From assembly GCF_021556615.1 (NCBI RefSeq), contig NZ_JAKGGD010000002.1, positions 62,001 to 126,000 on the forward strand: a DNA stretch of 64,000 nt, in the 5' to 3' direction. Shown here one piece after another: positions 1 through 64,000 of the stretch. The number at the start of each line of letters is the position of its first letter. Within the stretch, counting starts at the first letter, position 1. The notes below the pieces were generated by a model that had not been told where the DNA came from, ran no database searches, and saw only the letters and a program-made list of their open reading frames with translations. The DNA is from Paracoccus salsus (lineage in GTDB: Bacteria > Pseudomonadota > Alphaproteobacteria > Rhodobacterales > Rhodobacteraceae). The position numbers and the translations under genes are program-made.

Positions 1-522
1 CCCGGGCCGCCCGCTGATGCCGCCATCCAGGACCGCCTTGAGAGACTTGTACTGGCTGTCATCGTGGCCGAACGACAGATCGTCCGCAAACAGCAGGAAT
101 CGTCGATCCGTGGCGCGACCGAGGATCGCCAGAAGCCGTCCGACGGAGGCCAGATCCTCGCGCGCGATCTCGACCAGCACCAGCGGCAGCCCCTGGGCCA
201 CGGCCTCGGCGTGGACGGCCTTGACCAGCGAGGACTTGCCCATGCCGCGGGCGCCCCAGAGAAGTGCATTGTTGGCCCCGTATCCGCGCGCGAACTGCAA
301 GCTGTTGGCCAGCAGCGTCTGCTTGGCGCTTTCGATGCCGATCAGCTGCACCAGGTCGACACGGTCCACGGTCTGAACGGGCTCGAGCCGGTCGGGGTCG
401 GGATGCCAGACATAGGCCGCGGCTTCGGTGAAGCGGGGCGCGTGGAACGGCGCCGGGGCCAGCCGCTCAAGCGCCGCCGCGATCCGCGTCAGCGCCTCGA
501 GGCTGTCGCCCGGATCGCTCAT
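1..522 (-). CDS. DUF815-family AAA ATPase, C-terminus beyond window
   Basis: The reading frame starts with ATG at 522 and runs off the left edge, giving about 174 residues. A P-loop ([10 protein letters not shown]) lies around residues 85-95, followed by an acidic Walker B-like stretch (LLFADDLSF). This order matches the DUF815 ATP-binding proteins often found beside tat genes in Rhodobacteraceae. The function of DUF815 proteins is not established. The start codon overlaps the tatC stop as ATGA, so it is probably translated with the tat operon, which is transcribed in the same direction from upstream. The family assignment is by motif and context; the missing C-terminus cannot be assessed. 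Confidence 0.8.
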
Positions 523-1412
523 GCCTTGCCCTCGTCCTCGTCCTCGTCCTCGACCCATAGCCCCTGGGCGCGCAGTTCCGCCTCGCGGCGCTTCTCGATG
601 CGGCGAACGAGATAGATCGAGATCTCGTAGAGGCCGTAGACGACCGTGAACAGCACCACCTGGCTGACGACATCCGGTGGCGTCGCGACAGCGGCCAGCA
701 TCAGGATTGCCACGACGGCGTATTTGCGGACCGAGCCCAGCCCAACGGCGCTCACCAGCCCCGCCTTGCCCATCAGGGTCAGCAGGACCGGCAGCTGGAA
801 ACTGAGCCCGAAGGCGAGGATGAACTTGGTGGTCAGCGAAAGATATTCGTCGACCGAACCCTGAAAGACGATCGCGGCCATCGGGTTGTCCGCGATCGCC
901 TCGGCGGCAGGTTCAGCGCCGGTTCCGTCGTCGGGCAAGGCCAGCGGTCCCTGCTGGAAGCCCAGGAAAAAGTCATAGGCCAAAGGCAGGATGATGTAGT
1001 AGGCGAACGAGGCGCCCAGAAAGAACATGACCGGCGACGCGACCAGGAAGGGCAGGAATGCCTGTTTCTCGTTGCGGTAAAGCCCCGGCGCCACGAAACG
1101 CCACATCTGGTAGGCGATGATCGGAAAGGCCAGCACGAATCCGCCCAGCAGCGATATGCGGATCGCCACGAAGAAGCCTTCCTGCAATTTCAGCAGGATC
1201 AGTCCACATTCCTGATCCCGCGCCTCGAGCGCGTGGCAGATTGGCTGGGTCAGGAAGTTGTAGATCGGGTTCCAGACCGTATAGCACAAGACCATCGCCG
1301 AGACGAAGGCCAGCAAGGACCAGATGATGCGGGTCCGCAGCTCGGCCAGATGTTCGATCAGCGGGGCCGAGCTGTCATCAAGCTCGTCGTCCTTATCAGT
1401 CTTGCTGGCCAA
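519..1412 (-). CDS. tatC: Sec-independent protein translocase TatC
   Basis: TatC is the membrane receptor for twin-arginine signal peptides and forms the Tat translocon with TatA and TatB. The 297-residue product begins with an acidic cytoplasmic segment containing the conserved [12 protein letters not shown] motif (about residues 18-29), followed by about six hydrophobic segments. It is slightly longer than the usual 250 residues because of a periplasmic loop ([11 protein letters not shown], near 170) and an acidic tail made of alternating E and D encoded by a GACGAG hexanucleotide repeat. It lies downstream of tatB with a one-base gap. At least two likely Tat substrates lie in this window, the binding protein at 22869-23867 and the DUF1501 protein at 47978-49156. 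Confidence 0.97.
531..552. repeat. Hexanucleotide repeat coding for the TatC acidic tail
   Basis: CTCGTC occurs three times and then partly once more on the plus strand. Read on the tatC strand it is GACGAG and encodes alternating Glu/Asp near the C-terminus. The repeat is in frame, so copy-number changes would lengthen or shorten the tail by two residues without a frameshift. Confidence 0.85.
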
Positions 1413-1413
1413 T

Positions 1414-1926
1414 TCAGGTGTCTTTCATGTCGCTGCGGCGCACGGCGTGCAGACGGCGTACACCGGCGGCCGATGCCTCGGGCGGCTCGGCCGACCCGTC
1501 CTCGCCGGCCGCGTCACCGGGCGTGGCGCTGGCAGGCTTGGGGCCGGCGGGCGTCGCGCTGGCGGGCGTGGCACCTTCGCCTGCGGGCTTCGGGGTCTGG
1601 CCCGGATCGGGCGTCGCCTTCTTGCGGGCGTCCGGTGACTTCGGGTCCCATTTCTCGAAGCGTTCCGTCGCGCGGTCCAGCGCGTCCAGTCCGAGCGATT
1701 TCTTCGAGGCCAGCGATTTCAGGTCACGCAGGCTTCCGGTCGCCTCGTCGATTCCCGAATCCTTGGCGGCATCCTCCATCGCCGAGGTGAATTCCCGCGC
1801 CATGCTGCGCGCCTTGGCGGTGAACCGCCCCAGCGAATGGAAAAGATGCGGCAGATCCTTGGGACCGACCACGATCAGCGCCACGACGCCGATCAGCAAC
1901 AGCTCGGTCCAGCCGATATCAAACAT
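1414..1926 (-). CDS. tatB: Sec-independent protein translocase TatB
   Basis: TatB bridges TatC and TatA in the Tat translocon. The 170-residue product starts with [20 protein letters not shown], the classic TatB N-terminus with a single membrane segment and a conserved Glu (residue 8), followed by the GPKDLP hinge and an amphipathic helix. The remainder is a low-complexity tail rich in Pro, Ala, Gly and Lys that ends with a basic [12 protein letters not shown] stretch. Tail length varies widely in the family. It is 21 bases downstream of tatA and one base upstream of tatC, consistent with one tatABC transcript. Confidence 0.96.
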
Positions 1927-1947
1927 GGTGCGCCGGGCCTTCCCCGC

Positions 1948-2193
1948 TCAGCCGCGGTCGGTGGTGTGCGGCGTCACGTCACGCGCCTTTTCGCCCGGCA
2001 CGTCGCTCTTGGTCGGGTCTGGCTCGTCGGCAGCGTGTTCGATCTCGTCGGTGCTGTCCTTGACGCCGCGCTTGAAGGCGGTGATGCCCTTGCCCACCTC
2101 GCCCATCAGCGACGATATCTTGCCGCGCCCGAACAGGACCAGCACGACGACTGCGATCAGAAGAAGGCCGGGAAGGCCGATATTGTTCAGCAT
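1948..2193 (-). CDS. tatA: Sec-independent protein translocase TatA
   Basis: TatA forms the pore-like oligomer of the Tat system. The start at 2193 is chosen because it gives the canonical N-terminus ([20 protein letters not shown]) and has a GGGAG ribosome binding site. Upstream codons in the same frame lack family similarity. The product is 81 residues: one membrane helix, the FGRGK hinge at about 22-26, an amphipathic helix with the conserved [15 protein letters not shown] pattern, and a charged tail. It is the first gene of tatABC. A perfect 19-nt palindrome (2209-2227) lies in its probable leader. Confidence 0.95.
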
Positions 2194-2208
2194 GCGAAAC
2201 TCCCTTGC

Positions 2209-2227
2209 CGGACGGTCTGACCGTCCG
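2209..2227. promoter_or_regulatory. 19-nt perfect palindrome in the tatA leader
   Basis: CGGACGGTC and GACCGTCCG flank a single central base. The centre is 25 bases upstream of the tatA start, just before the ribosome binding site. It could be a repressor operator or an RNA hairpin in the leader. No T-run follows, so it is not an obvious terminator. Confidence 0.6.
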
Positions 2228-2270
2228 CGTGTCAGATTTATGCGCTCGGACTGCGGATTGCAAAGCCCGA

Positions 2271-2306
2271 TTGCGCGATCACGCAAGCGTATGCGCGATC
2301 ACGCAA
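2271..2306. repeat. Two near-palindromic 16-mers at 20-bp spacing
   Basis: TTGCGCGATCACGCAA (2271-2286) and ATGCGCGATCACGCAA (2291-2306) are almost identical. The longer identical core is 18 bases, repeated with a 20-bp period. Each copy is nearly its own reverse complement. The pair lies in the divergent region between tatA (minus) and marC (plus), where a pair of operators would be expected. Confidence 0.65.
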
Positions 2307-2373
2307 GCGCAAGACCGCCGTTGAGGCTGCGCGGACGACTTGGCACGGCCGCAATGGCGGGCGATAAGCAGAC

Positions 2374-2991
2374 ATGGACCAGTCACTTTACATCACGGCC
2401 TTCGTCACCCTTTTCGTGGTGATCGACCCGGTCGGCCTGGCGCCGATCTTCATCGCCCTGACACCCGGCATGGACAGCGCACAGCGCCGCCGGATCGGGT
2501 TCCGCGCGCTGGTCATCGCGGCCGTTCTGCTGACCATGTTCGGACTTGCCGGCGAGGCGATCCTGTCGGGCATCGGCATCTCGATTTCGGCCTTCCGGAT
2601 CGCCGGCGGACTGCTGCTGTTCCTGACCGCACTGGACATGCTGTTCGAGCGACGGACCGAGCGGCGCGAGGGTCAGGGCCATGCCGATCCGGCCGACCAC
2701 GATCCTTCGGTCTTTCCCCTGGCGATGCCGCTTCTTGCAGGGCCTGGCGCGCTGGCCACGATGATCCTGCTGATCGGCCAGCAACCCGGCTGGGGCCATC
2801 TGGTGCTGGTCCATCTGGTCATGCTGGCGGTTCTTGGGATCGCCATGCTGCTGTTCCATCTGGCGACCCCGCTGGCCCGCGCGCTGGGTCGCACCGGCAC
2901 GATGGTCGTCACCCGGCTTCTGGGAATGCTGCTGGCCGCACTCTCCGTGCAGTTCGTGATCGACGGGCTGAAAGGCTCGGGACTGGTTTGA
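2374..2991 (+). CDS. MarC-family integral membrane protein
   Basis: The 205-residue product has about six hydrophobic segments and the MarC hallmark near the N-terminus (FVVIDPVGLAPIFIALT, residues 13-29). A second characteristic block, FPLAMPLLAGPGA, starts near residue 113. Length and topology fit the UPF0056/MarC family. MarC proteins were once linked to multiple antibiotic resistance, but their function is unknown. The stop codon shares a base with the start of the next gene (TGATG), so the two are probably co-translated. The divergent tatA gene is 180 bases away. Confidence 0.9.
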   Translation: MDQSLYITAFVTLFVVIDPVGLAPIFIALTPGMDSAQRRRIGFRALVIAAVLLTMFGLAGEAILSGIGISISAFRIAGGLLLFLTALDMLFERRTERREGQGHADPADHDPSVFPLAMPLLAGPGALATMILLIGQQPGWGHLVLVHLVMLAVLGIAMLLFHLATPLARALGRTGTMVVTRLLGMLLAALSVQFVIDGLKGSGLV

Positions 2992-3560
2992 TGCAAGTCG
3001 AAGATGGCATGCAACTGGCCTACTACATCCTTCTGCTCATCGTGATCGGTGGGGCGATGCTGTTCGAATTGTCGGGCCGGGGCAGTCAGGCGGTGCGCCA
3101 GCTGGTGCTGTGGGTCGTGATCTTCGCCGGCGCGATCTTCGCGGCGAACTGGTGGATCGAGGGCGATGCTCCGCGCCAGCAGGTACTGGAGAACGGGCGG
3201 ATCGAGATCCCGATCGGCAGGAACGGACATTTCCACCTCACCGCGCAGTTGAACGGCGTCGATGTCCGGTTCATCGTCGATACCGGCGCCTCGACCATCG
3301 CACTTGGCCCCGCGGATGCCCGCCGGATCGGCATCGACCCCGACGATCTGGCCTATGTCGGCACCGCGATGACCGCCAATGGCCGCGTTCAGACCGCGCC
3401 GGTCACCATCGATGAATTCGCTATCGGAGACATTCTGGACCGCAATGTCCGCGCCTGGGTCATCGGCGGCGATCTGGACGGCTCTCTTCTGGGCATGTCG
3501 TATCTCAGGACCTTCGCCCGGGTCAGCTTCGAGGACGATCTGCTGATCCTCGAACGCTGA
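2991..3560 (+). CDS. Membrane-anchored retropepsin-like aspartic protease (TIGR02281 type)
   Basis: The 189-residue product has two N-terminal hydrophobic segments (about 8-27 and 37-53) and then a single-domain aspartic protease fold. The catalytic motif DTGAST (Asp97) and the later hydrophobic-hydrophobic-Gly motif SLLGMSYL fit the clan AA, TIGR02281 group common in alphaproteobacteria. Only one DTG is present, so activity would require a dimer, as in retropepsins. Targets are unknown. The start at 2991 overlaps the marC stop. An alternative ATG at 3009 would remove six residues, and neither has a strong ribosome binding site. Confidence 0.85.
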   Translation: MQVEDGMQLAYYILLLIVIGGAMLFELSGRGSQAVRQLVLWVVIFAGAIFAANWWIEGDAPRQQVLENGRIEIPIGRNGHFHLTAQLNGVDVRFIVDTGASTIALGPADARRIGIDPDDLAYVGTAMTANGRVQTAPVTIDEFAIGDILDRNVRAWVIGGDLDGSLLGMSYLRTFARVSFEDDLLILER

Positions 3561-3694
3561 TTTGCAACCACCGCGCCGGGACTGCACTTTCGTCATTCCA
3601 TCGCTCGGCGCCAGGATGCGGGGCCGACAGGCCGCGCCGGTCGGGGTCGCGGGTCGGCGGCGAAATCGTGCTGCTGGCAACCGGCTGAGCCCTG

Positions 3695-4319
3695 TCAGTC
3701 CAGCAGCATCGCGGGCGTCGAACCGCCGGTCTCACGATGCCGGACAGCCCGCCATGCGCCATTCTGGCGTTGCAGGGTCAGGAAGTTGCGTTCGGCCACG
3801 TATCGCTGGCGTTGGCGCGGAAGCGGGCCGATGCGGATGGGTTGACCGGACAACGGCGCCTCGCCCATCACCCGACGCCGGGTCCCTTCCGAACGCAGGT
3901 CAGGCGCTAAGTTCGCAAGCCCGGGCAGGTCCCGCCGCCAACCAGGATTGCCGCCCTGAAGCAGCAGGCCAAAGGGCGCAAGCCGGTGCTCTTCGGCCAG
4001 CCGCGCCCACATCAGGTTGCGTGCGCTGCCATCGCGCTGCAGATCGCAATCAAGGCGGGTCACGCGACCGGATGAACGACGTTTTCCAGTCGGTAGCCGT
4101 CGTCCTCCTGGCTCAGGCAGAACTCGAGCCTGCAGGCGGCCAGGCCCCCGACCACCGCGATCCGCCGAATCTCGTCGTGCGTTCGACCGCTTCGACAGGA
4201 CCAGGGCAGCCATCCTCCAGAGGCCGGAGAAGGGCCACCGCCAAACGCGGGCGGCGGTCGTCATGGCCGTGCAAGTGCAGGATCGGCCCGGCGCCGAGTG
4301 TCTGGATCGGAACGTCCAT
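3695..4319 (-). pseudogene. Remnant of a PhoD-like alkaline phosphatase (DUF7800-type N-domain)
   Basis: Pieces of one protein lie in three frames. From the ATG at 4319, frame one gives LGAGPILHLHGHDD...LAVALLRPLEDG. After about 4175 the homology shifts to a frame ending RLENVVHPVA with a stop at 4060-4062. The next frame opens with a GTG at 4063 and gives SARNLMWARLAEEHRLAPFG then LLLQGGN, and ends with an ERNFLTL block. These blocks match, in order, the start and end of alphaproteobacterial PhoD-family phosphodiesterases as I remember them. The metal-binding GDQxY region and most of the catalytic domain are missing. About 205 codons remain, against roughly 500 in intact relatives. The family call is from memory. 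Confidence 0.65.
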
Positions 4320-4389
4320 CAACGGTTGCCTTTGGGGGTTCTGGCTCGCAGTCGCGCGAAGCGACGGGCGGTCATCGGGCCCAGCCGCG

Positions 4390-5868
4390 CTAACGTCGGC
4401 TGAGCCAGTCGCGCAACCCGCCCCAACCCCGAAACAAGCCCCGCTTTTCAATGGGTTCGAAAATCATCTCGGGACCTTCCGGATCAAGGATCTCGTTGTC
4501 CGCCAGCCATTCCTCGGCAGCGGCAAGCTCTGGCATTTGGTAGTCGGCCAAGGTCTTGCCCTGCCCGCTGGCCGCGCGCAACCGATCGATCGTCGCGATC
4601 AGGGACCCCGTCTGGCGCAGTGTCCCGGCGACCTCCTCCGCTTGAACGCCCAGATGCTCGGCCAACAGCCCGTTCCGGATGGTGGCGATGCCGTTCCGGA
4701 TCGTCTCGTTTCCCGCCTCGTCCGCGCTGACGACCACATCGCATTCGCTATCGAGGCGCATGGAGCGGTTGTTGAAGTTTGACGAACCGACGCGCAGGAT
4801 GCAGTCGTCCACGATCATGATCTTCGCATGGACGTAGATCTCGGCGCCGGCGTCGGTCAGCGGGTGCAGGAACCGCAGGCGATCGTGCCGGTCATGCTGG
4901 CGCAGCCCCTCGATCAGGCGCGCGCGCGCCGAATCCATCGCCGCGCTGCGCAGCCATCCCTCGGCGCTGACCGGATTGACGATGACGATTTCAGGACCGT
5001 CTGCCTCGAGCAACCGGCTGGCGATGGCCCGGGCGACATTCCGCGACGCGAAATACTGGCTTTCCGCATAGATCATCCGTTCTGCCCGCGCGATCAGGTC
5101 CAGATACATTGCCTCGACCTCGTGGACCGGTTCGCTGTCGGCCGTTTCGGGAAGGGTCCGCGCAATACCCAGCCGGACATCCTGGAAGGTCGCAGCCAGA
5201 TTCTCGGGCCAGCAGCCGTCCTGACAGGTCACGGGCTTCAGCGTCTCGCCGGTCGCGATGCACCACCGTTCACGCGCCAGGTCACCCATCGCCCGGGCGG
5301 CCGGGCCATCGAACGCGCTTGTCGCGTCGTGCCAGGGCGGGTGCGGCTTGCCATCGGGACCGACGCGCCGGGGATCGTCGTCCAGATGCGCGGGCCGATC
5401 CCAGCGCCCGGCCGTCATGTCGATGCCACCACAGAACGCGATACTGTCGTCGATCACGACGATCTTCTGATGATGCGAGCCACCCACCGGATGCTGGCTG
5501 TCAAGGCAGAGCGTAACGCGGGGATGCATCTTCCAGCGCAGAACCGTCAGCAGCGTCTTGCCGCGAAGCAGCGTCTTCAACGCGCCCGTGTCCCAGCGAA
5601 GAACCCGGATTTCCAGCGACGGCGTCCGGCGCGCCAGCCAGATGATGAAGTCGCCAAGCCGCGCCGGACCCTCGTCGACATTGCCGATCTCGATGCGGGC
5701 ATCGAAGTCCCAGCCGATCAGCATGATGCTGTGGCGGGCGGCGCGCATGGCCTGGCGGGCGGCGGCGAAATAGGCGTCGGCGTCCACGATCACGGTGAAG
5801 CGGCGGGCCTGTTCGACGCGCCAGCAATTATGCCCCGGCTGCAGCAGTTTTCCTGAATCGGCGGACAT
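4390..5868 (-). CDS. Phospholipase D-family protein
   Basis: The 492-residue product has two HxKxxxxD motifs: H133-x-K135-x4-D140 (HHQKIVVID) and H347-x-K349-x4-D354 (HAKIMIVD). Each is followed by the usual GG/GSSN-type block (FCGGID, RVGSSNFNNRS). This is the standard two-domain phospholipase D architecture, acting on phosphodiesters of lipids such as phosphatidylcholine or cardiolipin. There is no signal peptide or clear membrane segment, so location is uncertain. The start at 5868 has an AGGGAG ribosome binding site; upstream codons in frame do not look coding. It is followed on the same strand by the PhoD-like remnant. A phased GCAC repeat array lies 130-200 bases upstream. Confidence 0.9.
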   Translation of the reverse strand: MSADSGKLLQPGHNCWRVEQARRFTVIVDADAYFAAARQAMRAARHSIMLIGWDFDARIEIGNVDEGPARLGDFIIWLARRTPSLEIRVLRWDTGALKTLLRGKTLLTVLRWKMHPRVTLCLDSQHPVGGSHHQKIVVIDDSIAFCGGIDMTAGRWDRPAHLDDDPRRVGPDGKPHPPWHDATSAFDGPAARAMGDLARERWCIATGETLKPVTCQDGCWPENLAATFQDVRLGIARTLPETADSEPVHEVEAMYLDLIARAERMIYAESQYFASRNVARAIASRLLEADGPEIVIVNPVSAEGWLRSAAMDSARARLIEGLRQHDRHDRLRFLHPLTDAGAEIYVHAKIMIVDDCILRVGSSNFNNRSMRLDSECDVVVSADEAGNETIRNGIATIRNGLLAEHLGVQAEEVAGTLRQTGSLIATIDRLRAASGQGKTLADYQMPELAAAEEWLADNEILDPEGPEMIFEPIEKRGLFRGWGGLRDWLSRR

Positions 5869-6001
5869 GAAACTCCCTGACTTCGCTGCGTTTCCAGCGC
5901 TTCCGGCCGCGGCATGGCGCGTATCGCCAACCCGCAAGCCGCGCCATAAGTTCCGCGAATCCTGCCCGCGAAACCCGTCAGACAGAGGCCGCATTGGGGG
6001 G

Positions 6002-6061
6002 CGCACAACGCATGCACGGCGGGTGCACCGGGCGTGCACAGCCTGTACACCGACAACGCAC
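6002..6061. promoter_or_regulatory. Six GCAC repeats at exact 11-bp spacing
   Basis: GCAC occurs at 6003, 6014, 6025, 6036 and 6058, and ACAC fills the expected position at 6047. Each is preceded by C or T. The exact 11-bp period is one helical turn and is not a multiple of three, so coding does not explain it. Tandem 11-bp direct repeats are how OmpR/PhoB-family regulators bind DNA, though the GCAC core does not match the classical pho box. The array lies between the divergent phospholipase D and TPR genes. Confidence 0.7.
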
Positions 6062-6156
6062 GGTGGTGTTGCGCACGGTCGGCAGACGAGCCGGTTGATC
6101 GCGCGCGGCGCTGAGGGCAGTCTGGCGGACGGGGTCGGTGGTTCGGAGGTGCGCGG

Positions 6157-7878
6157 ATGAGCAATGCCGAGAAGGTCGCCGAACATGCAGCGGGCGGATG
6201 CGTCGGGGCACTGGCGTTGATGCTGGGAGATCCGACCGGCGGCACGGTTGCCGTCGCCGGGTCGCTTGCAGGGCTGGCGCTGCTGGCTCGCACGACATGG
6301 GGCCGCGAACGCGACGCCGTCGCCGCGCGGGCGGCCTTATCGGCGCGGGCGGCGGTCGCGGATTGCCGCGACTACGCGACAGCGGATCTGGGCCGCGTTG
6401 CGGTCCTGCTGAGCGAGGCCCAGATCGACCCGCTGACGCCCGAGGACCTGATCGCGGTCGTCCAGGGCAGCGAGACCTATCGCCTTGCAGCGCCGCTTGC
6501 GGGTGTCCTGCGTGCCCGCATCCGTTTCGACGGCGACAGCGCGGCGAATATCGCGTTGGTGCGGGTCGCGCTGGAATCGGCGATGTCTGCCTGCTGCGCC
6601 GACAGCACATTCAAGAACGACCTCCAAACCCTGCTGATGATGACGTCGGTCCGGCAGAACGATGCGGTGCTGGCGACCCTGACCGAAATGCGCGGCAGCC
6701 GCGAGGCCGCCGAACGCGAGTTGGGCCGCCGGGAAGGGCTTTTGATCGGGCTGGTTCGACCGATCGCGCAGGGCGTTGACGATTTCGATACGGCGATTCG
6801 CGAATTGGAGCGCGCCGTCGGAATCGCCGCCGATCTGGAGCGGCAGGCGATGATGCCGTCCAATCTGGGCGATCAGGTCAACGCCGTGCTGCGCCGGATG
6901 CAGGAGCAGAACCGGGCCGGCGATCTGGACGGGGCGGCGCAGACGGTGGATGACGCGCTTGGGGAACTGGAGGCGGAAAAGGCGCGGCTGCTGGATGCGG
7001 CGGTCGAACAGCAGATCCTGCGCCGCGATGCCGGGGCGGCGGCCACGCGGCTGTGGCAGCGGCGGCAGCTAGACCTGCCCGAGGGCGCCGACCGGTTCGA
7101 GGCGCTGCGCGGATTGCAGGATGAATGGTATGTTCGCGGCCGCGACAAGGGGCTGAATTTCGACCTGGAGGTCGCGATCAGGCTTGCCGGGATCAGCCGA
7201 AACGGCGCGCAGACCAGCGACCAGCGCGGAGCCGCGCTGAACGATCTGGGCAACGCGCTGCTTGCCATGGGCCGTCGCGAGACCGGCACCGACAGGCTGG
7301 AGGAAGCCGTAACCGCCTATCACGACGCGCTGCGGGAACGGACCCGCGCGCGGGTGCCGCTGGATTGGGCCATGACGCAGAACAATCTGGGCAACGCGCT
7401 GCGGACCCTCGGCGCGCGCGAGACCGGCACCGACCGGCTGGAAGAGGCCGTCGCCGCCTATCGCGACGCGCTGCGGGAATGGACCCGCGCGCGGGTGCCG
7501 CTGGACTGGGCCGCGACGCAGAACAATCTGGGCAACGCGCTGGCAACCCTCGGTGAGCGCGAGCCCGGCACTGACCGGCTGGAGGAGGCCGTCACCGCCT
7601 ATGGCGAGGCGCTGCGGGAACGGACCCGCGAGCGGGTGCCGCTGGATTGGGCCATGACGCAGAGCAATCTGGCCCTTCTCGAGGTGGCGTTCTTCGACAA
7701 GACCGGCGAGGCGTCGCGGCTGGAGGCGGCGGAGGGGTCTTGTCGCGCGGCGCTGGAGGTGTTCGAGGCGGCCGGGGCAAGCCATTATGTGGGCATGGTC
7801 CGGGAGGCACAGGCCGCGATCGCAGAGCGGCGCGGGCGGCCGGGCCAGGTCTCAGATCGGGATGGCGTGGGCGCCTAG
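6157..7878 (+). CDS. Tetratricopeptide-repeat protein with N-terminal helical region
   Basis: The 573-residue product starts at an ATG preceded by GGAGG. Residues 1-50 include a weakly hydrophobic stretch (GALALMLGDPTGGTVAVAGS) that might be a membrane segment. Residues 60-320 are helical and Ala/Glu-rich, without a domain I recognise. From about residue 360 come four tandem 47-residue TPR units of the NLGNALxxLGxRExGTDRLEEAV type, the class often seen in signalling NTPase and CHAT-type proteins. No enzymatic domain is visible, so it is probably a scaffold. Its 3' end overlaps the convergent hemerythrin gene by 27 bases. Confidence 0.75.
   Translation: MSNAEKVAEHAAGGCVGALALMLGDPTGGTVAVAGSLAGLALLARTTWGRERDAVAARAALSARAAVADCRDYATADLGRVAVLLSEAQIDPLTPEDLIAVVQGSETYRLAAPLAGVLRARIRFDGDSAANIALVRVALESAMSACCADSTFKNDLQTLLMMTSVRQNDAVLATLTEMRGSREAAERELGRREGLLIGLVRPIAQGVDDFDTAIRELERAVGIAADLERQAMMPSNLGDQVNAVLRRMQEQNRAGDLDGAAQTVDDALGELEAEKARLLDAAVEQQILRRDAGAAATRLWQRRQLDLPEGADRFEALRGLQDEWYVRGRDKGLNFDLEVAIRLAGISRNGAQTSDQRGAALNDLGNALLAMGRRETGTDRLEEAVTAYHDALRERTRARVPLDWAMTQNNLGNALRTLGARETGTDRLEEAVAAYRDALREWTRARVPLDWAATQNNLGNALATLGEREPGTDRLEEAVTAYGEALRERTRERVPLDWAMTQSNLALLEVAFFDKTGEASRLEAAEGSCRAALEVFEAAGASHYVGMVREAQAAIAERRGRPGQVSDRDGVGA
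7240..7700 (+). repeat. Four tandem 141-bp TPR-coding repeats
   Basis: The block beginning AACGATCTGG or AACAATCTGG recurs at 7240, 7381, 7522 and 7663 (AGCAATCTGG), exactly 141 bases apart. The units are nearly identical at the DNA level over long stretches, including RVPLDWA-coding sequence, suggesting recent duplication or ongoing homogenisation. The last unit diverges after about 40 bases. Confidence 0.85.
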
Positions 7879-8412
7879 CGCGCCGTGAAGCTGGGTTTCC
7901 TCATAGCCGAAATGCGACTGGATCGCGCGGTTCAGGGTGTCGAAGGCGGTCGCGCAGGCGTCGAAGGCGGCGGGGCTGCGCTGGGCGGTCAGGGTGGTGG
8001 CGGCTTCGCGCAGATCGGCGATCAGCGCATGGATGACGCGGTGTTCGGCGATCAGGCGGTCGATGACGGCCTGCAAGGCCGGGTCGGCCCGTTCCGCGAG
8101 GGCCGGGAACATCCAGTGTTCCTCGATGTCGTGGTGGTTCTTCAGCAGCGCGCATTCGCGGCCGCAGACGGTGCCGAACAGCGCCAGGTTGCGCGCCAGG
8201 TCAAGCCCTTCGATCACCGGGACCAGCGTCGCGGGATCGGCGCGGGCGGCGCGTATCTCGGCCAGCAAGGCGGCGACGGCGGCCAGTTCGTCGCGATACA
8301 TGTCGTGGATCTGCGCCAGCCGCCCGCCATGCGCGCGCTGCGCGGGCGAAAGGCCCGGAACGTCGGGCGCGCGGGGACGCCCGCCCTCGTCCTCGAGCTC
8401 TTCTGGCGTCAT
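7852..8412 (-). CDS. Hemerythrin HHE-domain protein
   Basis: The 186-residue product contains metal-ligand blocks of the HHE cation-binding fold: HGGRLAQIHDMYRDEL, LKNHHDIEEHWMFP, LIAEHRVIHAL and HFGYEETQL. These would bind a di-iron centre for oxygen or NO sensing, storage or stress protection. The first 35 residues (EELEDEGGRPRAPD) are an unstructured extension. Its ATG overlaps the stop of the ABC permease gene (ATGA), so it is probably translated as the last gene of the transporter operon, an unusual partner. Its 3' end overlaps the convergent TPR gene. The start follows from the coupling; no better one is seen downstream. Confidence 0.85.
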   Translation of the reverse strand: MTPEELEDEGGRPRAPDVPGLSPAQRAHGGRLAQIHDMYRDELAAVAALLAEIRAARADPATLVPVIEGLDLARNLALFGTVCGRECALLKNHHDIEEHWMFPALAERADPALQAVIDRLIAEHRVIHALIADLREAATTLTAQRSPAAFDACATAFDTLNRAIQSHFGYEETQLHGALGAHAIPI

Positions 8413-9365
8413 CAATGCGGGGTGATGCCGCGGATACGCTCGGACCGGCGGCGCAGCAGCTCGACCGTGGTCAGAAGCGCGATCGAGAAGATCACCAGCA
8501 GCGTGGCGACGGCCAGGATCGCCGGGCTGATCTGTTCGCGGATGCCGTTCCACATCTGCCGCGGGATGGTCTGCTGGTCGGGGCCGGCGATGAACAGCAC
8601 CGCCACCACCTCGTCGAACGAGGTGACAAAGGCGAACAGCGCGCCCGAGATCACGCCCGGCAGGATCAGCGGCATGGTGATCCGGAAGAAGGTCGTGCGC
8701 GGGTTCGCCCCGAGGCTGGCCGCGGCGCGGTTCAGCGACTGGTCGAACCCCACCAGCGTCGCCGTCACGGTGATGATGACGAAGGGGATGCCAAGCGTGG
8801 CGTGCGCCAGGATGACGCCCAGATAGGTGCCCGCAAGGCGGCCGCAATCGGTGGGCAGGCCCACCAGGCCCAGCAGCTCGCACGGGTTCGAGTAGAAGAA
8901 GAACATGCCCGTGGCGGTGATGATCAGCGGCACGATCATCGGCGAGATGAGCGTCGCCATGATCGCGCGGCGGAACGGCATTTCCGGGCGCGACAGGCCA
9001 AGCGCGGCCAGCGTGCCGAGGCAGGTCGCGAGGATGGTCGCGAAGAAGCCGATGATGATCGAGTTCTTGGCCGCCTTCACCCATTTGGCGTTGGCCCAGG
9101 CGTCGGCCCACCAGGATGCGTCGCGCACCCCGTCCGGCGCGGCCATGCCGAAGGTCAGCAGGCTGTCATACCAGCGCATCGAATAGCCGTCCGCGTCGAA
9201 CTCCAGCATCTGGTCGGTGAAGGTGAAGTAGGGCTCGGCGTTGAACGACAGCGGGATGATCACCACGATCGGCGCGATCAGGAAGAAGAAGATCATTCCG
9301 CACAGCACCAGATAGGCGTAATGCCAGGCGCGCTCGAGCGGGGTTGCATAGGTCGGGACTGCCAT
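8412..9365 (-). CDS. ABC transporter permease, PotC-like
   Basis: The 317-residue membrane protein has about six hydrophobic segments. The EAA loop that docks the ATPase is visible as AAASLGANPRTTFFRITMP near residues 218-236. Sequence and context place it with permeases of the spermidine/putrescine/opine-type importer family. It is the second permease of the operon, six bases downstream of the first, and its stop overlaps the hemerythrin start. A soluble-looking loop (FNAEPYFTFTDQMLEFDADG) follows the first membrane segment. The substrate cannot be fixed from sequence. Confidence 0.9.
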   Translation of the reverse strand: MAVPTYATPLERAWHYAYLVLCGMIFFFLIAPIVVIIPLSFNAEPYFTFTDQMLEFDADGYSMRWYDSLLTFGMAAPDGVRDASWWADAWANAKWVKAAKNSIIIGFFATILATCLGTLAALGLSRPEMPFRRAIMATLISPMIVPLIITATGMFFFYSNPCELLGLVGLPTDCGRLAGTYLGVILAHATLGIPFVIITVTATLVGFDQSLNRAAASLGANPRTTFFRITMPLILPGVISGALFAFVTSFDEVVAVLFIAGPDQQTIPRQMWNGIREQISPAILAVATLLVIFSIALLTTVELLRRRSERIRGITPH

Positions 9366-9371
9366 TCGCGA

Positions 9372-10670
9372 TTACCCCAGCTTCAGGTTGTCGATGCCGA
9401 CCATGCGGTCGTACAGCCAGTAAAGGATGAGGACCGAGGCCAGAAGCAGCGCCGCCAGCGCCGCGGCCATGGACCAGTTCAGCGTGTCGGTCATGTGCAT
9501 CGCGATCATGTTCGAGATCAGCTGACCCGAAGAGCCGCCGACCAGGGCAGGCGTGATGTAGTAGCCCACGGCGAGGATGAAGACGAGCAGCGCCCCCGCC
9601 CCCAGACCCGGCAGGGTCTGCGGGAAGTAGATCCGGCGGAAGGCGGTCCAGCTCGTCGCGCCAAGGCTGCGCGCGGCGCGGACATAGGACGGATTGATCG
9701 TGCGCATCACCGAATACAGCGGCAGGATCATGAAGGGCAGCAGGATATGGGTCATGGCGATGATCGTGCCGGTCTGGTTGTAGATCATCTGCAACCGCTG
9801 GCCGCCGCCGATCACGCCCAGCCACACGAGAATGTCGTTGATGACGCCCTGCTGTTGCAGCAGCACCATCCACGACGTCGTCCTGACAAGCAGCGAGGTC
9901 CAGAAGGGCAGCAGCACCAGGATCATCAGAAGATTCGATTTCCGCATCGGCAATGTCGCCAGCAGATGCGCGACCGGAAAGCCCAGCACGAAGGTCAGCG
10001 CGGTGATCAGCAGGGACAGCCAGAAGGTCCGCATGAACAGCATGACATAGACGCGCTGGCGTTCATCGACCTGCTGGATGCTGCCGTCATCGGTGCGCGT
10101 CCGGTCCACGGAAGCCAGGTAGAAATTCGCCGTCACCGGTGTCGCGGCGTTTCGCATCGCGCTCCACAGCCGGGAGTCGCCCCATTCCTCGTCGATCTCG
10201 AGCAGCGCCTCGCGATAGGGCGGCTCGATCCCGCGCCGGACCTTGCGGCCGGTCGATGTGAACAGCGACCGCGTGCCGGGCACGTCGTAGTTGATGCGGG
10301 TTCCGACCACACCGATCGACCGATCCTCGGCCGAGGCGATCAGGTCGTTCGCCAGCGCCGTCCACGCGGCCTCGTCCGGCGGCGTTCCACGTTCGTTTTC
10401 GGCGAACCACTGGGATATCTGCGGCATGTTGGCCGAGAAGCCGTCATTGTAGAAGGACCGTTGCAGCATCTGCCCGATCGGGATCACGAAGGTGATCAGG
10501 ATGAAAGCCAGCAGCGGCAGGACGAGCAGAAAAGCCCGTCGCTTGGCTTTCAGCTGCGACCGCTTGAGGGCCCAGGCCAGCGGCTTGCCGTCGGCGGTGG
10601 TCAGCTTTCCGTCCTCAGCGCCCGAGGCGGTGGTGACGATGGCGGCGTGAGGATCGAGGGCTTGGGCCAT
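9372..10670 (-). CDS. ABC transporter permease, PotB-like, with enlarged periplasmic loop
   Basis: The 432-residue product is well above the roughly 290 residues usual for PotB. The extra length is a 50-residue cytoplasmic N-terminus and a loop of about 140 residues after the first membrane segment (roughly 85-220, probably periplasmic). The rest has the usual five or so segments and an EAA loop (AARSLGATSWTAFRRIYFP). It pairs with the PotC-like permease immediately downstream and uses the ATPase and binding proteins upstream in the operon. A strong hairpin lies between this gene and the preceding binding-protein gene. Confidence 0.9.
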   Translation of the reverse strand: MAQALDPHAAIVTTASGAEDGKLTTADGKPLAWALKRSQLKAKRRAFLLVLPLLAFILITFVIPIGQMLQRSFYNDGFSANMPQISQWFAENERGTPPDEAAWTALANDLIASAEDRSIGVVGTRINYDVPGTRSLFTSTGRKVRRGIEPPYREALLEIDEEWGDSRLWSAMRNAATPVTANFYLASVDRTRTDDGSIQQVDERQRVYVMLFMRTFWLSLLITALTFVLGFPVAHLLATLPMRKSNLLMILVLLPFWTSLLVRTTSWMVLLQQQGVINDILVWLGVIGGGQRLQMIYNQTGTIIAMTHILLPFMILPLYSVMRTINPSYVRAARSLGATSWTAFRRIYFPQTLPGLGAGALLVFILAVGYYITPALVGGSSGQLISNMIAMHMTDTLNWSMAAALAALLLASVLILYWLYDRMVGIDNLKLG

Positions 10671-10696
10671 GATGTTCCCGGCTGTCGGTCATGAGG

Positions 10697-10728
10697 CCGC
10701 CGCCCCGCGCCTGAAGGCGGGGCGGCGG
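10697..10728. promoter_or_regulatory. Intercistronic hairpin after binding-protein gene 2
   Basis: CCGCCGCCCCGC (10697-10708) and GCGGGGCGGCGG (10717-10728) form a perfect 12-bp stem with an 8-base loop. It lies between the stop of the second binding-protein gene and the PotB-like permease. There is no T-run, so it is better read as a 3'-end stabiliser or partial terminator than as a full stop. Confidence 0.7.
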
Positions 10729-10738
10729 CGGGTTCGGA

Positions 10739-11818
10739 TCAGGACGAGGCGAGCCAGCTGTTGAAGCGCTCGGTCAGTTCGGCGTCATGGTCGGCCCAGA
10801 ACTCGGGGTCATCCATCACGGCGCTTTCCATATGGTCCGGGTTGGTGGGCATGTGCGGCGCCATTTCGGTCGTGCCGTCCTGATACAGGCCGACCAGCGC
10901 GGCCGAGGATTTGCGCGCCGGACCATAGGCGATGTATTTCGCCTGATCGGCCAGCCGCTGCGTGTCGGTGGCGAATTTCAGGTATTCCATCGCCGCCTCG
11001 GGATTGGGCGCGCCCTTCGGGATCACGAACATGTCGAGATCCATGTACTGGCCGTCCCAGATGATCTCGAACGGCTTGCCTTCGGCGACCATCGCATCGA
11101 AGAAGCGGCCGTTATAGCCGGTCGCCATCGTCACCTCGCCATCGGCGAGCAGCTGCACGGGCTGTGCACCGGCTTCCCACCAGACGACATCGTTCTTGAT
11201 GCTGTCCAGCTTGGCGAAGGCCTGCTGGACGCCCTCGGCCGAACCCAGCTTGTCATAGATCTGGTCAGCCGGAACGCCATCGGCGATCAGCGCCAGATAC
11301 AGGGTGCGCTTGGGGTTCTTGGGCAGGCCGCGCTTGCCGGGGAATGTCTCGAGGTCGAAGAAATCCGCGGCGGTGGACGGCGCGGCGCCCTCGAACTTGG
11401 TCTTGTCGAAAGCGATCACGGTTCCCCAGAAGATGTTGGCGACCGCGCAATCCAGCAGCGCGCCGTCCAGGAAATCCTCGGCCGCAGGCGTGCCGTCCGG
11501 CGCTGCGGGCAGCATCGCCGGGTCGATCTCGACCAGCGCGCCCTCGTCGCAGAGACGGATCGCGTCCGACACCTCGACGTCGAACACGTCGCCGGTGACG
11601 TTCCCGGCCTCGACCTGCACCTTCAGGGGCGTGGCCGGGTTGTCGGCGGCGATCATGTTGACCGTGATGCCGGTCTGTTCGGCGAAGGGCTTGTTGTAGG
11701 CTTCGACCTGCGACATCTCGTAGGCGCCGCCCCACGACACCACGTTGACTTCGCCTTCGGCCAGCGCGGCGGTGCCCAGAGTCGCGATCGCCGTCGAAAG
11801 AATAAGTACCGTTTTCAA
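10739..11818 (-). CDS. Periplasmic substrate-binding protein of PotD/PotF type (copy 2)
   Basis: The product is 359 residues from a TTG start at 11818. That start is chosen because it follows AGGAGC at good spacing and yields a clean signal peptide (MKTVLILSTAIATLGTAALA). The mature part begins EGEVNVVSWGGAYEMSQVEA, typical of spermidine/putrescine-type binding proteins. It is clearly paralogous to the protein encoded immediately upstream (12013-13086), sharing the VxxxSWGGAY opening, the NPATPxKxQVxAGNV block and the KSSAxL region. It probably delivers a cationic ligand to the permeases encoded downstream. The ATG codons further upstream would disrupt the signal peptide and are rejected. Confidence 0.9.
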   Translation of the reverse strand: MKTVLILSTAIATLGTAALAEGEVNVVSWGGAYEMSQVEAYNKPFAEQTGITVNMIAADNPATPLKVQVEAGNVTGDVFDVEVSDAIRLCDEGALVEIDPAMLPAAPDGTPAAEDFLDGALLDCAVANIFWGTVIAFDKTKFEGAAPSTAADFFDLETFPGKRGLPKNPKRTLYLALIADGVPADQIYDKLGSAEGVQQAFAKLDSIKNDVVWWEAGAQPVQLLADGEVTMATGYNGRFFDAMVAEGKPFEIIWDGQYMDLDMFVIPKGAPNPEAAMEYLKFATDTQRLADQAKYIAYGPARKSSAALVGLYQDGTTEMAPHMPTNPDHMESAVMDDPEFWADHDAELTERFNSWLASS

Positions 11819-11975
11819 GTTTTTAGCTCCTGTTGGATGGTCGGCCTTCTGGCCGTTCTGATTTTTCGCCCGTTGCGGGCCGGACTGCGCGGGACTGCCC
11901 CCGCAGACCGTCTTCATCAGCCAGCGCCGCGATCGAACCCGAACCGGGTCCAGGCCGTTCGCGCCAGCGTTCTCC

Positions 11976-12008
11976 GCGGCCGGGGCAACCGCTGCGGCCC
12001 CCGGCCGC
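11976..12008. promoter_or_regulatory. Intercistronic hairpin after binding-protein gene 1
   Basis: GCGGCCGGGG (11976-11985) pairs perfectly with CCCCGGCCGC (11999-12008) across a 13-base loop. The hairpin begins five bases after the stop of the first binding-protein gene on the transcribed strand. It has no T-run. It mirrors the hairpin after the second binding-protein gene. Confidence 0.65.
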
Positions 12009-12012
12009 AAGC

Positions 12013-13086
12013 TCATGTCGCCAGCCAGGCGGCAAAGCGCTCGCTGAGTTCAGACATGTGGTCGACCCAGAAATCATTGTCGAACGCCAGCGCGTTGCCC
12101 ATGTTCTCGGGCGAGGTCGGCAGGTTCGGCGACATCGGGATGTCGGTGTCCTTGTAGTTGCCGACCAGCGGCGCCGAGCTTTTGCGCGGCGGACCATAGC
12201 TGATCTGCATCGACGCCCGCGCAAGCGATTCCGCGCTGGTCGAGAATTTCAGATACTCCATCGCGTTCTCGGGATTCGGCCCGTCGATCGGGATCACCCA
12301 GCCTTCCATCTCGTAGATCTGGCCGTCCCAGATGATCTTGAAGGGTTTGCCCTCGTCCACGGCGGCATTGAAGATGCGACCGTTATAGGCCTGGGTCATC
12401 ACCACCTCGCCGTCGGCCAGCAATTGCGGCGGCTGCGCGCCGGCCTCCCAGAAGACCGCGTTGCCCTTGATCGTGTCCAGTTTCGCGAAGGCGCGTTCCA
12501 GCCCCTCGGGCGTGGACAGGACCTCGTAGACCTCGTCGGCGGGCACGCCGTCGGCCATCAGCGCGAATTCCATGTTGAAGCGAGGCTCTTTCAGCATGCC
12601 GCGCTTGCCGGGATAGGTCTCGGTGTCGAAGAAGTCGGCGACCGTCGAGGGCGGGTTTTCGGGAAACCTGCTCTCGTCATAGGCGATCACCGTGGAATAG
12701 ACGTCGGTGGCCACGAAACAATCCGACAGACCGCCTTCCAGGAAATCATCGGCGGCGGGCGTGCCGTCGGACGCGGGCAACAGATCGGCCGGGTCGATCT
12801 CGACCAGCATGCCTTCGTCGCACAGCCGGGTGGCGTCGGAATAGCCGATGCTGGCGATGTCGGCCGAGACATTGCCGGCCTGCACCTGCGCCTTGATCGG
12901 CGTGGCCGGATTGTCCACGTCGATCATGTTGACCTTGATGCCGGTCTCGGCCTCGAAGGGCTTGTTGAACGCATCGACCTGGGACTGCGAGTAGGCCCCG
13001 CCCCACGACATGACCTCGACCGTTCCCTCGGCCAGAGCCCAGGAGGGCGCGACCAGGGCGGTGCAGAGCAATACGGTTCGTTTCAT
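12013..13086 (-). CDS. Periplasmic substrate-binding protein of PotD/PotF type (copy 1)
   Basis: The 357-residue product has a signal peptide (MKRTVLLCTALVAPSWALA) and a mature N-terminus beginning EGTVEVMSWGGAYSQSQVDA. Conserved blocks (NPATPIKAQVQAGNVSADIA and a C-terminal YGPPRKSSAPLVG) are shared with the second binding protein downstream. Both are probably periplasmic receptors for the same importer, possibly with different ligands. The gene lies 20 bases downstream of the ATPase gene, and a 194-base spacer with a hairpin separates it from copy 2. Confidence 0.92.
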   Translation of the reverse strand: MKRTVLLCTALVAPSWALAEGTVEVMSWGGAYSQSQVDAFNKPFEAETGIKVNMIDVDNPATPIKAQVQAGNVSADIASIGYSDATRLCDEGMLVEIDPADLLPASDGTPAADDFLEGGLSDCFVATDVYSTVIAYDESRFPENPPSTVADFFDTETYPGKRGMLKEPRFNMEFALMADGVPADEVYEVLSTPEGLERAFAKLDTIKGNAVFWEAGAQPPQLLADGEVVMTQAYNGRIFNAAVDEGKPFKIIWDGQIYEMEGWVIPIDGPNPENAMEYLKFSTSAESLARASMQISYGPPRKSSAPLVGNYKDTDIPMSPNLPTSPENMGNALAFDNDFWVDHMSELSERFAAWLAT

Positions 13087-13106
13087 TGACTTGCCTCTTT
13101 TTCCGT

Positions 13107-14210
13107 TCAGATCGGGTCCAGGGCGCGGGCGTCCGCGGGATGCCAGCCGACCTTGATCTTCTGGCCCGGTTCCAGACGCGTCTGGCCCTGGGTGTTGCGC
13201 ATCTTCATGACGAAATCGTCGGCCCCCGCGACGTTCAGGCGGGCACGCAGGATGTCGCCCATATAGATGACCTCGACGACGGCCGCATCGATCATGTGCG
13301 CGTTCGGCGGCATCATCTCGGGCTTGAACTCGACCCGTTCGGGGCGGATCGAGACCAGGGTCTTCTGGCCCTTCTCGGTGACGTTCACCGGGGTCGCGTC
13401 GATCAGCTCGCCCGAGGACAGCCGCACCAGCGCGTTGTCGCCGCTGAGTTCCTCGATCGTGCCGGGCAGCTTGTTGTTTTCGCCGATGAACTGCGCCACG
13501 AAGCTGTTCTCGGGCCGTTCGTAAAGGTCCGAGGGCGCGGCAAGCTGCTGGATGCGCCCGTCGTCGAACACCGCGACGCGGTCCGACATGGTCAGCGCCT
13601 CGCCCTGGTCATGGGTCACATAGACGACGGTGATGCCCAGCCTCTCGTGCAGGTGCTTGATTTCGAACTGCATGTGTTCGCGCAACTGCTTGTCGAGCGC
13701 GCCCAGCGGTTCGTCCATCAGCACCAGCCCGGGGTCGAAGACCAGCGCGCGGGACAGCGCGATCCGCTGCTGCTGCCCGCCCGAGAGCTGCGCGGGCCGG
13801 CGATTGGCGAAGTCGCCCATCTGCACCATGTCCAGCGCCCGCTTGATCCGGCTTTCGCGTTCGGCCTTGGCCATGCCGCGCACCTCCAGCGGAAAGGACA
13901 GGTTCTCGCCAACGGTCATGTGCGGAAACAGCGCGTAGTTCTGGAACACCATGCCGATGCCGCGCTTGTGCGGCGGTACCTGATTGATCGGCCTTCCGTC
14001 CAGCCGGATCTCGCCATGGGTGGCGGTTTCGAACCCGGCCAGCATCATCAGGCAGGTGGTCTTGCCCGAACCCGAGGGCCCCAGCATCGTGAGGAACTCA
14101 CCCTTGTCGATGAACAGATTCAGATCTTTGACGACAAGCGTTTTACCGTCATAGCTTTTTTGCACGTGATCGAAGGCAACGAAGGCGTCGCCAGTGCTAT
14201 TGTCCAGCAA
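13107..14210 (-). CDS. ABC transporter ATP-binding protein, PotA-like
   Basis: The 367-residue ATPase has Walker A GPSGSGKT (about 44-51), the Q-loop in FQNYALFPHMT, the signature LSGGQQQRIALSRAL, Walker B LVLMDEPLG and a switch His in VTHDQGEA. A C-terminal TOBE-like domain (about 270-360) is typical of PotA/FbpC-type subunits. The start is TTG at 14210, placed 8 bases after AGGGAG; no ATG is available nearby. It is the first gene of the operon ATPase - two binding proteins - two permeases - hemerythrin. A promoter with an operator-like dyad lies upstream. Confidence 0.93.
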   Translation of the reverse strand: MLDNSTGDAFVAFDHVQKSYDGKTLVVKDLNLFIDKGEFLTMLGPSGSGKTTCLMMLAGFETATHGEIRLDGRPINQVPPHKRGIGMVFQNYALFPHMTVGENLSFPLEVRGMAKAERESRIKRALDMVQMGDFANRRPAQLSGGQQQRIALSRALVFDPGLVLMDEPLGALDKQLREHMQFEIKHLHERLGITVVYVTHDQGEALTMSDRVAVFDDGRIQQLAAPSDLYERPENSFVAQFIGENNKLPGTIEELSGDNALVRLSSGELIDATPVNVTEKGQKTLVSIRPERVEFKPEMMPPNAHMIDAAVVEVIYMGDILRARLNVAGADDFVMKMRNTQGQTRLEPGQKIKVGWHPADARALDPI

Positions 14211-14256
14211 TGAGCGCTCTCCCTGTTATGATATGGTTATTCAGCGCAAGGTGGAC

Positions 14257-14284
14257 GTTATGCGGGCTTGTGCCCGTATTGCAA
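14257..14284 (-). promoter_or_regulatory. Candidate promoter of the ABC operon with a dyad in its spacer
   Basis: On the minus strand TTGCAA (14284-14279) and CATAAC (14262-14257) are 16 bases apart. The spacer is almost wholly a dyad: CGGGC and GCCCG around TTGT (14263-14276), extending outwards with one mismatch. A regulator bound there would sit between the -35 and -10 elements. This is inferred from sequence only. Confidence 0.45.
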
Positions 14285-14363
14285 CACAATTTGCGACATT
14301 CGCGAAGATGTCTGCGGCATAGAGGCGCGGGGCCGGTCGGGGCGCGGCGAGCCGCCGCAAAGA

Positions 14364-14391
14364 TTGACAACCGGGGGGCAATCCGCATCAT
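14364..14391 (+). promoter_or_regulatory. Candidate promoter of the coiled-coil gene
   Basis: A perfect -35 hexamer TTGACA (14364-14369) is followed after 16 bases by CATCAT (14386-14391), four of six matches to the -10 consensus. Transcription would start near 14398, giving a short leader before the GTG start at 14415. Confidence 0.5.
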
Positions 14392-14414
14392 GAACACAGT
14401 GTGAGGAGATGTGC

Positions 14415-16205
14415 GTGGCGCGGTTACCCTGGTCGATCGGGTCTGCAACGGCCCTGTGTCTTTTCGTTTCTCTCGCTCCTGTCACCGCGTTGGCGCAGCA
14501 GGACGCCGAGCGTGCCCGCGCGCTGCGCCAGATCATCGCCGCGATGGATCAGGAGGTCGGGCAGCTTGAGGCGCAGGCCGCAGAAGCCCGCGACCGGCTT
14601 GACGCGCTGAACCAGCAGATCGCCCCGACAGAGGAACGTTTGAGCGGCCTGCGCGAGGATGTCGCGAAGCTGACCGATCAGCGCGAGGACCTGCAAGCCC
14701 AGATCGACCGCAACGCGCAACTCGAGGCCGAAAACCGGCAGCTTGCCGACAGCATCGCCAGCCAGCAGGACGCCGCCGCAGGGCTTGAGACGCAGATCGC
14801 CAGCCGCGAACAGGCGCTGTCCGGGCTGGACGCGCGGCACGAGGCGCTTCAGGGCGCTGTCCAACAGCTTGTCGCCGAGCGCGACGGGCTTGAAGCGGCG
14901 GTTGCTGCGGCGCGCGAGGAAGCCGCGCGCCAGCAGGCGGCGCTGGAGGCTCTGACCGAAAAGGCCGCCCCGCTGCGCGCCGAGGCAAGCGATCTGACGG
15001 ATCGGATCGGGCAGTTGCAGGCCGACGCGGCTCAGCAGCAGGAACGACTTGCGGCCTTGAACGCCGAGACCCGGGCCCTGCGCGATGAGGTTGCATCGCT
15101 GACCACGCAGCGCGACGCATTGCAGGCGGAAATCGCCGAGGCGGCCGAAGCGAGGGCCGAGCATGACCGGCTGACGGGCGACTTGCAGGCGATGCGGACC
15201 GAGGCCGAGGCATTGACCGGCCAGATCACCGAACGCGAGGCCGAACTGGCGGAACTGCAGGCCACGCGTGACGAGGCTGAAGGCCTGACCGGCCGCGTGG
15301 CCGAACTGGCTTCGCAGGAAGCCGGCTTGCAGGAGACCGTGGCCGGGCTGGGCAGGCAGGCCGACGAACTGCGCTCGGAGGTCGGGACCCTGACCAGCCG
15401 GCGCGAGGCGCTGACCGCCGAGACCGCCGAGGCCGAGGCCCGCGCCGCCGAGCTGGACGCCGAGGCGGGAATCGATGCAGAGCAGCGGGCGACGGCCGAA
15501 GCCCTTGCTGACAGCATCGCCAGCCGCCAGCAGGAACTGGCCGATCTGGATGCAAAAGCCGCCGAACTGCGCGGCACGATCGAACAGCTGGATGCCGACC
15601 GCGAGGCGGCAAGCGCGCAATCCGAACAGGCCCGGCAGCAGGCGCAACAGCACGAGGCCGCGATGGACGCGCTGACCTCGGAGGCTGCGCCGCTGCGCGA
15701 GGAGCTGGCCACGCTGCGCGACGAGATCGCGGCGCTGAGCGACCAGCGCGCCGCGCTGCAGGAGGACATCGCCAATGCCGGGACGCTGGCCGCCGAACGC
15801 GACGCGCTGGCCGGTGCGGTTGCGGAACAGCAGGCGGCGACCGCCGAGCTGACCGCGCGCGCCGACGCGCTGCGTGCCGACATCGCCACCCTGACCGAGC
15901 GCCGCGATGCGCTGGCGGCGGCGGCGGACCCGGCCCCCCAGACGGACAGCGCCACCGGCCAGCAAGAGGCCAGCGCCACGCCCGCACCCGCCGCGCCTGC
16001 GGAGCCGGCGCCCGTGCGCAGCCCGGCGGCGGTCGATGCGGCACTTGCCGCCGCGCCGGGACTGCCCCCCGATCCCGCCCAACGGGCGCGCCTGCGCGAG
16101 TTGCTGATCGGCGGCGCCTGCGCCGCTGACGCGCTTGGGGCGGTGCAGAATCCGATCAACCGCCAAACCCTGCTGGCCCTGATCTCCCGCCTGGAGAACT
16201 GCTGA
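14415..16205 (+). CDS. Secreted long coiled-coil protein
   Basis: I choose the GTG at 14415 because GAGGAG lies six bases upstream of it; the in-frame ATG at 14409 would directly abut that ribosome binding site. The 596-residue product has a signal peptide (ATALCLFVSLAPVTALA) and then about 470 residues of Ala/Glu/Gln/Arg-rich heptads with recurring blocks such as LTDQRxxLQAxI and EKAAPLRAEASDLTD. After a Pro/Ala linker comes a conserved-looking C-terminal segment with two Cys (GGACAADALG and ENC at the end). It resembles periplasmic spacer or adaptor proteins; no enzyme domain is visible. The TAXI gene follows 31 bases later and may be co-transcribed. Confidence 0.75.
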   Translation: MARLPWSIGSATALCLFVSLAPVTALAQQDAERARALRQIIAAMDQEVGQLEAQAAEARDRLDALNQQIAPTEERLSGLREDVAKLTDQREDLQAQIDRNAQLEAENRQLADSIASQQDAAAGLETQIASREQALSGLDARHEALQGAVQQLVAERDGLEAAVAAAREEAARQQAALEALTEKAAPLRAEASDLTDRIGQLQADAAQQQERLAALNAETRALRDEVASLTTQRDALQAEIAEAAEARAEHDRLTGDLQAMRTEAEALTGQITEREAELAELQATRDEAEGLTGRVAELASQEAGLQETVAGLGRQADELRSEVGTLTSRREALTAETAEAEARAAELDAEAGIDAEQRATAEALADSIASRQQELADLDAKAAELRGTIEQLDADREAASAQSEQARQQAQQHEAAMDALTSEAAPLREELATLRDEIAALSDQRAALQEDIANAGTLAAERDALAGAVAEQQAATAELTARADALRADIATLTERRDALAAAADPAPQTDSATGQQEASATPAPAAPAEPAPVRSPAAVDAALAAAPGLPPDPAQRARLRELLIGGACAADALGAVQNPINRQTLLALISRLENC

Positions 16206-16236
16206 CCGGCCGCGCCACACACGGAAGGAGACTAAG

Positions 16237-17274
16237 ATGCGATTGTCGAAGCTTTTTCGGAACCTCGCGCTGGCGACCGGTCTTCTGGCGGCGTCGCTGT
16301 CGCCCGGTCAGGCGCAGGAGCCGCGGATCAACATCATGACCGGTGGGCCGACCGGAACCTATATCCAGTTCGGCCGCGACATGCAGAACCTGATGTCGGG
16401 TTGCGGGCAGACCATGGGCGTCGTCGAATCCGCCGGATCGCTCGAGAATTTCCTGGGCGTCAGGCAGCGGCGCTACACTCAGTTCGGAATCGTCCAGAAC
16501 GACGTGCTGGAATACATGCAGACCTTTGCCAGCCAGGACCCGGTGATCGCCCGCACGATCCAGGGGGTGCGCATCGCCTTTCCGCTTTACGACGAGGAGG
16601 TGCATATCCTGGCCAGCAAGGACATTGCCGATTTCCAGGGCATCGAGGGCAAGCGCGTGGCCATCGGGGTCGAGGACAGTGGCACCTTCCTGACCGCGTC
16701 GCTGATGATGTCGCTGGCCGGGCTGGAGCCGTCGGAGAAGCTGACGATCGGCCCGAATGAATCGCTTGAGGCGCTGAAGGCGGGCGATATCGACGCCTTC
16801 TTCTATGTCGCAGGCGCCCCGGCCGCGATTTACGCCGAGGGCGATATCGACGCCGAGAAGTTCCATCTTCTGCCGATCGTCGACGACACGCTGCGCAGCG
16901 TCTATACCCCGAAGAGCCTGCCCGGCGGCACCTATCCGTTCCAGTCCGAGCCGGTCGATCTGGTCTCGGTCAAGGCGGTGCTGATGACCTATGAATACGA
17001 TCCGCGCATGAACGCCTATCACCGTGCCGCCTGCACGGCGGTTTCGGATCTGTCGTCGCTGATCCTGACCAATCTCGACAGTCTCAAGCAGAACGGGCAC
17101 CCGAAGTGGAATGACGTCGATCTTGGCGCGATCCCGCAGGGCTGGGATGTCGGCGCCTGCGTGAATACCGGCATCAGCCCCGGCTATGTCGCCAACTGCA
17201 CCGCCACGGGCACGCCGGAAAGCGACGCCAACGAAGCCTATCGGCGCAGCATCTGCGAGGTCATGGGCTGCTGA
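16237..17274 (+). CDS. TAXI-family solute-binding protein, without a nearby TRAP permease
   Basis: The 345-residue product starts after GGAAGGAG with a signal peptide cleaved near AQA-QEPR. The mature N-terminus RINIMTGGPTGTYIQFG is the TAXI hallmark, and the SAGSLENF, GVEDSGTFLTA and GDIDAFFYVAGAP blocks fit the family. TAXI proteins normally feed TRAP transporters, but no TRAP permease gene lies in this window. The mature protein has six cysteines, five of them in the C-terminal 100 residues, suggesting disulfides in the periplasm. It follows the coiled-coil gene by 31 bases, and its stop abuts the stop of the convergent ExeA-like gene with no spacer. Confidence 0.88.
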   Translation: MRLSKLFRNLALATGLLAASLSPGQAQEPRINIMTGGPTGTYIQFGRDMQNLMSGCGQTMGVVESAGSLENFLGVRQRRYTQFGIVQNDVLEYMQTFASQDPVIARTIQGVRIAFPLYDEEVHILASKDIADFQGIEGKRVAIGVEDSGTFLTASLMMSLAGLEPSEKLTIGPNESLEALKAGDIDAFFYVAGAPAAIYAEGDIDAEKFHLLPIVDDTLRSVYTPKSLPGGTYPFQSEPVDLVSVKAVLMTYEYDPRMNAYHRAACTAVSDLSSLILTNLDSLKQNGHPKWNDVDLGAIPQGWDVGACVNTGISPGYVANCTATGTPESDANEAYRRSICEVMGC

Positions 17275-19191
17275 TCAGCGCGCGGGTGGGGCCGGCCAGG
17301 TCCAGCCCGTCGACTCGGCATCCGCGCCCAGAACGTCCAGCGTGACGATCCGCCAGCGCAGGACCGGCCCATGCAGCAGCATCGCCGAGCGGTCGGTCTC
17401 GGCGCGCTGCAGGCCGCCGCCTCCTCCGGCAAGCTGGTATTCCACGGCGAACCGGACCGGGCTGTCGCCACCCGCCGAGCGCCAGTGGATCTCGATGTCG
17501 CCATTGGGAAAGATCGCCTGCATGATCGGCACGGGGCGCGAATCCAGCCCCCGCACCACCGGAGCATCGGACAGCTCCTTGACGCGCAGCTGCGCGCCCC
17601 AGATCCCGGCGGCCGCGCGATACCAGGCCCGCGCGCGGTTCAGGTCGATCCCGACCCCGTCGCCGGTCTCGAACGCCTGCCCGAGGAAATAGGCGGCCCA
17701 GTCGCTGTTGCGCAGCGCGGCGCGCGCATAGAGAAGCGCGGCGGCCGGCAAATGCGCGGGACCCAGCGCCAGGGCCTCGTCCAGCAAGGCTTGCGGGTCG
17801 GGAACGCTTTCGATGGTCCGGACAGGCGGCAGGCGCCTCACCCCCAGGGCGGAGGCAACGGTTGCGTGCGACATGACCGGAGCCGGGGCGTCGGGCAACG
17901 CTTGGTCCGCGACCTCGGCGGGCGACGGGGTCGGCGCTGGCTCGACCGGCGGCACGGCCCGTGTCGCCGGCAGGGCGGCGATTCTGTCGGATTCGGGCGC
18001 TGCGGCACCGTTCGCAACCGGGGACGATGCGGGCGCCAATGCGGGCGCGGGCGCGTCGGTGGTCAGTTGCCAGGCGGCCCCAAGCGCGATCACGGCCACG
18101 AGCGGCAGGACGATCAGGGCAGAACGCAGCGGGCTGCGGGACGGGGAGGGCAGCCGGTTCGCGAACGATGTCGGCACCTCGCGCATGGGCAGATCGCCCT
18201 GCCCTGTCCCGCCGTCGCGGGCGAAAGCGGCCATGGCGGGACCGGAATCGCCCGGCCCCGGCGGCGACGGGCCTTGCCCGCCCGGATCGCCCGGATCGCC
18301 CGGCCCGGACTCGCCGCCTGGCCCGGCGTCGGAAATGCCATCCCGGGACGGGGCAACGGGCAAAGCGCCGGGTGTCGCGCCGCCCGGTCGCAGGCATGTG
18401 TCGGCGAAGGCCGCGCCGATCACCGGAAGCCCGGCGCTGTCGGCCTGGGACAGGCACTGTCTGACCTGCCGGTTCACGACGCCCGGCACGCCGCCGGACC
18501 AGTGGTGAACGATCCTGAGGCTGCCCGGGGCGAAGGGCGAAACCCCGGAATGGCAGCGGCATCTGGCGATCTCGAACCGGTGGGCGACATAGCCCGCCGT
18601 CTCTCGTTCGGTCAGGGGCGCAAGGTCGCATCGGGTCCCCAGCCGGGCCTGCAACGCGTCATGCGGCGGCAGCGAAAGCCGGGCCAGAAGCTCGGGCTGC
18701 CCGGCAAGCAGCACCGGCATCAGCGACACGCCGTCCGAGACCAGGCCGCCCAGATCCGCAATCTGTCGCAACGCCCCGTCTGACAGCCGGTGCGCGTCGT
18801 CCACGATCAGCAGGACGCCGCGTGAGGGATCGGCCGAATGGCTCAGACGGAGGCGCAGGCGCTGTTCCAGCGTCGCTGCGGGCAGGTCGGGACCCTGCCG
18901 ACAAAACGCCCCAAGCGCACGCTGCACAGGGTCGGAGGGATCGGTGTCGTCCCGATCGACATGAACGAGGTCGAGATCGTCACGGTGACGGGCTTCGATC
19001 ACGCGCAGCAGCAGCGTCTTGCCGCTGCCCGCAACACCGGTCAGCAGCAGCAGGGGCTGCCGCGCCTCGATCCCCGCTTCAAGCGCCGCCAGGGCGCGGC
19101 GATGACCGGTGGCCGGATACATCCATGCGGGGTCGTGGATCTCGCGGAACGCGGGGCAGACGGTGCCGGGCTGCGGGCCAAGGCTGTTCAT
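17275..19191 (-). CDS. ExeA-like AAA ATPase with membrane segment and Sel1/TPR-like periplasmic part
   Basis: The 638-residue product has an N-terminal ATPase domain with Walker A GVAGSGKT (52-59) and Walker B VLLIVDDAH (126-134). The HRRALAALEAGI and LLAGQPELLARL blocks place it with ExeA/GspA and MSHA-type ATPases. Residues 270-330 form a Gly/Pro-rich linker with collagen-like triplets. A membrane segment follows at about 357-374, and then a periplasmic region with a Sel1/TPR-like unit (about 470-525, YFLGQAFETGDGVGIDLNRA). ExeA relatives help assemble secretion complexes in the cell wall through a peptidoglycan-binding domain; here that position holds Sel1-like repeats. No secretin or pilus genes are in view. 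Confidence 0.78.
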   Translation of the reverse strand: MNSLGPQPGTVCPAFREIHDPAWMYPATGHRRALAALEAGIEARQPLLLLTGVAGSGKTLLLRVIEARHRDDLDLVHVDRDDTDPSDPVQRALGAFCRQGPDLPAATLEQRLRLRLSHSADPSRGVLLIVDDAHRLSDGALRQIADLGGLVSDGVSLMPVLLAGQPELLARLSLPPHDALQARLGTRCDLAPLTERETAGYVAHRFEIARCRCHSGVSPFAPGSLRIVHHWSGGVPGVVNRQVRQCLSQADSAGLPVIGAAFADTCLRPGGATPGALPVAPSRDGISDAGPGGESGPGDPGDPGGQGPSPPGPGDSGPAMAAFARDGGTGQGDLPMREVPTSFANRLPSPSRSPLRSALIVLPLVAVIALGAAWQLTTDAPAPALAPASSPVANGAAAPESDRIAALPATRAVPPVEPAPTPSPAEVADQALPDAPAPVMSHATVASALGVRRLPPVRTIESVPDPQALLDEALALGPAHLPAAALLYARAALRNSDWAAYFLGQAFETGDGVGIDLNRARAWYRAAAGIWGAQLRVKELSDAPVVRGLDSRPVPIMQAIFPNGDIEIHWRSAGGDSPVRFAVEYQLAGGGGGLQRAETDRSAMLLHGPVLRWRIVTLDVLGADAESTGWTWPAPPAR

Positions 19192-19437
19192 CGGCCCGCC
19201 CGCCCCCGGTTTGCCCTCAAGCCGCCTGGCCTCGCGAGCGACAGATCTGCCACGTCTGGCCCATGCTCTGTCCGGTCATTCCACACGACGCCGCCATTTC
19301 TGGAAAATCTGAACCAACCACTCTGGAAAGGATATCCCGTGAACCCTTTTCGTCAAGGCATGAACACGGAAAGGGCCCGGAAACGGCGCCTCGGTTCCGC
19401 AATGCGGAAAAGCCGCGGATTTCTGCCTTCGTGGCAG

Positions 19438-20532
19438 TCAGCAAGCGCCGCCGGGACGGGGATCGCCAGAACCGGGGTCGCCGGCCGCGATCCGGTCGAT
19501 CACGCCGCCCGCGGTCAAGGCGGTCTGGTCCCATCCGGGCAGGCGGCGTCCGGCCAGCGCCGCGGCATCGGCCAGCCGCCTTCGCATCGCCGGCCGGGAC
19601 AGCAACTGGCGCAGCGCGGCGGCGAAGGCATCGGCATTCTCGGGCGGGACCAGGATCCCCGTCCCCTCCGGCACCGTGTCGGGCACCGCGCCGACCCGGC
19701 AGCTGACGATCGGCAAGCCGCGCAGCAGAGCCTCGTCGAAGACGATCCCGTAGCCCTCATAGCGCGTGGCCAGCGCAAAGATCGACGCCTGCCCATAAAG
19801 GCGCTGCAACCGATCGGCGGGGACGCGGCCAGCCAGGCTGAGGCGCGATGCCAGGCCCGATCGGTCCAGCTGCGCGCGCAGCAGCGCCGCGTGGTCGGCA
19901 TCCCAGGGACTGCCGACGATCACGGCCCGCCAGTCCAGATCCAGAAGCCGCGTCAGCGCCTCGATCAGGATGTCGTGGCCCTTGCGCTTGTGCTGGATGC
20001 CCACGGACAGGATCAGCGGCGGCTGGACCGGTGCAGCGGCATGTTTCGGCGGATCGATACCGGGCCTGGCGACGGTGATCCGCTTGGCCGCGACGTCATA
20101 GCGCTGCATCAGGATGTCGCGTGTATGCGGGCTGGGCACCAGAACGTGCCGCGCCAGGCGCAGATTGTCGTATTCGGTGCGGAACAGATGGTCGCGACGG
20201 ACCGCCGACAGATCGCTTTCCAGCGCCAACGGATGATGGATCATCGCGATCACCGGGGCACGGACCGATGCAAGGCCAGCCGTCTCGATCGCGCCGAAGA
20301 CCAGCCCGTCCAGGATCAGCGGGCGCGCGGGCCCGACCTTTTGCAGCGCGGCGACCGCCGTTCGCATCTGCTTGGCCGAGGGATCCGGAAAGCTGTCCGG
20401 CAGCCGCAGGTGGGTCACGTCATGGCCGCGCTGACGCAGCCCCATCAGCAGCCGGCGTTCATAGATATAACCGCCGGTCAGCGTCCGGATATCGCCCGGA
20501 ATCGCGAAGGCGCAGGGCGCGTGCGACGTCAT
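19438..20532 (-). CDS. GT4-family glycosyltransferase
   Basis: The 364-residue product begins at an ATG overlapping the permease stop (ATGA). The N-terminal half is GT-B-like (IPGDIRTLTGGYIYERRLL). The C-terminal half shows GT4 hallmarks: LSVGIQHKRKGHDILIEAL, LAGRVPADRLQRLYGQASIF, then ATRYEGYGIVFDEALLRGLP with the E-x7-E pair. It should transfer a sugar from a nucleotide donor on the cytoplasmic face; acceptor and sugar are unknown. It is the last of seven genes running from 27183. Translational coupling to an ABC importer is odd for such an enzyme and suggests a shared pathway. Confidence 0.88.
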   Translation of the reverse strand: MTSHAPCAFAIPGDIRTLTGGYIYERRLLMGLRQRGHDVTHLRLPDSFPDPSAKQMRTAVAALQKVGPARPLILDGLVFGAIETAGLASVRAPVIAMIHHPLALESDLSAVRRDHLFRTEYDNLRLARHVLVPSPHTRDILMQRYDVAAKRITVARPGIDPPKHAAAPVQPPLILSVGIQHKRKGHDILIEALTRLLDLDWRAVIVGSPWDADHAALLRAQLDRSGLASRLSLAGRVPADRLQRLYGQASIFALATRYEGYGIVFDEALLRGLPIVSCRVGAVPDTVPEGTGILVPPENADAFAAALRQLLSRPAMRRRLADAAALAGRRLPGWDQTALTAGGVIDRIAAGDPGSGDPRPGGAC

Positions 20533-22085
20533 CGGCGCATCTGCTCGGGCGCATAGATCGCAAGGATGCGCGCCTCCAGCATGGCGACGGCCGCGTAGCA
20601 GATCGTCGAGATTGCCGTGACGACCACCACCGCCGCCCAGAGCAGGTTGTAGTTCGAGGTCGAGGCCGACAGCGCCATCAGGCTGCCAAGCCCGCGCCCG
20701 GTGGTCAGCCATTCGACCACGGTGACCGCCAGGATGGCGGCCGGCACGCTCATCCTGGCGGCGGCGAACAGCGCCGGCAGCATGGCGGGCAGCCGGACAT
20801 GGAGCATCTGCCGCAGCGGGCCCGAGGCATAGGTCTGGAACACGTCGAGGATCTGGCCGGGGGCCTGCCTCAGCCCGTGCAGGCAGGCGACCAGCGTGGG
20901 GAAGAACACCATCACCGCGACCAGCGTGATCGTGCCCGCCGCGCCGCGCCCGAGGAACAGCACGATCAGCGGCGCTGTCGTCACGATCGGGATCGAGCGC
21001 AGCGCGACCGCCACCGGCAGGATCAGCGCAGCAAGGCCCGGCAGCAGCACCAGCAGGATCGCCATGCCCGCGCCCAGCCCCAGCCCGGCCAGATAGCCCG
21101 GCAGCAGGAACACCGCGGTTTCGGCCACCGCCTCGAACAGCGCACCGCGCGTGGCGGCTGCGTCGGGCCCCCGGATCATCGCCGCCAGCACGTCCGGGGG
21201 ACGCTTGGCGAAGAACCTGTTCAGGTCCAGCGCCTCCATCGCGCCCCACCAGACCGCCAGCACGAGCACGACAAGCAGCGCGGCATGGACCGCGCGCCCG
21301 AAACCCGCCCCGGTCCCGATCCCGGGCGGGGCAAGGATCACCGGCGGGCGGTCATGCAGCACCGCCCGCGCCAGCGCCCCGATCGCGCCATAGGCGACCA
21401 TGGAGACCGCCGCCGCCAGCAGCGCGATCGCCCACAGCGCCGATACATCCATCGACCGCGTGAAGCGGATCGTCAGCACGCCCAGGCCGCGCTCGGCGCC
21501 GGTGAATTCGCCCACCATCGCCCCCAGGAACGCCGCCGGCGCGGCGATCTGAAGCCCCGCGAACAGATAGGGCAGACCGGCGCGCGCGCGGACATGGATC
21601 AGTTCGGCCAGGCGGCCGCGCCCATAGCTGCGGACCAGATCAAGCCAGACCGCCGGGGTCGCGCGCAGCCCCGTCATCAGCGGGATCAGCGTCGTGTAAT
21701 AGACCGCAAGCGCGGCGAGAACGATCTGCGGCGCCTCGCCAGGGCCCAGAAGCACCCGCAGGATCGGGCCGGTGGCGATCAGCGGCAGGCAGAACACCAC
21801 CAGTGCAAGGCCCGACACGGCATGAGTCAGGCGCGGCCAGACCAGCGCGATCCCGGCCAGCAGGATGGCTGCGAGGTTGCCGGCCAGAAACCCGATGGCG
21901 GCATTGGTCAGCGTCACAGCAAGGGCCCGACCGATCAGGCCGGCATTCCCGGCCAGCCAGCCGGCGACCTGGATCGGCCCGGCGATCACCCTTGTGTCGG
22001 CCAGAGCCATGGCCAGCAGAGACCAGCCCGCGAACAGCAGCATCAGGCCCAGCGCAGCGGGGGCCAGAGCGGCGCTGCGCGTCAT
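20529..22085 (-). CDS. ABC importer permease, two permease domains fused
   Basis: The 518-residue product contains two copies of a TauC/SsuC/ThiX-type permease domain joined in one chain (about 1-255 and 270-518). Each carries the conserved ABC docking and membrane pattern (LIHVRARAGLPYLFAGLQIAAP in the first, MLHVRLPAMLPALFAAARMSVP in the second). Most relatives encode a single domain that homodimerises. The start at 22085 overlaps the ATPase stop (ATGA), and the stop overlaps the glycosyltransferase start. Together with the ATPase and binding protein upstream it forms a complete importer. Confidence 0.9.
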   Translation of the reverse strand: MTRSAALAPAALGLMLLFAGWSLLAMALADTRVIAGPIQVAGWLAGNAGLIGRALAVTLTNAAIGFLAGNLAAILLAGIALVWPRLTHAVSGLALVVFCLPLIATGPILRVLLGPGEAPQIVLAALAVYYTTLIPLMTGLRATPAVWLDLVRSYGRGRLAELIHVRARAGLPYLFAGLQIAAPAAFLGAMVGEFTGAERGLGVLTIRFTRSMDVSALWAIALLAAAVSMVAYGAIGALARAVLHDRPPVILAPPGIGTGAGFGRAVHAALLVVLVLAVWWGAMEALDLNRFFAKRPPDVLAAMIRGPDAAATRGALFEAVAETAVFLLPGYLAGLGLGAGMAILLVLLPGLAALILPVAVALRSIPIVTTAPLIVLFLGRGAAGTITLVAVMVFFPTLVACLHGLRQAPGQILDVFQTYASGPLRQMLHVRLPAMLPALFAAARMSVPAAILAVTVVEWLTTGRGLGSLMALSASTSNYNLLWAAVVVVTAISTICYAAVAMLEARILAIYAPEQMRR

Positions 22086-22879
22086 TGCGCCGCCATCGGC
22101 GCGTTCCGGGCGTTGCCAAGCGCCAGCGCCGCCGACGCCCTTGTGGCAAGCGCCCGGAACTCGGGCGTCTCGGCCAAATCCGCCGGACGCGGTACGGGCA
22201 GCGGAACCGCGATGTCCGACACGACCCGCGCCGGGCGCGGCGACAGCACGACCAGACGATCGGCCAGCATGACGGCCTCGTGGATCGAATGGGTGACCAG
22301 CAGGGTCGTGGTGCCGCGCGGTTGCCACAGCGGCGGCAATTCGCGGGCCAGTTGCTGGCGCGTCAGCTCATCCACCGCTCCGAAGGGTTCGTCCAGCAGC
22401 AGGATATCGGGCCGGGTCGCCAGCGCCCGGGCGATGGCCGCCCGCTGGCGCATGCCGCCCGACAAGGCGGCGGGTCGGGTCTCGGCGAACCCGTCCAGCC
22501 CGACGAGGCCGATCAGATCCTCGACCAGTCGCGGATCCGGGGATTGTCGCGCCAGTTTGCGCGCCAGCGCGATATTGCCCCTGACCGTCAGCCAGGGCAG
22601 CAGCGAGGGGTCCTGGAACGCGACCGAGATCGCCCCGCGCCGCCGCTGTTCGGCGGGCGTCAGACCTGCGATCCGCACCTGCCCGCTGGTCGGATCCTCA
22701 AGCCCGGCCACCAGCCGCAACAGCGTCGACTTTCCACAACCCGACGGGCCGATCAGCGCCGTCGTCCGGCCCGCCTCGAATGTCAGGTCAACGGGCGCGA
22801 CCGCCTCGATCCCGCCGGCGAAGACCTTGCCAAGCCGGTGGCAGACGATGTCGGCGCGCGGCCCCGGTTCAGCCGGCAT
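22082..22879 (-). CDS. ABC importer ATP-binding protein, SsuB/TauB/ThiZ type
   Basis: The 265-residue ATPase has Walker A GPSGCGKS (about 44-51), the Q-loop in AFQDPSLLPWLTV, the signature LSGGMRQRAAIARAL, Walker B ILLLDEPFG and the switch His in VTHSIHEAV. These are typical of the nitrate/sulfonate/taurine/hydroxymethylpyrimidine importer class. Its start overlaps the end of the binding-protein gene by 11 bases, and its stop overlaps the permease start. The substrate is not visible in the ATPase. Confidence 0.93.
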   Translation of the reverse strand: MPAEPGPRADIVCHRLGKVFAGGIEAVAPVDLTFEAGRTTALIGPSGCGKSTLLRLVAGLEDPTSGQVRIAGLTPAEQRRRGAISVAFQDPSLLPWLTVRGNIALARKLARQSPDPRLVEDLIGLVGLDGFAETRPAALSGGMRQRAAIARALATRPDILLLDEPFGAVDELTRQQLARELPPLWQPRGTTTLLVTHSIHEAVMLADRLVVLSPRPARVVSDIAVPLPVPRPADLAETPEFRALATRASAALALGNARNAPMAAQ

Positions 22880-23867
22880 GGACTTCTTCGAGGATCGAGC
22901 GATCCCACAGATCGGGCGTCACCGTCCTGTCCAGCAGCGCCAGCGTCCGGATATTGGCCTCGACGCTGTCATCGCTCCACCAGCCGAAACCCTTGGCGTC
23001 GGTCAGATCGGAAAACATCAGCGGCACCTGGCGCCGCGCCTGCAGTTTCTGCGTCGGCAGGTCCAGCCCGGCATCGGGGAACATCCGCACCGTCAGTTCG
23101 GCAGCGGCGTCGGTATCGTCGCGATAGGCCTGCCAGCCCATGACCTCGCCCCGCATCAGCGCGACCAGTTCGGCGCGCCGCTCGGCCAGGCTGTCCCGGG
23201 TCGCGATATAGGTCTGCGAGTGGACGGCATAGCCGTGATCCGCCATCAGCATGGTGCGCGATTCGATGCCGTTCATGGCCATCGCGACCGGCAGATCGGT
23301 CTCCCAGCAAAGCAGGCAGTCCACCTCGCCCGCGATCAGGGGTTGCGCCGAATACTGGGTCGGCACGATCCGGATCGCATCGAAATCGACGTCGTTCAGG
23401 CTGCACAACGCCTGCAGCACCGGCGTGTTCGCCAGCGCCATGCCGATCCGCTTGCCTTCAAGATCGGCGGGCGCGGCGACCGGGTTGGCGGGCAGCGAGG
23501 CGATGACGAAGGGGTTCTTCTGCATCGCCACGCCGATGATCCTGAACCTTGCGCCCTGGGCAACCGCGGCAGCGGTATAGTCGGCGGCCGAGATCCCGAC
23601 CAGCGCGGTGCCCGACACGACCGGCGGTTCGACCGGCGCATTCGGTCCGCCCTGCAAAAGGCTGACATCCAGCCCGGCCTGTGACCACCAGCCCTTCTCG
23701 CGCGCCAGATAGCTGCCCGCGAATTGCACCGAATGCAGCCATGACAGCTGCAGGGCGACCGGTGTCGCGGCGTGGCCGGGGCCGGGTCGCAGCCCCGCCC
23801 CGCCGAGCACCAGCCCGGCCGCGCCCGAGGCCATGAAGCCGCGTCGTGTCAGTCGTGAAGCAAGCAT
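22869..23867 (-). CDS. NMT1/THI5-like substrate-binding protein with Tat signal
   Basis: The 332-residue product has a twin-arginine signal (LTRRGFMASGAAGLVLGGAG) and an NMT1-type mature region starting VALQLSWLHSVQFAGSYLAR, with the EKGWWSQAGLDVSLLQGG and EGKRIGMALANTPVLQAL blocks. The family binds thiamine pyrimidine precursors, riboflavin, nitrate, sulfonates and others, so the ligand cannot be named. No TPP riboswitch pattern was seen upstream, which argues mildly against a thiamine role. It lies 24 bases after the flippase-like gene and overlaps the ATPase gene by 11 bases. Export would rely on the Tat system, whose genes are at 519-2193. Confidence 0.88.
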   Translation of the reverse strand: MLASRLTRRGFMASGAAGLVLGGAGLRPGPGHAATPVALQLSWLHSVQFAGSYLAREKGWWSQAGLDVSLLQGGPNAPVEPPVVSGTALVGISAADYTAAAVAQGARFRIIGVAMQKNPFVIASLPANPVAAPADLEGKRIGMALANTPVLQALCSLNDVDFDAIRIVPTQYSAQPLIAGEVDCLLCWETDLPVAMAMNGIESRTMLMADHGYAVHSQTYIATRDSLAERRAELVALMRGEVMGWQAYRDDTDAAAELTVRMFPDAGLDLPTQKLQARRQVPLMFSDLTDAKGFGWWSDDSVEANIRTLALLDRTVTPDLWDRSILEEVHAG

Positions 23868-23891
23868 TGGGAAATCTCCGTCAATGAAGGG

Positions 23892-24842
23892 TCAGATGTC
23901 TGGCCTTGGGGGGGCGGCAACCCTGCGAGCGGCAGTGTTCGCTGGCCCGCCCGCCACCATCACGGCCAGGCCCGGAAGGCTGCCGAGCAGAAAGATCAGA
24001 CCAAAGGCGATGCTGGCCGCAAGCCCGGCCTCGGGACTGAACCCGGCCAGCGGGAACAACCCGGCGGCGGCGCCCTCGCGCAGCCCCCATCCGCTGACCG
24101 TGATCGGGATCAGCATCGTGAACAGGATCAGCGGGGTCAAAACCAGGGCCGCGACAGGCGGAAGGTCCACGCCGGTCGCACGGGCGGCGAAGTAGAAGGC
24201 GCCAAGATTGGCCAGAACCGCGATCAGGCTGAGCAGAAGCTGCCGCCACAGCACAGAGGGCGCCAGCAGCGCGGTCGTTGCGGTCCGGCGCTGCGCCGCA
24301 AGCGCGCGCCCCACCCTGCCCCGGCCGGTCGAGGCCGCGACAAGCGCGCCCATCGCCAGCACCGCCAGCGCCACGATCCCGACCGACCACAGGGATGCTG
24401 GCAGGACATTCCGCGCCGACGGCATCAGCCAGCCTGTGCCAAGAGCGAAGACCATGACCATCATCAGCATCACATTGCCCATCAGCCGTTCCAGCGCCAC
24501 CGCCTGGGCCGCGGGCATCATGCCCGCCTCGCCCGAACTGCGCAGGGCGCGCCCGACATCACCGACCATCCCGCCCGGCACGGTCTGGTTGACCAGCTGC
24601 GCCAGGTAATACTCGGCCACAGCGCGCCGCGGCGCAACATGAACCCCCAGCCGCCCCGCCGTGAGGCGCCATCGCCATGCCGAAAGCAGGGTCTGCGCCG
24701 TCAGCGCCGCCAGCGACGCAAGCACCCAGCCGGGCTCGACCGCACGCAGCCGTGCGATGGCGTCACCCGCATCCAGCGCGGCGAGGACCAGCCCGACCAG
24801 ACAGGCCGCGACGAACAGCCGTGCCAGCCCCGCGATGGTCAT
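23892..24842 (-). CDS. Flippase-like membrane protein (LPG synthase TM domain family)
   Basis: The 316-residue product has about eight hydrophobic segments. It shows the characteristic polar motifs of the lysylphosphatidylglycerol-synthase transmembrane/AglD/YbhN family: LLSAWRWRL, NQTVPGGMVGDVGRALR, ALERLMGN and ITVSGWGLREGAAAG. There is no aminoacyl-transferase domain, so it would be a lipid or lipid-linked glycan flippase or accessory rather than a lysine transferase. The ATG overlaps the sulfatase stop (ATGA). It may move the product made by the two upstream enzymes across the membrane. Confidence 0.85.
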   Translation of the reverse strand: MTIAGLARLFVAACLVGLVLAALDAGDAIARLRAVEPGWVLASLAALTAQTLLSAWRWRLTAGRLGVHVAPRRAVAEYYLAQLVNQTVPGGMVGDVGRALRSSGEAGMMPAAQAVALERLMGNVMLMMVMVFALGTGWLMPSARNVLPASLWSVGIVALAVLAMGALVAASTGRGRVGRALAAQRRTATTALLAPSVLWRQLLLSLIAVLANLGAFYFAARATGVDLPPVAALVLTPLILFTMLIPITVSGWGLREGAAAGLFPLAGFSPEAGLAASIAFGLIFLLGSLPGLAVMVAGGPANTAARRVAAPPRPDI

Positions 24843-26443
24843 GCAGGAGCCTCGACGCGGCTGAAATCCCTCAGGATAAGGTCGCGAAGCCGGTCCATCG
24901 GCAGGGCCGGGCCGGCCTGGGGCGGGATCAGCCCCGGCGCGAAGCCCCAGCCCTCGACCCGCCGGACCAGCTCCTGCGGACCGATCACATGCAGGGCGAC
25001 ATCCTTGCCGTCGCCCAGGGCGATGCCGGGCGCCGCCTGGTGATCGCCCAGGATCAGCATCAGGGGCGCATCCTTTCCGCGCCGCGCGGCAAAGTCGAAC
25101 ACAGCCCGAAGCGAATAGTCGATCGCCTCGCGGTATTGCAGGCGGACGCGGTCACGATCCTTCCAGACGACCTCGGGCGGATCCCCCGCCAGCGCCATCG
25201 CGTCGAAAACGGTTCCGTCGCCCAGCCGGTCCCACGGCAGCATCTGCGGCACCGGGACCCAGGGCGCGTGGGACGAGATCAGCGCGACCTGCATCATCAT
25301 GCGCCCGCGGTCCAGCATGCGCCCGGCTGCCGCGCCCGGATGGCCGTCCGGATGCGCGCCCGGGTGATTTTCCAACAGCCGCTCGACAACGGACAGGGTG
25401 AACTGATCCGGCATGGTGACCCAGTTGAACGGCTTGCCGCGATAGTCCAGATCGGCGGCGGCCAGAATCCGGTCGAACCCCATCATCTGCGCTTCGGGCC
25501 ATGGCCGGGTGATCGCCGGCATCACCGCCAGCGTGTCGAACCCGGCGCGGCGCGCATGGTGGAACAGGGTCTGGCGACCGCTGGCCAGCACCGCCCGATA
25601 GCGTGTCTGGTCGTCGATCCAGAGTCCGCTTGCCAGCGTGCTGTGCGACAGCCAGCTTTGACCGCCCTGGGTCGGCGCCTTCAGAAAGCCGCTCCGGGCC
25701 GACAGCCCCGCGGCGGCAATCCGGGCCTGGGCCGAACGCAGCGTCCCCAGATGGGTGTCGGCGTAAAGCGGCGTCTCGAAGCTGGCCCGGCCATAGCTTT
25801 CGATGAAGATCAGCAGCACATCGCGGTCGATCGCGTCAAGCAGGCCGATTCGATCCGCGAAGGGATCGGCGGCGGCCGCGCGGCGCAGATCCCGCAGGTC
25901 CGCGACCGAGGATCGCGCCAGATCAAGGCGCTGCGTCGCATAGAGGCTGTTGGCGGGGGTCAACGGGCCGATCAGCGCAAGCGCTATGGCCAGCGCGGCC
26001 AGCCCGGCCACCGTCATCCTGCCGCGCCGACGCCATCGGCGTGCCGACCAGACGCCGGCGGCCCACCAGACCGCGCCGGCAAGCGCGATGGCGGCGACCA
26101 GCGCAAGCAGGACCGCCGCAACCGCCACGACGGCGCCGAAGCTTCCCGCGATCAGCCGGACCGAGGCATCGATCAGCGGCAGGTCGGTCACGGGGTTGAA
26201 TGACCGCGCCAGGGCCGAGTGCATCGCCAGATCCGCCAGCTTCTGCAGGGTCAGCACGAAAATCACGGCCGCGACCAGGACCCGGACGGCCGCGCCGCCA
26301 AGGCACAGCACGGCCAGCAGCACCGGCAACTCGGGCGGGAAGCGAAGCAGCGTCTGCGCCCCCCCGGACGGGCTTCCAGGCAGGATCAGCAGCAGATGGA
26401 TCAGCAGCGTCGCAACCGCCAGGTTGAGAGCCGATCGCCTCAT
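24839..26443 (-). CDS. Membrane sulfatase-fold enzyme, LtaS-like
   Basis: The 534-residue product has an N-terminal membrane domain of about four or five segments (residues 1-165) and a C-terminal alkaline-phosphatase-superfamily domain. Visible blocks are LLIFIESYGRASF (metal-binding Glu), KAPTQGGQSWLSHSTLASG (likely catalytic Thr) and LILGDHQAAP (metal-binding Asp-His). This layout is that of phosphoglycerol and phosphoethanolamine transferases rather than true sulfatases; I infer a head-group transferase facing the periplasm. Donor and acceptor are unknown. The ATG overlaps the upstream CDP-alcohol phosphotransferase stop, and the stop overlaps the flippase-like start. Confidence 0.82.
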   Translation of the reverse strand: MRRSALNLAVATLLIHLLLILPGSPSGGAQTLLRFPPELPVLLAVLCLGGAAVRVLVAAVIFVLTLQKLADLAMHSALARSFNPVTDLPLIDASVRLIAGSFGAVVAVAAVLLALVAAIALAGAVWWAAGVWSARRWRRRGRMTVAGLAALAIALALIGPLTPANSLYATQRLDLARSSVADLRDLRRAAAADPFADRIGLLDAIDRDVLLIFIESYGRASFETPLYADTHLGTLRSAQARIAAAGLSARSGFLKAPTQGGQSWLSHSTLASGLWIDDQTRYRAVLASGRQTLFHHARRAGFDTLAVMPAITRPWPEAQMMGFDRILAAADLDYRGKPFNWVTMPDQFTLSVVERLLENHPGAHPDGHPGAAAGRMLDRGRMMMQVALISSHAPWVPVPQMLPWDRLGDGTVFDAMALAGDPPEVVWKDRDRVRLQYREAIDYSLRAVFDFAARRGKDAPLMLILGDHQAAPGIALGDGKDVALHVIGPQELVRRVEGWGFAPGLIPPQAGPALPMDRLRDLILRDFSRVEAPA

Positions 26444-27183
26444 GGTCGTTGCCTCCACAGCCAGACCATGTCCGCCGCGAATGACCAGACAAGCGCGACC
26501 GCCGCGGCACGCGCCAGCCAGATGGCGGTATCGGCCGGCAGCAGCGGGACCTGCAGGATGACAAGCACGGACAGCTGGACAACGCAGATCAGCTTGCGGC
26601 GGAAACGCGGCGGCAACGATTCGCGCAGCCAGGGCAGCAGCCATCCTGCAGCGACAAAGCCGGGGCGCAGCAACCCCAGAAGCAGGATCTCGGCGCCGAT
26701 GACCGTGCCCAGCAGGATGTGCAGCGCCAGAAGCAGTGCCAGCAGCGCGTCGACCTCCATGTCGAGCCGGGCGCCGAAATCGCTGGCCAGACCGCTGTGC
26801 CGGGCCAGCCAGCCGTCAGCCCCGTCCAGTGACAGCGAGAGGGCGCCGATGCCGGCAACCAGCCACCCGGCCGCCTCGCCCGCCAGCAAGGGGGGCAGCA
26901 GCGCGCAGACCAGCGCTGCGCGCAGCAATGTCACGACATTGCAGGCTCCGATCCGGTCATGCGGGTAATGTTCCCGCATCATCAACCCGGTCGCGATCAC
27001 GGCCAGCAGGAACAGCAGGCTGGCGGCGACCCAGGCTGCCGGCTGTCCGGGCAATCCACCCAGTCGGATCAGGTGAATGACCGCAATGCCCAGCACCGCG
27101 GTCCCCGCAAGCTGGCCGGCAATGCCCGCAGCCGCGCGCAGATGATGGCGTTTGGTCGACATGGCCCACTGGGTTTCCCGCAT
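26440..27183 (-). CDS. CDP-alcohol phosphatidyltransferase
   Basis: The product of about 247 residues is an integral membrane protein with the CDP-alcohol phosphotransferase signature DG-x2-AR-x8-G-x3-D-x3-D (DGWLARHSGLASDFG then ARLDMEVD). The signature marks enzymes moving a substituted phosphate from a CDP-alcohol to a second alcohol, as in phosphatidylglycerol or phosphatidylinositol synthesis. Two extra segments precede it. The start is uncertain: 27183 has AGGG at fair spacing; 27162 is the alternative. It is the first gene of the seven-gene run. The b561 gene is divergent, 99 bases away. Confidence 0.87.
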   Translation of the reverse strand: MRETQWAMSTKRHHLRAAAGIAGQLAGTAVLGIAVIHLIRLGGLPGQPAAWVAASLLFLLAVIATGLMMREHYPHDRIGACNVVTLLRAALVCALLPPLLAGEAAGWLVAGIGALSLSLDGADGWLARHSGLASDFGARLDMEVDALLALLLALHILLGTVIGAEILLLGLLRPGFVAAGWLLPWLRESLPPRFRRKLICVVQLSVLVILQVPLLPADTAIWLARAAAVALVWSFAADMVWLWRQRP

Positions 27184-27282
27184 CCGGCCAACCCTATGCC
27201 AAGCCCGACTCGCGTCAAGCGCGTTAGACGGCCTATGCAAGGAGTTCGGCGCGGATTACCCTGCGGCAAAGGAGCACAAGCG

Positions 27283-27831
27283 ATGACCCGGCCCCACCCC
27301 GGCTACCGGACGCCCGCCCGGATGTTTCACTGGACCATCGCGGTCGCGGTGCTGCTGATGATTCCGGCCGGGCTGGTGATGACGCAGGACGGGCTGGCGC
27401 GCATTGTGCAGGATGCCCTGTTCCTGTTTCACAAGAACCTGGGCGTGCTGCTGATCCCGCTGATCCTCGCGCGGCTGATCTACCGGCTTGTTCACAGGCC
27501 GCCGCCCCTGCCCGGGCACATTCCGGCATGGCAACGACGCGCCGCCGCGCTGTCGCACGCGGCCTTGTATGTCCTGCTGATCGTGATGCCGCTCAGCGGT
27601 TTCGTGCGCGTCCGGGCGGGCGGTTTTCCGATCGAGCTTCTCGACAGCCTCGGGGCCGGGCCCTGGCTTGCAAAATCGGAAGCGCTGGCCGAAGCCGCGA
27701 AAGGCCTGCATTACGCCGCCGGAATGACGCTGATCGCGCTCTTGGCGCTGCATGTCGGCGCGGCTCTGCATCATGTCCTGATCCGTCGCGACGAGGTCTG
27801 GGGGCGCATGTGGCCGCCTCGCGCCCGCTGA
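27283..27831 (+). CDS. Cytochrome b561-family membrane protein
   Basis: The 182-residue product starts after AAAGGAG and has four membrane segments. Candidate heme-ligand histidines sit in RMFHWTI (segment 1), LFHKNLG (segment 2), LSHAALY (segment 3) and LHVGAALHHV (segment 4). This is the prokaryotic b561 (YodB/CybB) layout, with two b-hemes shuttling electrons between quinol and a partner such as a periplasmic reductase or superoxide. No partner gene is adjacent. It is monocistronic by position, followed by a tRNA on the other strand. Confidence 0.88.
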   Translation: MTRPHPGYRTPARMFHWTIAVAVLLMIPAGLVMTQDGLARIVQDALFLFHKNLGVLLIPLILARLIYRLVHRPPPLPGHIPAWQRRAAALSHAALYVLLIVMPLSGFVRVRAGGFPIELLDSLGAGPWLAKSEALAEAAKGLHYAAGMTLIALLALHVGAALHHVLIRRDEVWGRMWPPRAR

Positions 27832-27882
27832 TCCGCGGCTGATCCGCCGCAGCGGGTCATTCAGACCGACGGTAAGGAAAGA

Positions 27883-27969
27883 TGGTGCGGTCGAGAAGAC
27901 TCGAACTTCCACTCCGGTTAAGGAACAGCGACCTCAACGCTGCGCGTCTACCAATTCCGCCACGACCGC
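27883..27969 (-). tRNA. tRNA-Leu (anticodon GAG)
   Basis: The 87-nt sequence on the minus strand begins GCGGTCG, pairing perfectly with CGACCGC at the 3' end, followed by A and an encoded CCA. The anticodon stem-loop reads TTGAGGT with GAG as anticodon, and the T-arm (GTTCGAGTC) is intact. The long variable arm (TGTTCCTTAACCGG region) is that of a class II tRNA, as expected for leucine. Confidence 0.95.
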
Positions 27970-28057
27970 ATCCGGGCAGTGCGGCGCGTCATAGCCGAGG
28001 CGCCACCGGATGAAAAGGGGTTTTCTTCGCGTCGCGACACCGGCCAGGGACGGGGGT

Positions 28058-28075
28058 CGGGGGGCGGGCCCCCCG
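28058..28075. terminator. GC-only hairpin upstream of lipB
   Basis: CGGGGGGC and GCCCCCCG form an 8-bp stem with a 2-base loop. It lies between the tRNA-Leu gene and lipB. A related G6/C6 hairpin occurs at 58511-58530 after the ClC gene. No T-run follows, so termination is uncertain. Confidence 0.4.
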
Positions 28076-28188
28076 AGCCTTGGCGGACCCCTCGATGGGG
28101 TCGGACAAGGCTTGCCCTGCCCCGGCGGGCAAGCTGACACCATCGGCCGGCGCTTGACGGCGACCGCGCTTCGCGTCAGATCGCCGCC

Positions 28189-28842
28189 ATGGTGGACTGG
28201 ATCATCAGCGACGGCCTGACCGGCCATGACGAGGCGGTCGCCTTCATGGAGGCCCGCGTGGCCGCGATCCGTCACGGCACCGCCGGCGAGCTGATCTGGC
28301 TGGTCGAACATCCGCCGCTCTACACCGCCGGCACCAGCGCGAAGGACGGCGACCTGCTGAGGGCGCGCTTTCCGGTGCACATGACCGGACGCGGCGGGCA
28401 GTACACCTATCACGGGCCGGGCCAGCGCGTCGTCTATGTGATGCTGGACCTGAACCGGCGCGGACGCGACGTGCGGGCCTTCGTCGGACGGCTGGAGGCA
28501 TGGGTGATCGACGCGCTGGCCGGGTTCGGCGTGACGGGCCAGATTCGCCCCGGCCGGGTCGGCGTCTGGGTCACGCGGCCTGACAAGCCCCCCCTGCCCG
28601 ACGGCAGCCCGCGCGAGGACAAGATCGCCGCGATCGGCGTCAAGCTGAGGGGCTGGATCAGCTTCCACGGCCTCTCGATCAATGTCGAGCCCGAGCTTTC
28701 GCACTATGACGGGATCGTGCCCTGCGGCATCAGCGGCCATGGTGTGACCAGCCTGGTCGATCTGGGCCTGCCGGTCGGCATGGCCGACCTCGATCTGGCG
28801 CTGCGCGACAGTTTCGAAACCGTGTTCGCGTCACCGGCCTGA
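28189..28842 (+). CDS. lipB: Octanoyltransferase LipB
   Basis: LipB transfers octanoyl from acyl carrier protein to the lipoyl domains of 2-oxoacid dehydrogenases and the glycine cleavage system. The 217-residue product shows the family blocks [47 protein letters not shown] and the catalytic Cys in [13 protein letters not shown], about residue 184. The length is normal. It appears to be a single-gene unit between tRNA-Leu and cycA. Confidence 0.96.
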
Positions 28843-28967
28843 GCCGGTGCAATCGCGACACATCTTCTGACGATGGCGCATGCGACATTCGGCACGCTGG
28901 ATTTCAACGCCTGCCGCGTTATGCTATGCAGCAGACCACCAACTGTCGGTTGAACGAGGAAACACAA

Positions 28968-29405
28968 ATGAAGATGATGATTATCGGCTCGCTTCTCGGT
29001 GCCGCCCTGGCCGTGCCCGCCCTTGCACAGGACGGTGACGTCGCCGCGGGCGAAAAGGATTTCCGCAAGTGCAGGGCTTGCCACATGATCCAGACGCCGG
29101 ATGGCGAGGATATCGTCAAGGGCGGCCCGTTGGGTCCGAACCTGTGGGGCGTGGTGGGTCGCAAGATCGCCGCGCAGGAAGGCTTCAGATACGGCGACGG
29201 CATTCTCCAGGTGGCCGAGATGAAGCCGGATATGGTCTGGACCGAGGAAGAACTGGCCAAGTACGTGACCGACCCGGGTGAATGGCTCGAAGAGCAGACC
29301 GGCGATGCCGGCGCAAAGAGCAAGATGACCTTCAAGCTGAACAAGGGTCAGGCCGACATGGCCGCCTATCTGGCCAGCGTGTCGCCCGACGCGGCGTCGG
29401 ACTGA
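28968..29405 (+). CDS. cycA: Cytochrome c550
   Basis: The 145-residue precursor has a signal peptide cleaved after ALA at about residue 20, the heme motif CRACH (Cys35, Cys38, His39) and the axial Met at about 120 (KSKMTFKL). It closely resembles Paracoccus cytochrome c550 along its whole length (GGPLGPNLWGVVGRKIA block). The protein carries electrons in the periplasm between the bc1 complex and oxidases or denitrification enzymes. The start at 28968 follows GAGGA; an upstream in-frame ATG would precede the signal peptide. Its placement just before the aa3 oxidase gene matches the P. denitrificans order as I remember it. Confidence 0.95.
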   Translation: MKMMIIGSLLGAALAVPALAQDGDVAAGEKDFRKCRACHMIQTPDGEDIVKGGPLGPNLWGVVGRKIAAQEGFRYGDGILQVAEMKPDMVWTEEELAKYVTDPGEWLEEQTGDAGAKSKMTFKLNKGQADMAAYLASVSPDAASD

Positions 29406-29455
29406 CGGCGCCAGCCGGCCGTTCTGCGGCAATGAGCCGCAGGCCATCCGGACCT

Positions 29456-29488
29456 CGCCCCCGCGGAGTGTGATATTCTGCGGGGGCG
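29456..29488 (+). terminator. Hairpin after cycA
   Basis: CGCCCCCGC (29456-29464) pairs with GCGGGGGCG (29480-29488), a 9-bp stem with a 15-base loop, followed by only two T residues. It lies 50 bases after the cycA stop and 112 bases before ctaD. It could end or attenuate the cycA transcript. Confidence 0.5.
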
Positions 29489-29588
29489 TTCAACTTTACG
29501 ACAGCAGGACGCATTGCCCGGTCCGCGATGCTGGTCTAGAAGAATTGCAGAACAGGCCGGTCTGCCAGACCGGATCGACGACATCTGA

Positions 29589-31276
<1,688 letters not shown>

Positions 31277-31277
<1 letters not shown>

Positions 31278-31771
31278 TGCCCTACGCATGGCATGACACG
31301 GCCCCGGAGGATTCCGGGGCCGTTTCTTATCGGCTGCGGGCATGGCCTTACCGGTCACTCCCGGCGCGCGGCTTTGTCTGGTTCATCGCCGTGACGGCCG
31401 TGTTGCTGGCGCTGCCGTTGCTTGCGGTGCTGGGAACCAGCGTGCTGTGGGGCCTGCTGCCCTTCATGGCGCTTGTGGTCTGGGGCATCTGGTATGCGCT
31501 GCAGCGCAGCTATCGCAGTGGCGAGACAGTTGAGGAACTGACCCTGGACCGCCGGTCGCTGACGTTGTCGAGGCTGGATCCGGGCCGTCCCGCGCGCCAC
31601 TGGCAAACCAACAGCTACTGGGTGCGCGCGGGGCTGCGAAAGGGGCCTGTCGAGGATTACCTGACGCTGACCGACGGGCAGCGAGAGGTCGAGTTGGGGG
31701 TGTTCCTGACACCCGAGGAACGACGCGCCCTGTGTGACGAGCTTCAGAAACGTCTGGCGACGCTGCGATAG
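31277..31771 (+). CDS. DUF2244 membrane protein
   Basis: The 164-residue product has two adjacent hydrophobic segments (about 33-75: VWFIAVTAVLLALPLLAVLG and LLPFMALVVWGIWYAL) and a C-terminal soluble part with VEELTLDRRSLTLSR and VELGVFLTPEERRAL. This is the DUF2244 layout. The function is unknown; in Rhodobacteraceae the gene is often linked to oxidase or nth loci. TGATG coupling with ctaD suggests it is translated with the oxidase subunit. Confidence 0.85.
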
Positions 31772-32010
31772 GAAAGCGAACGGCGCGCAGGCCACAAAGT
31801 GCCGTGGCGACGCCGGAGACGCGGGAATCCCTGCTCAGGCATCAGGCGTCATCCTCGCCGTGAATTGAAAGCCCCGGCAGATTGCCGGCCGCGGTTGCCT
31901 GCGACTGGCGGGCAGCGCCGCACCGGGGCATGGTGCCGGGCCGCTGCGGGCGTTGGCGATCGTCTTGCCTGTGCCGCGCGGCGCGGCAGCATGGCAAGGG
32001 CTGCGGCGGC

Positions 32011-32475
32011 TCAGTTCAGAAGCCGCGCCTTGACCATCGGGCCCACGGCGCCGAAATCCATCTGCCCGGCGTGCCGGACGCGCAACTCGGCCATGACGCG
32101 TCCCATGTCGCGGATGCTGGTCGCGCCCAGGTCGCTGACGACGGAATCGATGGCTGCCGATGTCTCGGCTTCGTCCAGCTGTCGAGGCAGGAACTCCTGG
32201 ATGATCCGGATTTCCTCTTCCTCCTGAGCGGCCAGCTCCAGTCGGCCGCCCTCTTCGTAAGCCTTGGCTGATTCCTGACGCTGCTTGACCATCTTCGACA
32301 TGATCGCGATCAGGTCGGTTTCTGTCATCTCGCCGCCTTCGCCGTCCCCGCCGCGCAGCGCGATCTCTCGGTCCTTGACGGCCGCGCCGATCAGGCGCAG
32401 CGTCGATAGCCGGGTGCTGTTCCTGGCTTTCATCGCCTCCTTGGTGGCGGCTTGCAGTTTGGCTCGCAGATCCAT
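32011..32475 (-). CDS. GatB/YqeY-domain protein
   Basis: The 154-residue product matches YqeY over its full length: MDLRAKLQAATKEAMKARNSTRLSTLRLI at the start, the KQRQESAKAYEEGGRLELAAQEE helix and the C-terminal DMGRVMAELRVRHAGQMDFG. The domain is related to the tRNA-binding tail of GatB. YqeY proteins are thought to act on aminoacyl-tRNA, but a specific reaction is not established. The gene is divergent from carA with 180 bases between. The 239 bases downstream (31772-32010) show no gene. Confidence 0.93.
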   Translation of the reverse strand: MDLRAKLQAATKEAMKARNSTRLSTLRLIGAAVKDREIALRGGDGEGGEMTETDLIAIMSKMVKQRQESAKAYEEGGRLELAAQEEEEIRIIQEFLPRQLDEAETSAAIDSVVSDLGATSIRDMGRVMAELRVRHAGQMDFGAVGPMVKARLLN

Positions 32476-32655
32476 CAGCTGTCTCCCGGGATGATCCCTT
32501 GGGGCGCGCCTTCAGCGCGCGCCGGAAAGCTGGCGATGTAGAGCGTTGATGCGGGGGAATCAACCCGCCACCCGGCGTCACGAAAGCCTGACCTTCTTGA
32601 CCTTGCCGCCCGCGCCGCCTATTCACCGGCTGATTTAACACCAGAGGGTGCCACC

Positions 32656-33804
32656 ATGGCCGCTAAACCGACAGCCTGCCTTGCGCTTGCCGACGGGACC
32701 GTATTCTACGGCCAGGGCTTTGGCGCCCCCGGAGAGGTCGTGGCCGAACTGGTCTTCAACACCGCCATGACCGGCTACCAGGAGATCATGAGCGATCCCT
32801 CCTACGCCAGCCAGATCGTGACCTTCACCTTCCCCCATATCGGCAATACCGGCATCAACCCCGAAGATGACGAGGCGCCCGATCCCGTCGCCAGCGGCAT
32901 CGTCGTCCGCTGGGACCCGACCGCCCCCTCGAACTGGCGGGCGACCGGGGATCTGGCGCAATGGATGGCGCGGCGCGGCAGAATAGGAATAGGCGGGGTC
33001 GATACCCGCCGGCTGACCCGCGCGATCCGCCAGCAAGGGGCGCCCCACGTCGTGCTGGCCCACGATCCGGAAGGCAGTTTCGACCTTGAGGCGATGATTG
33101 CCAGGGCGCGCGCGTGGCAGGGACTGGTCGGCATGGACCTCGCCCGCGAGGTCAGCTGCGCGCAAAGCTATCGCTGGCAGGAAGGCGGCTGGGAATGGGG
33201 CAAGGGCTTCGGCACCGCACCCGAAGACAAGCCCTTCAAGGTGGTCGCGCTGGATTACGGCGCCAAACGCAACATCTTGCGCTCGCTGGTGGCGCACGGT
33301 GCGGATGTGATGGTCCTGCCGGCAACCGCGACGGCCGAGGACGTTCTGGCGCATCAGCCCGAGGGCGTGTTTCTGTCGAACGGGCCCGGCGACCCGGCGG
33401 CGACCGGCGAATATGCCGTGCCGATGATCCAGCAGCTGCTGGCCCGCGACATGCCGGTGTTCGGTATCTGCCTTGGCCATCAGATGCTTGCTCTGGCGCT
33501 GGGGGCGAAGACGGTCAAGATGGGCCATGGCCATCACGGCGCCAACCACCCCGTGCGCGACAACGAAACCGGCAAGGTCGAGATCACGTCGATGAATCAT
33601 GGCTTCGCGGTCGATTCGCAGACCCTGCCGAAGGGCGTGATCGAAACTCATGTCAGCCTGTTCGATGGCAGCAATTGCGGCATCCGGGTCGAGGACAAGC
33701 CGGTGTTTTCCGTCCAGTATCACCCCGAGGCGGCGCCGGGCCCGCAGGACAGCCTGTATCTGTTCCAGCGCTTTTCCGATGCCATGCGTGCGCGCCGTGG
33801 CTGA
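32656..33804 (+). CDS. carA: Carbamoyl-phosphate synthase small subunit
   Basis: The 382-residue product has the CarA N-terminal domain (FNTAMTGYQEIMSDPSYASQ) and a C-terminal class I glutamine amidotransferase domain with the nucleophile in FGICLGHQ and the His/Glu pair in VQYHPEAAPGP. It supplies ammonia from glutamine to the large subunit for arginine and pyrimidine synthesis. The large subunit gene carB is not adjacent. The start follows CCAGAGGG with normal spacing. Confidence 0.97.
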   Translation: MAAKPTACLALADGTVFYGQGFGAPGEVVAELVFNTAMTGYQEIMSDPSYASQIVTFTFPHIGNTGINPEDDEAPDPVASGIVVRWDPTAPSNWRATGDLAQWMARRGRIGIGGVDTRRLTRAIRQQGAPHVVLAHDPEGSFDLEAMIARARAWQGLVGMDLAREVSCAQSYRWQEGGWEWGKGFGTAPEDKPFKVVALDYGAKRNILRSLVAHGADVMVLPATATAEDVLAHQPEGVFLSNGPGDPAATGEYAVPMIQQLLARDMPVFGICLGHQMLALALGAKTVKMGHGHHGANHPVRDNETGKVEITSMNHGFAVDSQTLPKGVIETHVSLFDGSNCGIRVEDKPVFSVQYHPEAAPGPQDSLYLFQRFSDAMRARRG

Positions 33805-33877
33805 GGCAAAGCTTGCCCGCTTAACATCTTCTTAACCGGTTTCATGCCACGACTGGGCGCTCCGCGAAGGAATCGCC

Positions 33878-36040
33878 ATGTCCATGCCTGCGACCTCTGC
33901 CCAGTCTGATCCGGATCCGGTCGAGCCGGCTCAAACCGGCGCGGTTGCGCTTGCGCCCCGGAATCAGCAGCCACTGGGGCAGATCCTTCTGGAGGATGGG
34001 GCGGTCCAGCCAGGCCATCTGCTGAAAGCGGTGGTCATGCGGCAGCGCCAGAAGGCGAGGCTAGGACAGATCCTGCTGGCTCAGGGCTGGGTCACGCCCG
34101 AGGCGTTGACACGCGCGTTGTCGCGCCAATGGCGGACCAGCGCCATCGACCCGGCCGCGACCCCTGCCGACCCCCGATTGATCGACGCTGCGGGGGCCGA
34201 ATTCTGCCTGGCGCAAGGCATCCTGCCGTGGCGCCGGATCGGCGGCGTGACATGGGTCGCGACCGCTCGGCCCGACGAATTCGAAGAGATCTGCGGCGCT
34301 CTGCCATCCGAATTCGGGCGAATCCGCATGCTGTTGTGCAGCGAAGCGCAGGCACAGGAAGCAATTCTCGCGACCCGCCGCAGCGCGATGATCCGCGCCG
34401 CGGAATTTCGCGTCCGCCCCGAGGAAAGCTGCCGCACGCGCAACGAACACCGGACAGGCAGGCTGGCGATCGGCGTGATGGCGGCAATGGCTCTGGGCCT
34501 GTGGCTGGTGCCGGTCGCGATGCTGACATTGCTGACCGCGTGGGCCGCCCTGACGCTGATCACGCAGACGGCCCTGAAGCTGATGTCCCTTGCGGCGGCG
34601 CTGCGGGTCCGGGCCGAGCAACGCCTGGTCCGGCGCGCGGCCGGCGACGGTCGGCTTGCGGTGCCGCAGATGGAAGGGCCGCTGCCAGTGATTTCGGTCA
34701 TGGTGCCGCTGTTTGAGGAAAGCGACGTCGCGGGCAAGCTGGTCACGCGGTTGTCCCGGCTGGAATATCCGCGGGAACTGACCGATATCCTGCTGGTGAT
34801 CGAGGCCAGCGACCATATTACCCGTCAGGCGCTGAAAGGGGCGCAGCTGCCTCGCTGGCTGCGTGTCGTCGAGGTCCCGGAAGGCCCGATCCAGACCAAG
34901 CCGCGGGCGCTGAACTATGCCCTGAATTTCTGTCGAGGCGAGATCGTGGGGATCTGGGATGCCGAGGATCGCCCCGATCCGGACCAGCTTCACAAGGTCG
35001 CACGCCGGTTTCACTTCGCCCCGCCCGACACGGCCTGCCTGCAAGGCGCCCTGGACTATTACAATCCCCGCACCAACTGGCTGGCGCGATGCTTCACGAT
35101 CGAATACGCCGCCTGGTTCCGCGTGCTGCTGCCGGGGGTTGCGCGACTGGGACTGGTCGTGCCTCTGGGCGGTACGACGCTGTTCTTTCGGCGGCACGCG
35201 CTGGAATCGGTGGGCGCGTGGGATGCCTGGAACGTCACCGAGGACGCCGACCTGGGCGTCCGCCTTGCCCGCCGCGGATGGCGGACCGAGATTCTGGACA
35301 CCACCACCGACGAAGAGGCAAACTGCCGGGCCCTGCCCTGGGTCAAGCAGCGATCGCGCTGGCTCAAGGGATACGCGATGACCTGGGGGGTGCATATGCG
35401 CGACCCGGTCCGCTTGTGGCGCGAACTGGGGGCATGGCGCTTCTGTGCCTTTCAGGTTCAGTTCTTCGGCACTCTTTCGCAATACCTGCTGGCCCCGGTG
35501 CTGTGGAGCTTCTGGTTGCTCAGTGTCGGCCTGCCGCATCCGCTGCGCGCACCGCTGGACGGGGTCTGGGGCGGCCACGCGATCACCGCGCTGTTCGGCC
35601 TGTTCGTGGTCTCCGAGCTGATCAATATCGGCGTCGGCATGTGGGCGGTGCGCGGCGCGAAACACCGCCATCTCATGGCCTGGGTGCCCACACTGCATCT
35701 GTATTTCCCGCTGGGGTGCCTGGCGGGATGGAAGGCGATCTACGAGGTCGTGGTCAAGCCGTTCTACTGGGACAAGACCGCCCACGGGATATTCGACGCG
35801 AACGACGCCGATCCGATGCCGGACGCCGAAGCGGCCGGAGAGGGGCTGGTCAAGGTGCCGCTGCTGGGCCCGATCGGTGGCAGGTCTCTGTCCGACATCG
35901 CGCGGGAAGGCCGCGGCGCCGGGTCGGTCACGGCAAGCGCAGCCGATGCGCCCGGCTTGGCAGCGGGGATCATGACCGCTGCAATCGGCCGCACAAGCCC
36001 TGCGTCGGACGACCAGGAACTCAGGGCCGCAGCAGGCTAA
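33878..36040 (+). CDS. GT2-family glycosyltransferase with MshEN/GspE-N-like domain
   Basis: The 720-residue product combines an N-terminal region like the GspE/MshE N-domain (about 33-100, LGQILLEDGAV ... LGQILLAQGWVTPEAL) with a processive-type GT2. Residues 196-240 hold two membrane segments. The GT domain has DAED (361-364), TEDAD (454-458) and QRSRW (491-495), matching the D, D, D, QxxRW signature of cellulose-synthase-like enzymes. More membrane segments follow (about 515-640). It probably polymerises or extends an envelope polysaccharide; the MshEN-like region suggests control by a nucleotide second messenger. GAAGG lies upstream of the start. No polysaccharide operon surrounds it. Confidence 0.87.
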   Translation: MSMPATSAQSDPDPVEPAQTGAVALAPRNQQPLGQILLEDGAVQPGHLLKAVVMRQRQKARLGQILLAQGWVTPEALTRALSRQWRTSAIDPAATPADPRLIDAAGAEFCLAQGILPWRRIGGVTWVATARPDEFEEICGALPSEFGRIRMLLCSEAQAQEAILATRRSAMIRAAEFRVRPEESCRTRNEHRTGRLAIGVMAAMALGLWLVPVAMLTLLTAWAALTLITQTALKLMSLAAALRVRAEQRLVRRAAGDGRLAVPQMEGPLPVISVMVPLFEESDVAGKLVTRLSRLEYPRELTDILLVIEASDHITRQALKGAQLPRWLRVVEVPEGPIQTKPRALNYALNFCRGEIVGIWDAEDRPDPDQLHKVARRFHFAPPDTACLQGALDYYNPRTNWLARCFTIEYAAWFRVLLPGVARLGLVVPLGGTTLFFRRHALESVGAWDAWNVTEDADLGVRLARRGWRTEILDTTTDEEANCRALPWVKQRSRWLKGYAMTWGVHMRDPVRLWRELGAWRFCAFQVQFFGTLSQYLLAPVLWSFWLLSVGLPHPLRAPLDGVWGGHAITALFGLFVVSELINIGVGMWAVRGAKHRHLMAWVPTLHLYFPLGCLAGWKAIYEVVVKPFYWDKTAHGIFDANDADPMPDAEAAGEGLVKVPLLGPIGGRSLSDIAREGRGAGSVTASAADAPGLAAGIMTAAIGRTSPASDDQELRAAAG

Positions 36041-36092
36041 GGCCCCGAGAGCCTGCCAACGGCGCCGCGAGCGCGACGGCCGGACCCTCGGG

Positions 36093-38918
36093 TCAACCCT
36101 CGTCCTCTGCGGCGGCCTCGTCCTCTGCGGCGACCTCGGACAACTGGTCCGCAAGGATCGTCTCGGCGTTTTCAACCCCGTCCAGGAGGCCCGCCTCCAG
36201 TTCTTCAAGGTCCGTGCAGCCCGTCTCTCGCAGCAGGAATTCCTGACCGCCAAGCCCGATCTCGTCCATGTCCAGCGGACGCTCGGTGAGCAGGCGGGCC
36301 GAAGCATGCAGCCGCCAAAGGAACCGCCAGACCGACGAAAGCTGCTCTGCCAGCCGACTGTCCAGAACACCTTCGCGCCGCCCCGCACGCAGCTGGGCAA
36401 GCGTCGCGCGCGACGGGTCGCCGCATCGAAGCGCGCAGGACTGCGCCAGCAACTCGATATCCTGCAGACGACCTGGACCGATCTTGGCGTCCCAGCGCCC
36501 GTCAGGCGCCTTGGCCGCGAATATCCGCGCTCGCATCCGCGCCAGGTCCGGCATCACGCGCGGATCGGGCCCCCTCTGGCGCAGGACCTCCAGCCGCAGC
36601 GCCTCGACCTGATCCGCCAGCGCGCTCCCCGCCGCACCGGTCCGGGCAACGACGCGCGCGCGTGTCAGCGCCAGATGCTCCCATGTCCAGGCCTCGGTCA
36701 TCTGATAGTTCTCGAAGCTCTGGATCGAGGTGGCCACGGGGCCCTGTCGCCCCGACGGACGCAGCCGCATGTCCACCTCGTAGAGTTTTCCCTCGGCGGT
36801 CGGCGCCGACAGCGCGGTAATCATGGCCTGGGTCAGCCGCGCGTAATAGGGTCGTGTCGCCAGCGGACGCAGGCCGTCCGAACTGTCGATCCCATCGGCG
36901 TCGTAAATCACGATCAGGTCGAGATCCGAACCGGCGTTCAGCATCCGCGCACCCAGCGACCCCATACCGAGAACCACGGCCCCCCTGCCCGGCGGCTGCC
37001 CGTGGCGAAGCGCGAACTCATCGGCCACGGCCGGGAAAAGTCCGGCCACGCAAGCGTCGGCCAGGTCGGCATATTGCTGCCCGGCCTCATCGGCGTCGAT
37101 GAGGCCGCGCAGATGATGGACTCCGATCCGGAAATGCCATTCATGCGCCCATCGGCGCGCCGCATCCAGAGCGCGCTCGTATCCCCCGCTCGGCGCAGTC
37201 ATCGCAAGCCCAAGCGCATCGCCCAGCCCGTCGCGCAGGCCCGCGGCTCCCGGCCATGGCGCAAAGAAGCTGCCGGCCAGAACTGCGTCCAGGACACCCG
37301 GATGCCGTGCCAGATAGGCCGCCAGTCCCGGCGCCGTGCCGCAGATATCGACGATCAGGTCGATCAGTTGCGGATTGGCCTCGAAAAGCGCGAACAGCTG
37401 GACACCGGCCGGCAGCCCCGCAAGGAAGCTGTCGAAACGGGCCAGCGCCTCGTCGGGATGGCCGGTCCGTGCCATGCGGGTCAGCAATTCGGGCTCGACC
37501 CGCTTGAATATCTGCTGCGCGCGGGCCGAGCGCAGCGCGGCATAGCCTTGCCAGCGATCGATGATCGCGCGCGCATCGCCTGACATCGCGGGCGCTTCGC
37601 CAGCCTCGCCCGGCGCAAAGAACGATTCGGTCAGTTCATGCACGCGCTCCAGCCTTGCCTTCAGCGCCGCCGACCACGAATCCACATCCGCCTCGCCCAT
37701 CATCGCCGCGATCACCGACAATCCGTCACGATCCTTGGGCAGGGTGTGGGTCTGGGCATCGTTGACCATCTGGATCCGGTGTTCGATGTCGCGATGCTGC
37801 CGGTAGTGATCGGCAAGCTCGCTGGCGACCTCGGCCGGTATCCAGCCTTTTTCAGCCAGCGCCGCAAGCCCGCCGACCGTATCCCTGCAGCGCAGATCCC
37901 GATCGCGGCCGCCGGCGATAAGCTGCCGGGTCTGGGTGAAGAACTCGATCTCGCGGATCCCGCCGCGGCCCAGCTTCATGTTGTGGCCCGGCACTTCCAG
38001 CCGCCCGCCCAGCCCCTTGTGGTCACGGATCCGCAGCCGCATGTCGTGAGCATCCTGGATGGCCGCGAAATCAAGATGCTTGCGCCAGACAAAGGGGCGC
38101 AGATCGTCCAGGAAACGCTGGCCCGCCACGATGTCGCCAGCGGCCGCCCGCGCCTTGATGAAGGCAGCGCGTTCCCAGGTCCGGCCTTCGGCCTCGTAAT
38201 AGGTCAGCGCGGCAGCGGTCGAAATGCAGACCGGCGTGACCGCTGCGTCCGGACGCAGCCGCAGATCGGTGCGAAAGACATAGCCATGCTCGGTCGCGTC
38301 CGACAAGGTCGCGGCCATCCTGCGGGTCGCCCGGATCAGCGCCGCACGGGCCTCGACCTGGTCGCTTTCGTGATAGGCGGTCTCGTCAAAAAGCACGATC
38401 AGGTCGATGTCCGAACTGTAATTCAGCTCGCCCGCGCCACCCTTGCCCATGGCCAGCGCGAAGATCCCGCCCGCGTCGGCATCCGTGGATGGCAGCTTGC
38501 CACGCCGGGCCTCGTGCGCGACATGCGCGCGCAGAGCCAGATCGACGGCACGGTCAGCCAGACCGGACAGGGCGCCGGTAACCTTTTCCAGCGGCCAGAC
38601 CCCACCCAGATCGGCCAGCCCCGTCAACAGCGCCACGCGCCGCTTGGCGCGCCGCAAGCCGATTCCAAGCTCGTTGGCATCCAGGTCCTCGAATCCGCGG
38701 GTTTCGCGCGCGACGACGTCTTCATGCTCCAGCCCTCCCGACCGCAGCCAATCGGCCTCTTTCGCGATCAGCCCGGCCAGAAAGGGGCTGCATCCGGCAG
38801 CAGCGGCGATCAGATTCGCCGAGCGCTCCGGAAGATCGGGAAAATGCTTACGAATATCTGCGGCGCGGGCGCGGTCGAACGGCAGCGGCAGGCGGGTAAT
38901 GGCGGCGTCGAAATCCAT
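36093..38918 (-). CDS. glnE: Glutamine synthetase adenylyltransferase/deadenylase
   Basis: The 941-residue product has two nucleotidyltransferase domains. The N-terminal one shows AMGKGGAGELNYSSDIDLIVLFD, and the C-terminal one shows GMGSLGARMLNAGSDLDLIVIYD. The first removes and the second adds AMP on glutamine synthetase in response to PII signalling. I start at the ATG at 38918 because family similarity begins there (MDFDAAITRLPLPFD); an upstream in-frame start would add 18 residues without support. The last 12 residues are an EDEAAA repeat encoded by an 18-bp duplication. Confidence 0.96.
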   Translation of the reverse strand: MDFDAAITRLPLPFDRARAADIRKHFPDLPERSANLIAAAAGCSPFLAGLIAKEADWLRSGGLEHEDVVARETRGFEDLDANELGIGLRRAKRRVALLTGLADLGGVWPLEKVTGALSGLADRAVDLALRAHVAHEARRGKLPSTDADAGGIFALAMGKGGAGELNYSSDIDLIVLFDETAYHESDQVEARAALIRATRRMAATLSDATEHGYVFRTDLRLRPDAAVTPVCISTAAALTYYEAEGRTWERAAFIKARAAAGDIVAGQRFLDDLRPFVWRKHLDFAAIQDAHDMRLRIRDHKGLGGRLEVPGHNMKLGRGGIREIEFFTQTRQLIAGGRDRDLRCRDTVGGLAALAEKGWIPAEVASELADHYRQHRDIEHRIQMVNDAQTHTLPKDRDGLSVIAAMMGEADVDSWSAALKARLERVHELTESFFAPGEAGEAPAMSGDARAIIDRWQGYAALRSARAQQIFKRVEPELLTRMARTGHPDEALARFDSFLAGLPAGVQLFALFEANPQLIDLIVDICGTAPGLAAYLARHPGVLDAVLAGSFFAPWPGAAGLRDGLGDALGLAMTAPSGGYERALDAARRWAHEWHFRIGVHHLRGLIDADEAGQQYADLADACVAGLFPAVADEFALRHGQPPGRGAVVLGMGSLGARMLNAGSDLDLIVIYDADGIDSSDGLRPLATRPYYARLTQAMITALSAPTAEGKLYEVDMRLRPSGRQGPVATSIQSFENYQMTEAWTWEHLALTRARVVARTGAAGSALADQVEALRLEVLRQRGPDPRVMPDLARMRARIFAAKAPDGRWDAKIGPGRLQDIELLAQSCALRCGDPSRATLAQLRAGRREGVLDSRLAEQLSSVWRFLWRLHASARLLTERPLDMDEIGLGGQEFLLRETGCTDLEELEAGLLDGVENAETILADQLSEVAAEDEAAAEDEG
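36098..36132. repeat. 18-bp tandem duplication at the glnE 3' end
   Basis: CCTCGTCCTCTGCGGCG occurs at 36098-36114 and again at 36116-36132. It is in frame and adds a six-residue acidic/alanine unit to the GlnE tail. Confidence 0.8.
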
Positions 38919-39118
38919 GGCGGCTACAGTAGACGAAGCCTCTGCGCCGTCAACGCGCCGGCGATATCGCAAGCGCCGCCATTAACCCTTTCCCTGCTTG
39001 GCGCATGGGAATTTCGTTGCTAGGCTTTGCGCCAGACCGTCAGCCAGGCCAAATCACGGACACGCAGCGCACGCATGACTAGATACGCACCGTTCATCTG
39101 CCTCCCTAGGTGTGCCTG

Positions 39119-39958
39119 ATGCGTCACACCGTGCCGCACGCGCCGCAATTCTATGTCACGGCTCCGCAGCCCTGCCCGTATCTTCACGGCCGGGCCGAAC
39201 GCAAGCTGTTCACCGCGCTGCACGGCGAGAACGCGGCCGATCTGAACAACGCGCTTTCGCGGCAAGGCTTTCGCAGGTCCCAGAACGTGCTTTACAGGCC
39301 CAGCTGCGAAAGCTGCGTCGCCTGCATGTCGGCGCGGATCCGGGTCGCGGATTTCACCACGTCGCGCACTCAGCGCCGGTTGCTGCGCAGGAACGAAGGG
39401 CTTCGCAGACTGGCCACAAGCGCCTGGGCGACCGAGGAGCAGTTCGATCTTTTTCGCGGCTATCTGGACCGGCGCCACGCGGATGGCGGCATGGCGGACA
39501 TGGATATCTTCGAGTTCGCTGCAATGATCGAGGAAACGCCGGTCAAGACCCGTGTGATCGAATATCGCTGCGACGGTCGCGACCCCCAGAAACTGACCGA
39601 CGGCGACGATCATCTTGCCGCGGTCTGCCTGACGGATGTGCTGGATGACGGGCTGAGCCTGGTCTACAGCTTCTACGATCCGGCGCTGCAGGCGGCCAGC
39701 CTTGGGACCCACATCATCCTGGACCATATCGAGATCGCGCGGGCCGCGAAGCTGCCCTATGTCTATCTGGGCTATTGGGTGCCGGGCAGCCGCAAGATGG
39801 ACTACAAATCGCGCTTCTCGGCGCTTGAGATCTACAAGGGCGGCGTCTGGCAGGAAATCGGCGATCCCGGCGAGCATTCGAACGAGGCTCACCCGCTGTC
39901 GGTGGACCCGATCGTCGAACAGGTCGCGCGCATCGCCCTGCCTCAATTCTATCGCTGA
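39119..39958 (+). CDS. bpt: Arginyltransferase / aspartate-glutamate leucyltransferase
   Basis: The 279-residue product matches bacterial Ate1-like transferases. It has the N-terminal Cys motif [16 protein letters not shown] (residues 62-77) and the C-terminal GNAT-like blocks [19 protein letters not shown] and [20 protein letters not shown]. These enzymes attach an amino acid from aminoacyl-tRNA to N-terminal acidic residues, marking proteins for ClpAP degradation. Bpt-type enzymes use leucine; this assignment is by family only. The ATG at 39119 is preferred to the GTG at 39110. Confidence 0.93.
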
Positions 39959-40017
39959 TCCGCGAAAGAATATTACAATTCCCGGCCGTCTTGGGTCACT
40001 TTCTCCGCCGAACCCCA

Positions 40018-40046
40018 TTGACCGCGACCGAGCACCTCCATAGTTT
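40018..40046 (+). promoter_or_regulatory. Candidate promoter of the ilv operon
   Basis: TTGACC (40018-40023) and TAGTTT (40041-40046) are 17 bases apart, giving a leader of about 55 bases before the ilvI start at 40108. No leader peptide rich in branched-chain codons or clear attenuator hairpin was seen in this leader. Confidence 0.5.
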
Positions 40047-40107
40047 GCGCCGACGCCGTGGCCGGCATCGCTGCGCCATGGTCCGGGTTTGACTTGATGG
40101 AGTAGAG

Positions 40108-41865
40108 ATGATGTCCCGAATGATGACGGGTGCGAGAATGGTTGTCGAAGCGCTGCGCGATCAGGGCGTCGATACCGTATTCGGTTATCCGGGCGGGGCG
40201 GTGCTACCCATCTATGACGAGATTTTCCAGCAGAACGACATCACCCATGTGCTCGTCCGCCATGAACAGGGCGCGGTCCACATGGCCGAGGGCTATGCCC
40301 GCTCGACCGGCAAGCCGGGCGTCGTCCTGGTGACCTCGGGCCCTGGCGCGACGAATGCCGTCACGGGCCTGACCGACGCCCTGCTGGATTCGATCCCGCT
40401 GGTCGTGCTGTCGGGCCAGGTGCCGACCTTCCTGATCGGAACCGACGGGTTCCAGGAGGCCGACACGGTCGGAATTACCCGTCCCTGCACCAAGCACAAC
40501 TGGCTTGTGAAGGACCCCGACAAGTTGTCCGAGACGATCCACAAGGGGTTTCATGTCGCAACCTCGGGCCGTCCCGGTCCGGTTCTGATCGACATTCCGA
40601 AGGACGTGCAGTTCGCGACCGCTGAATATGTCGGACCGAAGCAGATCGAACCGGCGCGCTATCAGCCTGTGCGCAAGGGCGACATCACCGCAATCACGCG
40701 GCTGGTCGAGCTGATCGAACAGGCCGAACGGCCGATCCTGTATACGGGTGGCGGTGTCATCAATTCCGGTCCCGGCGCAAGCCAGTTGCTGCGCGAACTG
40801 GCCGATTCGACCGAATTCCCGGTCACCTCGACGCTGATGGGCCTTGGTGCCTACCCGGCTTCGGGCAAGCACTGGCTGGGCATGCTGGGAATGCATGGTC
40901 TCTACGAGGCCAATCTGGCGATGCACGACTGCGATCTGATGATCAATGTCGGCGCGCGCTTTGACGACCGGATCACGGGACGCGTGGCGGATTTCAGTCC
41001 CGGCTCGATCAAGGCGCATATCGACATCGACCCCAGCTCGATCAACAAGGTCATTCATGTCGATATTCCGATCATCGGCGATGTCGGCCATGTGCTGGAA
41101 GATCTGCTGAAGGTCTGGAAATCGCGCGGCCGCAGGCTGAACAAGGCGGCGCTTGGCCAGTGGTGGGAGAAGATCGAGGGCTGGAAATCCAGAAACTGTC
41201 TTGCCTACCGCAACAGCGACAAGATCATAAAGCCGCAATACGCTGTTCAGCGCCTGGAGGCGCTGACCAAGAACCACGACCGCTACATCACCACCGAGGT
41301 CGGCCAGCATCAGATGTGGGCCGCCCAGTATCTGCATTTCGACGCGCCGAACCGCTGGATGACCTCGGGCGGGCTGGGCACGATGGGCTATGGCCTGCCG
41401 GCCAGCATCGGCGTCCAGATGGCGCATCCCGACGCGCTGGTCATCAACGTGGCAGGCGATGCCAGCTGGCTCATGAACATGCAGGAAATGGGCACCGCGG
41501 TGCAGTTCCATCTGCCGGTCAAGCAGTTCATCCTGAATAATGAGCGTCTGGGCATGGTGCGCCAGTGGCAGCAATTGCTGCACGGAGAGCGCTATAGCCA
41601 AAGCTGGTCGGACAGTCTTCCGGACTTTGTCAAGCTGGCAGAGGCGTTCGGCTGCAAGGGCGCGCAGGTCCGGGACCCGAAGGACCTGGACGACGCGATC
41701 CAGCAGATGATCGACTATGACGGACCCTTCATCCTGGACGTGCTTGTCGAGAAACACGAGAACTGCTTCCCGATGATCCCATCCGGCAAGCCCCATAACG
41801 AGATGTTGCTGGGCGAGGCCGAGACGCTTGGGGTCATCGAATCGCAGGGTGCCGTTCTGGTCTGA
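40108..41865 (+). CDS. ilvI: Acetolactate synthase large subunit
   Basis: The 585-residue ThDP enzyme condenses pyruvate to acetolactate, or pyruvate with 2-ketobutyrate, in valine, leucine and isoleucine synthesis. Visible blocks are the catalytic Glu region GYPGGAVLPIYD, RHEQGAVHMAEGYAR, the FAD-binding centre GLGAYPASGKHWLGMLGMHG and the ThDP motif (VAGDASWLMNMQEMGTA ... ILNNERLGMVRQWQ). The length is standard. The small subunit follows 62 bases later. GGAG precedes the start; two further in-frame ATG codons lie at 40111 and 40123. Confidence 0.96.
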   Translation: MMSRMMTGARMVVEALRDQGVDTVFGYPGGAVLPIYDEIFQQNDITHVLVRHEQGAVHMAEGYARSTGKPGVVLVTSGPGATNAVTGLTDALLDSIPLVVLSGQVPTFLIGTDGFQEADTVGITRPCTKHNWLVKDPDKLSETIHKGFHVATSGRPGPVLIDIPKDVQFATAEYVGPKQIEPARYQPVRKGDITAITRLVELIEQAERPILYTGGGVINSGPGASQLLRELADSTEFPVTSTLMGLGAYPASGKHWLGMLGMHGLYEANLAMHDCDLMINVGARFDDRITGRVADFSPGSIKAHIDIDPSSINKVIHVDIPIIGDVGHVLEDLLKVWKSRGRRLNKAALGQWWEKIEGWKSRNCLAYRNSDKIIKPQYAVQRLEALTKNHDRYITTEVGQHQMWAAQYLHFDAPNRWMTSGGLGTMGYGLPASIGVQMAHPDALVINVAGDASWLMNMQEMGTAVQFHLPVKQFILNNERLGMVRQWQQLLHGERYSQSWSDSLPDFVKLAEAFGCKGAQVRDPKDLDDAIQQMIDYDGPFILDVLVEKHENCFPMIPSGKPHNEMLLGEAETLGVIESQGAVLV

Positions 41866-41927
41866 GACGGGGGGCGTCACCGCCGCGCCCCCGGGATGAT
41901 TTCTGCACACAGGATAAGGGCAGAGTG

Positions 41928-42488
41928 ATGAATGCGTTGAATATTCAGAAGGGCATGTCGAGCCACTCGGCCTATGACCTGCGCGATCCGAACTCCGAGA
42001 TCATCGAAAGCCACACCCTGGCCGTGATGGTCGAGAACGAGCCTGGCGTATTGGCCCGTGTCATCGGCCTGTTCTCGGGTCGCGGCTACAATATCGACAG
42101 CCTGACGGTGGCCGAGGTGGATCATACAGGCCACAAGTCCCGGATCACGGTTGTCACGCGCGGAACGCCGGCCGTCATCGAACAGATCAAGGCTCAGCTG
42201 GGGCGGATCGTACCGGTCCACGAGGTTCATGACCTGACCGTCGAGGGTCCGGTGGTGGAACGCGAGTTGGGCCTCTTCAAGGTGCACGGTCAGGGCGAAA
42301 AGCGCGTAGAGGCCCTGCGAATCGCCGAGATCTTTCGCGCGAATGTTGTCGATTCGTCGCTGGAAAGCTTCGTGTTCGAGGTGGTCGGCACGCAATCGAA
42401 ACTGGATGCCTTCGCCGATCTCATGCGGCCACTGGGGCTGTCCGACATGGCCCGGACTGGCGTTGCGGCGCTGGCAAGAGGGATCTGA
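41928..42488 (+). CDS. ilvN: Acetolactate synthase small subunit
   Basis: The 186-residue regulatory subunit has an N-terminal ACT domain (HTLAVMVENEPGVLARVIGLFSGRGYNIDSLTV) that binds valine for feedback inhibition. The C-terminal domain (VERELGLFKVHG ... FAFADLMRPLG-like region) completes the IlvN/IlvH fold. The ATG at 41928 has AAGGG at good spacing and is preferred to the overlapping GTG at 41925. Confidence 0.96.
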   Translation: MNALNIQKGMSSHSAYDLRDPNSEIIESHTLAVMVENEPGVLARVIGLFSGRGYNIDSLTVAEVDHTGHKSRITVVTRGTPAVIEQIKAQLGRIVPVHEVHDLTVEGPVVERELGLFKVHGQGEKRVEALRIAEIFRANVVDSSLESFVFEVVGTQSKLDAFADLMRPLGLSDMARTGVAALARGI

Positions 42489-42525
42489 AAACCCTGGATG
42501 ATCGTCAGCGCCAGGTCGCTTGAAA

Positions 42526-42888
42526 TCAGCGGCCGGCGCCGACGCGCAACAGCCTGGCGAATTCAGGCTGCGGATGGGCATCGCCTTCTATCCGGTCACG
42601 CGTGGCGACCACACGCAGATGCGTGTCCCGGACCGGGCTGGGCTGGGCCTGGCTCAACAATTCTGGAAGATGCGGGAAGCCCTGCTCGGAGAGCACCGAA
42701 ACACGACGCGCGTGACGCAGATCCCCGATCATCTCGCTTTCAAGCTCGAGAAGGTCACCCGGTTCGGGCCACGAAGCCGGGTCAAGTAAATTGGCGCTTC
42801 CCTGCAGATAGGCCAACGACGCGTGATCCTCGCACCAGATCACGGCTTTTTCTCGCGCCGAGCTGCTCCATACCACGACCCCGATCAT
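42526..42888 (-). CDS. Small conserved protein of unknown function
   Basis: The 120-residue product starts after AAGGA (MIGVVVWSSSAREKAVIWCE). It has no signal peptide or membrane segment. A hydrophobic strand is followed by an acidic region (GDLLELESEMIGDLRHARRV) and a Pro-rich end. Codon position GC content and the ribosome binding site support coding. Similar short proteins beginning GVVVWS...KAVIWCEDQ are, as I recall, found in other Rhodobacteraceae, but no function is known to me. It is convergent with ilvN, 37 bases apart. Confidence 0.65.
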   Translation of the reverse strand: MIGVVVWSSSAREKAVIWCEDHASLAYLQGSANLLDPASWPEPGDLLELESEMIGDLRHARRVSVLSEQGFPHLPELLSQAQPSPVRDTHLRVVATRDRIEGDAHPQPEFARLLRVGAGR

Positions 42889-42989
42889 GGATATTCCTTC
42901 TCATCGTCGCTCCGACCCGGCCGGAGAGTGGCAATCAACAACACAATTATGTGCGTGGTAATCCGAATAAAGCAGAAATCCGCCGATAT

Positions 42990-43025
42990 GCCAGTTTTTT
43001 CTGGCGCGACCCCGCCGTTTTTTTT
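42990..43025 (+). terminator. Competing hairpins ending in eight T residues
   Basis: GCCAG-T6-CTGGC (42990-43005) overlaps a second possible stem GGCG-CGACCC-CGCC (43003-43016), which is followed by G and eight T residues (43018-43025). The second has the form of an intrinsic terminator on the plus strand, and the first would compete with it. Confidence 0.45.
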
Positions 43026-43064
43026 CAGCCGGTCAAAGAACCAGTGTCGATTTCGTTCAAGTCA

Positions 43065-43094
43065 TTGTGAAATCGGAACTAGATCGTCTAGTAT
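43065..43094 (+). promoter_or_regulatory. Candidate promoter with a TetR-like operator
   Basis: TTGTGA (43065-43070) and TAGTAT (43089-43094) are 18 bases apart. The palindrome ACTAGA-TCG-TCTAGT (43078-43092) covers the spacer end and most of the -10. Such CTAGAnnnTCTAG-like sites are typical of TetR-family repressors, but no regulator or target gene is recognisable next to it. Confidence 0.45.
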
Positions 43095-43752
43095 TGAGAT
43101 CGGATCGTCGCGCTGCGACATCATTGCAACACCGCATCCGGCGTTGAACCGGTCCCTTGAAAGGCAAATGGCGGCCATGCCAGCCAGGCGGACGGCAGAA
43201 TCCCGCCAATGCAAGCCGCGCCTGCGCCAGATCTCTCGGGATCTGGAAGCCGCCTGGCAACTCGCGTGCAAGCGGCCGAAAATCCTGATCGCGCAGCATT
43301 GCGACGATCAGCAAGGCGACGCAACCCCACGGGCCTTCAGTGGCCGGGCGCCTCCGTCGATCCACTCATGCGGCACATTCAGGATATGCCAGATCGCGTT
43401 GACGCGTTTTCGGGCTGGGTGATTCCCGACGGACATGCAGGTGGCGCGGCCTCGGACAGGCGCTGAAGCCCGGATGTCAGTCCTGGCAGACGCCGCGACC
43501 GTCGCGAATCGTCAGGCAAGGCGACAGCGTTGCTCGCAGCTTGGCGGCCTGTCGCGAATCAGTCGGAAGCGCCCGGCCCGCGTGGCTGGGCCGGAAAGGG
43601 CCTGCCAGACAGTCCTCGGCATGGTCGTTCCCGCGACGATGGCGGGCCGGCGAGGGTCAACCAATCCGCCACCCTGCCAGGTCCTGTTCAGACCTTTCGC
43701 GAAGGCGGACTGCCGACTGGCTGATGTCGCGCGCAGGCGGACCTGCACCGGG

Positions 43753-44520
43753 TCAGCGTGCCCGACCGCTGCGGACGTCGGCCACGGCCCGGTTGACCTG
43801 GGCAAGCCGCGATGCGCGCGACGGGTGCGTGCCCAGGATGTGATCGCCCGGATCGGGGATCCGCTGGAAGAACCGCGCACCGTTCACGGGATCAAAGCCG
43901 GCGTTCAGCGTCATGATCGCGCCCAGATAGTCAGCCTGCAACTCCCATTCCTTGGAGTAATAGCGCGACCCGACCGAGGCCCCGATGCGTTGCGCGGTTT
44001 CGATCGCCGCCGCGTCATTGCCATAGACCGAGGCGATGCTGCCCAGAATCACCGCGCCCGCTGCCGCTGCGCCGGATTTCCGTTCCAGATGGTTCAGCAC
44101 ATGGTGGCTGGCCTCGTGCCCCACCACAAAGGCGATCTCATCGGCATTTCGGGTGGCCGCGATCAGCGACAGGGTAAAGCCGATGATCGGTCTGCCGCGA
44201 TCATCGACCGTCTGGAAGGCGTTCGGCTCCAGCCCCGGGCGGTTGTCGACAACGAACTGGAAGTCGCAGTTCAGCGGCTGGGTACGGCGCTGGATGCATT
44301 CGCGCTCGACCGCGGGTTCCATCCGGTTCATCACCGCGATGAAGGTCCTTGCCGTGCTTTCGGGCGAGCCGTCGTTTCGCATCACCGGTGCCGGGACTTG
44401 CGGCATCACCGGCGGTTGCCCGGGCGTCTGCTGGACCGGGATCGGTGCGCAGGCGGAAATGCTCAGCAGGGCGACCGCAATGATCGCTGAAATCCGCAGC
44501 TTTGGTATGCCCCTGCTCAT
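43753..44520 (-). CDS. M48-family metalloprotease lipoprotein
   Basis: The 255-residue product has a lipoprotein signal (AVALLSISAC, Cys24) and the zinc motif HEASH (135-139), with the third ligand Glu in ELQADYLG about 60 residues later. This is the layout of short periplasmic M48 proteases such as LoiP or BepA without TPRs, which take part in outer-membrane protein quality control. Its start at 44520 follows GAGGCAG. It stands alone between the 864-bp gap and the divergent small gene at 44662. Confidence 0.9.
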   Translation of the reverse strand: MSRGIPKLRISAIIAVALLSISACAPIPVQQTPGQPPVMPQVPAPVMRNDGSPESTARTFIAVMNRMEPAVERECIQRRTQPLNCDFQFVVDNRPGLEPNAFQTVDDRGRPIIGFTLSLIAATRNADEIAFVVGHEASHHVLNHLERKSGAAAAGAVILGSIASVYGNDAAAIETAQRIGASVGSRYYSKEWELQADYLGAIMTLNAGFDPVNGARFFQRIPDPGDHILGTHPSRASRLAQVNRAVADVRSGRAR

Positions 44521-44661
44521 ATCTGCCTCGCCATGTGCCCGATGCCGCGTTCCCCGCAGCGTTGCGTGCAGCTTATCTGGTCGCGGATAGCCGCGCAAAC
44601 CCCGTCGGGTTGCCGCGACCGCTGCTTCGCGCGATTGTCATGGGAACGCAAGGAGACCCAG

Positions 44662-44910
44662 ATGTTTACGATCGAACATGATTTCGACGCCACAGTGATC
44701 ACGCTGATCGACGAGGCCGATCCGAATACCCGCCCCCTGAACGAGGATATCGTCATCCTGAACTTCGACGACCGGGTGATCGTCGAGCAGATGAACCCGG
44801 ACGGGGACGAGGTGGCGCGGATCACCTTCAGCATGCAGCAGTTGACCGAACTGAGGCTGGCGCTCAACCTGCCGGAAGGCAACTACCGGATCGAGCCGAA
44901 CGCGTCGTGA
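44662..44910 (+). CDS. Small conserved acidic protein of unknown function
   Basis: The 82-residue product starts after AAGGAGA (MFTIEHDFDATVITLIDEAD). It is acidic, without signal or membrane segment, and reads as alternating strands and helices (NEDIVILNFDDRVIVEQMN, ITFSMQQLTELRLALNLPEG). I do not recognise a characterised family; the strong ribosome binding site and regular codon use support a real gene. It is followed 163 bases later by the nitroreductase gene. Confidence 0.75.
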   Translation: MFTIEHDFDATVITLIDEADPNTRPLNEDIVILNFDDRVIVEQMNPDGDEVARITFSMQQLTELRLALNLPEGNYRIEPNAS

Positions 44911-45073
44911 TCCAGCCGAGACTGCGATTTGTGGCATGGTTCGCGCGCCGCGCCTGATGTCGTGCACCAAGCTGGACATTCCAGCGCGGACCCTGCGTCC
45001 GCTTGCGCCCGGTCAGGCCATCTGGAACAACCGCCCGACGCGGAATGCCGACGCGGAAGCCAAGGAGGCAGAC

Positions 45074-45646
45074 ATGGAATACCGTAACGACGCCGCGGTG
45101 GATTTTCTGGCCACGCGCCGCTCGCATCCGCCCAAGCTGCTCAAGGATCCCGCGCCCGACCGCGCCGAGGTCATGCGTCTTCTGACCCTGGCCGCGCGCG
45201 CGCCCGATCACGGCAAGCTGGAGCCGTGGCGATTCGTGGTTCTGGAACGCCCGGCGTTGGACCGGCTTGTGCCGATCCTGCGTCAGGAAGTCCTGGCTGA
45301 CGGGCAGGACGCCGCGGCGGCCGAAAAGGCGGTGAGCGCCTTCGCCTCTCCGCTGATCGTCGCGGTGATCTCGGCGCCGATTGCCGATCACAAGATTCCG
45401 GTCTGGGAACAGGTCCTGTCGGCGGGCGCGGTCTGCCTTGGCCTTGTCAACGCCGCGCTGGCGTCGGGCTGGGGCGCGGCATGGCTGACCGGGTTCGCGG
45501 CCACGAATGAGGGTTTCGCGCAGGCCCATCTGGGACTGGCTGCGCATGAGCGCGTCGCGGGCCTGATCCATATCGGCACGCGCGCCGACGCCCCGCCCGA
45601 GCGCCCAAGGCCCGACATCGACGCCAAGACACGCTGGCTGGGATGA
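45074..45646 (+). CDS. Nitroreductase-family protein
   Basis: The 190-residue product starts after AAGGAGG and shows the FMN-binding blocks FLATRRSHPPK near the N-terminus, RAPDHGKLEPWRFVVL and GWGAAWLTGFA. It matches the YdjA-like group of small nitroreductases, which use NAD(P)H to reduce nitro or related compounds; physiological substrates are generally unknown. The stop overlaps the EI24 start (ATGA). Confidence 0.92.
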   Translation: MEYRNDAAVDFLATRRSHPPKLLKDPAPDRAEVMRLLTLAARAPDHGKLEPWRFVVLERPALDRLVPILRQEVLADGQDAAAAEKAVSAFASPLIVAVISAPIADHKIPVWEQVLSAGAVCLGLVNAALASGWGAAWLTGFAATNEGFAQAHLGLAAHERVAGLIHIGTRADAPPERPRPDIDAKTRWLG

Positions 45647-46359
45647 TCGCTCTGCGCGCATTGGCCCTTGGCTGGGGCGATCTGCTGCGTCCGCGCATCC
45701 TGTCGCTTGTGCTGACCGGGCTTGTCATGACGCTGCTGTTGTTCGTGGCGTTGCAGGCGGGCACGTTCTGGCTGATCCGCGCGTTCACGCCGGGCAGCCT
45801 TTCGCTGCCCTGGCTCGGCGCGATCGATGTCGGCAACACGCTGTCCTGGGGTTCGCTGGCGCTGTTCCCCCTCATGGGCTTTTTTCTGATGGCTCCGGTC
45901 GCCGCAGGGTTCGCGGGCCTCTTTGCCGAGCGCGTGGCCGATGCCGTCGAGGACATCCACTATCCGGCCCGGCGCGGCCTGCCGCTGGATTTTCTGGACG
46001 GATTGCTGGAATCGCTGGCCGTCATGGCTGCGGTGGTCGGCGTGGCCGTGCTGTCACTGGTACTGACGCCGTTCCTGGGCCCGCTGGCGCCCGTGCTGTT
46101 CTATGGGGCGAACGGATGGCTGCTGGGCCGCGAATTCTTCCAGCTGGTGGCCCGTCGTCACCTGAAGGATCCGCACGCCACCGATCTGCGGCGGCGCAAC
46201 AGCGGCACGGTGACCGCTGCCGGTGCGCTGGTCGCCATCGCGCTGACGGTGCCGATCGTCAACATCGCCGTTCCGCTGCTGGCAGCGGCGGCGTTCACGC
46301 ATCTTTTCCACCTGATCAGCGGAAGATCTGGTCCAGATTCTCGATATCCGCGCGGGTGA
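45643..46359 (+). CDS. EI24-domain (CysZ-like) membrane protein
   Basis: The 238-residue protein has about five hydrophobic segments and the EI24 family blocks PLMGFFLMAPVAAGFAGLFAERVADAVE and FYGANGWLLGREFFQLVA. CysZ relatives import sulfate, but this group in Rhodobacteraceae is not characterised. It is translationally coupled to the nitroreductase. Its 3' end overlaps the convergent DUF1467 gene by 44 bases, so its last 14 residues lie in antisense to that gene. Confidence 0.87.
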   Translation: MIALRALALGWGDLLRPRILSLVLTGLVMTLLLFVALQAGTFWLIRAFTPGSLSLPWLGAIDVGNTLSWGSLALFPLMGFFLMAPVAAGFAGLFAERVADAVEDIHYPARRGLPLDFLDGLLESLAVMAAVVGVAVLSLVLTPFLGPLAPVLFYGANGWLLGREFFQLVARRHLKDPHATDLRRRNSGTVTAAGALVAIALTVPIVNIAVPLLAAAAFTHLFHLISGRSGPDSRYPRG

Positions 46360-46585
46360 CGACTCCGCCAAGGATCACCCAGGCGACAAGCGCCCAGATC
46401 GCCGCCGAGATCAGCGTCGTCAGGGTCAGCTTGCGCCGCCACGGCGTGGCCTCGGGCGCGCCTGCCGGCGTGCCCGGCTCTACCTGACCCGCATCCTGCT
46501 GGCTGCGCTGGCCGATCGGGATGACGACGAACAGGGTCAGGAACCACAGTACCGCATAGAGGACGATGCCGCCGGTCAGATTCAT
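46316..46585 (-). CDS. DUF1467 small membrane protein
   Basis: The 89-residue product has two membrane segments (about 5-25, and 58-78 TTLISAAIWALVAWVILGGV) separated by a polar loop, as in DUF1467 proteins. The function is unknown. It directly follows the epimerase gene with an ATGA overlap, the usual order in Rhodobacteraceae, and overlaps the EI24 gene tail to tail. Confidence 0.9.
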   Translation of the reverse strand: MNLTGGIVLYAVLWFLTLFVVIPIGQRSQQDAGQVEPGTPAGAPEATPWRRKLTLTTLISAAIWALVAWVILGGVVTRADIENLDQIFR

Positions 46586-46989
46586 CAGACCTGCTCCAGT
46601 TCGATCAGACAGCCGTTGAAATCCTTGGGGTGCAGGAACAGCACAGGCTTTCCGTGCGCGCCGATCTTGGGTTCACCGTTGCCCAGCACGCGCGCTCCCT
46701 GGGTTTTCAGACGGTCGCGCGCGGCGATGATATCCTCGACCTCGAAGCACATGTGATGGATGCCGCCCGACGGGTTCTTTTCCAGAAACCCCTTGATCGG
46801 ACTATCCTCGCCCAACGGATACAGCAGCTCGATCTTGGTGTTGGGCAGTTCGATGAAGACGACCGTCACGCCGTGCTCCGGCTCGTCCTTGGGCGGACCG
46901 ACCTGCGCGCCAAGTGTGTTTTCGTATTGCGCGGCCGCCGCCTGCAGATCCGGCACGGCAATGGCCACGTGGTTCAGACGTCCGATCAT
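46585..46989 (-). CDS. mce: Methylmalonyl-CoA epimerase
   Basis: The 134-residue vicinal-oxygen-chelate protein converts (S)- to (R)-methylmalonyl-CoA in propionate catabolism or the ethylmalonyl-CoA pathway. Metal-ligand blocks are visible: LNHVAIAVPDL (His near the N-terminus), GIHHMCFEVEDI and a C-terminal NGCLIELEQ (Glu). Length and sequence are standard. It is the first gene of the mce-DUF1467 pair. Confidence 0.96.
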   Translation of the reverse strand: MIGRLNHVAIAVPDLQAAAAQYENTLGAQVGPPKDEPEHGVTVVFIELPNTKIELLYPLGEDSPIKGFLEKNPSGGIHHMCFEVEDIIAARDRLKTQGARVLGNGEPKIGAHGKPVLFLHPKDFNGCLIELEQV

Positions 46990-47121
46990 CTCAGCCTCCG
47001 TTTGCGGGCTTTCATAAGCTCTTCGATCGCCGAGCGAAAGGATAACAAGGCCGCATTAACGGCTTCTTAGGGAATCCGCGCTTATCTGAATGAAACAGCA
47101 GCAATCGAACGGGGGACAGAC

Positions 47122-47856
47122 ATGCTGACCGATCTGGGGACTGGACCGAAAGACGCGCTGCCGATGTGGCGCATGTCGCTGCCCGGGCGTCCGCTGACCG
47201 GGCTGACCGTGCTGGTGGTCGAGGATTCGCGCTTTGCCAGCGAGGCCGTGCGCCTGCTCTGCCTGCGATCCGGGGCGCGGATCCGGCGCGCGGACTGTCT
47301 CAGGTCAGCCGCCCGTCACCTGCAGACCTATCGTCCGGCGGTCGTGATCGTTGATCTGGGGTTGCCGGACGGGGATGGCGCCGGGCTGATCCGCCAGGTG
47401 ACCATGACCGAGCCTCGCGTGCCGGTCGTCCTGGGCATGTCCGGCGATCCCGACGCGCGGGATGCGGCGATGTCGGCGGGTGCGGATGGCTTTCTGCCCA
47501 AGCCCGTCGAAAGCCTCGCCGTGTTCCAGCAGGCCATCCTTTCGGCGCTGCCACCCGAAGCGCGCGGCACCGGATTGCGCGCCCTGCCCGACGACGTGAT
47601 CCAGCCCGACTCATCCGGCTTGCGCGACGATCTGGCCCATGTCGCCGAGATCCTGTCGAACGCCCAGGACACGGCCGCCATCGATTACATCGCCCGCTTT
47701 CTTGCCGGGGTCGCGCGATCGGCGCATGATCCGGCGCTCGAGGCAGCGGCCTGCGCCCTGGCGCGCGATCATCAGGCCGGCCACGCGCTTGCCACCGACC
47801 TCGCGCGGATCAGCAGCATGGTGCAGGAACGACTGGCCAGCGTGGCCGGGATGTGA
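47122..47856 (+). CDS. Response-regulator receiver protein with helical C-domain
   Basis: The 244-residue product has a receiver domain at about 28-140: acidic residues in LVVEDSRF, phospho-acceptor Asp in VIVDLGLPDGDG, and Lys in FLPKPVE. The C-terminal 90 residues are helical (LAHVAEILSNAQDTAAIDYI, then a conserved-looking ARDHQAGHA block) and resemble an Hpt-like bundle rather than a DNA-binding or enzymatic output. No histidine kinase gene is adjacent. A GGGGGA ribosome binding site precedes the ATG. Confidence 0.83.
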   Translation: MLTDLGTGPKDALPMWRMSLPGRPLTGLTVLVVEDSRFASEAVRLLCLRSGARIRRADCLRSAARHLQTYRPAVVIVDLGLPDGDGAGLIRQVTMTEPRVPVVLGMSGDPDARDAAMSAGADGFLPKPVESLAVFQQAILSALPPEARGTGLRALPDDVIQPDSSGLRDDLAHVAEILSNAQDTAAIDYIARFLAGVARSAHDPALEAAACALARDHQAGHALATDLARISSMVQERLASVAGM

Positions 47857-47977
47857 CCGAACGGGTCCTGTCCTGGTCAGCCGCGTGCGGGCCGGACTGC
47901 GCCATGGAACTGGGTCTGGACGGGATCCCGCGCGTCATTCCGGCCTCGTCGAATGCCCCGCAGAACAGCGCCTGATG

Positions 47978-49156
47978 TCAGGCCAGAATGCGCGGATTGT
48001 CCTCCATGTCGAGACCGGGAAAGACCGTGCCTTCCAGCACCTCGCGCCGGACGCCGTAAAGATCGTGCAGCGCCCATGCCGCATAGGCGCGGATATCGCG
48101 AACCGGCATCAAGTCACGCCCGGCATAGAGGTCGCCTTCTGCGAGGCCCGGCCAGCGACCCATTGCACGTCCACCGCGGACCGCGCCGCCCGCCATCAGC
48201 AGGGCACCCCCGGTGCCGTGATCGGTGCCTCCGGTTCCGTTCTCGGCGGCGGTGCGCCCGAATTCGGTCATTGCGAGGACCGTGGTCTTCATCCAGGTCC
48301 GGCCCAGACCCTCGCGCAGCGTCAGGATCGCGTCGGACAGCCGGTCCAGCGCGCGTCCGATCACCTTTGACTGCCGTGCATGGCTGTCCCAGCCCGAGAT
48401 CGAGAATGTCGCGATTCGCGTCCCCGCGCTGAGCCGGTCGGCCGCAAAGCGCGCCAGTGCCCTGGTGTCACGGGTCGGGCCGCCATCCTCGTGGATCGTC
48501 CCGATGCCCTCCGACACGATCTCCATCGCCTGCCCGCCGGCCTCGCGAAACAGCGGGTCGTCGTGATACACACGCTCAAGTAGCCGCTGCGCCTGCGGGC
48601 TGAGGCTGAACGCGGCCTCGGGTGCCCAGCTTTTCGAAGGCGCCGGCCCGCCCAGGATCCGCATCTTCTCAAGGCCGACCGAATAGGCTGTTTCGGAAGA
48701 AATATTCGGCATGGTCTGCAGCAACCGGTTCAGCCAGCCGTCACGCTGCTGATACAGCGCAAGATCGGTTCCGGTCCCGGCCTCCAGCATGTCCTGCCCG
48801 TCGAAATGGCTGCGCTTGTCACGATAGGGCGTGGAAACCGCCGGCGCGAAGCCAAGTTCGCCCGCCCGCCACAGCGGCATCAGCGGTGCCAGGGCGGGAT
48901 GCAGCGCGAAGAAGCCGTCCAGGTCCAGCGCGCCGCCGTCGGGTCCTGGCGAAAGCGTCCTGCGCAAGGCGCGCAGATGCGGGTCGCCATAGGGCTGGAA
49001 CACGTCAAGCCCATCCATCGCGCCGCGCAGGATGATGACGACGAGACGATTCTCGCCGGGCGCCGAGGCAAGGGCGATGCTGGACAGCAGCGGATGCGCC
49101 GCCGCCGAACAGCCGATCAGCGCCGAGGATTTCAGGAACAGACGTCGGGACAGCAT
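47978..49156 (-). CDS. DUF1501 protein with Tat signal
   Basis: The 392-residue product begins with a twin-arginine signal (LSRRLFLKSSALIGCSAAA). The mature protein shows the alkaline-phosphatase-superfamily pattern of DUF1501: VVIILRGAMDGLD, SHFDGQDMLE, ISGWDSHARQ and a C-terminal TDHGTGGALLMAGGAV with Asp-His ligands. The function is unknown; DUF1501 and DUF1800 genes nearly always occur together. It follows the DUF1800 gene with a four-base gap. Export depends on Tat. Confidence 0.9.
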   Translation of the reverse strand: MLSRRLFLKSSALIGCSAAAHPLLSSIALASAPGENRLVVIILRGAMDGLDVFQPYGDPHLRALRRTLSPGPDGGALDLDGFFALHPALAPLMPLWRAGELGFAPAVSTPYRDKRSHFDGQDMLEAGTGTDLALYQQRDGWLNRLLQTMPNISSETAYSVGLEKMRILGGPAPSKSWAPEAAFSLSPQAQRLLERVYHDDPLFREAGGQAMEIVSEGIGTIHEDGGPTRDTRALARFAADRLSAGTRIATFSISGWDSHARQSKVIGRALDRLSDAILTLREGLGRTWMKTTVLAMTEFGRTAAENGTGGTDHGTGGALLMAGGAVRGGRAMGRWPGLAEGDLYAGRDLMPVRDIRAYAAWALHDLYGVRREVLEGTVFPGLDMEDNPRILA

Positions 49157-49160
49157 GGCC

Positions 49161-50540
49161 TCACCTTCGGTTGAAATCGGATGAGGCCAGAATGATCGCC
49201 AGCCCCTCGCGCGCCGATTCCGCCTTGGGAACGGCCCAGCGCAGCGCGTCCGACGCGGTGTCGCCCAGGGTCGAGATCAGGAAACTGCGCGGGTCGGGCA
49301 AGGTTGCGACCAGTTTGGCCGGGTGGCGCATCGCCCAGTCGATCCGCGTCGCCAGCCCCTGCGGCGTCACCCAGCTTTCGGCGGCTTCGGGCCAGCCATC
49401 CGGGCCCCGAGGCCGGCCCCAGTCCTGACCCATCCCCTTCAGCGGATTGATCAGGCGCGCATGGGCCTCGCGAAGCGGCAGGGCCATCACGGCATCCCGG
49501 TCAAAGCCAAGGCCGCGCAATGCGGCAACAAGGAAATCAAAGGGCTGACGCATCTTGGCGCGGAAATGCGCCGCGACCTCGGGCGCCTCTGCCAGCGCGG
49601 CGGACAGCATACCCAGATCGCCGTCGGTTTCGCGATAGACCGCCGCCAGACGTCCGATCAGTCCGGCGGGCGGATCGTCGGACACGAAATGCACGGCCAG
49701 CTTGCGGGCAAGATGGCTGGCCGTGTCCTCGTGCCCTGCCAGATCGTCGATCACGGCTCGGATATCGGCAAGCCTGGCGGGACCATCGCCACCATAGCTG
49801 CGGCCCAGCACCGTTTCCGCGCCCGGCTCGGCCATGCCCGGGCGGAAGCTCTGGTCCTTGCGCGCATTATAGGTCAGGCCAGTCAGCAGCTTCGCCAGTT
49901 GCCGCACATCGGTCTGCGTATAATCGCCCGCCACGCCAAGGCTGTGCAGCTCAATCATCTCGCGGGCCAGATTCTCGTTCAGGCCAAGCTCGCGGTTCTG
50001 CTGACGCCGCGCGATTGTGGAATTCGGTCCGAAGGACCGGGCCTGGTCCAGATAGGTCAGCATTCGGGGATGGGTTTCAGCGGCGAACATCATGTCGGCG
50101 AAACGCCCGCTCAGATGGGGACGGATGGCCTCGTCCACCAGCGAGGCCGCCATCAGCATCTGCTGCAGGCCGCCGCCGCTGACCGTGAAGTGATCGGACC
50201 AGAACTGCACCAGCCGCTCGCCAAACCCCGCGGGATCTCCGACGGCGCGCGCGATCCGACGCTGCACCAGCTGCCGCTCAAGATCGCGGATCTTGCGCTG
50301 ATAGGCGCGTTTCCGGTCGCGCGTATCAGCCTTTTCAGCGCCCTGGGCGTTTTTCATCCGTGCATTCAGCTTGACCAGGCGGTCCTGTACCCGTCGCACC
50401 CGCCGCATCCGCATCGGGTCCTGATCCATCCCCGCCAGCCGCACGGAATCAAGCAGGTCGCCGGCCGTCGCCGGCGGCGCGGTCAGTGGCGACAGGCCGT
50501 ATCCCAGCCTGATCGCCGCGATCTGTGGGTCGAACGTCAT
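49161..50540 (-). CDS. DUF1800 protein
   Basis: The 459-residue product shows DUF1800 blocks: RLGYGLSPLT, FWSDHFTV (with the preceding LVQ), the NENLAREMIELHSLGVAGDYTQ signature and the FVSDDPPAGLIGRLA region. Unlike some relatives, it has no obvious signal peptide. The function is unknown; it is the standard partner of the DUF1501 gene downstream and is probably co-transcribed with aspS, whose stop lies 71 bases upstream. Confidence 0.9.
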   Translation of the reverse strand: MTFDPQIAAIRLGYGLSPLTAPPATAGDLLDSVRLAGMDQDPMRMRRVRRVQDRLVKLNARMKNAQGAEKADTRDRKRAYQRKIRDLERQLVQRRIARAVGDPAGFGERLVQFWSDHFTVSGGGLQQMLMAASLVDEAIRPHLSGRFADMMFAAETHPRMLTYLDQARSFGPNSTIARRQQNRELGLNENLAREMIELHSLGVAGDYTQTDVRQLAKLLTGLTYNARKDQSFRPGMAEPGAETVLGRSYGGDGPARLADIRAVIDDLAGHEDTASHLARKLAVHFVSDDPPAGLIGRLAAVYRETDGDLGMLSAALAEAPEVAAHFRAKMRQPFDFLVAALRGLGFDRDAVMALPLREAHARLINPLKGMGQDWGRPRGPDGWPEAAESWVTPQGLATRIDWAMRHPAKLVATLPDPRSFLISTLGDTASDALRWAVPKAESAREGLAIILASSDFNRR

Positions 50541-50611
50541 GCCGTCACCATGATGCCTGCCGCGTGAACCGGTGGTGGCATCTATGGCACATGGGCCGGG
50601 AGGCTGTCAGA

Positions 50612-52387
50612 TCACTCTTTCGGCAGGACCCGAAGGCGCAGTTCGCGAAGCTGTTCGTTGGTCGGTTCCGATGGCGCGCCCATCATCAGGTCTTCCGCGC
50701 GCTGGGTCATTGGGAACATGATGACCTCGCGGATATTCGCCTCGTCGGCCAGCAGCATCACGATCCGGTCAATGCCGGCCGCGCAGCCGCCATGCGGCGG
50801 CGCGCCATAGCGGAACGCCTTGACCATTCCGCCGAACCGTTTTTCGACCTCGGCGGCCGGATAGCCCGCCAGCTCGAACGCCTTGAACATGATCTCGGGC
50901 TTGTGGTTGCGGATCGCGCCGCTGACCAGCTCATAGCCGTTGCAGGCCAGGTCATACTGATAGCCCAGCACCTTCAGCGGATCGCCATTCAGCGCGTCCA
51001 TGCCTCCCTGAGGCATGGAAAAGGGGTTGTGGCTGAAGTCGATCCTGCCGTCGTCGGTCTTCTCGTACATCGGGAAATCGACGATCCAGGCGAACTTGAA
51101 CTGGTTCTCGTCGGTCAGCCCCAATTCGCGGCCGATCTGGTTGCGGGCGCGGCCGGCCACCGCCTCGAAAGTCTCGGGCTTGCCGCCGAGGAAGAAGGCC
51201 GCGTCGCCCTGACCCAGAGCCAACTGGACGCGGATCGCCTCGGTCTTCTCGGGGCCAAGTGCCTTGGCGATGGGGCCGGCTGCCTCGGTCGAGCCATCTT
51301 CGGCCTTGCGCCAGAAGATATAGCCCATGCCGGGCAGGCCCTGCTGTTGGGCGAAGGCGTTCATCCGGTCCGCGAATTTGCGGCTGCCGCCCGTTGGCGC
51401 GGGAATGGCGCGCACCTCGGTGCCGTCCTGTTCCAGCAGCTTGGCGAAAATGCCAAAGCCGGAACCGCGGAAATGCTCGCTGACCACCTGCATCTCGATG
51501 GGGTTGCGCAGGTCGGGCTTGTCGCTGCCGTATTTCAGCATCGCCTCGGCATAGGGGATGCGCGGCCAGTCGGCATCGACCGGACGGCCGCCGCCGAACT
51601 CCTCGAACAAGCCCTGGATAACCGGCTGGATCGCGGCGAACACGTCTTCCTGGTCCACGAAGGACATTTCCAGGTCAAGCTGGTAGAAATCGGTGGGACT
51701 GCGGTCGGCGCGCGGGTCTTCGTCGCGAAAGCAGGGCGCGATCTGGAAATACTTGTCGAAGCCCGCCACCATGATCAGCTGCTTGAACTGCTGGGGCGCC
51801 TGCGGAAGCGCATAGAACCTGCCCGGATGCAGGCGCGAGGGCACCAGGAAATCGCGCGCGCCTTCGGGGCTGCTGGCCGTGATGATCGGCGTCTGGAATT
51901 CGGTGAAGCCCTGATCCCACATGCGGTTGCGCAGCGAGCGCACCACGTGCGACCGCAGCATGATGTTGTTGTGCAGCGTCTCGCGGCGCAGGTCGAGGAA
52001 GCGATAGGCGAGCCGCGTTTCCTCGGGGTATTCCTGATCGCCGAAGACCGGCAACGGCAATTCCTCGGCCGCGCCCAGAACCTCGAGCCCGGTCGCATAG
52101 ACCTCGATCTCGCCGGTGGGCAGCTTGGCATTGACCAGCGAGGCGTCGCGCAGCTTGACGTGGCCGTCGATGCGGATCACCGTCTCGGCCCGCAGCCTTT
52201 CCATCGCGCCGAATGCCGGGCTGTCGCTGTCGGCCAGCACCTGCGTCATGCCGTAATGGTCGCGCAGATCGACGAACAGCACGCCTCCATGATCCCTGAC
52301 GCGGTGAACCCAGCCCGACAGGCGGACGGTTTCCCCGGCATTGGCGGCAGTCAGATCGCCGCAGGTATGGCTGCGATAGGCGTGCAT
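50612..52387 (-). CDS. aspS: Aspartyl-tRNA synthetase
   Basis: The 591-residue class II synthetase has the N-terminal OB-fold ([23 protein letters not shown]), motif 2 ([19 protein letters not shown]), the bacterial GAD insertion (about 290-420) and motif 3 ([10 protein letters not shown]). The GAD domain and length identify the bacterial type. In alphaproteobacteria AspRS is usually non-discriminating and also charges tRNA-Asn, fixed later by GatCAB; that is family knowledge, not seen here. Start at 52387 ([12 protein letters not shown]). Confidence 0.97.
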
Positions 52388-52447
52388 GATCGGTCCCCAC
52401 TTGTTCAGCCCCCGCATCAACCGCGACAGCAGCGGGAAGTCAACCGG

Positions 52448-53107
52448 TCAGAATGGGCGCACGACGTTGCCGCTGTAGAAATAATAGCCCATGCCGACGG
52501 CGAACATGATGTTTCCGGCGACCGCGTGCAGCAGCCATGCGGCGGGAAAGCCGTGGCGCAGATAGGCGCGTGCGAAGAACCAGCCGCCGACGAAGGTCAG
52601 CACCGCCACGACCCATGACCAGTACATCAGATGCGCGAAGGAAAAGATCGCCGCATTGGCCGCGATCGCCGCTTTGCCGCGCGGCAACAACGCGCCGTAG
52701 CGATGAAAGAACAGCGGCCGGAAGATCAGTTCCTGCGGCAGGGCCGACAGCAGCGGATAGAGGCACCATATCATCAGCAGGAATTCCGGCCGTGCCAGGG
52801 CCAGCGCGAACATCGCGTCGGGTCGCGCCAGCCAGAGGATCGCAACCCCCGAAACCAATGCCGCCAGGGCGATACCCAGCACCTCCCACCAGGGCATGCG
52901 GCGCCCAAAGATCAGCTCGCGCCACTGGAAGCCGCCGGTACGCCACAGCAGGACAAGCCCGGCCAGGCTGAACAGGAACAATGCCGAGAACATCCGCTGC
53001 GGCGGCAGGAACAGCGCAATCGCAAGCGGAGCGCCAAGATAGAGCGCCACGAACTCGAAAGCCAGCCAGGGGCGGGACCTCAGCGTGTCAGGCGTGTCGA
53101 CAACCAT
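52448..53107 (-). CDS. CPBP-family intramembrane glutamic protease
   Basis: The 219-residue protein has six or so hydrophobic segments and the CPBP motifs: motif 1 PQELIFRPLFFHR, motif 2 FSFAHLMYW and motif 3 HAVAGN. Motif 1 normally begins with two glutamates (EExxxR); here the first is Gln, leaving one Glu. This might lower or change activity. Other proteins in the family process prenylated substrates or serve in bacteriocin immunity. It is between gh25 and aspS in an apparent operon; the start overlaps the upstream gene by 28 bases. Confidence 0.87.
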   Translation of the reverse strand: MVVDTPDTLRSRPWLAFEFVALYLGAPLAIALFLPPQRMFSALFLFSLAGLVLLWRTGGFQWRELIFGRRMPWWEVLGIALAALVSGVAILWLARPDAMFALALARPEFLLMIWCLYPLLSALPQELIFRPLFFHRYGALLPRGKAAIAANAAIFSFAHLMYWSWVVAVLTFVGGWFFARAYLRHGFPAAWLLHAVAGNIMFAVGMGYYFYSGNVVRPF

Positions 53108-53871
53108 CGCGCCCAGTCCGATGAAGAGCCGGCAAATGCATTCAGGTCCACGTCGCCCCGAATGCCCGGCACCGTGCCGGTGCCGCTGTATTGCCAGAAG
53201 GCCCAGTTCTGGCCCGGATAAGTCATCCGCGGATGGTCCGCGACCGAGCGCAGCCAGAATTCCGCCCGCATGTCGCCCAACCGGTTGTCACGGTAGAAGT
53301 CGACGGTCGTGTAGATGATCGGGCGCTGGCCATAGTGGCGGCCGACGATGTCCAGGAATGCATTCGCCTCGCGCTTGACCTGGTCGGGGGCGGGCCGCTG
53401 CGGGCAGGTCCGGGAGTTGGTCCATTCCAGATCCAGAACCGGCGGCAGCGAGCCGCGCTCGCGCGGGACGTTCTGGATGAACCAGCGCGCCTGCTCGGCT
53501 CCCGAGCGGCAGAAGTAATAATAGTGATAGGCACCGCGGGGCAGCCGGACGGCAGCAGCCTCGCGCCAGTAGCGCTGGAAGGACGGGTCGCTGTGGTCGC
53601 CGCCCTCGGTCGCCTTGATGAAGGCAAAGCTGACGCCTGAACTGCGGACGCGGTTCCAGTCGATGCTGCCCTGCCAGCGCGAGATGTCGATCCCGTGCAC
53701 CTGATGGTTGTAGGGATGCCCGTTGCGCCAGGTATGCGGCCTGCTGTCGCCCAGCTGCGGCACCGCGCCTCCGACATAGCCGGGTCCGGCCGACCCGCGC
53801 GGCGGTGTCCGCGAGCAGGCCACTGCCAATACCACCATCAGTCCCAGAACGATCGCTGTGAAGTGCCGCAT
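53080..53871 (-). CDS. GH25 lysozyme-like lipoprotein
   Basis: The 263-residue product has a lipoprotein signal (GLMVVLAVAC) and a glycoside hydrolase 25 domain: HGIDISRWQGSIDW, FAFIKATEGGDHSD, the catalytic DLEW pair (VLDLEWT), IIYTTVDFY and WAFWQYSGTGTVPGIRGDVDLN. GH25 enzymes cut peptidoglycan N-acetylmuramic bonds. The start at 53871 follows GAGGG. It shares its 3' end with the CPBP gene by overlap. Confidence 0.92.
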   Translation of the reverse strand: MRHFTAIVLGLMVVLAVACSRTPPRGSAGPGYVGGAVPQLGDSRPHTWRNGHPYNHQVHGIDISRWQGSIDWNRVRSSGVSFAFIKATEGGDHSDPSFQRYWREAAAVRLPRGAYHYYYFCRSGAEQARWFIQNVPRERGSLPPVLDLEWTNSRTCPQRPAPDQVKREANAFLDIVGRHYGQRPIIYTTVDFYRDNRLGDMRAEFWLRSVADHPRMTYPGQNWAFWQYSGTGTVPGIRGDVDLNAFAGSSSDWARWLSTRLTR

Positions 53872-54036
53872 CCTGCCCTCGCTACTGCCCGTCAATGACG
53901 CCGCGTTGGCCGCGGCTGTCTTCTGCTTATCGCAAGGCCGTGACGGAAAGTCATCGGGCCGTGATGGTCAACTTCGCGTCAACCACCACGGCGGGACATG
54001 TCCGGCCCAGGCGGGGGAAAAGATGACCGGCACGGC

Positions 54037-54315
54037 TCAGTCCGTGTCGGATTCCGTCGCATCGTCATCGGGCGTAACCGGCGCGGCGCTGTCGGGTGCA
54101 ATGACGGCGGCTTCACCTGCTTCGTCGCCCTCGGCGTCGGTGAGTGCGGTATCGCCCGGCGGCGGAGTCGTGACGATGCCTTCGTTCTGCTCGTCAGCGC
54201 CGGGCATGAAGAGAAGAAAGGCAATCACCGCGACAAGAAGCGCGACGACGATCCCGATGATGGCGGGGCGATGATTCTTTGCCGACGTTTTCGGGTTCTC
54301 GTTATTGAAAGACAT
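54037..54315 (-). CDS. Small single-pass membrane protein with acidic tail
   Basis: The 92-residue product (start after GGAG) has a short polar N-terminus, one membrane segment (about 18-37, PAIIGIVVALLVAVIAFLLF) and a long Asp/Glu/Ala/Pro-rich tail ending DDDATESDTD. No family is recognised; such proteins are common and often uncharacterised. It is an isolated gene, with a 165-base gap to the upstream end of the GH25 gene. Confidence 0.65.
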   Translation of the reverse strand: MSFNNENPKTSAKNHRPAIIGIVVALLVAVIAFLLFMPGADEQNEGIVTTPPPGDTALTDAEGDEAGEAAVIAPDSAAPVTPDDDATESDTD

Positions 54316-54949
54316 GTGTTTCTCCATCAATTGTAGCTTGCAGGATCAACCCGCGGCGGCCGCATCCGTTCCGGTCCGGCACCGGCCAGTCTGTAGTGAG
54401 AAACTTGTCGGGGGCAAGGCCAGGCTTGATCCCGCACATCATCTGACGCGCTGCGCCTTGTTCAGCCTGTATCTGCCCGCGCTTGCCAACGCACACGCCG
54501 TGTTCGCCTCTGATCGTGGCACCATGGCCTGCTGCCGGTTTCCTGGACAGCGGGTTCGGCTCGCGCAGCACGGGCCTCGTGCCATGGCGCAGGGCGGTGG
54601 CCCGGCTGGCGGGCGTCGCGGCCATGCGCCCGGACCGGCATCGGCGCCGGGATCGAGCAAGAGGAACGGTCCGGTGGCCAGCGGCGGGACGAAAGCTCTG
54701 CGAGGCGGAATGGTGGTCGCGGTCCGCCACCCTCTGCGACAGCCGCGATCCCGGGAGGGCAGGCAGCCGGGCGCCCGCCTCGGGTGAAGATTTCACCGGC
54801 AATCCTTCTCTTGTCACCGACTGGCGACCCGTGACTGGCGAAATGAAACTTGGCAACGACGGGCACGTTCTGTCATTAACGGTTCACGAAATCGCCATAG
54901 CCTGGCGCCGAATGGCGGCTGAGCCGATCCGCAGTGCAGAAGGCAAGAC
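54316..54949. other. 634-bp region without a supportable gene
   Basis: Frames on both strands are open because of high GC, but their translations are Arg/Ala-rich without motifs or ribosome binding sites. Only the last 90 bases, lower in GC, look like an upstream region for the GT8 gene at 54950. Confidence 0.6.
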
Positions 54950-55843
54950 ATGGATAAGACCTGGATTTCTTCGCCACGCCGCAGGCTGGCTGGCCGGTTT
55001 GCCGGCATAATGCCGGAAGGCCTGTCCGCCGAGACGCGACCGCAAGCCGATCACGCCTATGTCACACTTGTCAGCAATCCTGATTACCTGCCCGGAGCCG
55101 AGGCGCTGTTGCGATCGCTGAAGCTGACCGGCACGGCGGCGGATCTGGTCGTGATGCATCGCGGATTGCAGCCCGCGCATCTGGCCCGGCTGAGGGCGCA
55201 TGGTGCCAGACTGATCGCCGCCGACCTCTTGCCCACATCCGAGGCGTTCGACCGCACGCACGCGCGCGGCGCGCTTCACCAGCGCGCGGCCTTCACGCGC
55301 GGCGGCAAGCCGGACTTTCATACGCCCCTGGACAATTTCATCAAGCTGCGGCTCTGGCAGCTTGACTACGACCGGTGCATCTTCATCGATGCCGACGCGG
55401 TTGTGCTGCGCTCTGTGGACAAGCTGTTCGAGATGCCGGAACTGTGTGCGGCGCCGAATGTCTATGACGGGCTGGACGGATTTCACCGGATGAATTCCGG
55501 CGTATTCACCGCACGGCCCGACCAGCGGACCTACCGCGACATGCTGGCCCGCCTGGACCGCCCCGGCGCGTTCTGGCGCCGCACCGACCAGACCTTCCTG
55601 CAACATTATTTCCCCGATTGGCAGGGGCTGTCGATCCATCACAACATGCTGCAATATGTGTGGTTCAACCTGCCGGAACTGTGGAGCTGGGAGGATATCC
55701 GGATCCTGCATTTCCAGTACGAGAAGCCTTGGCAGGATCATGACAAGGTCCGGCTGATGCGGCCGCTGATCGAACTTTGGCGTGCGATCGCAGCGGGCCA
55801 TCCGATCCCGGACCTGGCGGCACAGGCCCGCCCAGCCGCCTGA
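54950..55843 (+). CDS. GT8-family (glycogenin-like) glycosyltransferase
   Basis: The 297-residue product has a GT-A fold of the GT8 type: AYVTLVSNPDYLPGAEALLRSL, the metal-binding DAD in CIFIDADAVVL, a middle block MNSGVFTARPDQ and a C-terminal HFQYEKPW. These enzymes are retaining transferases using nucleotide sugars, here with unknown acceptor. The stop shares a base with the next gene's ATG (TGATG), linking it to the epimerase. Confidence 0.87.
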   Translation: MDKTWISSPRRRLAGRFAGIMPEGLSAETRPQADHAYVTLVSNPDYLPGAEALLRSLKLTGTAADLVVMHRGLQPAHLARLRAHGARLIAADLLPTSEAFDRTHARGALHQRAAFTRGGKPDFHTPLDNFIKLRLWQLDYDRCIFIDADAVVLRSVDKLFEMPELCAAPNVYDGLDGFHRMNSGVFTARPDQRTYRDMLARLDRPGAFWRRTDQTFLQHYFPDWQGLSIHHNMLQYVWFNLPELWSWEDIRILHFQYEKPWQDHDKVRLMRPLIELWRAIAAGHPIPDLAAQARPAA

Positions 55844-56676
55844 TGCGGATCGCCCTGACTGGCAGCAGCGGGATCGTCGGCGGCTTCGTTCTCGCGGCGG
55901 CGCGGACCGCCGGTCACCACGTCACATGCCTCACCCGCGAGCGCGGCTACCGTCTGGGGGACGCCCCGGACCTGTCCGGACAGGATGCGCTGATCCACTG
56001 CGCCTTCGCCCATGTGCCCGGCTGCTATCGCGGCGGCGAAGGCGACGCACCGCGGGACTTCATCGACGCCAATCTGCACGGCTCGATCCGGCTGTTCGAG
56101 GCGGCGGAAAGCGCCGGGGTCCCGCGCATCGCGTTTCTGTCGTCGCGGGCGGTGCACGACGGCCATCCGCCCGGCACCGTGCTTGAGGATGACCTGCCGC
56201 CTTGGCCAACCACGCTTTACGGCCACGTCAAGGCCGAGGCCGAAAACCATCTGGCGCGGATGCGCGCGCGCGGGACCAGGGCGGTGGCGCTGCGATCGAC
56301 AGGGGTCTACGGACCCGGACGCGCGCATAAATGGCGTGCGCTGTTCGCTCGGTATCTGACGGGCGGGCAGGTGTCCGCGCGCGTCTCGACCGAGGTGCAT
56401 GGCCGGGACCTGGCTGCGGCGATCCTGCTGCTTCTGTCGGTGCCCGACCCGCCGCGGACGGTCAATGTCAGCGACCTGGTTCTGGATCGCCACGATCTGC
56501 TTGGCCTGGTGCAAGACCTGACCGGCAGCCAGGCCCGCCTGCCCCCGCGCGCGGATGCCACAGGGCTGCGCCTGCCGCGATGTCTGGCGCTGTCAAATCT
56601 GGGCTGGCAGCCCGGCGGAACGGCTCTGCTGCGGGCGACGCTGCCGCGATTGCTGGACCAGGCCGACATTTTGTGA
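55843..56676 (+). CDS. NAD-dependent epimerase/dehydratase-family protein
   Basis: The 277-residue protein is an extended short-chain dehydrogenase: N-terminal NAD-binding TGSSGIVGG, SSRAVHDG near the active-site Ser, the YGHVKAEAEN Tyr-x3-Lys pair and STGVYGPG. Such enzymes modify nucleotide sugars or other polyol substrates; which one is not visible. It is co-translated with the GT8 gene, so it may make its donor. Confidence 0.88.
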   Translation: MRIALTGSSGIVGGFVLAAARTAGHHVTCLTRERGYRLGDAPDLSGQDALIHCAFAHVPGCYRGGEGDAPRDFIDANLHGSIRLFEAAESAGVPRIAFLSSRAVHDGHPPGTVLEDDLPPWPTTLYGHVKAEAENHLARMRARGTRAVALRSTGVYGPGRAHKWRALFARYLTGGQVSARVSTEVHGRDLAAAILLLLSVPDPPRTVNVSDLVLDRHDLLGLVQDLTGSQARLPPRADATGLRLPRCLALSNLGWQPGGTALLRATLPRLLDQADIL

Positions 56677-56713
56677 TTCGCTGGCGTCCGACCCAGCAGA
56701 AGTGGCATTGTCC

Positions 56714-58462
56714 ATGCGCCCGCGTCCATCGAAATCCGGAACGGAACCCAGGACCGCCTCGGCCGGAGGCTGGCTGAGCAAGGGCTGGCTGCGGCTTCGC
56801 CATCGGGCAACGCGCACGACCCGGATCATGCGGAAGAGCGGCCCCAGCCAGATCCAGTTCTGGTTGCTGGCGCTGCTGATCGGGATCGGCGCGGGTTTCG
56901 CCGCGCTTGGATTCCGTCTGGGCATCGGCGCATTGCAGACGCTGATCTATGGCGCCGACGACCTGACTCTGGCGACGGTGGCGCAGCGTCTGCCCTGGTA
57001 CTGGGTGCTTTCCGTCCCGGTCATCGGCGGGCTTGTCGTCGGGCTGATCCTCGACCGTTTCACGCCCGATGCCAGGGTCCGGGCGGTAGCCGACGTGATC
57101 GAGGGCGCCGCGCTGGACGGCGGTCGGGTCGAGACGCGCGAGGGGCTGGCCTCGGCCGCGGCGTCGCTGATCACGCTTGGAACCGGTGGCAGTTCGGGGC
57201 GCGAGGGACCGGTGGTCCATCTTGCCGGCGTCATCTCGACAGCGGTCGCCAAACGCATCGACGCCAGTCCGATCACCGGCCGCGATCTTCTGGGCTGTGC
57301 CGTGGCGGGTGCAGTCGCGGCCAGCTTCAACGCGCCGATCGCGGGCGCGCTGTTCGCGCACGAGGTCGTGCTGCGCCACTTCGCGCTGCACGCCTTTGCG
57401 CCGATCGCGATCGCGGCGGTCGCCGGGACCGTCATCAACCGGCTGGAATTCGGCGGGCTGACAGAGTTCACCCTGTCGCAGGCGATGGATCTGGCGTTTT
57501 ACGTCGAGTTGCCGGCCTTCATGCTGCTGGGCCTGGTTTCCGCGCTGGTCGCGGCAGCCATGATGTCCAGCATCTTCCGGGCCGAAAATTTCGGCAACTG
57601 GGCGATGGGCCGCCTTGGCTGGCCTCGCTGGATGCGACCAGCCGTCGCCGGACTGATCCTGGGCGCGATCGCAATCCCGTTTCCGCATATCATCGGCGTC
57701 GGCTACGAGACGACGGCGGCGGCGCTGAACGGCCGCATCGGCCTGACCGACGCGATCCTTTTTGCGGTCGTCAAGGCCGCCGCTGTCGCGGTGACGCTGG
57801 GGGGGCGAATGGGCGGCGGGGTCTTCTCGCCGGCACTGGTCATGGGGTCGTTGACCGGCCTCGCCTTTGGCATCATCGCGACCTGGATGCTGCCCGAGGT
57901 GTCGGGCATGGTGAATGTCTACGCCTTCGCGGGGATGGCCGCCGTGGGTGCGGCGGTTCTGGGGGCGCCGATCTCGACCGCGCTGATCATCTTCGAGATG
58001 ACCGGTGACTGGCAGACCGGGATCGCGGTGATGACCGCGGTTTCGCTCAGTTCGGCGCTGGCCTCCCGCCTGGTGCACCGATCCTACTTTCTGACGCAGC
58101 TCGAAAACCGCGGCGTCCATGTCGCCGAGGGACCCCAGGTCTGGCTACCCCAGAAGATGCGGATCACGACCATCCTGCGGGCGATGGACGATGAAGGCGC
58201 GCCGTCCGCGGACCTGATCCGGAACCTGATGGCTTCGGGCCAGGCGTTGACAGAAGGCATGCCCCTCGACGAGGCGCTGCGCGAGTTCGACCGCAAGGGC
58301 GCGGCCTTCCTGCCGGTCATCCGCCCGCCAGAACCCGCCGAGCTTGAAGACCCCGACACGCCGCTGCCGGACCCCGAGATCATCGGCGTCGTCTATCACA
58401 TCGATGCGCTGCGCGCCTTGAATCAGGCGCTGGCCGAGACCGCCGCGGAAGAGCACGGCTGA
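56714..58462 (+). CDS. ClC-family chloride channel/antiporter with C-terminal CBS-like region
   Basis: The 582-residue protein has the ClC core with GREGPVVHL (gating Glu motif) and GGRMGGGVFSPALVMG (GxFxP motif). The first signature, usually GSGIPE, is not seen; the corresponding stretch reads ARVRAVADVIEGAAL, so the anion-coordinating Ser may be absent. After the membrane domain comes a cytoplasmic part (about 450-582) with CBS-like segments. Direction and coupling to protons cannot be judged. The start at 56714 is supported by position after the epimerase gene, although its ribosome binding site is weak. Confidence 0.9.
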   Translation: MRPRPSKSGTEPRTASAGGWLSKGWLRLRHRATRTTRIMRKSGPSQIQFWLLALLIGIGAGFAALGFRLGIGALQTLIYGADDLTLATVAQRLPWYWVLSVPVIGGLVVGLILDRFTPDARVRAVADVIEGAALDGGRVETREGLASAAASLITLGTGGSSGREGPVVHLAGVISTAVAKRIDASPITGRDLLGCAVAGAVAASFNAPIAGALFAHEVVLRHFALHAFAPIAIAAVAGTVINRLEFGGLTEFTLSQAMDLAFYVELPAFMLLGLVSALVAAAMMSSIFRAENFGNWAMGRLGWPRWMRPAVAGLILGAIAIPFPHIIGVGYETTAAALNGRIGLTDAILFAVVKAAAVAVTLGGRMGGGVFSPALVMGSLTGLAFGIIATWMLPEVSGMVNVYAFAGMAAVGAAVLGAPISTALIIFEMTGDWQTGIAVMTAVSLSSALASRLVHRSYFLTQLENRGVHVAEGPQVWLPQKMRITTILRAMDDEGAPSADLIRNLMASGQALTEGMPLDEALREFDRKGAAFLPVIRPPEPAELEDPDTPLPDPEIIGVVYHIDALRALNQALAETAAEEHG

Positions 58463-58463
58463 C

Positions 58464-58494
58464 CCCGCCGTCTCGGAATTTCCGCGACGGCGGG
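58464..58494. terminator. Bidirectional hairpin after the ClC gene
   Basis: CCCGCCGTC (58464-58472) and GACGGCGGG (58486-58494) form a 9-bp stem, directly after the ClC stop and between convergent genes. Confidence 0.6.
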
Positions 58495-58510
58495 CGCGAC
58501 ATCGGGGGGT

Positions 58511-58530
58511 CCGGGGGGCTGGCCCCCCGG
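58511..58530. terminator. G6/C6 hairpin between the ClC and cobT genes
   Basis: CCGGGGGG and CCCCCCGG flank CTGG. It is a second hairpin in the convergent gap, and resembles that at 28058-28075. Confidence 0.5.
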
Positions 58531-58558
58531 CCGTCGCGGGACGCAAGTCGGGCGTCGC

Positions 58559-60436
58559 TCAACCGCGCCGGATCGCTGCCATTCCCAGCACCCGGGCACG
58601 CTTTCGGGGGTCCCTGTCGAACAGTGCCGCAAGCTGTTCGGTGATCGCACCAGCCAGCTGCTCGGCGTCGGTGATCGTCACCGCGCGCTCGTAATAGCGG
58701 GTCACATCATGGCCGATTCCGATCGCCAGCAGTTCGACCGCACGCTTGCGCTCGACCATGGCAATCACGTCGCGCAGGTGTTTCTCGAGATAGTTGGCCG
58801 GGTTCACCGACAGCGTGCTGTCATCAACCGGCGCGCCGTCCGATATCACCATCAGGATCTTGCGCGCCTCGCTGCGCTTCGACAGGCGCTTGTGCGCCCA
58901 TTCCAGGGCCTCGCCGTCGATGTTTTCCTTCAGCAAACCTTCCTTCATCATCAGCCCCAGATTGGGGCGCACCCGACGCCACGGCGCGTCGGCGGACTTG
59001 TAGATGATGTGCCGCAGATCGTTCAGCCGTCCCGGCTGCGCGGGGCGACCGGCCTGCAGCCACGCCTCGCGCGCCTGCCCGCCTTTCCAGGCGCGGGTGG
59101 TGAAGCCCAGGATCTCGACCTTGACCGAGCAGCGTTCCAGCGTTCGCGCCAGCACATCGGCGCAGATCGCCGCGATCGAGATCGGCCGGCCCCGCATCGA
59201 CCCTGAGTTGTCGATCAGCAACGTCACCACGGTGTCCCGGAACTCGGTGTCCTTCTCGACCTTGAAGCTCAGCGGCGTCGTCGGGTTGGCGACGACGCGC
59301 GCCAGACGCCCGGCGTCCAGCACACCCTCTTCCTTGTCGAATTCCCAGCTGCGGTTCTGCTGCGCCTGCAGGCGACGCTGCAACTTGTTGGCAAGGCGCG
59401 ACACCGCCCCGCGCAGCGGGTCCAGCTGCTTGTCCAGGTAAGCGCGCAACCGTTCCAGCTCGGCCGCGTCGGCCAGATCCTCGGCGCGGATCTCCTCGTC
59501 CCATTGCTGGGCGAAGACCTTGTAGTCGGGACTGGCCTCGCTGACGGGCGGCGGCAGGTCGGGCGGGCTGTCGGACTCGGGCATCTCGGCTTCGTCCGTT
59601 AGCTCTTCGTCGGACTGGTCGTCCATGCTGACCTGGGCCTGACGCTCGTCCTGCTGCTGTTCCTGGGATCGCTCGGCCGAGCTGTCCGAGTCTTCGCTTT
59701 CGTCCTGATCGGGGGACTGGTTGTCGCCGGCCTCTTCGTCCTGCTCGGCGTTATCCTCCGCGTCGTCCTGTTCGGGCTCGTCCGGGTCGTCGCCCAGCTG
59801 GTCGCCATAGCCCAGATCGCTGATCAGCCGGCGCGCAAGCCTCGCGAACGCCGTCTGGTCGGCCAGAACCTCATGGACATCGGCCAGCGACTCGGCGGCC
59901 TGCTGTTCGACGAAGGGCCGCCACAGATCGGCGACATGCTGCGCCCCGCCCGGCAGCGCGCGCCCGGTCGCGGCTTGCCGCAACAGATACCCGGCCGCCA
60001 CGGAGAGCGGCGCGTCGGAGGGCGACTTGATCTGTGAATAGCCCTTCTTCTCGGCGTCAGCGCCGATCTTGGCGTCGATATTGGACAGCGCCCCCGGCAT
60101 GTCGCGGGCCCCCAGCGCCTCGCAGCGCGCGGTCTCGAAGGCTTCGTAGAGCTCGCGCGCCATCGGGCCGGCGGGCGCGAATTTCGCATGTGTCCCGGCG
60201 TCATGGTGGCGCATGCGCATCGCCAGCGCATCGGCGGTTCCCCGAGCCATCAGGATCTCGTCGCGGCCCATCCGGCGGCTGATCTGCGGAAGACGCATCG
60301 TGTCGCCCGCGACCCCCGAGGGATCGGCGCTGAACGTGACGTTCAATTCGCGCTCATCGGCCAGGGCGCGGGTGGCCTCGGTCAGGGCCTTCTTGAACGG
60401 ATCGGCGGGATTATCGGACTTCTTCATGCCTTCCAT
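58559..60436 (-). CDS. cobT: Cobaltochelatase subunit CobT
   Basis: CobT is the VWA subunit of the ATP-dependent cobaltochelatase (CobN-CobS-CobT) that inserts cobalt into hydrogenobyrinate diamide in aerobic B12 synthesis. The product of about 625 residues has the N-terminal domain, a long acidic Glu/Asp/Gln/Ser-rich middle (about 215-325) and a C-terminal VWA domain with [16 protein letters not shown] and the [13 protein letters not shown] block. The start may be 60436 or, nine bases in, 60427; ribosome binding sites are weak for both. CobS lies 0.9 kb upstream, separated by a divergent gene. Confidence 0.93.
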
Positions 60437-60575
60437 AGACCACCACGCGGCACGCGGGGCAAGAGGTCTGCGCAGCCCCGCGCAGCCCTGCAGGCGGATC
60501 CCGGACGCAGGCACGGAACCAACGACGCCGCCCTGCGTTCTGCCAAATACCATCGCATCAGGAAAGGATTCTCGC

Positions 60576-61160
60576 ATGGCCAAACCGAAGATCGCCGTCA
60601 TCATCAGTTCGACGCGCGACGCGCGCTTCGCCGACAAGCCGGCGCAGTGGTTCATGGGCAAGGTCGCAGGGCATCCCGATCTTGATTTCGACCTCGTCGA
60701 TCTGCGCGATCAGGACCTGCCCTTCTTCAACGAAAAAGCGTCGAATCTGTGGGTTCCGTCCGAGGATCAGCGCGCCGTCGCGTGGCAGAAGAAACTGGCA
60801 GGATATGACGGCTTCGTCTTCGTGGTCGCGGAATACAACCATTCGATCACCGGGGCGCTGAAGAATGCGCTGGACCAGGCCTACAAGGAATGGAACCGCA
60901 AACCGCTGGCGGCACTGGGATATGGCGGCGTCGGTGCGGCACGCGCGGTCGAGCATCTGCGGCTGATCGGGATCGAGCTGCAGATGGTGCCGCTGCGCAA
61001 CGCCATCCATATCGGCGGCGGCGACTTCATGAAGGTTTCTCCGATGGGCGAAAACGCGCCCATGTCCGAGATCGAGGACCATCTGGAAGGCGGGCTGGAC
61101 GGCATGCTGGATGAGCTGGTCTGGTGGACAAACGCGACCAAAGCGGCCCGCGAGGGCTGA
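60576..61160 (+). CDS. NADPH-dependent FMN reductase
   Basis: The 194-residue flavodoxin-like protein starts after GGAAAGGA. It has the FMN-binding blocks [33 protein letters not shown] and [15 protein letters not shown] of the NADPH-dependent FMN reductase family. It inserts on the opposite strand between cobS and cobT. CobR-type corrin reductases are flavin-dependent, but they belong to another family, so a role in B12 synthesis is only a possibility. Confidence 0.92.
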
Positions 61161-61345
61161 TCTGGCCCTGAGGCCATCGGGCGGCGCGGTCGGCATCGGC
61201 GCTGATCGCGCCTGTGGACAGGAAAGGCTTCTGATGGAGGTCATGGTTCGTCGGGCGGGCCGGCCTGTTGCCGCGGTGCGCATGCGCTGAACGCGCGAAG
61301 CCGGCGTCTTCCGTAGCGGACGCCCGGACGACTGTCACCGTGCCG

Positions 61346-62317
61346 TCAATGTGCCTTCGAGGCCGCACTTTCCGGCAATTCCTCATCGAACAGGCGCTGG
61401 TAGAACTCGGCCACCGTCTGGCGTTCCAGTTCGTCGCATTTGTTCAGGAAGGTCAGCCGGAATGCATAGCCGATATTGTCGAAGATCCGGGCATTCTGGG
61501 CCCAGGTGATGACGGTGCGCGGTGACATGACCGTGGACAGGTCGCCCTGCATGAACGCGGTCCGGGTCAGATCGGCCAGCGTGACCATCTGGCTGATCGC
61601 CTTTCGGCCCTTCTCGTTGTTGTAGTTCGGATTCTTGGACAGAACGATCGCAGCCTCGGCGTCATGGGACAGATAGTTCAGCGTCGCGACCAGCGACCAG
61701 CGGTCCATCTGGCCCTGGTTGATCTGCTGGGTGCCGTGATAAAGCCCGGTGGTATCGCCCAGACCGACCGTGTTCGAGGTCGCGAACAGCCGGAAACAGG
61801 GGTTTGGCGTGATCACCTCGTTCTGGTCCAGCAACGTCAGCTTGCCGTCCGCCTCCAGCACGCGCTGGATCACGAACATCACGTCCGCGCGGCCTGCATC
61901 GTATTCGTCGAAGACGATTGCTGTCGGGTTGCGCAGCGCCCAGGGCAGTATGCCCTCGTGGAACACCGTGACCTGCTTGCCATCGACCAGCTTGATCGCG
62001 TCCTTGCCGATCAGGTCGATTCGGCTGACATGGCTGTCCAGGTTCACGCGTACGCAAGGCCAGTTCAGCCGCGCCGCCACCTGCTCGATATGGGTCGATT
62101 TCCCGGTGCCGTGATAGCCCTGGATCATCACCCGGCGGTTATAGGCAAAGCCTGCCAGAATCGCCAATGTCGTGTCCGGGTCGAACTTGTAGGTGCTGTC
62201 GATTTCGGGCACGCGGTCGGTGCGTTCGGCGAAGCCCTTGACCTTCATGTCGCTGTCCAGACCGAACGCCTCGCGCAGGTCGATCTCTTCGGTTGGTTTC
62301 GCGTTCATGTCCAGCAT
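61346..62317 (-). CDS. cobS: Cobaltochelatase subunit CobS
   Basis: CobS is the AAA+ ATPase of the cobaltochelatase complex. The 323-residue product has Walker [10 protein letters not shown], Walker [12 protein letters not shown] and the sensor/arginine-finger region [20 protein letters not shown]. The length is standard. The ATG at 62317 follows AAAGGG at good spacing; an ATG nine bases in (62308) is the alternative. It is oriented with cobT downstream but with the FMN reductase gene between. Confidence 0.96.
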
Positions 62318-62385
62318 CGGGGGCCCTTTCCTCGCATCCGCGTCTTGATCGCGCATTCGTTGTCAGTGTGCAAGCCGACGGCGCG

Positions 62386-62412
62386 TTGACGCGCCCCCGC
62401 GCGCCTCATAAA
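62386..62412 (+). promoter_or_regulatory. Candidate promoter of the ECF sigma gene
   Basis: TTGACG (62386-62391) lies in the loop of the inverted repeat GGCGCG-TTGA-CGCGCC (62380-62395), and CATAAA (62407-62412) follows after 15 bases. The spacing is short, so this is weak support. Confidence 0.3.
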
Positions 62413-62447
62413 GTCGCCCGCAGAAACAAGCCGAGCGAGGGCCGCGC

Positions 62448-63002
62448 GTGCAGGACGCCCGCAGATTGAAGCTGGAAGAGATGATCGCGCGCACCGCTCT
62501 GGGCGACCGTGAGGCGTTCGAGGCGTTGTATGACGCAACCTCGGCAAAGCTGCACGCCGTCTGCCTTTCGGTCCTGAAGGATCGCCCCGAGGCCGAGGAA
62601 ACCCTGCAGGAAGTGTATATCAAGGTCTGGCAGAACGCCGCGCGCTATGCGGCCAACGGGCTGTCGCCGATGACCTGGCTGATCACCATCGCGCGCAACC
62701 GCGCCATCGATCGGTTGCGGGCCCGCAGTTCGCGCCCGGCGACCGCCTCGACCGAGGCTGCGGCGACCGTGGCCTCGTCCGAGCCCGGCCCTGAAACCGC
62801 GACCATCCGCGCGCAGGAACGCAGGCTTCTGGACGAATGTCTCGCCCAGCTGGCCGAGCCACAGGCCGGCGCCGTACGGGCCGTCTATCTTGAAGGCATC
62901 ACCTATGCCGATCTCGCGCAGCGCGAGGGTAAGCCGATCAACACGGTCCGCAGTTGGCTGCGCCGCAGCCTGCTGCGCCTGAAGGATTGTGTGAGCCAAT
63001 GA
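62448..63002 (+). CDS. ECF RNA polymerase sigma factor
   Basis: The 184-residue protein has region 2 (EAFEALYDATSAKLHAVCLSVL and EETLQEVYIKVWQNA) and region 4 (AGAVRAVYLEGITYADLAQREGKPINTVRSWLRRSL). It belongs to the SigK-like group paired with RskA-type anti-sigma factors. The start is GTG at 62448 after GAGGG. The stop overlaps the ATG of the anti-sigma gene (ATGA). It probably activates its own operon and envelope-stress genes, by analogy. Confidence 0.93.
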   Translation: MQDARRLKLEEMIARTALGDREAFEALYDATSAKLHAVCLSVLKDRPEAEETLQEVYIKVWQNAARYAANGLSPMTWLITIARNRAIDRLRARSSRPATASTEAAATVASSEPGPETATIRAQERRLLDECLAQLAEPQAGAVRAVYLEGITYADLAQREGKPINTVRSWLRRSLLRLKDCVSQ

Positions 63003-63712
63003 CCGAAGATCAGCCTCTGACCCCGGAACAACAGGACAACCTGCTTGCGGCGGAGCTTGCGCTTGGACTGCTGGAAGGCGACGAGGCCCGCGCCGCCGTC
63101 GCGCGGCTGGCCGAGGACCCCGACTTCGCGCAGGCAGTGCGCGACTGGCAGGAACGACTGGCCGGACTGGCCGAAAGCCTGACGCCGGTCATGGCGCCCG
63201 CGCGTGCCCGGCAGGGAATCCGCGAGAAACTGGGCCACGGCCTTGCTCCGCTGAGCGAGGATCCGAACCAGCGCCGGTCGTGGTGGCGCAGTCCGGTCGG
63301 CGCTCTGGCCGGCCTGCTGGCCGTGGCCGCGGTCGCCGCCTTCCTGTGGCTGCCGGGTCAGACGCCTCCGATCCCGACATCGGGTCCGGACTATCAGGCC
63401 GAACTGGTGTCCGAAGACGCGGCGCTTCGCGTCGCCGCGCGTCTCGAGGGCGACGAAATGGAGATCGCCCTGCAACAGGGCGCGCCGTCGTCAGGCCGCG
63501 ATTACGAGATCTGGTGGATCAGGCCCGATGGAAGCGCCCCGATCTCTCTGGGCGTCGTGCCGCAGTCGGGCAGCGCCCGCATGACCCTGCCCGAAGGTCT
63601 GGATCCCTCCGAAGGCATCCGCATCGCGTTGTCGGACGAACCGGCAGGCGGGTCGCCGACCGGTCAGGCGACCGGTCCCATCGTGGCGATCGCAGAGCTT
63701 ACGCGCTTGTGA
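62999..63712 (+). CDS. RskA-type anti-sigma factor
   Basis: The 237-residue product has an N-terminal sigma-binding region (LLAAELALGLLEGDEARAAV), one membrane segment (about 101-120, VGALAGLLAVAAVAAFLWLP) and a C-terminal periplasmic domain of the RskA family (YEIWWIRPDGSAPISLGVVP). The zinc-binding HxxxCxxC of ZAS anti-sigma factors is absent. It likely inhibits the upstream sigma factor at the membrane until a signal triggers its release, as in related systems. Confidence 0.93.
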   Translation: MTEDQPLTPEQQDNLLAAELALGLLEGDEARAAVARLAEDPDFAQAVRDWQERLAGLAESLTPVMAPARARQGIREKLGHGLAPLSEDPNQRRSWWRSPVGALAGLLAVAAVAAFLWLPGQTPPIPTSGPDYQAELVSEDAALRVAARLEGDEMEIALQQGAPSSGRDYEIWWIRPDGSAPISLGVVPQSGSARMTLPEGLDPSEGIRIALSDEPAGGSPTGQATGPIVAIAELTRL

Positions 63713-63825
63713 CAGGATCGCCGGGCTTTCCCGGCGCGACCGACCACCAAGACCTCCGTGACTGTGTTTGCCGGATGCGAAACCGCAGCCCAGGACACCC
63801 GGACGCCTTGGCATGAGGCGCATGC

Positions 63826-64000
63826 ATGACCACCACTCTTGCTGCCTCGGCCCTTGCTGTGATGGCGACCCATGACGCGTTCGCCAGGCAGGCCGACGCA
63901 GCGGGGACCGATCCGCTGAAGCCACAGAACAGCGACGCCCCGGCGCAGGTCCTGACCTGCGACGTGGTTGTCGCGGACGCGATGTCACCCGCGATCGGCA
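63826..64000 (+). CDS. Secreted protein, 5' end only
   Basis: The frame opens at ATG 63826 after GAGG and continues to the window edge (58 residues). An alanine-rich N-terminus (TLAASALAVMATHDAFA) looks like a short signal peptide, and the following residues are polar. I cannot assign a family. It follows the sigma/anti-sigma pair on the same strand, so it may be a target of that sigma factor. Confidence 0.5.
   Translation, partial: MTTTLAASALAVMATHDAFARQADAAGTDPLKPQNSDAPAQVLTCDVVVADAMSPAIG

Follow-up and report, generated by a model that had tools for sequence, protein, structure and literature searches.

A dispersed family of 11-bp-phased CAC arrays in Paracoccus and a few related genera

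What is the role of a row of six evenly spaced CAC boxes between two divergent genes of Paracoccus salsus? The boxes lie in a stretch of 64,000 nucleotides that we analysed as a whole (the window). A first-pass annotation had given their letters and positions, which are correct as read directly from the sequence. It had also proposed that they may control a phospholipase D (PLD) gene, a TPR gene, or both. The features of the locus are as follows; the array, its boxes, and the tail were read from the sequence, and boxes 5 and 6 were also judged from a profile and from comparison of orthologs.

4390-5868, minus strand: phospholipase D-family gene (open reading frame, start chosen by codon usage; PLDc_2 match, E 3.2e-15)
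5988-6070, plus strand: whole element, variant B, ending CACCGACAACGCACGG (profile match)
6003-6061, plus strand: array of six CAC boxes
6003-6006, plus strand: box 1, GCAC
6014-6017, plus strand: box 2, GCAC
6025-6028, plus strand: box 3, GCAC, inside the palindrome GTGCAC
6036-6039, plus strand: box 4, GCAC, inside GTGCAC
6047-6050, plus strand: box 5, ACAC, inside GTACAC, the most conserved box of the array family
6058-6061, plus strand: box 6, GCAC; its CAC is found in variant B, and its final C alone is invariant across both variants
6054-6073, plus strand: 3' tail CAACGCACGGTGGTGTTGCG, an imperfect inverted repeat (CAACGC/GTGTTG)
6157-7878, plus strand: TPR-like gene (DUF5388, E 1.1e-6; weak TPR matches; internal 141-bp tandem repeat)

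On the plus strand, five boxes read GCAC and one reads ACAC, and the CAC triplets start at 6004, 6015, 6026, 6037, 6048, and 6059, each exactly 11 bp after the last. The array is non-coding and sits between divergent genes, as had been annotated: the best-supported starts of the two genes are separated by 288 bp (5869-6156), and the array is inside this space. Nor is its regularity a matter of chance. In 20,000 shuffles of the intergenic space that preserved dinucleotides, the longest run of CAC at 11-bp steps was 1 or 2 boxes in 99.6% of cases and was never more than 4, versus 6 observed. Elsewhere in the 64-kb window, no run of CAC with a period of 8 to 14 had more than 3 boxes. The 11-bp pattern is thus genuine.

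The element extends past the stretch first annotated and takes in a less regular 3' tail (CACCGACAACGCACGGTG..GTTGCG). In a search over the window and the PLD loci, the whole element scored 71.9 bits (E 3.4e-21) against our profile (R1), which was built from sequence only, from 28 copies of which this is one, and whose E-values are rough.

As to the neighboring genes, DUF5388 is the sole Pfam match of the TPR-like gene above the curated cut-off, and the 141-bp repeat within that gene (window positions 7235-7672) is in frame, with about three copies that are 87% alike. The PLD gene has a patchy distribution, with close relatives in scattered alphaproteobacteria (Sphingomonas, Belnapia, Aureimonas, and others). 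Among the best 80 PLD loci, two are from other Paracoccus.

A DNA search with the array found similar places in the same genome and in relatives. With the profile, we found 20 clear copies in the P. salsus genome, below which the scores fall sharply to noise. In a genome-wide search for the pattern itself, as the first-pass annotation had suggested, (TGCACN6)x3, allowing 2 mismatches at most, had 42 matches per strand, versus 0-1 for a reversed control pattern. The window copy belongs to a chromosomal family of about 20 elements; it is of variant B, and its divergent setting is unusual.

The family is widespread in the genus. In a scan that scored up to 35 candidates in each of 125 same-genus genomes, 61 had matches, 37 had at least 5 copies, and 64 had none; a fuller scan of one genome (G107) found 70 copies. 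Each element in Paracoccus has 4-6 boxes of the form GCACMG, which recur every 11 bp and so share one face of the helix. Across the family Rhodobacteraceae, 22 of 199 genomes had matches (including P. salsus itself), and a few other genera have shorter arrays, typically of four boxes. The genus g43 has 24 copies, of which 21 have at least four phased boxes and 20 have exactly four, and the hairpin flanks described below are absent. Among 385 genomes from the class, we found one weak match besides P. salsus itself, in another family. The phased array, rather than its flanks, appears to be the core that is common to different genera. We found no description of such a family in Paracoccus, Rhodobacter, or alphaproteobacteria in open-licence papers, among which an earlier description could be missed, so the dispersed array element is apparently undescribed so far.

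Two variants occur in the genus. Variant A ends in TGTACACCGCTTGCGNRCGTTGCGCG, and 5' of this it has CCAGCAAATGCTGG, a hairpin with T's after it, and GCGCAACG...CGTTGCG, which are inverted repeats. Variant B ends in GTACACCGACAACGCACGGTG, and the variant-B tail of the window copy recurs in other copies in the same genome and in other species. In another locus of the P. salsus genome (L022), a type-B array adjoins a gene for 245 amino acids (positions 3181-3915) with unusual codon usage and a weak match to MUG113 (GIY-YIG-like) that is below the curated cut-off.

Which part of the element is conserved? In orthologous arrays from distant species (one pair per locus), the CAC triplets are 99.6% identical, versus 61% for the spacers and 50% for the downstream flank. 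Spacers in non-orthologous copies are 58% identical, which is barely lower than for orthologs. In a close pair of genomes (G119 and G096), whose arrays are clearly co-inherited, 6 of 270 CAC sites differ (2.2%), versus 43 of 648 spacer sites (6.6%; Fisher p 0.006) and 9-16% in the flanks. With the CAC nearly invariant and the spacers free to change, the conserved feature is CAC in an 11-bp register. Spacers are no more similar within one genome than between genomes, so the copies are not being homogenised, and we rejected gene conversion among them. Of the six CAC sites that distinguish G119 from G096, four show a parallel change: in each of four different G096 arrays (L200, L203, L205, and L206), the second box has the same A-to-G change.

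We then asked where the arrays are. For 15 of the 20 copies in P. salsus, counterparts with the same flanking DNA were found in G119, G096, or G023. The copy in bioD is shared, by gene, with other species, which brings the orthologous positions to 16 of 20. Some positions, including that of the window copy, had no ortholog in those three genomes. In several species the bioD array is in frame inside the coding sequence, where array-free genomes have shorter loops. (Across the bioD loci of many genomes of the genus, L139-L168, the array is read as a variable loop of BioD in several species; in G024, the stretch in bioD (L158) resembles a decayed array.)

Using gene contexts from our home-made gene caller, which relies on codon usage, we compared distinct array positions across the genus to background gaps. 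Arrays prefer convergent spaces and avoid divergent ones: of the 41 array positions, 20 are convergent and 4 divergent, while among the 76 background gaps the corresponding numbers are 12 (p 2e-4) and 29 (p 0.001). At 31 of the 41 positions, the 3' side of the array faces the 3' end of a gene, mostly at a distance of 5-60 bp. The window copy, with its divergent setting, is an exception to this preference. In genus g43, arrays are at convergent pairs in 4 of 24 cases, which is not a concentration. Given g43 and the divergent window copy, a role at gene ends may be specific to the genus Paracoccus.

On the larger scale, we found neither regular spacing nor regional density bias of the arrays on four chromosomes, and a strand pattern was seen in just one of the four (G146) and is weak (p 0.04). 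We rejected replication-linked placement on these grounds. The lack of a pattern in spacing or position is neutral on a role in chromosome structure: it neither supports nor excludes one.

Genomes without arrays are also informative. In a tree from two linked genes, bioF and bioD, array-rich and array-free genomes are interleaved. For example, G016 (18 copies) is the sister of G064 (0 copies), with support of 0.996, and G005 and G081 (15 copies) are beside G098 (0 copies). For nine array positions of G016, we located the neighboring genes in G064 and G093. Neither genome has an intact array at these positions, and several of the spaces are shorter. Eroded remnants can, however, be recognized in G093, which has the four best profile matches at these positions, all in the expected orientation: at pepA/holC (18.1 bits), at a TM2 gene (13.1 bits), at gltD (7.5 bits), and at cobQ/ispH (7.4 bits). 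We found no clear remnant in G064 or in two stretches from G098, and several of the G093 positions were likewise clean absences.

The simplest reading of these genomes is that the arrays are maintained by something trans-acting and would decay once it is lost; the interleaving of array-rich and array-free genomes would imply a cognate binding protein. We infer repeated loss of the arrays from this pattern, rather than from a reconstruction of their history. Independent insertion as the sole source of the differences is weakened by the long retention of arrays and by the remnants in G093. Given the clean absences in G064 and G098, some positions may have a history of insertion or of deletion.

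What, then, are the arrays for? In the reading that was first proposed, the array is an operator of the OmpR/PhoB type for one or both of the PLD and TPR genes, and dimers bound head-to-tail on the 11-bp repeats would recruit or block RNA polymerase at the two divergent promoters. The PHO box does consist of 11-nt direct repeats on which protein subunits bind in tandem, head-to-tail, and the number of units varies in Streptomyces (PMC4415409). CAC arrays have a similar step and register, and the window copy is between divergent genes. But an 11-nt step does not by itself define an OmpR/PhoB operator, and unlike those operators, CAC arrays have a GCACMG core in 4-6 units and are found at the 3' ends of genes, or inside bioD in several species, instead of at promoters. 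The 20 copies in P. salsus are beside unrelated genes, and, as shown above, arrays avoid divergent spaces. The first-pass annotation had named absence of the pattern in relatives as a refuting result, and two further Paracoccus loci with a relative of the PLD gene (L059 and L078) indeed have no array beside it, with the caveat that the TPR neighbor is unconfirmed there. We consider an operator for these genes very unlikely. (The arrays could nevertheless be bound by an OmpR-type protein and yet not serve as operators.) The settings of the arrays also bear on a quite different reading, in which the array is transcribed into a 3' UTR and GUGCAC hairpins terminate transcription or protect the end of the mRNA. 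This would fit with the nearby 3' ends of genes, with the self-complementarity of the GTGCAC units, and with the additional hairpin of variant A and the T's after it. It does not fit with arrays that are divergent, within genes, or on the same strand as their neighbors, nor with the lack of a run of U after the array. More directly, pairing between neighboring units shows no covariation: no pairs changed on both sides, and 72.3% of cells were paired, which is no more than in shuffles. CAC is nearly fixed and its GTG partner varies, so the pairs are broken in many copies. Rfam had three sub-threshold matches, none of them over the array, and no family above its gathering score. We rejected hairpins between neighboring units for the lack of covariation, and an RNA element of any such kind seems rather unlikely.

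In a further reading, the arrays have no function for the host at all and are mobile repeats, akin to REP/BIME elements or MITEs, that were spread by a transposase and kept at gene ends where they are harmless. REP and BIME elements are dispersed and intergenic, and convergent gene pairs and gene ends are frequent locations for them (PMC1525189). CAC arrays are also dispersed, mostly intergenic, and often at the 3' ends of genes; variant A has both the CCAGCAAATGCTGG hairpin and the inverted repeats; and positions without a known ortholog, such as the window's, imply that new copies may arise. However, the REP unit is a short palindrome, while the core of a CAC array is a series of direct, helically phased boxes, in which the conserved part of the unit is CAC on one strand and the GTG half varies. 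A search for the Y1_Tnp (RAYT-type) transposase family found no member in P. salsus, nor in 22 of the 26 genomes tested, most of which have arrays, and we therefore rejected a REP/RAYT origin. Also, arrays are retained at orthologous positions over long times with CAC constrained and spacers free, and other genera have the array without the hairpin flanks. We consider a mobile repeat without a host function to be unlikely.

Our preferred explanation, which we rate as a little better than an even bet, is that the arrays are platforms for a putative head-to-tail DNA-binding protein that is dispensable, has been lost repeatedly, and would act at gene ends. Three features, namely the 11-bp register, the restriction of CAC to one strand, and the freedom of the spacers to change, point to a protein that binds head-to-tail along a single face of the DNA. 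This part of the original interpretation holds up, along with the array being non-coding and not due to chance, and the PHO box has the same step (PMC4415409); the control of the PLD and TPR genes does not. A putative sequence-specific protein would line up on the array as an ordered oligomer. In g43, the constant four boxes would fit with four subunits and suggest that the number of subunits is fixed. The putative binder would be dispensable and lost repeatedly, with the arrays decaying afterwards.

What the bound arrays would do is less certain. The settings of the arrays in Paracoccus point to gene ends, where bound arrays might be roadblocks to transcription or insulators between convergent genes. 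Alternatively, they could be topological or nucleoid anchors at these sites. They would probably not be promoter switches for the PLD or TPR gene. From the gene contexts, we favor a role of the roadblock, insulator, or anchor kind at the ends of genes. A more complete proposal is tentative and less likely than not: that this is an undescribed chromosome-wide system of Rhodobacteraceae in which a dispensable putative protein coats the 20-70 phased CAC arrays near gene ends, thereby insulating adjacent transcription units or anchoring the nucleoid, and that loss of the protein leads to loss of the arrays.

Other systems share some of these features. Sites such as matS (bound by MatP) and those of Noc and SlmA number in the tens over one chromosome and serve a trans-acting protein. 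CAC arrays, with 20-70 copies, are similar in number, but each is a tandem set of phased boxes, not a single palindrome, and on the four chromosomes they have no regional enrichment or consistent strand bias. Another such system is parC, the centromere of type II plasmid partition systems, in which tandem iterons of about one helical turn each bind one ParR dimer and form a helical superstructure (PMC5016525). CAC arrays are also tandem direct repeats of about one turn. Unlike parC, they are scattered over the chromosome as 20-70 sites with 4-6 boxes each, and we did not see a par operon among the called neighbors of the copies in P. salsus.

The distribution of the arrays is a natural experiment: 37 genomes in the genus have at least 5 copies, 64 have none, and there are sister pairs that differ. 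Comparing gene content across these genomes should allow the partner protein to be found. A partner that does work at the ends of genes would represent a type of insulator or roadblock that is unfamiliar in bacteria. Even if its function is modest, the element accounts for a recurrent pattern that would otherwise be mistaken for a promoter operator, as in the first-pass annotation.

We also considered a phage origin for the array. Viral contigs contain 74 stretches that match (TGCACN6)x4, but control patterns matched 25 and 41 stretches, and many of the matches to (TGCACN6)x4 are near-perfect tandem repeats, so there is no specific viral link. A pattern that included the family's own tail had zero matches in the viral contigs. 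As a separate observation, one viral contig (L302, IMGVR_UViG_3300024179_000008) has GAATTGCTGGGTTTTT followed by a four-box TGCAC array that is near to variant A; this stretch is possibly flanking DNA from the host.
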